Below are positions 1-37,438 of a stretch of DNA of 37,438 bases, in pieces. This DNA is from Holophagaceae bacterium (lineage in GTDB: Bacteria; Acidobacteriota; Holophagae; Holophagales; Holophagaceae): assembly GCA_003165415.1 (NCBI GenBank), contig PLUC01000244.1:20513-57950 (forward strand), written 5' to 3'. The translations under genes were made by a program, and so were the position numbers. Every line of letters begins with the position of its first letter. Within the stretch, counting starts at the first letter, position 1. The notes beneath the pieces are model-generated. The model worked only from the letters and a program-made list of their open reading frames with translations. It had not been told where the DNA came from and did not search any database.

Positions 1-172
1 CGCCGTGCTGGAACGGGCTCATGGTGCCGGGATCCACGTTGAGGTAGGGATCCATCTTCATCAGGGTCACCTTCAGGCCCCTGGCCTCCAGCAGCGCCCC
101 CAGGGACGCGGCCGCGATGCCTTTGCCCAGGCTCGACAGCACCCCGCCTGTCACGAACACGAATTTGGTCAT
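1..172 (-). CDS. pyrG: CTP synthase, N-terminal part (runs off window)
   Basis: The first 57 codons of CTP synthase are present; the rest lies left of the window. CTP synthase converts UTP to CTP with ATP and glutamine in the last step of cytosolic pyrimidine synthesis. The N-terminus [18 protein letters not shown] carries the synthetase P-loop-like GGVxSxxGKG signature, followed by [18 protein letters not shown], which is almost invariant in the family. The ATG at 172 is the canonical start. The gene lies 59 bp downstream of argS on the same strand, so the two are probably co-transcribed. I am sure of the identity; only the truncation by the window edge limits the call. Confidence 0.96.
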
Positions 173-231
173 AATGGTTCCCCCCCGGGCACAAGCCGCT
201 TGTTTGGAAAATTCCGCATTGTCTACAGTAT

Positions 232-2025
232 CTACATGGCCTCGGGCGCCTGGACGCCCAGGATGTGCAGTCCCTGCCGCAGCGCCCGGGCCGTGGCCAG
301 GCACAGGGCCAGGCGGGAATCGCGCACCGCCTGGCTGTTTTCCGGCCAGAGGATCGGGCAGTTGGTGTAGAAGCCGGAGAAGGCCTTGGCGATGGTCAGC
401 AGCTGCCGGGCCACGGCGGTGCCCATGTTCTCCCGCTGCATGGTGCGGTAGGCCTCGGGCAGCCCGGCCAGCTCGAACAGCAGGGTCTGGGCCGGGGCGT
501 CCTCGAGTCCCTCCATGCTGTCCGGCAGCGGGGCGGCCGCGAAAGGCACCACCGCCGAATCGGCCGCGGCGCCGGGCCGGGCCCGGTTGGCCCAGTCGCC
601 GCCGGCCTTGCGCAGCACCGACAGGATCCGGGCGTGGGCGTACTGCACATAGGGGCCGGTGTCGCCGTCCAGGGCGATCACCCGGTCCCAGGTGAAGGTG
701 ATGGGCTTCACCCGGTCGTTGAGCGCGTTGAAGAACACCACGGCGCCCATGCCCAGCATCTCGGCCACCGCGGCCTTGTCCGCCAGCTCCGGGTTCTTCT
801 CCTCGATGATGGCCCGCACCCGCACCACGGCCTCGTCCAGCACGTCCTCCAGGAAGATCACGTTGCCCTTGCGGGTGGACATCTTGCCCTCGGGCAGTGA
901 AACCATGCCGAAGGGCGTGTGCAGCATGCGCCCCCGGTACCAGGGATCCAGCTTCTCCATCACCGCGAACAGCTGCTTGAAGTGCAGGATCTGGTCGGCG
1001 CCCACCACGTAGACGCAGCGGTCGAAGTGCCAGGTGTCCCTGCGGAACAGCGCCGCGGCGATGTCCCGGGTGGCGTAGATGCTGCTGCCGTCCGCCTTCT
1101 GCACCAGGGACGGGGTCTGGATGCCCACGTCCTCCAGGTCGATGATCATGGCCCCGCCGTCCCCCTCCTTCAGCAGGCCGGAGTGCTGCAGCAGATCCAG
1201 GGTGGGCTGGAGCATGTCCTGGTAGAAGGCCTCGCCCTGGTCCAGGGTGTCGAAGGCCACCCCCAGGCGCTGGTAGATGCGCAGGAACTCCCGGATGCTG
1301 ATCTGCCGGAACCAGGACCACAGGCGGGTGGCCTCCGGGTCGCCCTGTTCCAGGCGCACGAACCAGGCCTTGGCCTCATCGTGCAAGGACGGGTCCGATT
1401 CCTCCGCCGCATGGAACCGCACGTACAGCTGGAACAGCCGGTAGAGGGGCGTGCGCAGTTTTTCCGGGACCTCGTCGGCCCAGGGGAAGTCCTGTTCCAG
1501 CTCGGGGTTGTCCTGCTCGGCCCAGGCCTTGTAGGCCGCCAGCAGGGTGCCGAACTGGGTGCCCCAGTCGCCCAGGTGGTTGAGCCGGGTGACGCTGCAG
1601 CCCAGGTAGCGGTTCACCTGGGCCAGGGAGTGGCCGATCATGGTGGAGCGCAGATGGCCGATGGTGAATAGCTTGGCGATGTTGGGCGAGCTGTACTCCA
1701 CCAGTACGGTCTCACCGTGGGCGGGTGCGCTGCCGAACGGGACCGTCCCCAGCAGGGCCTCCAGCAGCACCCGGGCCCGCACCGCGGGCTGCAGCTTCAG
1801 GTTGAGGTAGGGGCCGGCCGCCGCCAGTTCGGCGCCCGGGATCACGATCTTCGCGGCCAGGTCCCGGGCCAGCGCCTGCGGATTGAGGCCCAGGGCCTTG
1901 GCCGCGCGGAAGCAGGGGAAAGCGAAATCGCCCAGCTCCCCGGAGCGCGGCCGGTCCAGGCCGATCTCCTGCCCCGGCAAAGCTTGTGCCAGGGCCTGCT
2001 GGAAAGAGTTTCTTGAACGCTCCAT
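232..2025 (-). CDS. argS: Arginyl-tRNA synthetase
   Basis: A class I aminoacyl-tRNA synthetase of 597 residues that charges tRNA-Arg with arginine in the cytoplasm. The N-terminal additional domain (about residues 1-100) includes [11 protein letters not shown]. The HIGH-equivalent motif is in [20 protein letters not shown] (GHLR near residue 123), and the KMSK-equivalent loop is KMSTRKGN near residue 380. The C-terminal DALR anticodon-binding domain is recognisable by [11 protein letters not shown] and the helical end. Length is typical for the family. The ATG at 2025 is followed directly by the expected N-terminal domain. It faces rpsT across about 200 bp, so both promoters must lie there, and it precedes pyrG in an apparent argS-pyrG operon. 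Confidence 0.97.
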
Positions 2026-2124
2026 GACAATCCTTGATCCGGAAGCCAGGGGCCTCCAACCAGCATGAAGGAAGGATGGCTCCTCGGGAAGGGGTTACTT
2101 TAGGGTTTCCTCCACTCTTTCCAC

Positions 2125-2152
2125 TTGAACATAGGGGTTGTTGGGATATCAT
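2125..2152 (+). promoter_or_regulatory. Probable housekeeping promoter of rpsT
   Basis: TTGAAC at 2125-2130 and TATCAT at 2147-2152 are separated by 16 bp, a fair match to a sigma-70 type -35/-10 pair. It lies about 75 bp upstream of the rpsT start, in the AT-richest part of the argS/rpsT intergenic region. This is pattern matching only; the start site is not proven. Confidence 0.45.
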
Positions 2153-2228
2153 GATTATTCGCCTCAAGGGGTGAACTTAGCTGTGCACCGAAGCCCCACG
2201 GAAGATCTGAGAGCAGGAGACTGGATTC

Positions 2229-2492
2229 ATGGCCAACCACAAGTCAGCAGTAAAGAAAGCCGCCCATGACGTGGAGGCCCGCCTGCGCAACCGCGCCAAC
2301 CGGTCCACCCTGAAGACCGCCCTGAAGAAGTTCCTGGCGGCCGTGGCCACCGGCAAGAAGGCCGAAGCCGCGACCCTGCTGCCCACGACCCTGGGCGTGG
2401 TGGACAAGGCCTGCCGCAAGGGCGTGCTGCACAAGAACGCCGCCAACCGCTACAAGAGCCGCCTGACCCTCAAGGTCAACGCGCTGGCCTAG
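2229..2492 (+). CDS. rpsT: 30S ribosomal protein S20
   Basis: An 87-residue, very basic protein beginning MANHKSAVKKAAHD, the standard start of bS20, which binds 16S rRNA in the small subunit. The helical core RLRNRANRSTLKTALKKF and the end HKNAANRYKSRLTLKVNAL match the family, and the length is exactly typical. A GGAG sequence about 8 bp before the ATG supplies the ribosome binding site. It is monocistronic: a promoter candidate lies upstream and a strong intrinsic terminator starts 15 bp after the stop codon. Confidence 0.97.
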   Translation: MANHKSAVKKAAHDVEARLRNRANRSTLKTALKKFLAAVATGKKAEAATLLPTTLGVVDKACRKGVLHKNAANRYKSRLTLKVNALA

Positions 2493-2506
2493 GTTCCGGC
2501 CAAGGC

Positions 2507-2542
2507 GAAGAAGGGCCCGGCATGCGCCGGGCCCTTCTTCTT
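2507..2542 (+). terminator. Intrinsic terminator of rpsT
   Basis: A perfect 15-bp GC-rich stem (2507-2521 pairing with 2526-2540) with the 4-nt loop ATGC is followed by TT. The outer AAG/CTT pairs give an A-tract before and a short T-tract after the stem, so it may also stop transcription arriving from the right. The convergent minus-strand hydrolase gene ends at 2557, which fits a bidirectional terminator. Confidence 0.85.
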
Positions 2543-2556
2543 GCAATGATAGCCCT

Positions 2557-3378
2557 TTAGGACCGGACGAAGGCGAGCAGGTCCGCATTGAGTTCGTCCC
2601 TGCGGGTGTCGGCGAGCCCATGGGAGCCGCCCGGGTAGACCTTGAGGATGGCGTTCCGGACACATTTCACCGCGGCCTGGCTCGAGGCGCCGATGGGCAC
2701 GATCTGGTCGTCGTCGCCGTGAAGGAAGAGGGTCGGAACGTCGAACCGCTTGAGGTCCAAGGTGAAGTCCGTCTCGGAGAACGCCTTGACGCAGTCAAGC
2801 TGGTTCTTGAGACCGCCCTGCATGCCCTGGAGCCAGAAGGCGTCGCGGACGCCTTGGCTGAGCTTTGCGCCTGGCCGGTTGGCCCCATAGAAAGTCGTCG
2901 TCAGATCCTTGAAGAACTGGGAACGGTCAGCGGCGACGCCGGCGCGGATGCCGTCGAACACAGCCATCGCCAAGCCACCGGGGTTGGCCGCTGTCTTGAG
3001 CATGAGCGGCGCCACCGCCCCCACCAGCGTAACCTTGGCGATGCGTCGGGTGCTGTGGCGCCCAATGTAACGTGCGACCTCCCCTCCTCCGGCCGAATGC
3101 CCCACCAGAATGGCGCCTTTCAGGTCGAGCGATTCGATGAGCTCCGCCAGGTCGTCAGCATAGGTATCCATATCGTTGCCATTGGAAGGCTGGCCCGAAC
3201 GCCCGTGTCCGCGGCGATCGTGGGCGATGCAGCGGTAGCCGTGTGCTGCCAGGAAGACCATCTGCCCTCCCCAGGCATCCCCGGTGAGCGGCCAGCCGTG
3301 GCTGAACACGACCGGTTGCCCCGCCCCCCAGTCCCTGTAGTAGATTTCCGTACCGTCATGGGTTGTGAGCTTGCTCAT
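2557..3378 (-). CDS. Alpha/beta hydrolase (non-haem chloroperoxidase-like)
   Basis: A 273-residue cytosolic alpha/beta hydrolase related to the cofactor-free haloperoxidase/esterase group. The oxyanion-hole segment [10 protein letters not shown] is at residues 27-36. The nucleophile elbow GHSAGGG places the catalytic serine at residue 95. The acid lies in HGDDDQIVP (about residue 224) and the histidine in GGSHGLAD at residue 253, so the triad is complete. Substrate cannot be read from sequence: such proteins hydrolyse esters or lactones, and the peroxidase activity is often incidental. It stands alone between the rpsT terminator and the encapsulin operon, about 96 bp from the latter, and may be a separate unit. 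Confidence 0.88.
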
Positions 3379-3474
3379 GGCAGGTCTTCCTTTTATGTGA
3401 ATACTTGGCTTCCAGCCACCGCCATGGACTTTGAGTCCATGGCGTATCTCCCCAGGCCGGAGGATGCCTGGGGT

Positions 3475-4284
3475 CTAGGCTTTCAGTTCCAGCGCCACGG
3501 CGGCCGCGGGTTCCAGCACCCTGAAGGTGAAGGATTCTGTGAAGTACAGATCCACGTCCTTGGTGTTGTGCGACTTGTAGCCGATGGCCAGATCCTCGCC
3601 CACGGTCAACTCGAAATCTCCGCCCCGGCGCGAAAGCAGGGCGCCGCCCTTCAGGACCGGGCTCCAGTGGATGCCGCCGGGGACCAGGTCCTGGATCCGC
3701 TCACGCAGGGGGTAGGCGTTCGGTTCTCCCGCCATAAACCATTTGTATGGCTCCTTTCCGAGCACCAGCGCGTAAGGGCCGCCGATCCCCGCCTCCTGGA
3801 GGGCGAGCAGAGCCGATTCCACCGACTCCACGAGGCCGCTCCGATCCGGCCCCAGAATCACCGGCTTGTGGGTGGAACCCGAGAGCAGGCCCTGGATTCC
3901 GGCGGTTTCGAACCCGTGGTAGATGGCCATTTCCTCGAATCTCGCAGCCTTGGCAGCTGCCGCCGTCAGCCCATCCAGGTCAGGGTTTTTCGCCCCGCGC
4001 TCCACGTCGTCGAGTTCCCAGATCCCCAGCTTGAAGGGAACCCGGATCTCGACCAGGGGGAGGACCTTGCGCATGCCCCAGGCCACCCCGTCCCGTGCCT
4101 CGCCGGACCCGAGGTCCAGCCTGCCGAGGTTCACCGCGGCGAAAGTCCACCCCAGCGGGCCACAGAAATCCACCAGCCTGCGCCCCGAGAGGTTGCCCTT
4201 CAGGATGCGGGTGCTCTGCCTTTCGATCTCCTGCCAGGCTCCCTCCGCGATGGGTGCCAGGTCGCGCCTGAGGATGTCGGTCAT
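3475..4284 (-). CDS. Family 1 encapsulin shell protein
   Basis: A 269-residue shell protein of the linocin/encapsulin family, which has the HK97 capsid fold and self-assembles into a protein nanocompartment. Recognisable family segments are MTDILRRDLAPIAEGAWQEI at the N-terminus, GRRLVDFCGPLGW, the ELDDVERGAKNPDLDGL stretch, and YKSHNTKDVDLYFTESFTFR near the C-terminus. I chose the ATG at 4284 because the family sequence begins there; an upstream open stretch is only overlap with the previous gene. Its ATG overlaps the stop of the ferritin-like cargo gene (ATGA), so the two are translationally coupled. The cargo implies an iron-storage or iron-detoxifying compartment. Confidence 0.95.
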   Translation of the reverse strand: MTDILRRDLAPIAEGAWQEIERQSTRILKGNLSGRRLVDFCGPLGWTFAAVNLGRLDLGSGEARDGVAWGMRKVLPLVEIRVPFKLGIWELDDVERGAKNPDLDGLTAAAAKAARFEEMAIYHGFETAGIQGLLSGSTHKPVILGPDRSGLVESVESALLALQEAGIGGPYALVLGKEPYKWFMAGEPNAYPLRERIQDLVPGGIHWSPVLKGGALLSRRGGDFELTVGEDLAIGYKSHNTKDVDLYFTESFTFRVLEPAAAVALELKA

Positions 4285-4643
4285 GACTGCTCCTTGTTCT
4301 CTTTGCCCTGCAGGCTTCCCAACCCCAATCCGGTTCTCGGGGCCTGGGTGGCCGCCTTTACCGCGGCAAGGGCAGTGAGGCTGCCGGTGCTGAACAGGAA
4401 TTTGCGCATCTGGAGGTCGAAGCCGGGCATGACCCGGCGCAGCCATTCCATCAGCATCGTCGCGTGCTCCATCTCGTCGTCGCGGTTGTGGGCCAGGACG
4501 TCCTTCAGGGACTCGTCGTCCGAAACGTCCACCCTTTGGTGATAGTAGTCGATGGCTTCCAGTTCCTCCTGCAGACTCGCCAGAGCCTGGTGGATGTCAT
4601 GCGCCTCTCTCGAAAGGCCTGTTTCGATGGTTCCGCTGCTCAT
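4281..4643 (-). CDS. Encapsulated ferritin-like cargo protein (EncFtn)
   Basis: A 120-residue protein of the encapsulated ferritin family: a two-helix half-ferritin that dimerises to create a ferroxidase centre and is packed inside encapsulin. Metal ligands expected from the Rhodospirillum rubrum protein are visible as E27 (LQEELEAIDYY), Y34, and E57/H60 (DDEMEHA). The C-terminus ends with GLGLGSLQGKE (about 105-115), which matches the short hydrophobic encapsulin-targeting peptide. The ATG at 4643 is preceded by AGGAGG about 10 bp upstream; a TTG 39 bp further up lacks a comparable site. The stop overlaps the encapsulin start. The product should oxidise Fe2+ for mineral storage in the shell. 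Identity is secure; physiology is inferred from the family. Confidence 0.93.
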   Translation of the reverse strand: MSSGTIETGLSREAHDIHQALASLQEELEAIDYYHQRVDVSDDESLKDVLAHNRDDEMEHATMLMEWLRRVMPGFDLQMRKFLFSTGSLTALAAVKAATQAPRTGLGLGSLQGKENKEQS

Positions 4644-4750
4644 GGGTGTTTTCCCTCCTGGTGATTCTGGAGGCTCAAGCAAATTCCGATCCAGTTTGTA
4701 AATAGTTGTTTAAACACAATATTTGCATTCCCATTTGGATGCTTCCCCTG

Positions 4751-4779
4751 CATTTTGATCTGACCCAACTTCATTTTGA
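4751..4779. repeat. Two direct repeats, possible insertion-sequence end relic
   Basis: The 8-mer CATTTTGA occurs at 4751-4758 and 4772-4779, a 21-bp period, with TCTGACCCAAC between. On the minus strand this reads as CAAAATG blocks separated by GGGTCAGAT, resembling the multiple terminal repeats of IS21-type elements. No transposase gene is present, so at best it is a decayed end. The remainder of the 4683-5067 interval holds no gene I can support. Confidence 0.25.
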
Positions 4780-4958
4780 GGGATAGGGAGGGTGCATCGC
4801 TCCGGATCGATACCCTGCCCCACGCTCCTGGGTGGGGGCGCGGTGTCCATCTGGCCTTCGGTGGCCCGGGCGGCGCCCTGGTGCCGCGCGCCGCAAAAGA
4901 TCGCTTGACGCGCTATTCCAGAATGATCGATGAACCCGGTTCTCTCCCGGACCATGAT

Positions 4959-4964
4959 TATAAT
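4959..4964 (+). promoter_or_regulatory. Possible -10 box upstream of the CsbD gene
   Basis: A perfect TATAAT sits in a short AT-rich island about 105 bp before the CsbD start, inside an otherwise GC-rich interval. No convincing -35 TTGACA lies at the right distance, so an alternative or stress sigma factor, or no promoter at all, is possible. Confidence 0.25.
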
Positions 4965-5067
4965 TATTTAAAATAAAGCAAGTTAATTTGTGGCCCGAAA
5001 GATGCTTGGCTTCTTGGGCCACCCCTTCGGTGTGCACGGCAGCGTTTTTTCTCGAGGAGTCAGCAAA

Positions 5068-5247
5068 ATGAAATCAAGCACGAAGGATCAGGTTGCAGGC
5101 GCTTTCCATGAACTCAAAGGCAAGGTCAAGGAGACCGCCGGCAAGGCTTCGAATAATCCTCCCTTAAAGGCTGAAGGCCAGGATGAGAAGGTCAGCGGCA
5201 AAATTCAGAAAAAGATCGGCCAAGTGGAAAAAGTCATCGGCAAATAG
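5068..5247 (+). CDS. CsbD family stress protein
   Basis: A 59-residue, lysine-rich, hydrophilic protein of the CsbD family (general-stress proteins of unknown molecular role). The core VAGAFHELKGKVKETAGKA is the usual CsbD repeat-like helix, followed by LKAEGQDEKVSGKIQKKIGQ. The ATG at 5068 was chosen because GAGGAG lies 9 bp upstream and the product then has family length; an upstream in-frame codon at 4990 would add an unrelated tail. A 5'-leader of up to about 100 nt may exist. Small CsbD proteins typically accumulate in stationary phase or osmotic stress; no regulator binding site was recognised here. Confidence 0.88.
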   Translation: MKSSTKDQVAGAFHELKGKVKETAGKASNNPPLKAEGQDEKVSGKIQKKIGQVEKVIGK

Positions 5248-5294
5248 ACAACGGCGGTCACTCAACCTCATTCATTCGCAGAGGGGACCCTGTG

Positions 5295-5813
5295 ATGATT
5301 GCGATTCTTGACGACGAGGCCTGCAGGATCGAACGCATGAAAGAGGTCCTCGCCCGCCTGTATCCCTCCCATCAGGCCGTGTTTTTTGAGACGGCGCCTG
5401 ACATGGTCGAGTGGCTGAGGGAGAATCTGACGAAGGTCATACTCTTTTCCCTGGATCATGATCTGGGGCCGAACCAGAAGCGGGATGGGCAAGTCTTCGA
5501 ACCGGGAACTGGCCAAAACATCGTTCATGTTCTTGCCCGGCATGCGCCGGTGGCTCCCGTCATCATCCACTCGACAAATGCGATAGCCGCACCAGAGATG
5601 GTCACGGAGCTGGAAGGGGCAGGCTGGACCGTGCACCGCGTGCAGCCGTATGCCGATCGGGACCTGGAATGGATTGGCGAATCATGGAAAAAGATGGTCG
5701 TGGCGTGCCTCGATGAAAAGGCCCTGCATCTCGGGGGTGCCCCAGCGAACCTGCAATCGGCCGCCCTATCGGGCTCGGACTTTGAAGGAATGCTGGGGTT
5801 GAGTCCGTTCTGA
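5295..5813 (+). CDS. Receiver-like protein (cyclic-phosphate processing receiver type)
   Basis: A 172-residue protein with a receiver-like fold: IAILDDEACRIERMKEVL supplies the acidic pair of beta-1, and LFSLDHDLG holds the candidate phospho-acceptor aspartate near residue 55. It resembles stand-alone receiver-like domains annotated as cyclic-phosphate processing receivers, associated with nucleotide or RNA end processing. A conserved HSTN follows beta-4 (about residues 92-95). No DNA-binding or enzymatic output domain is visible. A GTG precedes the ATG by one codon; I prefer the ATG because GAGGGG is then 8 bp upstream. It follows the CsbD gene by 47 bp on the same strand and may be co-transcribed. 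Fold is likely; function is not established. Confidence 0.65.
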   Translation: MIAILDDEACRIERMKEVLARLYPSHQAVFFETAPDMVEWLRENLTKVILFSLDHDLGPNQKRDGQVFEPGTGQNIVHVLARHAPVAPVIIHSTNAIAAPEMVTELEGAGWTVHRVQPYADRDLEWIGESWKKMVVACLDEKALHLGGAPANLQSAALSGSDFEGMLGLSPF

Positions 5814-5869
5814 GTCCAGGTCGATGCGCGATGGCCCATCAGCTATCCGCACCACCCCTTGTTCCCATA

Positions 5870-6256
5870 TCAGACCCGCCGGACCGGACCGGGATACTGG
5901 GCCACCCACGGATCGGCGGTAAGCAGCGCAATGCCTTCGACGGTTGCCTGTGCGACCAGCATGCGGTCGAAGGGGTCCTTGTGAAAGGGCGGCAGGCCGT
6001 CGACGGCAACCGCATGTTCGCTCGTGATTGGCAGTTCACTGTACCCGTTGTCGAGCAGGCCGCGACGAAGCAGACGAGGGTCAACGCGGAAATCATCGCG
6101 CCCTAGACCGCGCTTGATGGCGACTTCCCACAAACTGGCGGAACTGAACATCAGCTCATTCTGCGGATCATCGAGCAGGTGGTGGGCGGCGGCAGACAAC
6201 TGGTCAGGCTGCCCCGCCGCCCAGAGCAGCAGGTGCGTGTCCAGGAGCAATTTCAT
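5870..6256 (-). CDS. vapC: PIN-domain toxin, VapC type
   Basis: A 128-residue PIN-domain ribonuclease, the toxin of a type II toxin-antitoxin pair. The four acidic metal ligands of the PIN active site are visible: D6 in LLLDTHLLLW, E44 in SLWEVAIKRG, D94/D97 in KDPFDRMLVAQA, and D115 in LLTADPWV. Length is typical. It belongs to the PIN subgroup usually paired with Phd/YefM antitoxins. Its ATG overlaps the antitoxin stop by four bases, giving coupled translation with the antitoxin made first. VapC toxins commonly cleave initiator tRNA or 23S rRNA; the target here is unknown. Confidence 0.92.
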   Translation of the reverse strand: MKLLLDTHLLLWAAGQPDQLSAAAHHLLDDPQNELMFSSASLWEVAIKRGLGRDDFRVDPRLLRRGLLDNGYSELPITSEHAVAVDGLPPFHKDPFDRMLVAQATVEGIALLTADPWVAQYPGPVRRV

Positions 6257-6498
6257 GCTTCACCCTCGAATTCACGTTCGATTTCCTCGCTGCCCATGCG
6301 ATCGAAGTCGGATGGTACTGAAATTTCCCCCGCCAGGAAGCCCAGGCGGCGAGTCTGTCCAGCCGCGGGTGCGCCCAGCGCCATGACCTTGACCAGCGGC
6401 TTGCCCGCCTTGGCGATGACGAACGGCTCTCCCCCTGCGGCTTGCTCAACCAGCCGGGAAAGATGCGTCTTTGCTTCGTGGATATTGACCGTGTGCAT
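6253..6498 (-). CDS. Phd/YefM-family antitoxin
   Basis: An 81-residue antitoxin of the Phd/YefM family. The N-terminal DNA-binding part MHTVNIHEAKTHLSRLVE and the AAGGEPFVIAKAGKPLVKV segment are characteristic; the C-terminal part (about 50-81), rich in acidic residues, should wrap around the toxin. I chose ATG 6498 because GGAG lies six bases upstream and this is the family N-terminus; an ATG at 6510 would only add four residues. It overlaps vapC by an ATGA junction. A palindrome sits immediately upstream, as expected for an autorepressed operon in which antitoxin and the complex bind the promoter. Confidence 0.9.
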   Translation of the reverse strand: MHTVNIHEAKTHLSRLVEQAAGGEPFVIAKAGKPLVKVMALGAPAAGQTRRLGFLAGEISVPSDFDRMGSEEIEREFEGEA

Positions 6499-6516
6499 GG
6501 CTCGCTCCATGTGAAC

Positions 6517-6538
6517 TAGACTAAGTTAGTTTAGTCTA
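6517..6538. promoter_or_regulatory. Palindromic operator of the toxin-antitoxin operon
   Basis: TAGACTAA at 6517-6524 and TTAGTCTA at 6531-6538 form a perfect 8-bp inverted repeat with a 6-bp spacer, about 20 bp upstream of the antitoxin start. Its AT-richness contrasts with the surroundings, so it probably overlaps the promoter and serves as the autoregulatory site of the Phd-type antitoxin. Confidence 0.7.
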
Positions 6539-6573
6539 TCCTGGGCCCAGGTCAATGTGCGATGACCCATCGG

Positions 6574-7482
6574 CTATCCGCACCAACCCGGGGGAACCGC
6601 CACCGGCCCCAGATCCACCCGTGCCCAGCGAAACCCAGGCACCAGCTCGGCCGCCAAAACCGGTTCCGGCCGCTCCAGGCAGCCCAGGCTCCAGCCCAGC
6701 CAGCCCAGCACCTGGGCGGCGCCCACGCCCCGGTGGGCAAGCAGCGCCAGGCCCAGGGCCCCGTCCCGCTTGCCCAGCCGGGCGCCGCCGGGGGCGGTCA
6801 CCAGGCCCAGGTGGGCATAGTCCGGACGGGCCAGGCCCAGGGCTTCCTGCAGGCGGATGTGGGTGGCGGTGACGCCGCGCAGGTCGGTGCCGCGCACCAC
6901 TTCGGTCACCCCCTGGGCGCCGTCGTCCACCACCACCGCCAGATGGTAGGCATAGCAGCCGTCCCGGCGGTGCAGCAGCGGATCACCGGTGAGCCGGGCC
7001 GGATCGTCCTGCTGGGGGCCCAGCACCCGGTCCGTCCAGGCCAGGCTGCCTTCGGGCAAGCGGAAGCGCAGCGCGTCCGGGCGCAGGAACGGCAGCGGCC
7101 GGCGCCGGCAGGTCCCCGGGTAGGGCCGCAGGCCGTCCTCCCCGTGCGGGGCCGAGCCCATCAGGGCCAGGTCCTTGCGGGTGCATACGCAGGGGTACAG
7201 GCTCCCAGCCTGGAACAAGGCCTGCAGCGCTGCCTGGTAGGCCCCGTGGCGCCGGGACTGCCAGAGCACCGGGCCGTCGCTTTCCAGCCCCAGGGCCGCC
7301 AGGTCCCGCAGCTGGGCCTCGCCCAGGGTACGACCGCAGCGGGCGCCGTCCACGTCCTCCATGCGGATCAGCCAGCGCCCGCCCTGGGCCCTCGCCGAAA
7401 GCCAGGAGGCCAGGGCCGTGCGCAGGTTGCCCAGGTGCAGTTCACCGGTGGGGGAGGGCGCGAAACGGCCGATGCAGGTCAT
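6574..7482 (-). CDS. gluQRS: Glutamyl-Q tRNA(Asp) synthetase
   Basis: A 302-residue paralogue of the glutamyl-tRNA synthetase catalytic domain without an anticodon-binding domain, the hallmark of GluQRS. It attaches glutamate to the queuosine base at the wobble position of tRNA-Asp. The class I signature is RFAPSPTGELHLGNLRTAL (HLGN at about 16-19) and the KMSK-equivalent is LGKRDGA near residue 237. The zinc site CVC...YPGTC (CxC and YxxxC), typical of GluQRS, is present. The true start is ATG 7482; an upstream-extended frame overlaps the divergent gene and lacks family similarity. It is transcribed divergently from the membrane methyltransferase with only 20 bp between start codons. Confidence 0.93.
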   Translation of the reverse strand: MTCIGRFAPSPTGELHLGNLRTALASWLSARAQGGRWLIRMEDVDGARCGRTLGEAQLRDLAALGLESDGPVLWQSRRHGAYQAALQALFQAGSLYPCVCTRKDLALMGSAPHGEDGLRPYPGTCRRRPLPFLRPDALRFRLPEGSLAWTDRVLGPQQDDPARLTGDPLLHRRDGCYAYHLAVVVDDGAQGVTEVVRGTDLRGVTATHIRLQEALGLARPDYAHLGLVTAPGGARLGKRDGALGLALLAHRGVGAAQVLGWLGWSLGCLERPEPVLAAELVPGFRWARVDLGPVAVPPGWCG

Positions 7483-7502
7483 CCGTCCACTATAATGGCC
7501 GA
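7483..7502. promoter_or_regulatory. 20-bp divergent start region with TATAAT
   Basis: Only 20 bp separate the start codons of gluQRS (7482, minus) and the methyltransferase gene (7503, plus). TATAAT lies at 7491-7496, six bases before the plus-strand ATG. If it is a real -10 box, transcription would begin at or next to the A of the ATG, giving a leaderless mRNA. On the other strand the same bases read TATAGT, six bases before the gluQRS ATG. No good -35 element was found for either. Confidence 0.35.
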
Positions 7503-8252
7503 ATGCGCTCATGGCCCCCCCTCTTCCGCGCCTGCCTGGCCCAGGCCGTGGCCTTCGGCTTCCTGGCCCTGGTGCTGCGGGCCGGGCTGATGCCCCGGGC
7601 CATCCACGGCACGGGGGTGCTGGTGCTGCTGGGCACCCTGGCGGTGGGTACCGGCCGGGGCCTGGGCCTGTCACCCCGGTGGTTCCCGTTCCTGCTGGGC
7701 TTCCCCTGGGTGGTGCTGCTGTTGGTGCGCCACCCCGCCCCGGGCTGGGTCTGGCCCGTGGCCCTGGTGCTGCTGCTGGTGGTGTACGGCGGCGGAATCC
7801 TCACCCGGGTGCCCCTGTACAACTCCAACCGGGCCGCATGGGAGGCCCTGCTGGCCCTGCTGCCCCCGTATCCGGTGCGCTTCGCCGATCTCGGCGCCGG
7901 CCTGGGCGGGCCCCTGGCCTTCCTGGCCCGGGAACGCCCCGATTCCAGATTCCGCGGGGTGGAGGCCTCCCCGCTCACCTGCCTCGCCGCCTGGCTGCGC
8001 ACCCTGCCCCGCCGCGGCAACTGCCGGATCCGCTGGGGCAGCCTGTGGCGGGAGGACCTCAGCGGCTATGACGTGGTCTACGCCTTCCTGTCCCCGGCGC
8101 CCATGCCGGCCCTGTGGGCCAAGGCGGTGCGGGAAATGCGGCCGGGCAGCCTGCTGGTGAGCAACACCTTCACCGTGCCGGGGCAGGAACCCCTGCGGCG
8201 GATACCCCTGCCCGGCCGTAAGGATGCCTGTCTGCTGGTATGGAAGTTCTAG
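7503..8252 (+). CDS. Membrane-anchored class I SAM methyltransferase
   Basis: A 249-residue protein with two parts. Residues 1-105 are strongly hydrophobic with about four predicted membrane segments (for example VAFGFLALVLRAGL, VLVLLGTLAVG, FLLGFPWVVLLLV, VWPVALVLLLVVYGGG). Residues 120-249 hold a Rossmann methyltransferase with the SAM-binding motif I FADLGAGLGGPLAFLA and the acidic end of beta-2 in RGVEASP. The substrate is not evident; membrane anchoring suggests a lipid, quinone precursor or envelope protein. No ribosome binding site precedes the ATG, consistent with leaderless translation. The gene converges on the next one, their stop codons being three bases apart. Confidence 0.7.
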   Translation: MRSWPPLFRACLAQAVAFGFLALVLRAGLMPRAIHGTGVLVLLGTLAVGTGRGLGLSPRWFPFLLGFPWVVLLLVRHPAPGWVWPVALVLLLVVYGGGILTRVPLYNSNRAAWEALLALLPPYPVRFADLGAGLGGPLAFLARERPDSRFRGVEASPLTCLAAWLRTLPRRGNCRIRWGSLWREDLSGYDVVYAFLSPAPMPALWAKAVREMRPGSLLVSNTFTVPGQEPLRRIPLPGRKDACLLVWKF

Positions 8253-8255
8253 GTT

Positions 8256-10034
8256 CTAGGCGTTGAATTTCGCCAGGCGGTCCAGTCCGTAGTCCTCGGT
8301 GATCTCCCCCACCAGGTCCCGTACGGGGATCAGGTCGTCCAGCTTCCAGCCGTTGCTGCCGGTGAAGAACAGCCCCGACTCCATGTCTCCGCCCCGGGAG
8401 TCGCCCAGGCTGTCGGCGATGCAGTAGCCCACCTTGACGGCGCCCTTGCCGCGGTCGCAGGGGGCGACGCAGTTGCTGATGCACTTGATCTTGGGCGCGG
8501 TGCCTTCAATGATGCGGCGGTGCAGGGCGGTCATCACGCCCCGGGCCGGCATGCCCACCGGCGAGCCGTGCAGGGCGATGGTGGAGCGCTTGGACTGGAG
8601 GATCACTTCCTTGAAGTTGATGTGGGCGTCGCACTCGAAGGTGCCGATGAAGCGGGTGGCCATCTGCACCCCGCCGGCGCCCATGGCCATGAGCCGGTCG
8701 ATGTCGGCCCGGTCCCACACGCCCCCGGCGGCGATCACCGGGAAATCCCCCCACTGGTCGCGCTCTTCGATGACGGAGGGGAGCAGGGCATCCAGGGAGT
8801 AGGCCTTGTCCGTGCACTGCTCCAGGGAGAAACCCTGGTGGCCGCCGGACTCGGGGCCCTCCAGCACCACCGCGTCGGGCTTGCGGTTGAACTTGCGCTC
8901 CCAGGTCTTGCAGATGAGCTTCAGGGCCCGGGCTGAGGAGACGATGGGCACCAGCGCCACGTCCCGGTCGCCCACGTAGTCGGGCAGGGCCAGGGGCAGT
9001 CCGGCCCCGGAGATGATGAGGCGGGCGCCGGCCTCCACGGATTCCCGCACCACCCGCTCGTACTCGTTGATGGCGCAGAGGATGTTGACCCCCACCACGC
9101 CGCGGCCGCCGGCGATGCGCAGGGCGTCCTTGATGATGCGCTGCAGGGCTTCGGTGTTCTGCAGGTTTTCCGGCTGGTCGGGGCGGCCGGCCCGGGTCTT
9201 GGCCAAGCCGGGATAGCGGTAGCCGGTGCCGATGGCCGAAACGATGCCGACGCAGCCGCAGCGTGCGGCGTTCCCGGCCAGGCGGTCCCAGGAGATGCCG
9301 ATGCCCATGCCGCCCTGGATGATGGGGTAGGGCACTTCCAGGTTGCGGATCTTGAGGGAAGGCAGGGGAGGCGCCGGTTTCTCCACCAGGCTCTCGAAGG
9401 CCGGGGTCCCCAGGGCCTCGGCCAGGCGCTTGCGGAAGTTGCTCAGGAACTCGGCGGCCCCGGCCCGGAGCAGGGACGGGGAGCGCAGCTGCAGCCCGGA
9501 GGCGCCCCGGGCCAGGAGGTCGTGGCCCTCCTCGGCGTTGCCCGCCACCGGCGCGAAGCAGGGCAGCGAGGTGGCCTTGAGCATGCGCATGAGCCGGTCC
9601 GCCAGGCCCTCGCCCTCGGCCGCCAGCAGCGCCGCGGCTCCGCCCTGCTGGGCCGCCACGGCCTCATCGGCGTCCCGCACCACCACCAGCCGGGGCAGGT
9701 GCCAGGCGCGCAGGGCCTCCAGCCGCTCGGGCAGGAGGTCCGATTCGTGGATCAGGAACGTGGCCAGGTTGTGGGCGGCGGTGTCCAGGCGGGCCGAGAA
9801 CTCCCCCAGCACACCCCGGAAGTCCAGGCCCACATGGCCCTTGCCGGCGCCGCAGGCCTCGGCCAGGCGCCGGGACAGGCTTTCCATGTCCGGGAAGGCC
9901 GGCACCCGGATCACCCCGGCCCCGCCGGCTCCGGCGAAACCCGCCGCCAGCTGGTCGGTGGCGAACGGGTGCCAACCCTGAAGGAAAACCGGGGCCTGAG
10001 GCCCCGTGGGCCAAGGCGATCGAGAACCGGTCAT
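8256..10034 (-). CDS. Nitronate monooxygenase-like flavoprotein with degenerate N-terminal barrel copy
   Basis: A 592-residue protein. Residues about 230-592 are a 2-nitropropane dioxygenase/nitronate monooxygenase type FMN TIM barrel: PYPIIQGGMGIGISWDRL near 234, the conserved LEGPESGGHQGF near 395-405, and IAAGGVWDRADIDRLMAMGA in the phosphate-binding region. The C-terminus carries a CISNCVAPCD cysteine cluster followed by YC, which could bind metal. Residues about 15-225 look like a second, decayed copy of the same barrel (PVFLQGWHPFATDQLAAGF, CFAPVAGNAEEGHDLLARGA) without the glycine-rich flavin loops. Family members oxidise nitronates or reduce enoyl-ACP (FabK-like); which applies is unknown. 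It lies about 200 bp downstream of the NHL gene on the same strand. Confidence 0.8.
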   Translation of the reverse strand: MTGSRSPWPTGPQAPVFLQGWHPFATDQLAAGFAGAGGAGVIRVPAFPDMESLSRRLAEACGAGKGHVGLDFRGVLGEFSARLDTAAHNLATFLIHESDLLPERLEALRAWHLPRLVVVRDADEAVAAQQGGAAALLAAEGEGLADRLMRMLKATSLPCFAPVAGNAEEGHDLLARGASGLQLRSPSLLRAGAAEFLSNFRKRLAEALGTPAFESLVEKPAPPLPSLKIRNLEVPYPIIQGGMGIGISWDRLAGNAARCGCVGIVSAIGTGYRYPGLAKTRAGRPDQPENLQNTEALQRIIKDALRIAGGRGVVGVNILCAINEYERVVRESVEAGARLIISGAGLPLALPDYVGDRDVALVPIVSSARALKLICKTWERKFNRKPDAVVLEGPESGGHQGFSLEQCTDKAYSLDALLPSVIEERDQWGDFPVIAAGGVWDRADIDRLMAMGAGGVQMATRFIGTFECDAHINFKEVILQSKRSTIALHGSPVGMPARGVMTALHRRIIEGTAPKIKCISNCVAPCDRGKGAVKVGYCIADSLGDSRGGDMESGLFFTGSNGWKLDDLIPVRDLVGEITEDYGLDRLAKFNA

Positions 10035-10239
10035 TGACTTCCTCCCATTCCGCGGGGATTCCCAGGGTCACCCTGACGGACATTGCCTGGAACGATGGAG
10101 GACCCTAAACCTGACCGCCACCGTCGCCGGCCAGGCCCCGAGAAGCGGGAACATTTCCCAGCACCTTGTGAATATCATGACCGAAAGGGGGCTGGAGGGG
10201 AACCGCAAGCCCTTTCAGGCCTTGGGAGTGCCGCAGGAC

Positions 10240-12318
10240 CTATGTCGCCGGTACCACCGTCATCGGTTCGACGCACTTCAAAGAAAGTCCCTCCGGCGTG
10301 ACGCAGGTGAGGTGCACCTCCATCTCCCCGGGCTCCTCCAGCGTCACCTTGGCGAACTCGGGACCCGGGCCGGAGCCTTCCCCCTTGATCCGGGGAGCCG
10401 CGGGCCGGCCGGTGCGGGGATCGATGAACGCCAGCGACCAGAGGAAGGGGGGAGGCTCGTCCAGCTCCAGCCCCCAGGGCCTGGGACCGGAGCAGCCCAC
10501 GGTGAAGGGGGCACCGGCGGCGGCCACCCGGCGGCCGGGGATGAGCAGGGCCGGAGGCTTCAGGAACGCGGTCTGGGAGGGCTCCACGCACTGGACCACC
10601 GCGGCCCCGTCCGAGACGAAGATGGTCCCCCAGGGTTCCACGGTCACGCCCAGGGGCTGGTCCAGGGCCCCGTATTCCTCCTCCAGCGGGCCCGGGATGT
10701 TGCAGCGCAGAAGGCCGGACCGGGACACGGCCAGGTCCGGATCGCCGGCCACGGTGGAGCACACGGCCCTGCCCTCCCAGTCGGGCCTCAGGATCTGGAC
10801 CGCGTGGTTTCCCCGGTCGGCCACCACCAGGTAGTTGCCCGCGGCGGCGAGGCCGTGGGGCTGGTTGAGGCAGGGCTTCCCGGGGAGGATGGCCGATCCG
10901 CAGGGGGGCCCCGGAACGGCGGGGTCGCCGCAGAAAACCGTCACCTCGCCGACGGGGGTCACCCGGCGCACGCTGTGCCCGTCCACCACGTAGAGGTTGT
11001 AGAACGCTCGGCCCGGGAGGTTCACGCTAAGGGCCAGGCCCCGGAGGCCGGCGAACCGGGCGCCGGGTCCGGCACCGTCCAGGGCGCCCGGGGATCCGGG
11101 GAGGCCCGCCAGGGTCGTCACCGCCCCTTCGGCGGATATTTTGCGGATGACGTGGTTACCCCGGTCAGCCACGAGGATGTTCCCCGCCTCGTCCACCGCC
11201 AGACCCTGGGGGTCCTGGAACAGGGCGTCCCGGGCCACGGGGGCGTCCAGGTGGCCGGCCCGCCCGGGGACCCCCGCCAGAGTCGTCACCCGGCCCTGGC
11301 CGTCCACGGCGCGGATGACGTGGTTGCCGGAATCGGACACCACCAGGGCCGGCCCGGGACGGGACTCCGGCCAGGCCGCCAGGAAGGTGGGCCCCCGGAA
11401 CCGGGCCGATGCCGGATCCCCGTCCTGGTGGCCGGAATCGCCGGGGGATCCGCAGAGGGTGGACGCCCCCCGATCGGGATGGATCACCCGGATCACGTGG
11501 GCCTGGGAATCCGCCACCGCCACCGCGCCGTCGGGCATGAGGGCCAGGCCCTCGGGGCGCCGGAAGCGCGCGGCCAGGCCGAGGCCGTCCGCGTCCCCAG
11601 CCAAGCCATTGCCCGCCAGCGGCATCAGACCCCGCACCCAGAGGGAGAGCTCCTCGGTCCGGCTGGTCCAGCGGCCTTCGGCGATGCGGGTGAGGGTTTC
11701 CACCCGCGCGCCCCGCACCGGCCCATGGACCCGGATCCGCAGGGAGGCCAGGCCCGTCACCTCGAAGCGCCGCGGTTCCCAGGATTCCAGGAAGGACAGG
11801 AGCTGGACGCCGGGCGGGGCCACCGGCCGCGCCCAGCGGACGGACACCTCCAGCCCGTAGCCGAAGATCTGGGAATCGGGCCTGTCCCCGCCCCGGAGCG
11901 CCTTGACCACCGCCCCGGGATCCCCGAACCGGCCCGGGCCCTGGAGATCCCGGAACGGCAGCGCCTCCGACCAGCCCGGCTGGAAGGTCTCCCGGCCCAG
12001 CACCAGAACGGCGACCCGCAGGGCGGTTTCGGACGGCAGCACCACGAGGCCAGTTTCGGCGAAGTCCGCCAGGTCCGCCGTCCGGGCGGCGCGCACCCGG
12101 TAGGTCCCCGGCGGGCCCGCGAACACCCCGTCGGCCCCGATGGCGCCGCCTTCCCCCCGCACCGACCACACGCACCGCGGGTCCTCCGCGTCCGGGACCC
12201 GCGCCCGGAAGGCGCAGGTTTCCCCGGCCTGGATGACCGGATGGCGGGGCTCGACCTCCACGGCCCCCAGGGGCAGGAGGGCCAGGAGGGCCAAGCAGAG
12301 GGCTGTGGGCAAGGACAT
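10240..12318 (-). CDS. Secreted NHL-repeat beta-propeller protein
   Basis: A 692-residue exported protein. The signal peptide is MSLPTALCLALLALLPLGA. Residues about 22-95 form an Ig-like module (GETCAFRAR, CVWSVRGEGG). From about 240 to 580 there are repeated NHL units with the pattern GLA-x(n)-VADxxNHxIR, for example LALMPDGAVAVADSQAHVIRV, LVVSDSGNHVIRAV, ILVADRGNHVIRKI and LVVADRGNHAVQIL, predicted to fold as a beta-propeller. The end (about 600-692) is another beta-rich module. The start is firm: AGGAGGTGACGCC immediately precedes the ATG. The stop of a small gene overlaps this Shine-Dalgarno sequence, so translation is probably coupled. A structural or ligand-binding surface role is likely; no catalytic site was seen. 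Confidence 0.85.
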   Translation of the reverse strand: MSLPTALCLALLALLPLGAVEVEPRHPVIQAGETCAFRARVPDAEDPRCVWSVRGEGGAIGADGVFAGPPGTYRVRAARTADLADFAETGLVVLPSETALRVAVLVLGRETFQPGWSEALPFRDLQGPGRFGDPGAVVKALRGGDRPDSQIFGYGLEVSVRWARPVAPPGVQLLSFLESWEPRRFEVTGLASLRIRVHGPVRGARVETLTRIAEGRWTSRTEELSLWVRGLMPLAGNGLAGDADGLGLAARFRRPEGLALMPDGAVAVADSQAHVIRVIHPDRGASTLCGSPGDSGHQDGDPASARFRGPTFLAAWPESRPGPALVVSDSGNHVIRAVDGQGRVTTLAGVPGRAGHLDAPVARDALFQDPQGLAVDEAGNILVADRGNHVIRKISAEGAVTTLAGLPGSPGALDGAGPGARFAGLRGLALSVNLPGRAFYNLYVVDGHSVRRVTPVGEVTVFCGDPAVPGPPCGSAILPGKPCLNQPHGLAAAGNYLVVADRGNHAVQILRPDWEGRAVCSTVAGDPDLAVSRSGLLRCNIPGPLEEEYGALDQPLGVTVEPWGTIFVSDGAAVVQCVEPSQTAFLKPPALLIPGRRVAAAGAPFTVGCSGPRPWGLELDEPPPFLWSLAFIDPRTGRPAAPRIKGEGSGPGPEFAKVTLEEPGEMEVHLTCVTPEGLSLKCVEPMTVVPAT

Positions 12319-12322
12319 GGCG

Positions 12323-12544
12323 TCACCTCCTGGATACCGATCCTGACGAGTGCGCCCAGGGCGGGAACGGTTCCCCTTCCAGCGCCATCGCGACGCGCCG
12401 CTGGACGGGCGCCGGAGAGAGCTGCGCGGCGATCTTCCGCCCCGCGCAGGCGATCAGGTAATGCTCCAGCACCCGTTCCGGCCCCTCCACGTGGATCCAC
12501 ATCTTGAGGAGATACGGGGGAATGCCCTTATCTTGGACAGCCAA
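12323..12544 (-). CDS. Small hypothetical protein in a tight operon
   Basis: An up to 73-residue protein that I do not recognise. It fills the gap between the methyltransferase stop (12551) and the NHL start (12318), leaving 6 and 4 bp. Its codons show the strong third-position G/C preference of neighbouring genes, arguing for real coding sequence. The start is uncertain: a TTG at 12544 gives the full length, while an ATG at 12506 gives MWIHVEGPERVLEHYLIAC and 60 residues; neither has a clear Shine-Dalgarno. Its last codons AGG AGG TGA form the ribosome binding site of the NHL gene. No signal peptide or membrane segment is visible. It might be a fragment of a longer ancestral gene. Confidence 0.45.
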   Translation of the reverse strand: MAVQDKGIPPYLLKMWIHVEGPERVLEHYLIACAGRKIAAQLSPAPVQRRVAMALEGEPFPPWAHSSGSVSRR

Positions 12545-12550
12545 GAGCGG

Positions 12551-14011
12551 TCAGGCCGGCCCGACCAGGCCCTTGCGCACCAGGGCCGCCAGGGCGTCCA
12601 GGACCATGCGGTCCGCCACCCCTGCCTTGGCCGCCGCGGCCAGCAGGTCCGCCGTGGCGGCCGGCCCATCCAGGCAGCAGAGCAGGTCCCGTTCCATGGC
12701 CGTGAGCGGATGCTCGATGGGCATGGCCAGACCGGCCAGCCGCGCCTGGGCGGTCGCCGGCGCCGGGGCGCCCAGGGACCGGGACTCCAGCAAGGCCACG
12801 GGACCGGTGCGCACGACCCGGCCGGCCCGCAGCCGGTCCTCCAGGCCAGGGTCCCGGGCGAGGCGCTCGGCGGCCAGCAGCGCTTCCAGTTCCGGGCCGG
12901 CATCCCGCACGGGCGGGTGGGCCTGGTCCACCCGGGTCCAGGGCTCCCTGCTCCACTGGAAGGTCAGCAGCACCGACACCATCCGGCGGTAGCCCTGGGC
13001 CCGGAGGTTGGCGGCCCAGCGGCCCACGGAATCCAGGAAGTCGGCATAGGCGTCGCCGTCGCCGTGGCCGATGGCGTAGGCCTGGGCGGGGATGGTGCGC
13101 AGCCGGAGGATGTGGATGGCCATGGGGGCTCCGTCCAGCCAGGTGCGCAGGCGGTCCTCCAGGGGCTCCCCATCCCGTTCGCCCAGTTCCGTGACCAGCT
13201 GCGCCGTGCCGCCTTCGGCCAAGTGGAGGGGCAGGCCCGCCACCACCCTGCGCTGGATCTCCTCGCCGGAACGGCCGCCGTCCCGGTAGCCCACTTCCTG
13301 GGCCGGGGCCGGCACGAATGGCGGGTTGCAGGTGATCAGTCCGAAGCGGCGGTCCCCCAGCGGGGCGTAGAGGTCGCCCTGGAGCGTTTCCAGGTTGGCC
13401 AGGCCCGCGGCCTTGGCGTTGAACGCGGAGCAGCGGGCGGCGCGGGGATTGCAGTCCACGGCGGTGGCCTGGCCGGCATGGGCCGCGGCCAGGAGCGCGT
13501 GCACGCCGGAACCGCAGCAGAGGTCCAGGGCCGACCCCACCGGCCGGCGCAGCGTAGCCCGGGCCAGCCAACGGCTGTCGGTGCCGATCCCCATCACCTG
13601 GTCCCGGGGCACGGTGGCGTATCCGGTCTGGTTCATCTGCGGCCAGGCGTGGTCGGAGAAGACCAGGGCCCGGCCGACCGGATACAGCGAAGCCAGGGCC
13701 CTTACTGAACCGTCGGCCTGCTGGAGGATCCCGGCGTCCGCCAGCGCCTCCTGGTCCGGCCGGGCGAACAGCTGGTCCAGCTCCGCTTCCGGCACAGCCC
13801 CCTGCAGCAGCAGGAGTTCGATCGCCGCGGCCAGGGCGTCCCGCTCCTGGAGCCGCTCTTGGCGGTAGATGGGGATGGCGCGCAGCTGCAGGTCGTCCAG
13901 GTCCTCCAGGCCCAGGCGCCGGCATACGCCGGCCTCGCTGAAGCCGATGGAGGCCAGGCGGGCAAGGGCCCCGGTGAGCGTCGGGCCATGGACGTCGAAG
14001 GTTAATGTCAT
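12551..14011 (-). CDS. Class I SAM methyltransferase with NPPF motif (HemK/MTS-like)
   Basis: A 486-residue cytosolic methyltransferase. Residues 1-140 are a helical N-terminal region. The catalytic domain follows, with motif I ALDLCCGSGVHALLAA near 163 and motif IV LITCNPPFVPAP near 226. The NPPF/NPPY motif characterises enzymes that methylate an exocyclic nitrogen, such as glutamine in release factors (PrmC) or guanine and adenine in RNA and DNA. The C-terminal 150 residues are an additional helical domain, possibly winged-helix (MERDLLCCLDGPAATADLLA). The overall layout is larger than PrmC or RsmC, so I do not assign a substrate. It is the first gene of the operon with the small protein and NHL protein. 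No clear ribosome binding site precedes ATG 14011. Confidence 0.8.
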   Translation of the reverse strand: MTLTFDVHGPTLTGALARLASIGFSEAGVCRRLGLEDLDDLQLRAIPIYRQERLQERDALAAAIELLLLQGAVPEAELDQLFARPDQEALADAGILQQADGSVRALASLYPVGRALVFSDHAWPQMNQTGYATVPRDQVMGIGTDSRWLARATLRRPVGSALDLCCGSGVHALLAAAHAGQATAVDCNPRAARCSAFNAKAAGLANLETLQGDLYAPLGDRRFGLITCNPPFVPAPAQEVGYRDGGRSGEEIQRRVVAGLPLHLAEGGTAQLVTELGERDGEPLEDRLRTWLDGAPMAIHILRLRTIPAQAYAIGHGDGDAYADFLDSVGRWAANLRAQGYRRMVSVLLTFQWSREPWTRVDQAHPPVRDAGPELEALLAAERLARDPGLEDRLRAGRVVRTGPVALLESRSLGAPAPATAQARLAGLAMPIEHPLTAMERDLLCCLDGPAATADLLAAAAKAGVADRMVLDALAALVRKGLVGPA

Positions 14012-14019
14012 GGGGATAA

Positions 14020-14039
14020 GAGCCTGTCTCGGCAGGCTC
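14020..14039. other. Short hairpin between divergent starts
   Basis: GAGCCTG at 14020-14026 and CAGGCTC at 14033-14039 form a perfect 7-bp stem with a 6-nt loop. It lies nine bases upstream of the minus-strand methyltransferase start and about 115 bp before motA. It could be an operator or 5'-leader structure of the minus-strand gene; no T-tract follows. Confidence 0.3.
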
Positions 14040-14152
14040 TCAAGCCTACCCCTTCCCCCGGATCCCCGCCATGGTCCCCCGGCAGGTTGGAATCTAGGTT
14101 AAATTTAAGACTCAGCCCAGGATTCCGAAAGAATGAAGAGGGAGCCCCATAA

Positions 14153-15019
14153 ATGTTTTTCATCATCGGTCTGGTCGTGGTCTTCGGAGCCGTGCTGGCT
14201 GGCTACACCATGGAGGGTGGCAAGATCAAGATCCTCATGGAGCCGCTCCCGGCGGAACTCACTATCCTGCTGGGCGCCGCCATCGGCTCCTTCCTGGCCG
14301 GCAACTCCATGAACTCCATCAAGGCCGTGGTGGCGAACATCTCCAAGCCGTTCAAGGGCAGCAAATACACCAAGGCGGTGTACATGGAGTCCCTCATGCT
14401 GCAGTACGAAGTCTACGTGAACATCAAGAAGGGCGGCCTGCTGGCCCTGGAGCAGGACGTGAACGATCCCCACAGCTCTTCCATTTTCAAGAAATACGCC
14501 AACATGCTGAGCGACCATCACGCCCTGGACTTCTTCTGCGATTCGCTCAAGCTGCTCATTAACGGCTCCGCCAAGATCGACGAGATCGACCAGGTCATGG
14601 ACATGGACCTGGACGTGCACCACGCGGAGTCCGCCCAGCCCGGAGCCTCGGTGAACACCGTGGCCGACGCCCTTCCCGCCTTCGGCATCGTGGCCTGCGT
14701 CATGGGCGTGGTCATCACCATGGGCTTCCTGGACCAGCCGCCCAACGTCATCGGCGGCCACGTGGGCGCGGCCCTGGTGGGCACCTTCCTGGGCATCTTC
14801 CTTTCCTACGGGATCTTCGGCCCCCTGGCCAAGAACATCGACCAGATCAACGCGGCGGAAGGGCATTTCTTCAGCGCCATCCGGGCCGGCCTGGTGGCCT
14901 TCGGCAACGGCGCGGCGCCGGTGACGGCGGTGGAATTCGCCCGGCGCAACATCCCTTCCACTGAACGCCCCGGCTCCCAGGAACTCGAGGAAGTGGTCCG
15001 CCAGATCAAGCCACGTTGA
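14153..15019 (+). CDS. motA: Flagellar motor stator protein MotA
   Basis: A 288-residue inner-membrane protein that forms, with MotB, the proton-driven stator of the flagellar motor. The N-terminus MFFIIGLVVVFGAVLAGYTMEGG and the LLGAAIGSFLAGNS segment give the first two membrane helices; the cytoplasmic loop contains the conserved FFCDSLKLLINGSAKIDEID region. Helices 3 and 4 follow with ALPAFGIVACVMGVVITMG (PAFGI holds the key proline) and VGAALVGTFLGIFLSYGIFGPLA. Length is normal. The ATG at 14153 has AGAGGGAG about 9 bp upstream. motB follows after 109 bp containing a strong hairpin. No other flagellar genes are in the window. Confidence 0.96.
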   Translation: MFFIIGLVVVFGAVLAGYTMEGGKIKILMEPLPAELTILLGAAIGSFLAGNSMNSIKAVVANISKPFKGSKYTKAVYMESLMLQYEVYVNIKKGGLLALEQDVNDPHSSSIFKKYANMLSDHHALDFFCDSLKLLINGSAKIDEIDQVMDMDLDVHHAESAQPGASVNTVADALPAFGIVACVMGVVITMGFLDQPPNVIGGHVGAALVGTFLGIFLSYGIFGPLAKNIDQINAAEGHFFSAIRAGLVAFGNGAAPVTAVEFARRNIPSTERPGSQELEEVVRQIKPR

Positions 15020-15080
15020 TTGATAACCATTGGGGAGACCGCCCGCTCGCTTTGCTCGCTCTACGTCCCCCCAAACCCCC

Positions 15081-15113
15081 ACTTCATGCCCGGGCGAAGC
15101 CCGGACATGAAGT
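15081..15113 (+). other. Strong hairpin between motA and motB
   Basis: ACTTCATGCCCGGGC (15081-15095) pairs with GCCCGGACATGAAGT (15099-15113) with one C-A mismatch and a GAA loop. It ends 15 bases before the motB ATG, so it would overlap or closely flank the motB ribosome binding site. There is no T-tract. It is preceded by a second self-complementary stretch (CGCTCGCTTTGCTCGCT, 15047-15063). It may stabilise the upstream mRNA, attenuate motB, or be a repetitive extragenic element. Confidence 0.5.
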
Positions 15114-15128
15114 CCAACCGAGTCCCCC

Positions 15129-16013
15129 ATGGCCGAGCAGCAACCCGAAATCAAGGTCAAGTACATCAAGAAGAAGGGCGGCCATACAGGCGCCCACGGC
15201 GGCGCCTGGAAGGTGGCCTACGCCGACCTGGTGACCGCCATGATGTCGTTCTTCCTCCTGATGTGGCTGCTCAACTCCACCACCTCCAACACCAAGGCCG
15301 GCATCGCCGGGATGTTCCAGGACCCGGACTTCTTCAAGACCGAAAAGGGCAAGGCCATCCTCACCCAGTACGAGATCCAGAAGACCGGCATCCTCCCCGG
15401 GGGCCAGGGCATGAAGCAGGGCACCACCGGGGAAGAGGGCGGCGGCCCGCCGGTGGTGGAGGAGGACGACACCGGCGAAAAGGAGCGCGAGCGCATGGAG
15501 GAGACCGCCCAGGCCATCTCCAAGGCCTTCAACCAGGACAAGCTGCTGGAAGCCTTCAAGGACCAGATCAGCTTCGACTTCACCGACGAGGGCCTGCGCA
15601 TCCAGATCCGGGACAAGCTCAAGCAGGTGCTGTTCGACTCCGGCTCCGCCCGGCTCAAACCCTATACCATGGAGATCCTCAAGGAGATCGCCCAGGAGCT
15701 GGGCAAGCTGCCCAACCACCTGCTCATCGGCGGCCACACCGACGCCACCGCCTACCCGGGCAAGACCTACACCAACTGGGAGCTGAGCGCCGACCGGGCC
15801 AATTCCGCCCGGCGGGTGCTGGAGTCCTCGGGGGTCCGCCCCGGCCAGGTGCAGCGGGTGACCGGCTACGCCGACAGCGTGCCCCTGGACAACAAGGAGC
15901 CCACGGACCCGCAGAACCGGCGCATCTCCATCGTGGTCATGTCCAGCGCCACCGAGAAGGCCGAACTGGAACGGCAGAAGTCCAAGCCGCCCAAAGCCGG
16001 GAAGAAGCCGTGA
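15129..16013 (+). CDS. motB: Flagellar motor stator protein MotB
   Basis: A 294-residue partner of MotA. The single membrane helix is near residues 32-49, AYADLVTAMMSFFLLMWLL, and contains the invariant proton-carrying aspartate D33. A plug/linker region follows (about 60-150). The OmpA-like peptidoglycan-binding domain covers about 170-285: FDSGSARLKPYTMEILKEI, IGGHTDATAY, NWELSADRANSARRVLE and RRISIVV. All hallmarks are intact. Spacing from motA is unusual because a 33-base hairpin lies between them. The stop codon overlaps the GTG start of the glyoxalase-like gene. Confidence 0.96.
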   Translation: MAEQQPEIKVKYIKKKGGHTGAHGGAWKVAYADLVTAMMSFFLLMWLLNSTTSNTKAGIAGMFQDPDFFKTEKGKAILTQYEIQKTGILPGGQGMKQGTTGEEGGGPPVVEEDDTGEKERERMEETAQAISKAFNQDKLLEAFKDQISFDFTDEGLRIQIRDKLKQVLFDSGSARLKPYTMEILKEIAQELGKLPNHLLIGGHTDATAYPGKTYTNWELSADRANSARRVLESSGVRPGQVQRVTGYADSVPLDNKEPTDPQNRRISIVVMSSATEKAELERQKSKPPKAGKKP

Positions 16014-16630
16014 GCTCCCGGCTCGACCACCTGGTGGTGACCGCCCCAACCCTGGCCGCCGGAGTGGCGTACGTGCGGGAGGCCCTGGGCGTCACCGCCC
16101 AGGCCGGAGGCAAGCACCCGCGCATGGGCACCCACAACTGCCTGCTCAAGCTGGGGCCTGCGGTGTATCTGGAGGTGATCGCCGTGGACCCGGAGGCCGC
16201 CGCTCCGGACCACCCGCGCTGGTTCCATCTGGACCGGGAGCAGCCCCCCCGCCTGGCCGCCTGGGTCGCCCGCACCGGCGACATCCGGGCCGCCGCGGCC
16301 CATTCCGCCGCGTTCGGCGCCATCGAGCCCATGGAGCGGGGTCCCCTGCGCTGGGAGATCACCCTGCCGCCGCAGGGCGGCCTGCCCTTCGACGGCGTCG
16401 CGCCGATCCTGATCCAGTGGCAGACCGAACCCCATCCCGCCGCCCTGCTCCTGGATTCGGGGTGCACCCTGGCCGGGCTCCATGGGTTCCATCCCCAGGC
16501 GCCGGCCATCGCCAGCCTGCTGCGGGCCATCGGGTTCCAGGATGCCTTCACCCTCTCGCTTCCGCCCGGAGGCCAGGCGCCCGGCCTGGTGGCCCGCATC
16601 GCCACCCCCGGCGGCCTGCGCACCCTCTAA
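16010..16630 (+). CDS. Glyoxalase-like (VOC superfamily) protein
   Basis: A 206-residue protein of the glyoxalase-like domain type. The opening SSRLDHLVVTAPTLAAGVAY is the typical first beta-alpha unit with a histidine ligand, and LLKLGPAVYLEVIAVDP supplies the acidic residue at the end of the module; a second module follows from about residue 130 (CTLAGLHGFHPQAPAIASLL). Members of this group bind a metal and small substrates; the reaction is not predictable. The start is GTG 16010, overlapping the motB stop as GTGA, so it is translationally coupled to the stator gene, though no functional link is known. A 32-base hairpin follows the stop directly. Confidence 0.78.
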   Translation: MSSRLDHLVVTAPTLAAGVAYVREALGVTAQAGGKHPRMGTHNCLLKLGPAVYLEVIAVDPEAAAPDHPRWFHLDREQPPRLAAWVARTGDIRAAAAHSAAFGAIEPMERGPLRWEITLPPQGGLPFDGVAPILIQWQTEPHPAALLLDSGCTLAGLHGFHPQAPAIASLLRAIGFQDAFTLSLPPGGQAPGLVARIATPGGLRTL

Positions 16631-16662
16631 CAGCCGTCAGGTCGCTTGCGACCTTACGGCTG
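16631..16662. terminator. Hairpin terminator between convergent genes
   Basis: CAGCCGTCAGGTCGC (16631-16645) pairs with GCGACCTTACGGCTG (16648-16662) with one mismatch and a minimal TT loop. It begins right after the stop codon of the glyoxalase-like gene and about 45 bp beyond the convergent GGDEF/EAL gene end, so it can serve both strands. It lacks a long T-tract, so termination efficiency is uncertain. Confidence 0.6.
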
Positions 16663-16706
16663 CTTGGGCCCAGCCGAACGCTTAATTCAAACGTGATCCA
16701 ACGGTG

Positions 16707-18872
16707 CTAAGTAACGCGTGCCAACTGCTCCCGGTAGAAGGCGCGGAAGACTCCGGGGCTCATGGGGCGGCCGTAGAGGAAGCCCTGGGCCTTGTGGCAG
16801 CCCCGGTCCAGCAGGAAGTTGGCCTGGTCCAGGTGCTCGACTCCCTCCGCCATCACTTCCAGGCCGAGGCTCTTGCCCATGGCGATGATGGCTGCGGCCA
16901 GGCTGCGGCTCTGGGATTCGGAGGAAAGGGACTGGATGAAGGACTGGTCGATCTTGATGATGTCGAAGGGATAGTGGTGCAGGTAGCTCAGGGAGCTGAA
17001 GCCCGTGCCGAAGTCGTCCAGGGCCAAGGTTATGCCCAGGTCCTTCATGCGCCGGAGGGCGTTGAGGGCCTGGCCGGAACTCTCCAGCAGCACGCTTTCG
17101 GTGACTTCCACCTCCAGGTTCATGGGGTTCGCCCCGGTCAGGGCGATGCAGTGTTCGATGCGGTCCAGCAACTGCGGGTCCAGCATCTGCACGCTGCTCA
17201 GGTTCACCGCCACCCGGATGGACGGAAGCCCCTCGGCCAGGAGCGCCTGGATGAACGTGAGCGCCTCCCGGAACACGAACTCGCCCAGTTCCACGATGAG
17301 GCCGGTCTCCTCGGCCACCGGGATGAACCGGGTGGGGGAGATGGAGCCCATCTCCGGGTCGTCCCAGCGCAGCAGGGCCTCCATGCCGATGACCGTGTGG
17401 TTGCGGGCGTCGATCTGGGGCTGGAAGAACACGTGGAAGGCCCCGTGGGCCAGGCCCCGGCGCATGCCCACCTCCAGCGCGAAGCATTCCAGCAGCCGCG
17501 TGCTCATGGACGGATCGAAGAACTGGAAGCGGTTCCGGCCGCCCTCCTTGGCCGCGTACATGGCCCGGTCGGCATTCTTCAGCAGGGTGTCCGGGTCCTG
17601 GCCGTCCTGGGGGATCAGGGCGATGCCGATGCTCGGGGTGACCACCAGCTCATGGCCTTCCAGCAGGATCGGCTGGCGCAGCACCTCCAGGATGCGCTGC
17701 GCCACCCGCCCGGCGTTCATCGGATTCGAGATGTTGCCGAGGATCAGGCAGAACTCGTCGCCGCCGATGCGGGCCACCGAGTCCCCGTCGCCGGTCTCAG
17801 CCCGGGCGAGCATGTCCGAAGGGCGCAGCACCTCGGAAACCCGGGCGGCGACCACCTTCAGCAGGTCGTCCCCCAGGGCGTGGCCCAGGGTGTCGTTGAC
17901 CCGCTTGAAATTGTCCAGGTCCAGGTAGAGGATGGCCGCCCTCAGGGGCAGGGGCGCCCCCTCGCTGCGCTGGATTTCCGCCAGGAGCCGCTCCAGGGTG
18001 GAGTTGAAGGCGTGGCGGTTCCACAGCCCGGTGAGCACATCGTGGTAGGCCATGTGCCGGATCTGCTGTTCGAAGAGCTTGCGCTGGGTGATGTCCCGCA
18101 CCATCACCAGGACCCGGTCCTGGGCTGACGCGACGAAACGGGCCTCGCAGAACCGGGGCTCATTCTCGAAGGGGTGGGTGAAGTCCAGGCTGAGCACCTC
18201 CGACGGCGTGCCCAGGGCCTGCTGGCAGCGCTCCCGGACCTGCGCCGCCAGGTCCTCGGGCAGCAGCCTGGCCAGGGTGCCCAGGGCGGGACGATGGCCG
18301 CTCTCCCCCCGCTGCGAGCCGGAATGGACCAGGGTGACCTGTTCCTCGCGGTCCACCATGAAGATGGAGTCCGGGTGCACCGCCAGAATCGAGCGCAGGG
18401 TCCCGAGGCTTTCCCGGAGTTCCCGGAGGGACTGGCTGGCCTGCAGCACATGCAGGATCCGGAAGGAAAGATGCTTCCAGTGCAGCGGCTTGGCCAGGAA
18501 GTCGTTGGCGCCCGCCTGGTAGGCCGAATGGATGGACCCCAGGTCATCCAGACCGGTCACCATGACCACCGGAAGTTCCTCCGGGGACCAGGTCCGGCGG
18601 ATTTCCCGGCAGATGCCGAACCCGTCCTCGCCCACCAGGACGATGTCCAGGAGCACCAGATCCGGCTTCAACTCCCGGATGAGCCTGAGCCCCTCCACGC
18701 CGTCGGTGGCCGTGTGGCAGACCATGCCGGCGACAGCGAGGGTCCTGGAAATCATGAGCAGGGTCATGGCGTCGTCGTCGATGGCCACCACCGTGGCCAC
18801 CGGACCGCTGGCCGGCGAATCGCCGCCCGTCGCCGGACCACCTTCGTTGTCCCCGCCCTGCCCTGTGCCCAT
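16707..18872 (-). CDS. REC-PAS-GGDEF-EAL c-di-GMP regulator
   Basis: A 721-residue bifunctional cyclic-di-GMP enzyme. Residues about 26-145 are a receiver domain with the phospho-acceptor in LVLLDIVL and the conserved lysine in FLAKPLHW. A PAS-like domain follows (about 160-270). The diguanylate cyclase domain has an intact GGDEF near residue 368, with a short insertion between RPSD and the active site. The phosphodiesterase domain (about 465-715) keeps its catalytic set: EALLRW, VNLSSVQ, EVTESV, DDFGTG, KIDQSF, EGVE and QGFLYGRP. Both synthesis and breakdown are therefore possible, gated by phosphorylation from an unlinked kinase. Its position beside motAB fits control of motility, but that is inference. 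It is cytosolic, with no membrane segment. Confidence 0.93.
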   Translation of the reverse strand: MGTGQGGDNEGGPATGGDSPASGPVATVVAIDDDAMTLLMISRTLAVAGMVCHTATDGVEGLRLIRELKPDLVLLDIVLVGEDGFGICREIRRTWSPEELPVVMVTGLDDLGSIHSAYQAGANDFLAKPLHWKHLSFRILHVLQASQSLRELRESLGTLRSILAVHPDSIFMVDREEQVTLVHSGSQRGESGHRPALGTLARLLPEDLAAQVRERCQQALGTPSEVLSLDFTHPFENEPRFCEARFVASAQDRVLVMVRDITQRKLFEQQIRHMAYHDVLTGLWNRHAFNSTLERLLAEIQRSEGAPLPLRAAILYLDLDNFKRVNDTLGHALGDDLLKVVAARVSEVLRPSDMLARAETGDGDSVARIGGDEFCLILGNISNPMNAGRVAQRILEVLRQPILLEGHELVVTPSIGIALIPQDGQDPDTLLKNADRAMYAAKEGGRNRFQFFDPSMSTRLLECFALEVGMRRGLAHGAFHVFFQPQIDARNHTVIGMEALLRWDDPEMGSISPTRFIPVAEETGLIVELGEFVFREALTFIQALLAEGLPSIRVAVNLSSVQMLDPQLLDRIEHCIALTGANPMNLEVEVTESVLLESSGQALNALRRMKDLGITLALDDFGTGFSSLSYLHHYPFDIIKIDQSFIQSLSSESQSRSLAAAIIAMGKSLGLEVMAEGVEHLDQANFLLDRGCHKAQGFLYGRPMSPGVFRAFYREQLARVT

Positions 18873-19114
18873 ACTCTGATTTTATATAGCTTTATGGGAA
18901 CAATTGAAAGGATAAGTAGAGATGAAATTTTTAACGTTGCAAACCCCATCCCGCCTCCCAACCTTAACCGGAGGAGGCGGCCTCCGTGGCGACGATCATT
19001 GACAATGGAAATGATAATGCTGGATTTCAAGCCGAAAGGCTGGGTTCGACCCCATGACGCTCCGCCAGGCCAGGGTGCGGGAGGCCGAAGGAAGAGACCA
19101 ATCGGGGGTGGGGT

Positions 19115-20010
19115 CTACCTCTTTATCTCGCTGGTCCCTTGCATGCCCAGGAGCGAAAGGCTGTCCACCGTGAACACGGAACTGTTCGCTTCCGTCGCTT
19201 CCATGGTCAGGGAGACGGTGACGGCCCTCATGGCCGATTCCCGGGCGTGGACATAGTCCGACCCCAGCATCAGATAGGTGGTGAGCGCCCGGTACCAGAT
19301 CGCCGCCGTGGCGTCCGGGCCGATGCCGGCCATGCCTCCCGGAAGGCGGCGGGAGCACCGGACGCCCGGGGGAGTGGGGGGCGCAGGGGTGCGGGCGACC
19401 CCCTGACTGAGAAAATACAAGGCCCGGCTTAGTGGGCCGGAGGCACGGTGGCCATCCATGCGGGCCAACTCCGGGGTCCATTCATCCGGTAGGTCGGGAC
19501 CCATGAGGCTGGGTTTGTAGAGGGTGCGTTTCAACAATAGGCGAGGACATGGTCGGCCACATACTCGACCTGGTCGCAGGCATTGGCCTTGGCTCCGGCG
19601 GAGCCCCGGACCTGGGTGGCCATGACCGGGAAGATCACCAGTTCCGAACGCCCGAACACCAGCCTGGAGCCGTCCGGCCCTTGGGCCTCCCGGACCTTCT
19701 GCTGGACCTTGGCCAGGGGCATCAAGGAGCCGATCTCCAACTCCCAGCCGGGCTCGCGGCTCTCCCCCTCCCACCAGGGTTTGGCACCCTTGGCGGGGGT
19801 ATGGAGAATGCCTTCGGAATCCCAGACCCGGATGCCTTTATAAAAATGTTCATAGCGGGTGTGGGTCTGGCCCAGGGCGTCCGTGATCGTGGCGCGGGGC
19901 ACCCACCGGTGGTCGTCCCCCCGGGAAGGAAGCCCGGCGAGGATCCCGACCCACAAAAGCACAGCCAGGAAACAACGTCCTGGACGGTGGAGACGCGATG
20001 TGACTTCCAT
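19115..20010 (-). pseudogene. M4 metallopeptidase pseudogene, catalytic centre deleted
   Basis: Two frames together encode the ends of a secreted thermolysin-like (M4) protease. From 20010 to about 19531 there is a signal peptide (FLAVLLWVGILAGLPS) and a propeptide with HFYKGIRVWDSEG, which matches the propeptide of the intact M4 gene at 23882 (HTYQGLRVWDS). It then stops. In another frame, from about 19545 to 19115, the C-terminal M4 domain continues with RTLYKPSLMG, GHRASGPLSRALYFL (the second active-site histidine region) and IWYRALTTYL. The HExTH helix and the glutamate ligand are missing: relative to the intact paralogue about 270 residues are lost at the junction near 19531-19545, with a frameshift. 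The start and the final stop are retained. Confidence 0.85.
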
Positions 20011-20051
20011 GGGATTGGCTCCTATGAGAACCTGGGGTCACAGTTATTTTA

Positions 20052-20082
20052 AATAAATTAATAATTTATTCGATGAAGTCAA
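20052..20082 (-). promoter_or_regulatory. Promoter with overlapping palindrome upstream of the M4 pseudogene
   Basis: On the minus strand TTGACT (20082-20077) and TAATTT (20060-20055) are spaced 16 bp apart, about 45 bp before the pseudogene start. A perfect 8-3-8 palindrome, AATAAATT-AAT-AATTTATT, occupies 20052-20070 and overlaps the -10 box, a typical place for a repressor. The promoter survives although the gene is dead. Confidence 0.5.
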
Positions 20083-20288
20083 TGATTTTTATTAATAAAA
20101 CCTCGCCTTCGGGCGGGCCAGAGCATCACGCAGCACTCCGGGAGCCCCGGGACGGCCTGGTGGTGTTCGCCTTCCAGGTTGACGTCGGTGAAGTCAGTCA
20201 TCCTCAGACGGGCCTTGGTGGCGCGCTTCCGGCGCGGCGTTCGCGCCCTCCTTTGAAGGTGAGGTTCAATCAGTTTCCGTAAGCTTCG

Positions 20289-20552
20289 TCAACGTCCGGG
20301 TTCGGCCGGGACCACGGTGAGGGGGGAGTTGGTCTCCAGGGTCCACCCCTCGTTCAGGACCAGGCGCAGCCGCCAGCTCACCTTCCCGGGGGCCGGAAAA
20401 CGCTGGAAGGGGAGTTCGACCCACGCGTTGAAGGTGCCGGTGCCCTCCACCGGGGGGAGCAGGCCGGCCGTCCCGTGCTCATCATGGAAGGTTGGGAAAA
20501 CTGGCCCCGCGATCTGGGCGCCGACGGCCCCTCCTGTTCCCGCCCGGGACAA
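20289..20552 (-). other. Possible coding remnant in the 20083-20608 gap
   Basis: The 600-bp interval between the M4 pseudogene and the propeller gene contains no gene I can name. A minus-strand reading of up to 87 residues ends with [20 protein letters not shown] and LETNSPLTVVP, which looks like the last strands of a beta-sandwich domain, but its 5' part runs through a hairpin and lacks a convincing start. It may be the 3' end of a deleted secreted-protein gene. The rest of the interval shows no recognisable content. Confidence 0.3.
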
Positions 20553-20563
20553 GGGGCGGGAAC
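20536..20563. promoter_or_regulatory. Inverted repeat upstream of the propeller protein gene
   Basis: GTTCCCGCCC (20536-20545) and GGGCGGGAAC (20554-20563) form a perfect 10-bp inverted repeat with an 8-base spacer. It ends 22 bp before a TATACT box (20586-20591) and 45 bp before the start codon, so it occupies the -35 region. It could bind a regulator or terminate transcription coming from the left. Confidence 0.45.
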
Positions 20564-20608
20564 CTCGTCGTAATTAACTGCACATTATACTTTATGACGA
20601 GGATAAAT

Positions 20609-22567
20609 ATGATTAAATCATTATCCATAGCACGATCCCTGGGTTCCTTCGCCCTTGGCCTCTGCCTTGGGCTGGGGGGGGGTGGCCTGGAAGCCGGCAA
20701 GAAAAAGAAGGCCCGCAAAAAACCCGCGCCCGTCGCTGCGGCAGCCGCAGCGCCTCCCGCTGCCCCTGGCGGTGCCCGGGGAGCCGACTCGGCGCTGGTC
20801 AGGCTCCTGTTCGGTGCGGGGCCCAGGGGCGCGGCGGCCGGTACCGCGGCCGTGATCCCCCCGTTCCAATGGATCGCGACCCCCCTGGGCGGAAGGGTGC
20901 CGACCCCGGATCAGCTGGTGCCCGGGGCCAATCTCAACGCGGCGAACCTGACCGGCATGGACCTGAGGGACCTGGACCTTTCGGGGGCCAGCCTCATCGG
21001 CGCCAATCTCAGCGGCGCCCGGATGAAGGGGACCCGGCTGGATGGCGCCCGCCTGTTCATGGCCAGGACCGAAGGCACCCTCGATCTGGATTGGGGCGGC
21101 GCCCTGGCGCATCCCTTCTTCGCCGGCGGGGGACGGGAACGGCTGGGGACCTTCAAGTTCTATGAACCACCTGCCAAGCCCTTCGCCCGCGAAACCGTCC
21201 TGCCCCAGGACGCGATCCTCGTGGGTTCCCAGGGGGATCTGTTCCTGATGCGGAAAGGAGAGTCCCGGTATCTCTTCATCACCCCCACCGGGTATTGCGC
21301 CCAGGTGATGTTCGGGAGCGGACCGGTCCATGCCATGACCAAGGTCGCGGACCGGCGGATCGCCTTCATCCACGAGTCCAAGATCACCCTCGAGCGGGAC
21401 TTCAAGTTCTGGACAGAGGACACGGTCTCCACCGCTGAATGCGACAACCACTTCTCGGCCGCCATCACCCACCTCTGTGGCACGGCCAGCGGCAAGCTCT
21501 GGGTGTCGTTTCCCGGGGGCATCGACTGTCTGGATTGCAAGGATCTGGGGCGTGGCCATGCCAGCACGACCCAGGCCTTCAGTCTGCCCGACGGTTTCGA
21601 ACCCTCGAGCCTGGCCGCCAACCGTGATGGGGACCTGGTATTCCTCGCGCATCCAGGCCTGGACTCGATCAACGTGTTCGCGCAGCTGCCCGAGCCCACG
21701 GTCCTGGTCCTGCCCTTGCCCAAGGGTGCGCATGCCCAGCGTCTGGCCCTGGGCACTGGGGAAACCCTGTGGTTCACCGACCCGGAGCGGAATACCCTGG
21801 GGTGCGTCTGGTTCAACCCTGACCTCCCCGAGCCCAAGGTCGACCTCTGGCCCCTCGCGGCCAAGGATTCCCCGCCCCGCGGGCTCCACAGCCTGCTCCT
21901 GGGGCCCGACGGCAACATGTGGTATACCCAAGCGACTCCCCCGGGCCTTGGCCGGATCGACGAAGGCGGGGTGCACACCTTCTGGCCCCGGCCCGTCCCA
22001 GAACGGGTGGCCGAGGGGAAACGGCCTGTGGCTTGGGCCCCGCTCCCAGGCGCCGCGTCCGCGGCGGAGGAGCCCGGGGACGAAAAGAAGAGTGTCCGCC
22101 GCATGGATCCGGCCGCGCCGCCCAGGGTGCCCACGCCCCCGTCCGCTGAAGTTTCGGAAGCTTTCGCCAAGGCCTTCCTGCGCTCCAAGGGACTCGAGCT
22201 CACCGAGGGCGCCCTCCAGCACATCCTGGACAAGCACCTCGCGGGCCCGCTCAACGGCGCCAGCCAGTTCAGCGCCACCATCCGGACCCGGGAGGCCCTG
22301 CTGGCCATGCTGATCCAGGGCGTGGACCGGGCCAGGTCGGTGGCCGGGGTGACCCGGTGGTGGGACGCCGCGGGCATCTGCCACACCTGCTGCCTCATGG
22401 ACGATCCCGTGGGCCATTTCGCCGTGCCGGACCCGGCCGCTCCGGACGGCGTGCGGATGATGCCCACCTACTGCTTCGACATCGTCACCGATCAGCGAAC
22501 CTTCCTGGATGGCACCCGGGGGCACACCATCCTTTCCGCCTACCCGGAAAGCCCCACCCGGTTCTGA
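20609..22567 (+). CDS. Secreted pentapeptide-repeat/beta-propeller protein with toxin-nuclease-like C-terminus
   Basis: A 652-residue exported protein of mosaic build. Residues 1-30 are a signal peptide ([15 protein letters not shown]), followed by a lysine- and alanine/proline-rich linker. Residues about 108-150 are pentapeptide repeats ([20 protein letters not shown]). Residues about 165-470 contain Vgb-like propeller blades ([44 protein letters not shown]). After a proline-rich linker, residues about 515-652 include HILDKH near 537, a [13 protein letters not shown] segment and the end HTILSAYP; this order (HxxxxH, S/T-x-F, L-S/T-A-Y-P) recalls catalytic domains of bacterial polymorphic-toxin ribonucleases. 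ATG 20609 was chosen because GAGG lies six bases upstream and the signal peptide follows. No immunity gene is obvious downstream. Domain calls for the first two parts are fair; the nuclease idea is tentative. Confidence 0.65.
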
Positions 22568-22787
22568 ACCGGGCCATTCCCGGCCCCAGGGGCTGAATGG
22601 ACGAAGCGGCGGGATCCGTAACGAAATACCAATCCGCCGAAACCTGCCACCGGTCGGGTCCGGGCCCCTCGGAACCCGTCACCACGTCCTTGAGTTCGAG
22701 GCTCTGGCCCGGTGCCTTGGAATTTCAACGGTTTGGTTGCCCCATTGGCACGGGCGCGAGGTATCTTGGCCTCGGAGGCACCCGCCC

Positions 22788-23558
22788 ATGGACCAGGTCC
22801 ACCCTTCCGCCGCCCAGGGCTTTGCCGCCGCAGCTGAGGCCTACGTGCGCGGCCGGCCCTCATACCCGGCCGAACTGCTGTCGTGGCTCACCGGAACGCT
22901 GGCCCTGGGGCCCGGCGCGACCTGCGTCGATCTGGGCGCCGGCACCGGCAAGTTCACCCGGCTGCTGCGCCAGACCGGAGCGGAGGTGATCGCGGTGGAG
23001 CCGGTGGCCGAGATGCGGGAGCAGCTCACCGCCGGCCTCCCCAGGATCCAGGCCCTGGAGGGCACCGCCCAGGCCCTGCCGCTGGCCGACGCTTCGGTGG
23101 ATGCGGTCCTCTGCGCCCAGGCCTTCCACTGGTTCGCCACCGCCGAGGCGCTGGCGGAGATCCATCGGGTCCTGCAGCCCGGAGGCAGGCTGGGCCTGGT
23201 GTGGAACGTCCGGGACGAAACGGTCGACTGGGTCGCCGCCATGACCGCCATCCTTGCGCCCTTTGAAAGCGCCACGCCACGGTTCCACAAGGGCGAGTGG
23301 CGCCGCCCGTTCACCGGCGCGCGGTTCACCGGGCTGGAAGAGACCTGCTTCCCGTACCAGCACGTGGGTCCCGCGCGCGAGGTGATCGTCGACCGCAGTC
23401 TGTCGGTGAGCTTCATCGCCAGCCTTCCGGCCGCGGCCCGGGCCCAGGTGGAGGCCAGTCTGCTTGAGCTGATCGCCTCCCACCCGCAGTTGCGCGGCCG
23501 GAAGACCGTCACGGTCCCGTACCTGACCCACGCCTACGGCTGTTCAAAACTACCTTAA
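22788..23558 (+). CDS. Class I SAM-dependent methyltransferase (type 11)
   Basis: A 256-residue cytosolic methyltransferase of the UbiE/BioC-like type. Motif I is CVDLGAGTGKFTRLL near residue 45, the acidic end of beta-2 is in IAVEPVAEM, and the family segments LEGTAQALPLADASVDAVLC and AEIHRVLQPGGRLGLVWN follow. The N-terminus AAQGFAAAAEAYVRGRPSYP is typical of this group. The substrate is unknown. ATG 22788 was chosen because GGAGG lies nine bases upstream; the frame is open for 280 bases further up but without family similarity. It is monocistronic as far as can be seen; the 220 bases before it hold no gene I can support. Confidence 0.85.
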   Translation: MDQVHPSAAQGFAAAAEAYVRGRPSYPAELLSWLTGTLALGPGATCVDLGAGTGKFTRLLRQTGAEVIAVEPVAEMREQLTAGLPRIQALEGTAQALPLADASVDAVLCAQAFHWFATAEALAEIHRVLQPGGRLGLVWNVRDETVDWVAAMTAILAPFESATPRFHKGEWRRPFTGARFTGLEETCFPYQHVGPAREVIVDRSLSVSFIASLPAAARAQVEASLLELIASHPQLRGRKTVTVPYLTHAYGCSKLP

Positions 23559-23782
23559 AATTCAATATTTCAACACGCTTCCCGACCCCGCGGCCCCCGG
23601 GATCCGGGGCGACCTGGGGGCGTTGCGGGGCTTGGTCATTCCCGGATTCGAATGGACTGCACCGGAAACTGATCATCCGGTCCCTCCCACCGGAGTGGCT
23701 GTATCCGGGGCCAAGCGTATTTTAAACTTGGCCCGGGCGTCGCCCGATGGCGGACCAGCCTTTTCACCCAGGAGATATTTAC

Positions 23783-23824
23783 ATGCAATTATTAAAGATA
23801 CTTTTCCTCGGCACGGCTGGTTGA
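23783..23824 (+). other. 13-residue leader-like reading frame
   Basis: AGGAGATATTTAC precedes an ATG at 23783, a strong ribosome binding site. The frame reads MQLLKILFLGTAG and stops. The peptide resembles the start of a signal peptide cut short. It may be the surviving 5' end of a deleted secreted-protein gene, or a leader peptide. Its stop codon lies inside the -35 box of the next gene. The rest of the 23559-23881 interval has no recognisable gene. Confidence 0.3.
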
Positions 23825-23847
23825 CGTACTGATAATTAAATTATACT
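23821..23847 (+). promoter_or_regulatory. Probable promoter of the M4 peptidase gene
   Basis: TTGACG at 23821-23826 and TATACT at 23842-23847 lie 15 bp apart, about 35 bp upstream of the start codon. The 9-mer ATTATACTT around the -10 box is also found upstream of the propeller protein gene (20584-20592), so the two secreted-protein genes may share control. Confidence 0.45.
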
Positions 23848-23881
23848 TATTGAGCTGAGCGTCCTGCCGGTGGAGACTTCA

Positions 23882-26785
23882 ATGGCCCCGGATTTCCCTT
23901 CTCATCACCGACTGTTTGCTTCTCTCCTGATTTCCGCCCTCCTCTTCGCCCCGGGACCTGCCTGGGCTTCCGACACCGTCCAGGCCGCCGCCAGGAAACA
24001 CCACCCCCGCCCCGCGCCCCCTCCCGCCAAGGAACTCTGGGAGACCTTCAAGGCCCCCGACCCCGCCAAGATCTTCCTGCCCTGGCCGGTGGGGGAGGCG
24101 GCCACCCACCGGCTGCTCATGGGCCTTCCGGATCTGGGCCCGGGCCACGCCTGGACCCCCACGGTCAGCGTGAAGCTCCGGGACGAAACCTGCACCAAAT
24201 GGCAGCATACCTACCAGGGGCTGCGGGTCTGGGATTCGGTGATGGCCACCCATGAAAGCCGCGGGGCCTTCCAGGCCCCGACCCCGTCCCCCGCCCTGGC
24301 CACCGGGGATGGCGGCAGGCTGTTCATGCCCGGCCTGCCCCGGGATCTCCGGTCCGACCTGGCGCCCCATACGCTGCTGGCCGGACTGCAGAAGCAACTC
24401 CACCGGGCCGAGCCCTTCGCGGCCACCAGCAAGGTGGAGCGGATCATCTACCCGGTCTATGAAACCCTCAATCTGGCCCCCCCATCCGACCCGGATGTCC
24501 CCAACGCCGCCCAGTGCCCCCGGCACGTCACCGGCTACCTGCTCGCCGACCTGGTCCAGCCCCAGCCGGAAACCGGATTCCACTACATTCTCGATGCCCA
24601 CCAGGGCGGCCTCCTGGTGACGATCCCGCGGGTGGCCGAACTGGGAGAGGCGGCCCAGGGCGTTGGCCACACGCTCTACAGCGGCACCGTGGCGCTGCCC
24701 ATGACTCGCATGCCCGACGCCACCTTCCGCCTGGAGGATCCCACCCGGGGCAACAGCCGGATCATCGACCGGGGGATCAAGGACTATGACCCCGGCACCC
24801 CCGTGCCGCCCCTCGCGGACCAACCCACCCTGGCCCATGCCACCGCGGAATGGGGCGATTCCCAGCTGGAGGGTCCGGCCACCCCGCCCGCCTCGCCCAC
24901 CGCCCAGACCATCGCCGCCGATACCATGTACGGCGTGGCCAAGATCTGGGACTTCTACGTGAACAAGGTCAACGGGCTGGGCCCCCTGGACGACCTGGAC
25001 CATGGCCTCACGGTGGACCTGCATGGTCCCTATTTCCCGGACAACACCTGCTTCCTTTTCGATTCCAGCACCATCGCCCTGGGCGCGTCGGTGCGGGCCT
25101 GGCCCAACGCCACCCTCATGCTCCTCGGCCACGAGGTCACCCACGGTTTCCTCGACAAGATGAACGCCCCACGCTACGGGCGCACGGAAGCCGGGGCGAT
25201 CAACGAAAGCGGGTGCGATTTCATGGGGATGCTCATCGACACCTGGGCGCGCACGGGCGGAGGTTCCCGCACCCCCCTGGAGGACGTCATCGGGGATGCG
25301 GACTCCACCTGGGCCCTCACCCAGATGCCGCGGGACGTCTCGGGCGGCTTCGAACCCCTGCTGAGGCGTTCCTTCTACAAGCCTTCCATGAACGGCAGGG
25401 CCTTCGACCAGTGGGCGCCCGGGTTCGACGGCAAGGACCCCCACGATACCTCCGGCCCCCTGAACCGGGCCCTGTTCTTTCTCTACCATGGGGCTTCCGC
25501 CGATCCCGAAAGCCTCTACTACTCGCCCCGGCTCCCCGAGGGCCTCGCTCCCCTGGGCAACGACCGGACCTTCGACCTCGCCCTGGGGGCCCTGATCTCC
25601 CTGGGACCCGCCGCCACCTATCTGGATGCCCGGCGGGAGATCCTCCGCCAGTCCCGGCTGCCCAGCCAGGGCGGGATCAATTCCCGGGAGAACATCGCCG
25701 TGCGCAAGGCCTTCGGTGCGGTCAACGTGGGCAATCCCAACGCCACGGACGACGGCTTCGATCTCACCGGCAGCCTGCGCTCCACCGCCGAACTGAGGGG
25801 CCGGCAGCTGGTGCTCACGGCCACCGTCGCGGAGGTCCCCGACGTGCGCAGCGTCGTGTTCAAGGTGGACGGGCTGATGGTGGCCAGGCTGGCCCGCCCG
25901 CCGTACGTCCTCACCCTCGATCCCGGCCGCTGGTTCACCCAGGGCGCCCACACCTTCCAGGCCATCCTCGCCAATGAGGTCGGCCAGGTCCTGGACGGGC
26001 CGACGGTCCCCTTCACCCTCCCGCCCATGGCCTATGAGCAGATCCTGCAGGATCCCGGCCTGGAGAACACCGACCCCCTGGCGGCGAAATGGATCCAGAA
26101 TTTCGCCCCCGGTCCCGGGATTCCCCAGGTGCTCCAGGACCGGTCGGGCCGCCTTCCCGGCGCCCATGGCGGCAACCGCTGCGCCGTCTTTGATGCCGCC
26201 GCGGGCCCCATCACCTTGTTCCAGCGGGTGACCTTCCCGGCCGACAAGAACACCTCCGAACTCAGCTTCTGGATTTGGAGCCGGCCCGATCCCAAACATC
26301 CGGACAGTTCCCTGACCGTCAAGCTACTGGATGACCGGACCGGGGTTCCCCTGAGGACCTTGGCCACCTTCGACCGACGTAATGGCCGTCCGGATTGGGT
26401 GCGCACCGTCCTGCCCCTGGGTGGCATGCAGGGCCGGACGGTGGACCTGGCGTTCATCGCCTGGATCCCCTCCACCAGCGCCGCCCTCTTCCTGGTGGAT
26501 GACATCAATCTCGATGCCTACGGGACCGTGCCCTTGCCCGCCGTGTCCGTGCTCCCCAAGCGGGTGGACCTGGCGCCGGGGGCGTCCTTCCATTTCAGGG
26601 TCTCCTTCACCCGCCCCGCCGGCCAGGCCCTGGTCTGGAGCCTCCGGGAACCCGGCGGAACCCAGAACATGGAGAACCAGACCTGTACGCCTCCGGCCGC
26701 GCCGGGCTTCTACCACCTGGTGGCCACCAGCGTAGCCGATCCCCAGGATTTCGATGAAATTTCAATCCACGTTGGGACCCCGTGA
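23882..26785 (+). CDS. Secreted M4 (thermolysin-like) metallopeptidase with C-terminal beta modules
   Basis: A 967-residue exported zinc protease. A signal peptide (LFASLLISALLFAPGPAWA) is followed by a fungalysin/thermolysin propeptide with HTYQGLRVWDS. The catalytic domain has LGHEVTHGFLDK (zinc histidines and catalytic glutamate, near residue 417), the third ligand in EAGAINESGCDF about 25 residues later, and PHDTSGPLNRALFFL with the transition-state histidine, so all active-site residues are present. From about residue 620 several beta-sandwich modules follow (an Ig-like domain at FKVDGLMVARL, a carbohydrate-binding-like module, and a final Ig-like module with VWSLREPGGT), roughly doubling the usual length. 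ATG 23882 is preferred over a GTG at 23870 because GGAG lies eight bases upstream. It probably degrades extracellular protein. Confidence 0.9.
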   Translation: MAPDFPSHHRLFASLLISALLFAPGPAWASDTVQAAARKHHPRPAPPPAKELWETFKAPDPAKIFLPWPVGEAATHRLLMGLPDLGPGHAWTPTVSVKLRDETCTKWQHTYQGLRVWDSVMATHESRGAFQAPTPSPALATGDGGRLFMPGLPRDLRSDLAPHTLLAGLQKQLHRAEPFAATSKVERIIYPVYETLNLAPPSDPDVPNAAQCPRHVTGYLLADLVQPQPETGFHYILDAHQGGLLVTIPRVAELGEAAQGVGHTLYSGTVALPMTRMPDATFRLEDPTRGNSRIIDRGIKDYDPGTPVPPLADQPTLAHATAEWGDSQLEGPATPPASPTAQTIAADTMYGVAKIWDFYVNKVNGLGPLDDLDHGLTVDLHGPYFPDNTCFLFDSSTIALGASVRAWPNATLMLLGHEVTHGFLDKMNAPRYGRTEAGAINESGCDFMGMLIDTWARTGGGSRTPLEDVIGDADSTWALTQMPRDVSGGFEPLLRRSFYKPSMNGRAFDQWAPGFDGKDPHDTSGPLNRALFFLYHGASADPESLYYSPRLPEGLAPLGNDRTFDLALGALISLGPAATYLDARREILRQSRLPSQGGINSRENIAVRKAFGAVNVGNPNATDDGFDLTGSLRSTAELRGRQLVLTATVAEVPDVRSVVFKVDGLMVARLARPPYVLTLDPGRWFTQGAHTFQAILANEVGQVLDGPTVPFTLPPMAYEQILQDPGLENTDPLAAKWIQNFAPGPGIPQVLQDRSGRLPGAHGGNRCAVFDAAAGPITLFQRVTFPADKNTSELSFWIWSRPDPKHPDSSLTVKLLDDRTGVPLRTLATFDRRNGRPDWVRTVLPLGGMQGRTVDLAFIAWIPSTSAALFLVDDINLDAYGTVPLPAVSVLPKRVDLAPGASFHFRVSFTRPAGQALVWSLREPGGTQNMENQTCTPPAAPGFYHLVATSVADPQDFDEISIHVGTP

Positions 26786-26822
26786 GGACCGTTCCGAATG
26801 TTCCAAACCAGTCCGTGACGAA

Positions 26823-27110
26823 TCAGCTGGCAGGGGCGCCCGCCACTGCCGCGGCCGCTGCGGACGCAGGGGCCCCGGGAGCCGCGGGCCCCGCCACCAG
26901 GATGGTGCCCTGCCGGTTCAGGACGATGCGGCACTGGCGGTTGAACTCCACCTCCGGCCCCGGCCCTGGCCGCTGGTGAAGCGCCCGCCGTTCGGCTCCT
27001 CGATGGACCACTGCCAGGCCGGGACTGAACCATCGGCGCGGGTGGCGGTGAACCCGCAGGCCATCTTCGATGGGACCACCGCGGGGTTGGGTACCCCCCG
27101 ACCGGACCAC
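26823..27110 (-). pseudogene. Frameshifted Ig-like protein fragment
   Basis: On the minus strand one frame reads NPAVVPSKMACGFTATRADG and VPAWQWSIEEPNGGRFTSGQ, and the adjacent frame continues with VEFNRQCRIVLNRQGTILVA and an alanine/proline-rich end. Together they resemble the Ig-like module at the N-terminus of the NHL protein (GETCAFRARVPD..., CVWSVRGEGG). There is no start codon with a ribosome binding site and the join needs a frameshift, so this is probably the decayed 3' end of a secreted-protein gene. It faces the M4 gene, whose stop is 38 bp away. Confidence 0.5.
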
Positions 27111-27203
27111 TCGCCCGCGGATGACGGAAGGAATTAAAAAATCTTGGCTTAATATTCTTTGATTTTCTGCGTACTCTAGGCTTCATCAACCCAGAGGCAC
27201 AGA

Positions 27204-27296
27204 ATGCTGGACCGGATGCCCGTCATCGGGGTGCTCGGCCCCGTACTCCAGATCCTGGCGGAAGTCTGCAGCCAACGGGAAGGGAGGATCGCATGA
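27204..27296 (+). CDS. 30-residue reading frame coupled to the permease gene
   Basis: A short frame, MLDRMPVIGVLGPVLQILAE plus ten more residues, begins at ATG 27204 with AGAGG nearby and ends at a TGA that overlaps the permease ATG (ATGA). Its codons have the G/C-rich third positions of real genes. I do not recognise the peptide. It may be a leader that couples translation to the permease, or a remnant of a larger deleted gene. It could also be non-coding by chance. Confidence 0.35.
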   Translation: MLDRMPVIGVLGPVLQILAEVCSQREGRIA

Positions 27297-28627
27297 CGAC
27301 GCAAAAGCGCAGCCGGATTGGATTCTGGAGCATCGTGCTGCTCGGGGTCAACGGGATCATCGGCTCAGGGATCTTCCTGCTGCCGGGAAAGGCCATGGCG
27401 CTGATGGGGCCGGGCAGCATCTTCGTCTACGTGTTCATGGCCTTCCTGGTGATGGCCATGACGCTCTGTTTCGCTGAGTGCGCCGGCCGGTTCACCCGCG
27501 ACGGCGCGGCCTACGTCTACGCCCGGGAGGCTTTCGGGAAGTTCGTGGGCTTCGAAGTGGGCATCATGAGCTGGGCCATCCGCATCATCGCCTGGTCGGC
27601 CATGCCGGTGGGTTTCGTCACCGCCCTCAGCGCGGTCTGGCCGCCCGCCCTGCATGAGCCTTTCCGCACCCTCATTATCCTGGCCATCTTCCTGGGCCTG
27701 ACCACCCTGAACCTGCTGGGGGTCAAGCCGGTCAACGTGCTCAACGTCCTGGTCACCTTCGGCAAGGTGCTGCCGATCCTCCTGTTCATCGGGGTCGGGG
27801 TCTGGTTCATCAGCGGGGCCAAGTTCCACCCGATGTTCCTGCCCGGGGTCAACGGCGACACGTTCGGCACCGCGGCCCTGGTGATCTTCTACGCCTATAC
27901 CGGTTTCGAGGCCCTGGCCGTGGCCGCCGAGGACATGGGCGATCCGCGCCGGACCCTGCCCCTGGCCCTGGTGGTTTCCATGCTGTTCTGCGCGGCGATC
28001 TATTTCATGGTGCAGGCCATCGCCGTGGGCACCCTCGGCCCGGCCCTGGCCAAGAGCGTGGCCCCGGTGGCGGATTCGGCCAGCGTGTTCATGGGCAGCG
28101 GCGGCAAGTGGCTGGTCACCCTGGGCGCCCTGGTGTCGATCTTCGGGGTGAACGTGGTGTCCTCCTTCGTCGCCCCCCGCGCCGGAGTCGCCCTGGCCGA
28201 GGACCGCATCGTGCCGCGCAAGCTGGCCGAGCTGAACCGGTTCGGCGCCCCCTGGGCATCCTGCCTGGTGGTGGTCGTGGTCGCCATCCCGCTGTCGCTG
28301 ACCGGATCCTTCGTCCAGCTGGCGGCGATCAGCGTGGTGTCCCGGTTCGCCCAGTACCTGCCCACCTGCCTGGCGGTGCCGGTGCTGCGCCACCGGCGGC
28401 CGGACCTGCCCATGGGCTTCAAGGTCCCGTTCGGCCCGGTGATCCCGGTGGTGGCCGCGCTGGTGTCCGTCTGGCTGCTGACCAAGGCCACCCAGGTCCA
28501 GTTGTTCTGGGGCCTCGGCGCACTGGTGGTGGGCGTGCCCCTGTTCTTCCTGATGCTGCACCTCAACCGCAGGCATGCGCCCCCCATGGTCCAGGTTCCC
28601 CCCTTGGCCCAGGAGCCGCTCAAGTGA
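27293..28627 (+). CDS. APC-family amino acid permease
   Basis: A 444-residue inner-membrane transporter of the amino acid-polyamine-organocation superfamily with about 12 membrane helices. The N-terminus IGFWSIVLLGVNGIIGSGIF holds the GxxGSGIF substrate-carboxylate loop of helix 1, and YAYTGFEALAVAAEDMGDPR is the conserved helix 6 region. Such proteins import amino acids with protons or exchange them. Specificity cannot be read off; context (gamma-glutamyltransferase and racemase directly downstream) suggests an amino acid or a gamma-glutamyl compound. ATG 27293 has AGGGAGG nearby. The gene is followed by ggt after 11 bp, so an operon is near certain. Confidence 0.9.
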   Translation: MTTQKRSRIGFWSIVLLGVNGIIGSGIFLLPGKAMALMGPGSIFVYVFMAFLVMAMTLCFAECAGRFTRDGAAYVYAREAFGKFVGFEVGIMSWAIRIIAWSAMPVGFVTALSAVWPPALHEPFRTLIILAIFLGLTTLNLLGVKPVNVLNVLVTFGKVLPILLFIGVGVWFISGAKFHPMFLPGVNGDTFGTAALVIFYAYTGFEALAVAAEDMGDPRRTLPLALVVSMLFCAAIYFMVQAIAVGTLGPALAKSVAPVADSASVFMGSGGKWLVTLGALVSIFGVNVVSSFVAPRAGVALAEDRIVPRKLAELNRFGAPWASCLVVVVVAIPLSLTGSFVQLAAISVVSRFAQYLPTCLAVPVLRHRRPDLPMGFKVPFGPVIPVVAALVSVWLLTKATQVQLFWGLGALVVGVPLFFLMLHLNRRHAPPMVQVPPLAQEPLK

Positions 28628-28638
28628 CGGGAGACCCC

Positions 28639-30288
28639 ATGGCCCTGAACCCGCCGGCGACCCGGCAGCCCGTTGAGCGCTTCGGACGGGCCGCCGCAGG
28701 CGCCCGCGGGGCCGTGGCTTCCGCCCGGCCCGAAGCCTCCCTGGCCGGCATCGCCATGTTGCGGGCAGGCGGCAATGCGATGGATGCCGCCATCGCCACC
28801 GGCTTCGCCCTGGGCGTGGTGGAGCCCGCCGCCTCCGGCCTGGGCGGCGGCGGCTTCATGACCTTGAAGCTGGCCGGGATGCGGGAGGCTGTGGTCATCG
28901 ACTTCCGCGAAACCGCCCCGGCCGCCGCCAGGCCGGACATGTACCGGCACGACGCCCAGGGCCGCGTGATCGGCGACGCCTCCGCCGCAGGCGCCCTGGC
29001 CGCCGGGGTCCCCGGCGAAGTGGCCGGCCTGCTCCACGCCCTGGACCACTATGGATCCGGCCGGCTCACCCGGGCCCAGGTCCTGGCCCCGGCCATCAAC
29101 CTGGCCGCCGGCGGCTTCGCGGTCACCCCGTTCCTCGCCGCGCTCATCCAGGACCACGCGGACACCATCCGGAAATGCCCCGCCTGCGCCGGCATCTACC
29201 TGAAGGACGGCCAGCCCCGCGAGCTTGGCGACACCATCGTGAACCCCGATCTGGCCGGAGTCCTGGACCAGGTGGCGACGCAGGGGGCCGACGGCTTCTA
29301 CCGCGGCGCTCTCGCCCAGCGGATCGCCGACGGGGTGCAACGGGAGGGCGGCATCATCACGGCCCGGGACCTGGCCGGGTACCAGGTCCTGGAGCACCAG
29401 CCGGCGATGGGCACCTACCGGGGCCACACCATCCAGTCCGTGCCCCCGGCCTCCTCCGGTGGCATCCACCTGGTCGAGCTCCTGAACATCCTGGAGACGT
29501 TCGATCTGCAGGCCCGCGGCTGGCAGTCGTCCGCCACGGTCCACCTCTGGGCCGAGGCCCTGAAGCTGGTGTTCGCCGACCGGGGCCGCTACATGGGCGA
29601 CCCCGCTTTCGTGCAGGTGCCCATGGCCGGCCTCAGCGCCAAGAGCTACGCCCGGGAGGCCGCCACCCGGATCGCCCTGGACCGGCCCATGCCCCCGCCC
29701 GCCCCGGGCGTCCCCGGCAAGCACCCGTCCGGCTCCACCACCAGTTTCTCGGTGATGGACCGGGACGGCAACCTGGTGGCGGTCACCAAGTCGCTCAACC
29801 ACTTTTTCGCGGGGATGATGGTGCCCGGCCTGGGTTTCATCATGAACACCCATATGGATGACTTCGTGACCATTCCGGGCTCCGCCAACTCCATCGAGCC
29901 CGGCAAGCGCCCCCTGTCCAGCATGTGCCCCACCCTGGTGCTGGATCCCCAGGGCCGCCCCTTCATGACCATCGGCTCCCCGGGCGCGACCCGGATCTTC
30001 CCCACCGTGGCCCAGGTGATCTCCAACGTCGTCGACTTCGGCATGCCCCTGCAGGCGGCCATCGACGCACCGCGCATCTTCCAGATGGACACGGGCGGCC
30101 TGAACCTCGAGGGACGGGTCTCGCTCAACACCTGCAGTCAGCTCGGAGCCCTCGGCCATTCCCTGGTCATCCGCGACGACTGGGACTTCTTCTTCGGCGG
30201 GGTGCACGCGGTGCTGTTCGACTATCCGGCCATGACCCTCATGGGCGGCGCGGATCCGCGCCGCGACGGCCAGGCTGTGGCGTTCTAG
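28639..30288 (+). CDS. ggt: Gamma-glutamyltransferase family protein without signal peptide
   Basis: A 549-residue N-terminal nucleophile hydrolase of the gamma-glutamyltransferase family, which cleaves or transfers gamma-glutamyl groups from glutathione and related compounds. The proenzyme should self-cleave before Thr367 in GSTTSFSVMDRDGN, where the family usually has TTHFSV; here histidine is replaced by serine. The GSPGATRIFPTVAQVI oxyanion region follows near residue 445, and NAMDAAIATGFALGVVEP is the typical N-terminal substrate-binding part. Unlike classical periplasmic enzymes, the protein begins MALNPPATRQPVERFG with no signal peptide, so it is probably cytosolic. It lies between the permease and the racemase genes, 10-11 bp from each. 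Confidence 0.9.
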   Translation: MALNPPATRQPVERFGRAAAGARGAVASARPEASLAGIAMLRAGGNAMDAAIATGFALGVVEPAASGLGGGGFMTLKLAGMREAVVIDFRETAPAAARPDMYRHDAQGRVIGDASAAGALAAGVPGEVAGLLHALDHYGSGRLTRAQVLAPAINLAAGGFAVTPFLAALIQDHADTIRKCPACAGIYLKDGQPRELGDTIVNPDLAGVLDQVATQGADGFYRGALAQRIADGVQREGGIITARDLAGYQVLEHQPAMGTYRGHTIQSVPPASSGGIHLVELLNILETFDLQARGWQSSATVHLWAEALKLVFADRGRYMGDPAFVQVPMAGLSAKSYAREAATRIALDRPMPPPAPGVPGKHPSGSTTSFSVMDRDGNLVAVTKSLNHFFAGMMVPGLGFIMNTHMDDFVTIPGSANSIEPGKRPLSSMCPTLVLDPQGRPFMTIGSPGATRIFPTVAQVISNVVDFGMPLQAAIDAPRIFQMDTGGLNLEGRVSLNTCSQLGALGHSLVIRDDWDFFFGGVHAVLFDYPAMTLMGGADPRRDGQAVAF

Positions 30289-30298
30289 GAGGCGGTCC

Positions 30299-31474
30299 AT
30301 GAAACGAAGCACCCGGCTCGAGGTCGATCTCGACCTCGTCTCCCACAACTTCCAGGTGGTCCGGCAGATGCTCGCCGACGGCCCCGCCGCCCGGGACGGG
30401 GCCCCGCCGAAGCTCGTGGCGGTCCTGAAGGGCAACGCCTACGGCCTGGGCGCCACGGCCATGGCCCGGGAACTGCTTGGCCTGGGGGCGGATATGCTCG
30501 CGGTGGCCTGCCTTCCGGAGGCCCTCGAACTGAGGGAGGCTTTCCCCAGCGCCCCCATCCTGGTGATGGGCCATACCCCATCCGAGTATTTCCCCGACTG
30601 CGCCCGGGCCGGCTTGCGCACGACCCTGTTCGATCTGCCCCAGGCCGAGGCCCTATCCCGCGCGTCCGAGGCCCTGGGAACCCGGACGCCCGTGCATGTG
30701 AAGCTCGACACCGGCATGAACCGCCTCGGCATCAAGCCCGACGCCGGCACCGCCCAGCTCATCGCCAGCATGGCCTCGCTGCCGGGACTCCGGCTCGAAG
30801 GGATCTTCACCCAGCTGGCCTATCGGGACCGGGCCTCGGACCTCGCCGGGTTCGCCCTGTTCAACCGGGTGGTCGCCGAGGCCAGGGCGGCGGGCGTCGA
30901 GTTCCCGCTCCACCACGTCTGCGAAAGCCTGGGGCTGATGCGCTATCCCGAGATCCGCTTCGACCTGGTGCGCATCGGAGCCATCTTCTTCGGGGTCAAG
31001 CCGCTGCGCACCCCGCTAGCCGACCGGGCCGACATCCGCACGCCGTTCGCCCTGCGGACGCGCCTGTCGAGGGTGAGGCCGGTCCAGGAAGGCGAGTTCG
31101 TGAGCTACGACGAAAGCTGGCGGGCGCCCGCGGGCGGCGCCCTGATCGCCACGGTTCCCATCGGCTACGCCGACGGATACTGCCGCAGGCTCTCCAACCG
31201 CGGCCAAGCGGTGGTCCGAGGGCGGCGGGTCCCGGTGGTGGGCCTGGTGACCATGGACCAGCTCATTCTGGACGTCACTGGGCTGCCCAGCGTGGCGGAG
31301 GGCGACGAGGCCCTGCTCATGGGCCGCGCGGGCCCCGATGAGGTGGGCGTCGCGGAAGTCGCCGAATGGGCCGGCCTGCACCGGAACGAGGTGCTGAGCA
31401 TGATCGGCCGCCGGGTGCCCAGGGTCTACCTCAAGGGCGGCCGCGCGGTGGCCGAAGCCGACTACCTCGCCTAG
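30299..31474 (+). CDS. alr: Alanine racemase-family PLP enzyme
   Basis: A 391-residue fold-type III PLP enzyme. The PLP lysine is K44 in VAVLKGNAYGLG; the family usually reads KANAYGHG, so both the alanine and histidine positions differ. The second catalytic base is the tyrosine of VPIGYADGYCR near residue 289, and HVKLDTGMNRLG and LVTMDQLILDV are further hallmarks. It should interconvert L- and D-amino acids; because of the altered lysine loop and the operon with a permease and ggt, the substrate may not be alanine. AGGAGG overlaps the ggt stop and precedes ATG 30299 by seven bases. Housekeeping cell-wall alanine racemase is possible, but the setting favours a catabolic role. Confidence 0.85.
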   Translation: MKRSTRLEVDLDLVSHNFQVVRQMLADGPAARDGAPPKLVAVLKGNAYGLGATAMARELLGLGADMLAVACLPEALELREAFPSAPILVMGHTPSEYFPDCARAGLRTTLFDLPQAEALSRASEALGTRTPVHVKLDTGMNRLGIKPDAGTAQLIASMASLPGLRLEGIFTQLAYRDRASDLAGFALFNRVVAEARAAGVEFPLHHVCESLGLMRYPEIRFDLVRIGAIFFGVKPLRTPLADRADIRTPFALRTRLSRVRPVQEGEFVSYDESWRAPAGGALIATVPIGYADGYCRRLSNRGQAVVRGRRVPVVGLVTMDQLILDVTGLPSVAEGDEALLMGRAGPDEVGVAEVAEWAGLHRNEVLSMIGRRVPRVYLKGGRAVAEADYLA

Positions 31475-31555
31475 AAAAGGCCGGCGGCCCAAGGGATCCA
31501 CCGCAAGGATCGCGAATGGAGGATCCTGCCTGCGCCGCCGGGATGGAAAGGGCTA

Positions 31556-32761
31556 TTACTTGACCGTGAAGTACTTCTCCGGAATCTTCAGGCTGGTGGT
31601 GCCCATGTAGCCCCGGCCGAAGATGTAGGTGTCCATGTACAGCAGGAAATAGTTCTTCACCCGGACCCCGGTGCCCCGGTCGGTGTAGTAGGACCCGTTC
31701 CAGCTGGCGTTGGGGCTGTACTTGCCAAGGGCGTCGAAGATGTCCTTGGGGTTGTTCAGCTTGGCCTTGCCTTCGACCACGCGCTTGCCCAGTTCGCCCA
31801 GGCCGGCGACGAAGGAATAGTTGGAGCTGTAGGCCCAGTCGCCCATGCGGCCGCCGGCGCCCCTGGCGACGACCCCCGCCTCGATCTTCTTCATGATGGC
31901 GGGCCAGTTGCCCCGTTCGGCATAGAGGTTGAGCCCCAGCGCGCCCGGATAGCCCAGCAGCGGGGAGGCCGAGCCCGGCTCCACGAAGATGGCGTTCTTG
32001 CTGGCCGCGACGCACTTGATGACCGGCTCGGCCTGGGCGTCGTTGGTGCAGAAGAAGGCCACCGGCTCGTGGTTCGGGCCGCCGAACTGCTCGATCCACT
32101 GCGGCATCTTCTCCAGGAGGAACTGCTGGGCCCCGGCCACCCCGGCATCGGAGGTGGGATCGGGAGCGCTCATGTAGACGAACTTCATCCCCAGGTCCTT
32201 GCAGGCCTGCTCCATGACCGCCCGCCGGCGGCCGAAGCTCTCCAGGGACATGTGCCGGGGGAAGGAGATGTGGACGAAGGTCTTGGCGCCCAGCTTCTTG
32301 GCCGACCAGGGGATGGTGTAGCCGCGGGAGACGAAGTCGATGTCCAGCACCAGGTCGGACACCTTGGCGTCGATCAGGGGATCCTCCAGCGGGATGGCGC
32401 CCAGCAGCAGGATGTCGGGACGTTTGGCCCGGATCCGCTTGTAGGCTTCCCCGGTGCCCGGGAACATGTTGTTGGTGACGATGACCTTCATCAGCGGATC
32501 TTCGGTCAGGGCCACCAGGTTGCTGATCAGGGTCTCCTGCTGGGACATGAAATCATCCGGGACGACCACCTTGATGATCATGCCGCCGTTGGCGACGGTG
32601 CCGTATTCCTTCATGAGCTGCTCGACGGCCCGGGTGCTGTCCTCGCCCTGGGCCACCGAGGCGGTGCACACGGCGATGTGGAACTTGGCCGGCTGGGCGA
32701 AGACCGCGCCGGAAAGGAGCAATGCGAGGGCCGCGGCCGTCGCCTTGGGGTGGAATCGCAT
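31556..32761 (-). CDS. DUF3798 periplasmic solute-binding protein
   Basis: A 401-residue exported protein with the signal peptide ATAAALALLLSGAVFA. The mature part matches the DUF3798 family, a periplasmic-binding-protein-like group of unknown ligand: FHIAVCTASVAQGEDSTRAV, PDDFMSQQETLISNLVALTE, FVHISFPRHMSLESFGRRRA, APDPTSDAGVAGAQQFLLEK, AFFCTNDAQAEPVIK and WNGSYYTDRGTGVRVKNYFL. Family members often sit beside ABC transporter genes; none is present here. Instead it converges on the permease-ggt-racemase operon. GGAGG lies five bases before ATG 32761. An orphan binding protein could serve a distant transporter, a sensor kinase, or the adjacent permease. Confidence 0.88.
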   Translation of the reverse strand: MRFHPKATAAALALLLSGAVFAQPAKFHIAVCTASVAQGEDSTRAVEQLMKEYGTVANGGMIIKVVVPDDFMSQQETLISNLVALTEDPLMKVIVTNNMFPGTGEAYKRIRAKRPDILLLGAIPLEDPLIDAKVSDLVLDIDFVSRGYTIPWSAKKLGAKTFVHISFPRHMSLESFGRRRAVMEQACKDLGMKFVYMSAPDPTSDAGVAGAQQFLLEKMPQWIEQFGGPNHEPVAFFCTNDAQAEPVIKCVAASKNAIFVEPGSASPLLGYPGALGLNLYAERGNWPAIMKKIEAGVVARGAGGRMGDWAYSSNYSFVAGLGELGKRVVEGKAKLNNPKDIFDALGKYSPNASWNGSYYTDRGTGVRVKNYFLLYMDTYIFGRGYMGTTSLKIPEKYFTVK

Positions 32762-32826
32762 GGAACCTCCAGAAAAGAATGAACCAAGGGTCAGATCAGG
32801 CGGGTGACGCCCTCCGGTCTCTGGCC

Positions 32827-32863
32827 TGATGGGCTACCCAGTTGTTGGCATGATGGGTAACCC
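32827..32863. promoter_or_regulatory. Direct repeats upstream of the DUF3798 gene
   Basis: TGATGGGCTACCC (32827-32839) and TGATGGGTAACCC (32851-32863) are direct repeats with a 24-bp period, 66-102 bp upstream of the start codon. Each contains a near-palindromic GGGTNRCCC core. The spacing of about two helical turns suggests cooperative binding of a regulator. Confidence 0.45.
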
Positions 32864-32893
32864 TATCACGAGCGGGAGGAGTCGGTTCCTGGA

Positions 32894-33402
32894 TCACATC
32901 CGCATGGCGGCATGGATGCGGATCACGAGTTCATCCATCATGAATGGCTTGGACAGCAGAGAGACCCTGGGGAAGGCTTCCAGGAGGCCCAGGACAGTTT
33001 GAGCGACAGCAGCACAGGCCGCTGGGCCTTGTTCCGGGTCAGCAGGCAGACCTCGATACTGCTGGCGGTTTTTCCGGCAAGCAGGGCGACCACCCGGAAA
33101 CGGTCCTTGGTCGCCACCCAGTCGAGCAGCAGGCTGCCCCGCAGCTGGTCGATGGTCATGTCCAGCATGGACGCCACGCAGGCGTTGCCGTTGAGGATGC
33201 GCCCCAAGGCGTCGAGGGTCAGGCCGCCTTCCTTCATCGCCTCGAAAAACACCTGGTAGGGTTTTTCGGCCCCAGCCAGGCTGATCACGCCTTTCGAGCC
33301 GACCAGGGCATCCGCCTCGCCCTCCCGCAGGGCGTTAAGGGCATCCTGCGCCTCGGCAAGGCGGGTCCGAAGCTCCTCCACTTCACTCCACGCGGTGTCC
33401 AT
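32894..33402 (-). pseudogene. PAS hybrid kinase pseudogene, middle deleted
   Basis: From ATG 33402 the frame encodes a coiled-coil start (EELRTRLAEAQDALNALREG) and a PAS domain (EKPYQVFFEAMKEGGLTLDA, GRILNGNACVASMLDM) up to QRPVLLSLK. Near position 33000 it breaks. In another frame, VLGLLEAFPRVSLLSKPFMM and DELVIRIHAAMRM encode the last strand and helix of a receiver domain and end at 32894. Histidine kinase dimerisation and ATPase domains and most of the receiver are absent. The gene thus keeps its first ~135 and last ~35 codons. It follows kaiB by eight bases, the usual order for KaiC-KaiB-hybrid kinase operons. Confidence 0.8.
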
Positions 33403-33410
33403 AGGCCCTT

Positions 33411-33509
33411 TCAGTTCGACTTCGACTTCAGCTGCAGGCCGACCAGCGTCTTCTCGGTATCGGACAGATCGCCGGGCTTCGGTTCATGATCGGGAGGTTC
33501 AGGGCTCAT
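33411..33509 (-). pseudogene. kaiB: kaiB pseudogene, reduced to its two ends
   Basis: A 32-codon frame from ATG 33509 reads MSPEPPDHEPK and then PGDLSDTEKTLVGLQLKSKS. The second part is the conserved C-terminal signature of KaiB (GDLSDTExVLVGLxL), whereas the first part resembles the N-terminal tail of longer KaiB-like proteins. The thioredoxin-like domain of about 60-75 residues between them is gone. The frame is intact across the junction. It cannot fold as KaiB. It lies between kaiC and hybrid kinase remnants with only eight bases on either side. Confidence 0.8.
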
Positions 33510-33517
33510 GGAGGCTT

Positions 33518-33896
33518 TCACGAGGCCTCCCCGCCTTGGATGATCCGGCCGCGGCGCGTGGCCAGATCGCCGAAGGTGATCTCGGTGGAGCGCAGGAGCG
33601 CGGCCTCGCCTTCCAGTTCCACTTCGAGGGTATGGAGTTCTTCCTCGTACTCCTCCCGGATCGCGGGGGGTTTCCTCGAAACTGACGAAGATGCCCGGCT
33701 CGTCGTAAAGTTCGACGCCATGCAGGATGAACTCCATCGCGAACAGGGTTTTCCCGGAACCTGCCGAGCCGGCGACCAGCGTTGGCCGGCCCCTGGGCAA
33801 CCCCCCTTCGGAAAGCTCATCAAAACCGATGATGCCGGTGGGACACTTTTCAAGTACGGCAGGTGAGACCACATTGGGTCTAGGGCGAAGCCTCAA
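33518..33896 (-). pseudogene. kaiC: kaiC pseudogene, middle deleted and frameshifted
   Basis: The 5' part encodes the KaiC N-terminus: LEKCPTGIIGFDELSEGGLP, the Walker A loop AGSAGSGKTLFAMEF, and YDEPGIFVSFEETP. It then shifts frame in a run of C residues (about 33666-33672) and continues with IREEYEEELHTLEVELEGEA and TFGDLATRRGRIIQGGEAS, the C-terminal coiled-coil tail seen in KaiC-like proteins. Walker B, the catalytic glutamates and the whole second ATPase domain are missing. A normal KaiC-like protein has roughly 450-580 residues; about 110 remain. KaiC ATPases in non-photosynthetic bacteria act with KaiB and hybrid kinases in stress or timing control. No good ribosome binding site was found for the TTG or GTG start choices. 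Confidence 0.82.
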
Positions 33897-33994
33897 GGGA
33901 GAGGCGCGATCGAAGTCGGATGGCCAGAAACCCCTTCCTTCGCACCGAAGAAGGCGTCACCTAGGTGCAACCCCTTCCAATGATGGAGCAGGCC

Positions 33995-34015
33995 AGCCCA
34001 ACTTCAAGTTGGGCT
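33995..34015. promoter_or_regulatory. 21-bp palindrome upstream of the CoA-transferase promoter
   Basis: AGCCCAACTT-C-AAGTTGGGCT is a perfect 10-1-10 palindrome at 33995-34015, ending five bases before TTGACA. It could be an activator or repressor site, or a terminator-like hairpin; no T-tract follows on the plus strand. Confidence 0.5.
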
Positions 34016-34020
34016 CTTGC

Positions 34021-34051
34021 TTGACAAAGGCAATGAATATTTCAAATATTC
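34021..34051 (+). promoter_or_regulatory. Promoter with internal palindrome for the CoA-transferase gene
   Basis: A consensus TTGACA is at 34021-34026. About 18 bp later AATATT (34045-34050) may be the -10 box. A perfect palindrome, GAATATT-TCA-AATATTC, spans 34035-34051 and overlaps that box. An ATG at 34033, in frame with the CoA-transferase, lies inside the element but lacks a good ribosome binding site. Confidence 0.45.
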
Positions 34052-34146
34052 TGTTGGAATATACGATAGGCGACCTCATTCAGTTAAAGGATGCCAATGC
34101 AGCCATGATAATAAGCGTGAGGCAGCATCCACTTCCAGGAGGGGCC

Positions 34147-35670
34147 ATGACACGGGAAACCGAAGACCGAATCCGCCATTCAGGTCTGCGCGACCGGATC
34201 GTATCCGCCGAGGAGGCGGCTTTGCGCATCAAGAGCGGCTACCGGGTGGGCATGAGCGGGTTCACCGGCTCCGGCTATCCCAAGCAGGTGCCCCGGGCCC
34301 TGGCCGAGCACATCCTCCGGGAACACAGCGCCGGCCGGCGCTTCCGCATCTCGGTCATGACCGGGGCCTCCACCAGCAGCGAGCTGGACGGAGCCCTGGC
34401 CATGGTGGATGGCATCGAGCTGCGCATGCCCTACAACTCCGACCCCACCGCCCGGGAGAAGATCAACACCGGCAAGATGGAGTACTTCGACTTCCACCTG
34501 GGCTCCGTGGCCCAGTACGTGAAGTCCGGGTTCTTCGGCGAAATCGACGTGGCCATCGTGGAGGTGACCGGGATCACCGAGGACGGCCGGCTGATCCCGT
34601 CCACCTCCGTGGGCAACAATCAGGTGTTCATCGATTCGGCCCGGGAAGTGATCCTGGAAGTGAATCACTACCAGCCCATGGAGCTGGAGGGCATGCACGA
34701 CGTGTTCGAGCCGCCCATGCCACCCTATCGCCAGCCGATCATGATCACCAAGGTGTCCGACCGCATCGGCACGCCCTACCTCATCTGCCCCGCCGACAAG
34801 ATCAAGGCCATCGTGGAGACCAACAGCCCGGACCGGGCCACCGTGTTCAAGGACGTGGACCCCGATTCCCAGGCCATCTCCCGGCACATTCTCGACTTCT
34901 TCCAGCGGGAGGTGGCCCAGGGACGCCTGCCCAAGAGCCTGCTCCCGCTCCAGTCCGGGGTGGGCAACGTGGCCAATGCGGTGCTCTACGGCCTGCTGGA
35001 TTCCCCCTTCGAGAACCTGGAGGTCTACACCGAAGTGATCCAGGACGGCATGCTCGCCCTCATCGATTCCGGCAAGGTCAGCTATGCCTCGGCCACCGCC
35101 TTTTCGGTTTCCCCGGCCATGGTGGAGCAGTTCAAGGCCAACGTCGGGCTCTACAAAGACCGGATCATCCTGCGGCCCCAGTCCATCAGCAACCACGTGG
35201 AGGTGATCAAGCGGCTGGGGGTGCTGGCCATGAACGGCTGCGTGGAATTCGACCTCTACGGCAACGTCAATTCCACTCATATCAACGGCACCCGCATCAT
35301 CAACGGCATCGGCGGCTCGGGCGACTTCGCCCGGAATTCCTTCATCAGCATCTTCACCACCCCATCCACCGCCGGCAAGCACGGCGAGATCTCCTGCGTG
35401 GTGCCCATGGTCTCCCACGTGGACCACTGCGAGCACGACGTGGACATCCTGGTGACCGAGCAGGGCCTGGCTGACCTGCGCGGCACCTCGCCCAAGCAGC
35501 GGGCGGAGAAGATCATCGAGCAGTGCGTCCACCCGGACTACCGCAAGCAGTTGCGGGAGTACTACCGCTACGCCCTGCAGGTCTCCCCGGGCAAGCACAC
35601 GCCGCACATCCTGGAGGAGGCCCTGGGCTGGCACAGCCGGTTCCAGCGGACCGGGACCATGCGCGCCTGA
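34147..35670 (+). CDS. Acetyl-CoA hydrolase/succinate CoA-transferase
   Basis: A 507-residue class I CoA-transferase of the Cat1/AarC type, moving CoA between acetate and succinate in the cytosol. The N-terminus RIVSAEEAALRIKSGYRVGM and GFTGSGYPKQVPRAL match the family. The catalytic glutamate that forms the CoA thioester is E296 in EVYTEVIQDG, and INGIGGSGDFARN is the glycine-rich oxyanion loop near residue 390. Length is complete. ATG 34147 is preceded by AGGAGG; a 38-codon in-frame extension from 34033 is possible but overlaps promoter elements. This activity is used in acetate metabolism and incomplete TCA variants. It is flanked by relic genes yet looks fully functional. Confidence 0.92.
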   Translation: MTRETEDRIRHSGLRDRIVSAEEAALRIKSGYRVGMSGFTGSGYPKQVPRALAEHILREHSAGRRFRISVMTGASTSSELDGALAMVDGIELRMPYNSDPTAREKINTGKMEYFDFHLGSVAQYVKSGFFGEIDVAIVEVTGITEDGRLIPSTSVGNNQVFIDSAREVILEVNHYQPMELEGMHDVFEPPMPPYRQPIMITKVSDRIGTPYLICPADKIKAIVETNSPDRATVFKDVDPDSQAISRHILDFFQREVAQGRLPKSLLPLQSGVGNVANAVLYGLLDSPFENLEVYTEVIQDGMLALIDSGKVSYASATAFSVSPAMVEQFKANVGLYKDRIILRPQSISNHVEVIKRLGVLAMNGCVEFDLYGNVNSTHINGTRIINGIGGSGDFARNSFISIFTTPSTAGKHGEISCVVPMVSHVDHCEHDVDILVTEQGLADLRGTSPKQRAEKIIEQCVHPDYRKQLREYYRYALQVSPGKHTPHILEEALGWHSRFQRTGTMRA

Positions 35671-35672
35671 GA

Positions 35673-36152
35673 TTATTTGAACCGGTGTCGGGCGACTGGG
35701 GCTTCCTGGGCGTGGTGGACTTCGACCGGATCGTGTATTCGCGCGCGCCGCTCCGCCGGCAGCACCTCCCCATCAACAAGGACCCGATGCCCTACGTGGA
35801 GATCATCAGCACCTATGGCGGCACCGACGGCTACATGCTGAAGGCGGCGGTGGAGCATGGCGCCAAGGGCATCGTGGTCCAGGCCCTGGGCTGGGGCAAC
35901 GTGAATCCGGCGACCTCGGCGGCGATCAAGGAAACCATCGGCAAGGGCATCCCGGTGGTCATCACCTCGCGGGTGCCCAACGGCCGCGTGCTGCCCAACT
36001 ATGGCTACGAAGGCGGCGGCAAGGTGCTGGCCGACGCCGGGGCGGTCATGGGCGACGACCTCTCGCCCCAGAAGGCGCGTATCCTGCTCATGCTGCTCCT
36101 GCAGAACGGCGTGAAGGGGCAGCCCCAGCTTCAGGCCGCCTTCAGTCACTGA
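35673..36152 (+). pseudogene. L-asparaginase, 5'-truncated remnant
   Basis: About 159 codons of a type II L-asparaginase C-terminal half are open to the TGA at 36150: LFEPVSGDWGFLGVVDFDRI, YVEIISTYGGTDGYMLKAAV, GAKGIVVQALGWGNVNPATS and VPNGRVLPNYGYEGGGKVL. The N-terminal half with the catalytic TGGTI threonine and the TDT motif is absent; the remnant starts two bases after the CoA-transferase stop with no start codon or ribosome binding site. A deletion probably fused the region just behind the CoA-transferase gene to the middle of the asparaginase gene. It cannot be active as it stands. Confidence 0.85.
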
Positions 36153-36173
36153 TCCGGATCGAGGAGTGCCGCC

Positions 36174-36266
36174 ATGTCGCCCGAAAACCGCCGGCGTCTG
36201 GCAGGACACCATGGACCGCACGGCAGCAGGGGTTGTGGAATATATGCAAATCAGGCATTGACTTAA
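36174..36266 (+). other. Short reading frame of uncertain status
   Basis: GAGGAG precedes ATG 36174, giving the 30-residue frame MSPENRRRLAGHHGPHGSRG plus ten residues. An adjacent frame reads KTAGVWQDTMDRTAAGVVEY and stops at 36261. The good ribosome binding site and a protein-like second frame suggest another gene reduced to its ends, but I do not recognise either piece. A small inverted repeat GCGGG-CGATGT-CCCGC follows at 36306-36321. Confidence 0.3.
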
Positions 36267-36328
36267 CCAGGAAAGAATCGATACTCCCCATGCAGTTGAA
36301 CAAGAGGCGGGCGATGTCCCGCAATCAT

Positions 36329-36353
36329 AGCCCCCATACCTGGGGGCTTTTTT
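36329..36353 (+). terminator. Intrinsic terminator
   Basis: AGCCCCC (36329-36335) pairs with GGGGGCT (36342-36348) around a 6-nt loop, and is followed by TTTTT up to 36353. It is a textbook intrinsic terminator for plus-strand transcription coming from the CoA-transferase/asparaginase region or from the short frame at 36174. Confidence 0.85.
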
Positions 36354-36374
36354 AACGACCCGAAGGGAGAAGCC

Positions 36375-36587
36375 ATGGCCGAGCGGATGGAAACCACCCG
36401 AAGGTTGTTCACGCCACTGCAGTGCGCATGGTGCGGCATGATCAGGGTCGGGCTCCTTTGGGGGAAGGACCGAAGAGACTCCCGCGCAGCCAGGTATTCC
36501 AATGGAATATGCCCGGCATGCAAAGCAAGCTTCAGGGTCGAGAGTCCAGGCTGGCAGAAAACCAGCAAAACCTGGCCACCCGGTTAG
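36375..36587 (+). CDS. Small zinc-ribbon-like protein
   Basis: A 70-residue protein with two cysteine pairs: CAWCGMIR (C17, C20) and NGICPACKASF. The CAWCxxIR...HGICPxC arrangement is known as a short C-terminal module in many signalling proteins, where the four cysteines probably bind zinc. Here it stands alone behind MAERMETTRRLFTPLQ. GGGAGAAGCC supplies a ribosome binding site just before ATG 36375. It follows the terminator, so it has its own promoter or is a remnant of a larger signalling gene. The last ten residues (GWQKTSKTWPPG) look non-conserved. Confidence 0.55.
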   Translation: MAERMETTRRLFTPLQCAWCGMIRVGLLWGKDRRDSRAARYSNGICPACKASFRVESPGWQKTSKTWPPG

Positions 36588-36725
36588 GGCATGGTTTGCC
36601 ATGCCAGTCGTGACCGTGACTGGAAAAAATCGAATAAACAGGGTTGAACAGTTTAATCAAAATGGGGTAACCTCATTCTCCCCGCGGCATGCCCCACCTG
36701 CTGCATTCTGGACTAGGAGAATCCC

Positions 36726-37271
36726 ATGACTCGCATGACTCTGTTCCCCCTTGCCCTGGTCTCCCTGCTCGCCGGCATCCCGGCCGTGGCCGCCCTGAAA
36801 GTTGGTGACATGGCACCCGATTTCCAGGCCCAGGCCTCCATGGGCGGCACGGCAACCACCTTCTCGCTGGCTGAGAGCCTCAAGAAGGGCCCGGTCGTCC
36901 TGTACTTCTACCCGGCCGCCTTCACCCCCGGCTGCACCATCGAGGCCCATGACTTCGCCGATGCGGTGGACCAGTTCAAGCAACTCGGCGCCACGGTGAT
37001 CGGCGTCTCCCACGACGACATCGACAAACTCAACAAGTTCTCGATGACCGAATGCCGGGGCAAGTTCGCGGTGCTGGCCGACCCCGACCAGCACATCATC
37101 AAGGCCTACGATGTGGTCTGGGCCGCCAAACCGCAGCTGTCCAGCCGCACCTCCTTCGTCATCGCCCCCAACGGCAGGATCCTTTATACCTACACCGACC
37201 TGAAACCCGATCAGCACGTGGCCAACACCCTGGGAGCCGTGAAGCAGTGGAAGGCCCAGCCCTCCATGTAG
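36726..37271 (+). CDS. Periplasmic peroxiredoxin (AhpC/TSA, BCP-like)
   Basis: A 181-residue exported thiol peroxidase. A signal peptide (TLFPLALVSLLAGIPAVAA) precedes KVGDMAPDFQAQ, the family N-terminus. The peroxidatic cysteine is C70 in YPAAFTPGCTIEAHDF, with the conserved Pro/Thr in FTPGC. A second cysteine at residue 110 (MTECRGKF) could resolve the sulfenic acid; the usual BCP resolving position five residues after the first is not cysteine. RTSFVIAPNGRI is the conserved strand near 138. It should reduce hydrogen or organic peroxides in the periplasm. AGGAGAATCCC precedes ATG 36726. It is monocistronic as seen here. Confidence 0.9.
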   Translation: MTRMTLFPLALVSLLAGIPAVAALKVGDMAPDFQAQASMGGTATTFSLAESLKKGPVVLYFYPAAFTPGCTIEAHDFADAVDQFKQLGATVIGVSHDDIDKLNKFSMTECRGKFAVLADPDQHIIKAYDVVWAAKPQLSSRTSFVIAPNGRILYTYTDLKPDQHVANTLGAVKQWKAQPSM

Positions 37272-37342
37272 GCCTCACCCCCGAATGCTAGTGGAGGCCG
37301 CCAGAAATACAGGGAACATCTCGACCCACCGCCCGATGCGAA

Positions 37343-37438
37343 TTAGGGTTTTGTGTTGATGAGCCGCTTGATCCCGCCGTCCTTGAGTGGCCAGTTGTGA
37401 AAATTGATCAGGAGGCCTACCTCAAAACTTGAAAAATG
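37343..37438 (-). CDS. GxxExxY protein, C-terminal end (runs off window)
   Basis: The last 31 codons of a minus-strand gene whose 5' part lies right of the window. EVGLLINFHNWPLKDGGIKR followed by LINTKP matches the C-terminus of GxxExxY proteins, small PD-(D/E)XK-like proteins of unknown function that are frequent in environmental bacteria. The catalytic-like motifs would be upstream and are not visible. The stop is at 37343. It converges on the peroxiredoxin gene about 70 bp away. Confidence 0.7.
   Translation of the reverse strand, partial: HFSSFEVGLLINFHNWPLKDGGIKRLINTKP

Follow-up and report, generated by a model that had tools for sequence, protein, structure and literature searches.

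Fragments of a kaiC-kaiB-PAS gene operon in a Holophagaceae genome, a likely pseudogene cluster

Bacterial pseudogenes are described as shrinking under deletional bias (PMC2916853, PMC5447742). Intact operons with the gene order kaiC, kaiB and a PAS gene were found in proteobacterial metagenome-assembled genomes, at four loci (L049, L050, L052 and L053), and the pieces of the relic described in this work stand in the same order. The KaiB-linked PAS gene keeps its N-terminus (L050, L052, L053 and L160) and its output domains, GGDEF-EAL or a kinase with receiver, are exchangeable. PAS-GGDEF-EAL is encoded in L050 and L053 and PAS-HisKA-HATPase-receiver in L052, and a KaiB-linked gene of genome G017 (1,495 aa) comprises many PAS, GAF, kinase and receiver domains and ends in a receiver. 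We consider it likely that the relic is a pseudogene cluster, namely an imported kaiC-kaiB-PAS gene operon decaying by ordinary deletion. It is known from one genome of the species, as assembled sequence alone.

Layout of the locus and its kaiC and kaiB remnants

The window, i.e., the whole stretch of 37,438 nucleotides analyzed here, is part of contig C194 (57,950 bases) of a Holophagaceae assembly of 273 contigs (G000; completeness 94.19, contamination 7.38), which was compared with five other genomes of its genus. The relic, at 33,872-32,894 on the minus strand, consists of coding pieces in three frames in the order KaiC N-terminus, KaiC tail, kaiB end, PAS part and receiver tail. It is flanked by a DUF3798 gene (31,556-32,761) and a divergent acetyl-CoA hydrolase/transferase gene (34,147-35,670; both names from Pfam). 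Two similar TGATGGG..ACCC direct repeats, perhaps an operator, were seen by eye upstream of the DUF3798 gene (32,829-32,870). Elsewhere in the window, a divergent gene pair has about 20 bp between its starts (7,482-7,503), where genome G004 is apparently about 450 nt longer. The features of the relic are the following:

33667-33872, minus strand: kaiC N-terminal piece with Walker A (PF06745, E 4.1e-23), proposed GTG start at 33872
33664-33668, minus strand: junction 1, about 1,304 nt absent compared with L053, frameshift, overlap of 0-1 nt
33518-33665, minus strand: kaiC C-terminal coiled tail and stop codon (52% over 42 aa, L053 tail)
33474-33509, minus strand: presumed kaiB start and first codons, ATG 8 nt past the kaiC stop
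33411-33473, minus strand: kaiB C-terminal residues and stop (89% over 19 aa, L053), with junction 2 just upstream
33003-33402, minus strand: N-terminal coil and PAS part of the post-kaiB gene (56-57% over 128-129 aa, L053)
33001-33003, minus strand: junction 3 between PAS gene and receiver tail, frameshift
32894-33001, minus strand: receiver-domain tail and stop (61% over 31 aa, G004), of the own-family hybrid-kinase type

A first-pass annotation had described three adjacent genes which each retain both ends and lack the middle. A loss of interior sequence is supported for kaiC and kaiB, with about 1.3 kb and 0.22 kb missing, and is doubtful for the third gene. The KaiC N-terminal piece covers positions 1-62 of the 231 of the PF06745 profile and is 79% identical to L046 (residues 10-77) and 84% to L050 (residues 15-75); the coiled tail lies in a different frame. 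Walker A and coiled-coil tail were thereby confirmed as annotated, and complete KaiC ATPase domain(s) are absent. Likewise no complete KaiB chain is present (107 aa in L053). Of the approximately 11 plus 20 kaiB codons proposed, the C-terminal ones stand, with about 19 recognizable from GDLSD onward, and the N-terminal 11 cannot be verified by homology: They precede the conserved LRLY block in a stretch that varies among the seven relatives shown, and the one support for them is the ATG after the kaiC stop. Since the codons before GDLSD fall in the unconserved start of kaiB, the left edge of junction 2 cannot be fixed, and the loss of about 0.22 kb compared with L053 applies if ATG 33,509 is the kaiB start.

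Both spacers of the relic (kaiC-kaiB and kaiB-PAS gene) measure 8 nt, as had been annotated. Between kaiC and kaiB the spacing in relatives ranges from -4 to +15 in the clearer cases. From kaiB to the next gene it is 6, 6, 7, 7, and 8 nt in L050, L052, L049, L053, and L043 (start codons set by eye), and as the window agrees with these five relatives, the kaiB-PAS boundary is well preserved. No complete domain is left in the relic, possibly with the exception of the PAS fold.

Relatives of the relic and its probable import

In a contig scan with the KaiC N-terminal piece the best 80 of 184 confirmed relatives were kept, and a rough script counted a kaiB-like frame at 55 of these 80 loci. The top five of the 80 are metagenome-assembled genomes (MAGs) labeled Sulfuritalea (79%), beta-proteobacterium (72%), Azonexus (75%), gammaproteobacterium (79%), and Rhodospirillaceae (84% over 61 aa). 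Among the 36 other genomes of the own family the best match, the relic aside, reaches 49%, and the best among 60 genomes, again without the relic, is 57% in G058, a member of another family. Because the piece is 79% identical to L046 and 84% to L050 and at most 49% to sequences of its own family, an import of the operon from another bacterial group, best matched in proteobacterial MAGs, appears likely, as judged from the identities of short pieces.

A close copy of the relic was sought in the five other genus genomes and not found; comparison of the whole relic DNA with other genomes yielded pieces of at most 46 nt, and the KaiC and PAS matches from plasmid searches were more distant. The GC3 of five relic pieces is 0.71-0.86, compared with 0.91-0.94 in six resident genes, which could instead reflect drift after inactivation. 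From six relatives the KaiC N-terminal piece differs at 11-14 of 57 aa, which exceeds the difference in most pairs among the relatives (2-13); this comparison was made without L050 and L053, whose matches did not span the whole piece, and point decay of the piece can be ruled neither in nor out by it. The DUF3798 neighbor was found in none of the five other genus genomes, so that an empty site was not placed by synteny. Inspection by eye of the surroundings of three DUF3798 paralogues of this genome revealed a transposase, a chemoreceptor-like gene and a permease-like gene, and no hybrid kinase.

PAS part, receiver tail and the junctions

The N-terminal coil and PAS region directly after kaiB are present in the relic as in L053, with 57% identity over 129 aa; Pfam PAS matches were sub-threshold only. 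Among 76 other genomes of the own family the PAS piece was matched in three, with 33-44% identity and in frames of 280-1,495 aa, and the best of these matches (44%, in G017) is preceded by a kaiB. It is hardly conceivable that the fragments are functional short proteins. Two open frames, of 161 and 154 codons, would fit such proteins, yet both leave the family frame after a junction, and none of the three matches to the PAS piece is a short copy. For the PAS piece, the conserved short homologues which the first-pass annotation had named as counterevidence to a loss of gene interiors were not encountered in these 76 genomes.

While the PAS part of the annotated PAS kinase was confirmed, its final receiver helix probably does not belong to it. 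With an E limit of 0.1 the receiver tail (33 aa) was matched in 38 of 77 family genomes and, as 35 aa and with a limit of 0.01, in four of 199 phylum genomes, all of the own family; both counts include the own genome. E values to own-family kinases lie between 1e-7 and 3e-3, and across 61 bp the DNA of the tail shares 79% identity with the end of the gene for a 901-aa hybrid kinase on contig C98 of the same genome. Three weak matches (15-19 aa, E 0.06-0.4) were obtained at the best 80 of 184 KaiC loci, of which 42 show a complete long frame after the kaiB-like frame according to a rough script. The comparison of KaiC loci with own-family kinases is biased, as the own-family matches were found by searching with the tail itself. 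The PAS part stops near 33,003, and the tail starts at 33,001 in a different frame. As the tail resembles own-family kinases and is matched weakly at three of the 80 KaiC loci, it is more likely that two genes meet at junction 3, or that the imported segment ends there, and judged by these similarities the tail probably derives from a separate, resident-type kinase gene rather than from the PAS gene.

The alternative, three intragenic deletions in an operon whose KaiB-linked gene was a hybrid kinase already ending in the relic's receiver tail, is possible, if rather unlikely. The exchangeable outputs of the post-kaiB genes (L050, L053, L052, and G017) and the preserved kaiB-PAS spacing agree with it, and two KaiB-linked genes (L052 and G017) indeed have a receiver at their end, which leaves some probability to a single hybrid kinase. 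These two receiver ends, however, do not resemble the relic's tail, which matches resident kinases instead, and the scarcity of matches at the KaiC loci (about 42 with a complete following gene) also speaks against this alternative. Three independent deletions within genes, as originally annotated, are therefore doubtful, and of the gene boundaries said to be spared the kaiC stop, the kaiB stop and the PAS-gene start are kept, whereas junction 3 more likely crosses genes.

By comparison with full-length operons, which had been recommended for locating the junctions and their microhomology, the junctions were located approximately, and the overlap could be set for junction 1 only. Here 1,304 nt are missing relative to L053 (5,182-6,485 of L053) and the frame is shifted; the overlap is 0-1 nt when both sides are compared with relatives, not with the true ancestor, and the junction is nearly blunt. 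Frame shifts at two of the three junctions (1 and 3) led to disrupted frames. The supposed unusualness of three deletions within genes was gauged with a modeled operon, on which three non-overlapping deletions of observed or assumed sizes were placed at random, with an assumed length of the third gene. Of the accepted placements, 5-11% had every deletion inside a gene and 2-4% affected three different genes. When the kaiC and kaiB deletions alone were placed, 13-31% of placements were inside genes, and all of these figures have to be seen in light of the fact that the pattern was noticed because gene ends survived.

A single complex event, in which replication template switching made all junctions together, is quite improbable. 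Three junctions lie within 0.7 kb, junction 1 is nearly blunt, and Ku was detected in none of six genus genomes by a search with one Pfam family (a control search found Ku in one of 14 named genomes), which makes classical end joining unlikely. However, nothing puts the junctions in an order of time, a series of deletions accounts for them just as well, and the overlap at junctions 2 and 3 is not fixable.

According to the decay reading, a kaiC-kaiB-PAS gene operon would have entered the lineage, would not have been kept by selection and would have shrunk by illegitimate deletions into what is presumably a nonfunctional remnant. One deletion may have taken about 1.3 kb from kaiC and shifted its frame, and another about 0.22 kb from kaiB. 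The third junction would represent either a deletion that spanned two genes or the limit of the imported DNA, by which the PAS gene was joined to the end of a resident-type kinase, with the last 35 codons as the share of the hybrid kinase.

Assembly, further genes without a middle and known systems

An assembly artefact, in which pieces were joined and the intervening sequence was lost, is improbable. Outside the window, 635 kb of this genome contain 19 gaps of exactly NN, one of which hides about 122 nt. The NN of contig C194 (L157 9151-9152) breaks a frame, with a frame change across the gap, in a gene which we take to be a lysyl-tRNA synthetase; moreover, a second gene without its middle lies on the same contig and the given contamination value fits an artefact. 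Other N runs in these 635 kb measure 24 and 64, in addition to three stretches of 2.7-2.9 kb that are wholly N. No NN was present in 1.2 Mb of G001, G002, and G004, of which G004 has two long N runs. At several other NNs the alignment to a homologue continues without a break, so the losses at such gaps may mostly be small. Against an artefact, the gaps seen elsewhere are marked by Ns, of which the window contains none, so an unmarked triple misjoin is unlikely; the overlap at junction 1, as judged from relatives, is too short for a join by read overlap, and a partial survey revealed no clear unmarked gene with a lost middle beyond the relic.

Two further genes without their middles were found. 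The first, a metallopeptidase gene at 20,010-19,115 (minus strand), has an N-terminal part (propeptide motif PF07504) and a C-terminal part (PF02868, Peptidase_M4_C) in two frames, which match residues 82-199 (30%) and 497-593 (40%) of an intact M4-type gene at 23,870-26,785; about 300 residues are missing. The second, presumably a transposase-like gene, on contig C192 (L150 = G000 C192:36000-48000, 5021-5725), lacks about 137 residues in frame compared with a G004 gene. It adjoins a DUF3798 paralogue.

A first homology survey yielded five, one and zero candidates in G000, G004, and G001, respectively, and the five of G000 included the transposase, the metallopeptidase and the kaiC relic. Two more candidates of this survey are a probable antisense frame at 7.5 kb of the window and one that sits beside an NN gap. 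With a stricter survey, four candidates were obtained from G000 (673 kb, of which homologues cover 173 kb), five from G004 (432 kb, 137 kb covered), and none from G001 (380 kb, 102 kb covered) or G002 (400 kb, 136 kb covered). Apart from the kaiC relic these look, by eye, like differences in multi-domain architecture. The stricter survey reached about a quarter of the bases examined in G000. Its queries excluded those of the same stretch and those with a low coding score, which made it blind to the metallopeptidase; the transposase was not listed. In a codon-usage scan aimed at frame switches, irregular ends numbered 42 for G000 (390 kb), 11 for G004 (200 kb), and 19 for G001 (200 kb). Within the relic, junction 3 alone was flagged, and as junction 1 and the metallopeptidase escaped it, the scan decides nothing.

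A general deletion process acting inside genes, which had also been suggested, was not seen in the partial survey, though two further genes with lost middles were found, and a genome-wide process is neither demonstrated nor excluded by it. It is very improbable that a bacterium in which Ku was not detected loses the interiors of unused genes in bursts by nearly blunt template switching with several junctions and retains the ends as scars. Examples of such bursts would be the kaiC-kaiB relic, the C192 transposase and the metallopeptidase at 19.1-20.0 kb, and if true, this reading would be relevant to the question of how unused genes are erased in bacteria.

Under the preferred reading of a decaying imported operon, a clock-gene operon apparently reached this lineage and was then not kept. 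The locus also calls for caution: A receiver tail beside a PAS fragment was read as one kinase, and the nearest relatives found are other genes.

With the intact operons (L049, L050, L052, and L053) the relic shares the order, the KaiC ends, the kaiB C-terminus, the PAS N-terminus and the kaiB-PAS spacing; unlike them, it has lost the interior parts of kaiC and kaiB, and its PAS gene is left without output domains. The receiver-domain tail is common to the relic and hybrid histidine kinases of its own family (G000 C98, 901 aa; G004 C1:119184), of which, however, only the last 35 codons are present in the window. Like the pseudogenes portrayed as shrinking under deletional bias (PMC2916853, PMC5447742), the relic displays deletions in genes without evident selection, and it differs from what is portrayed there by three junctions within 1 kb and by several gene ends that are still recognizable.
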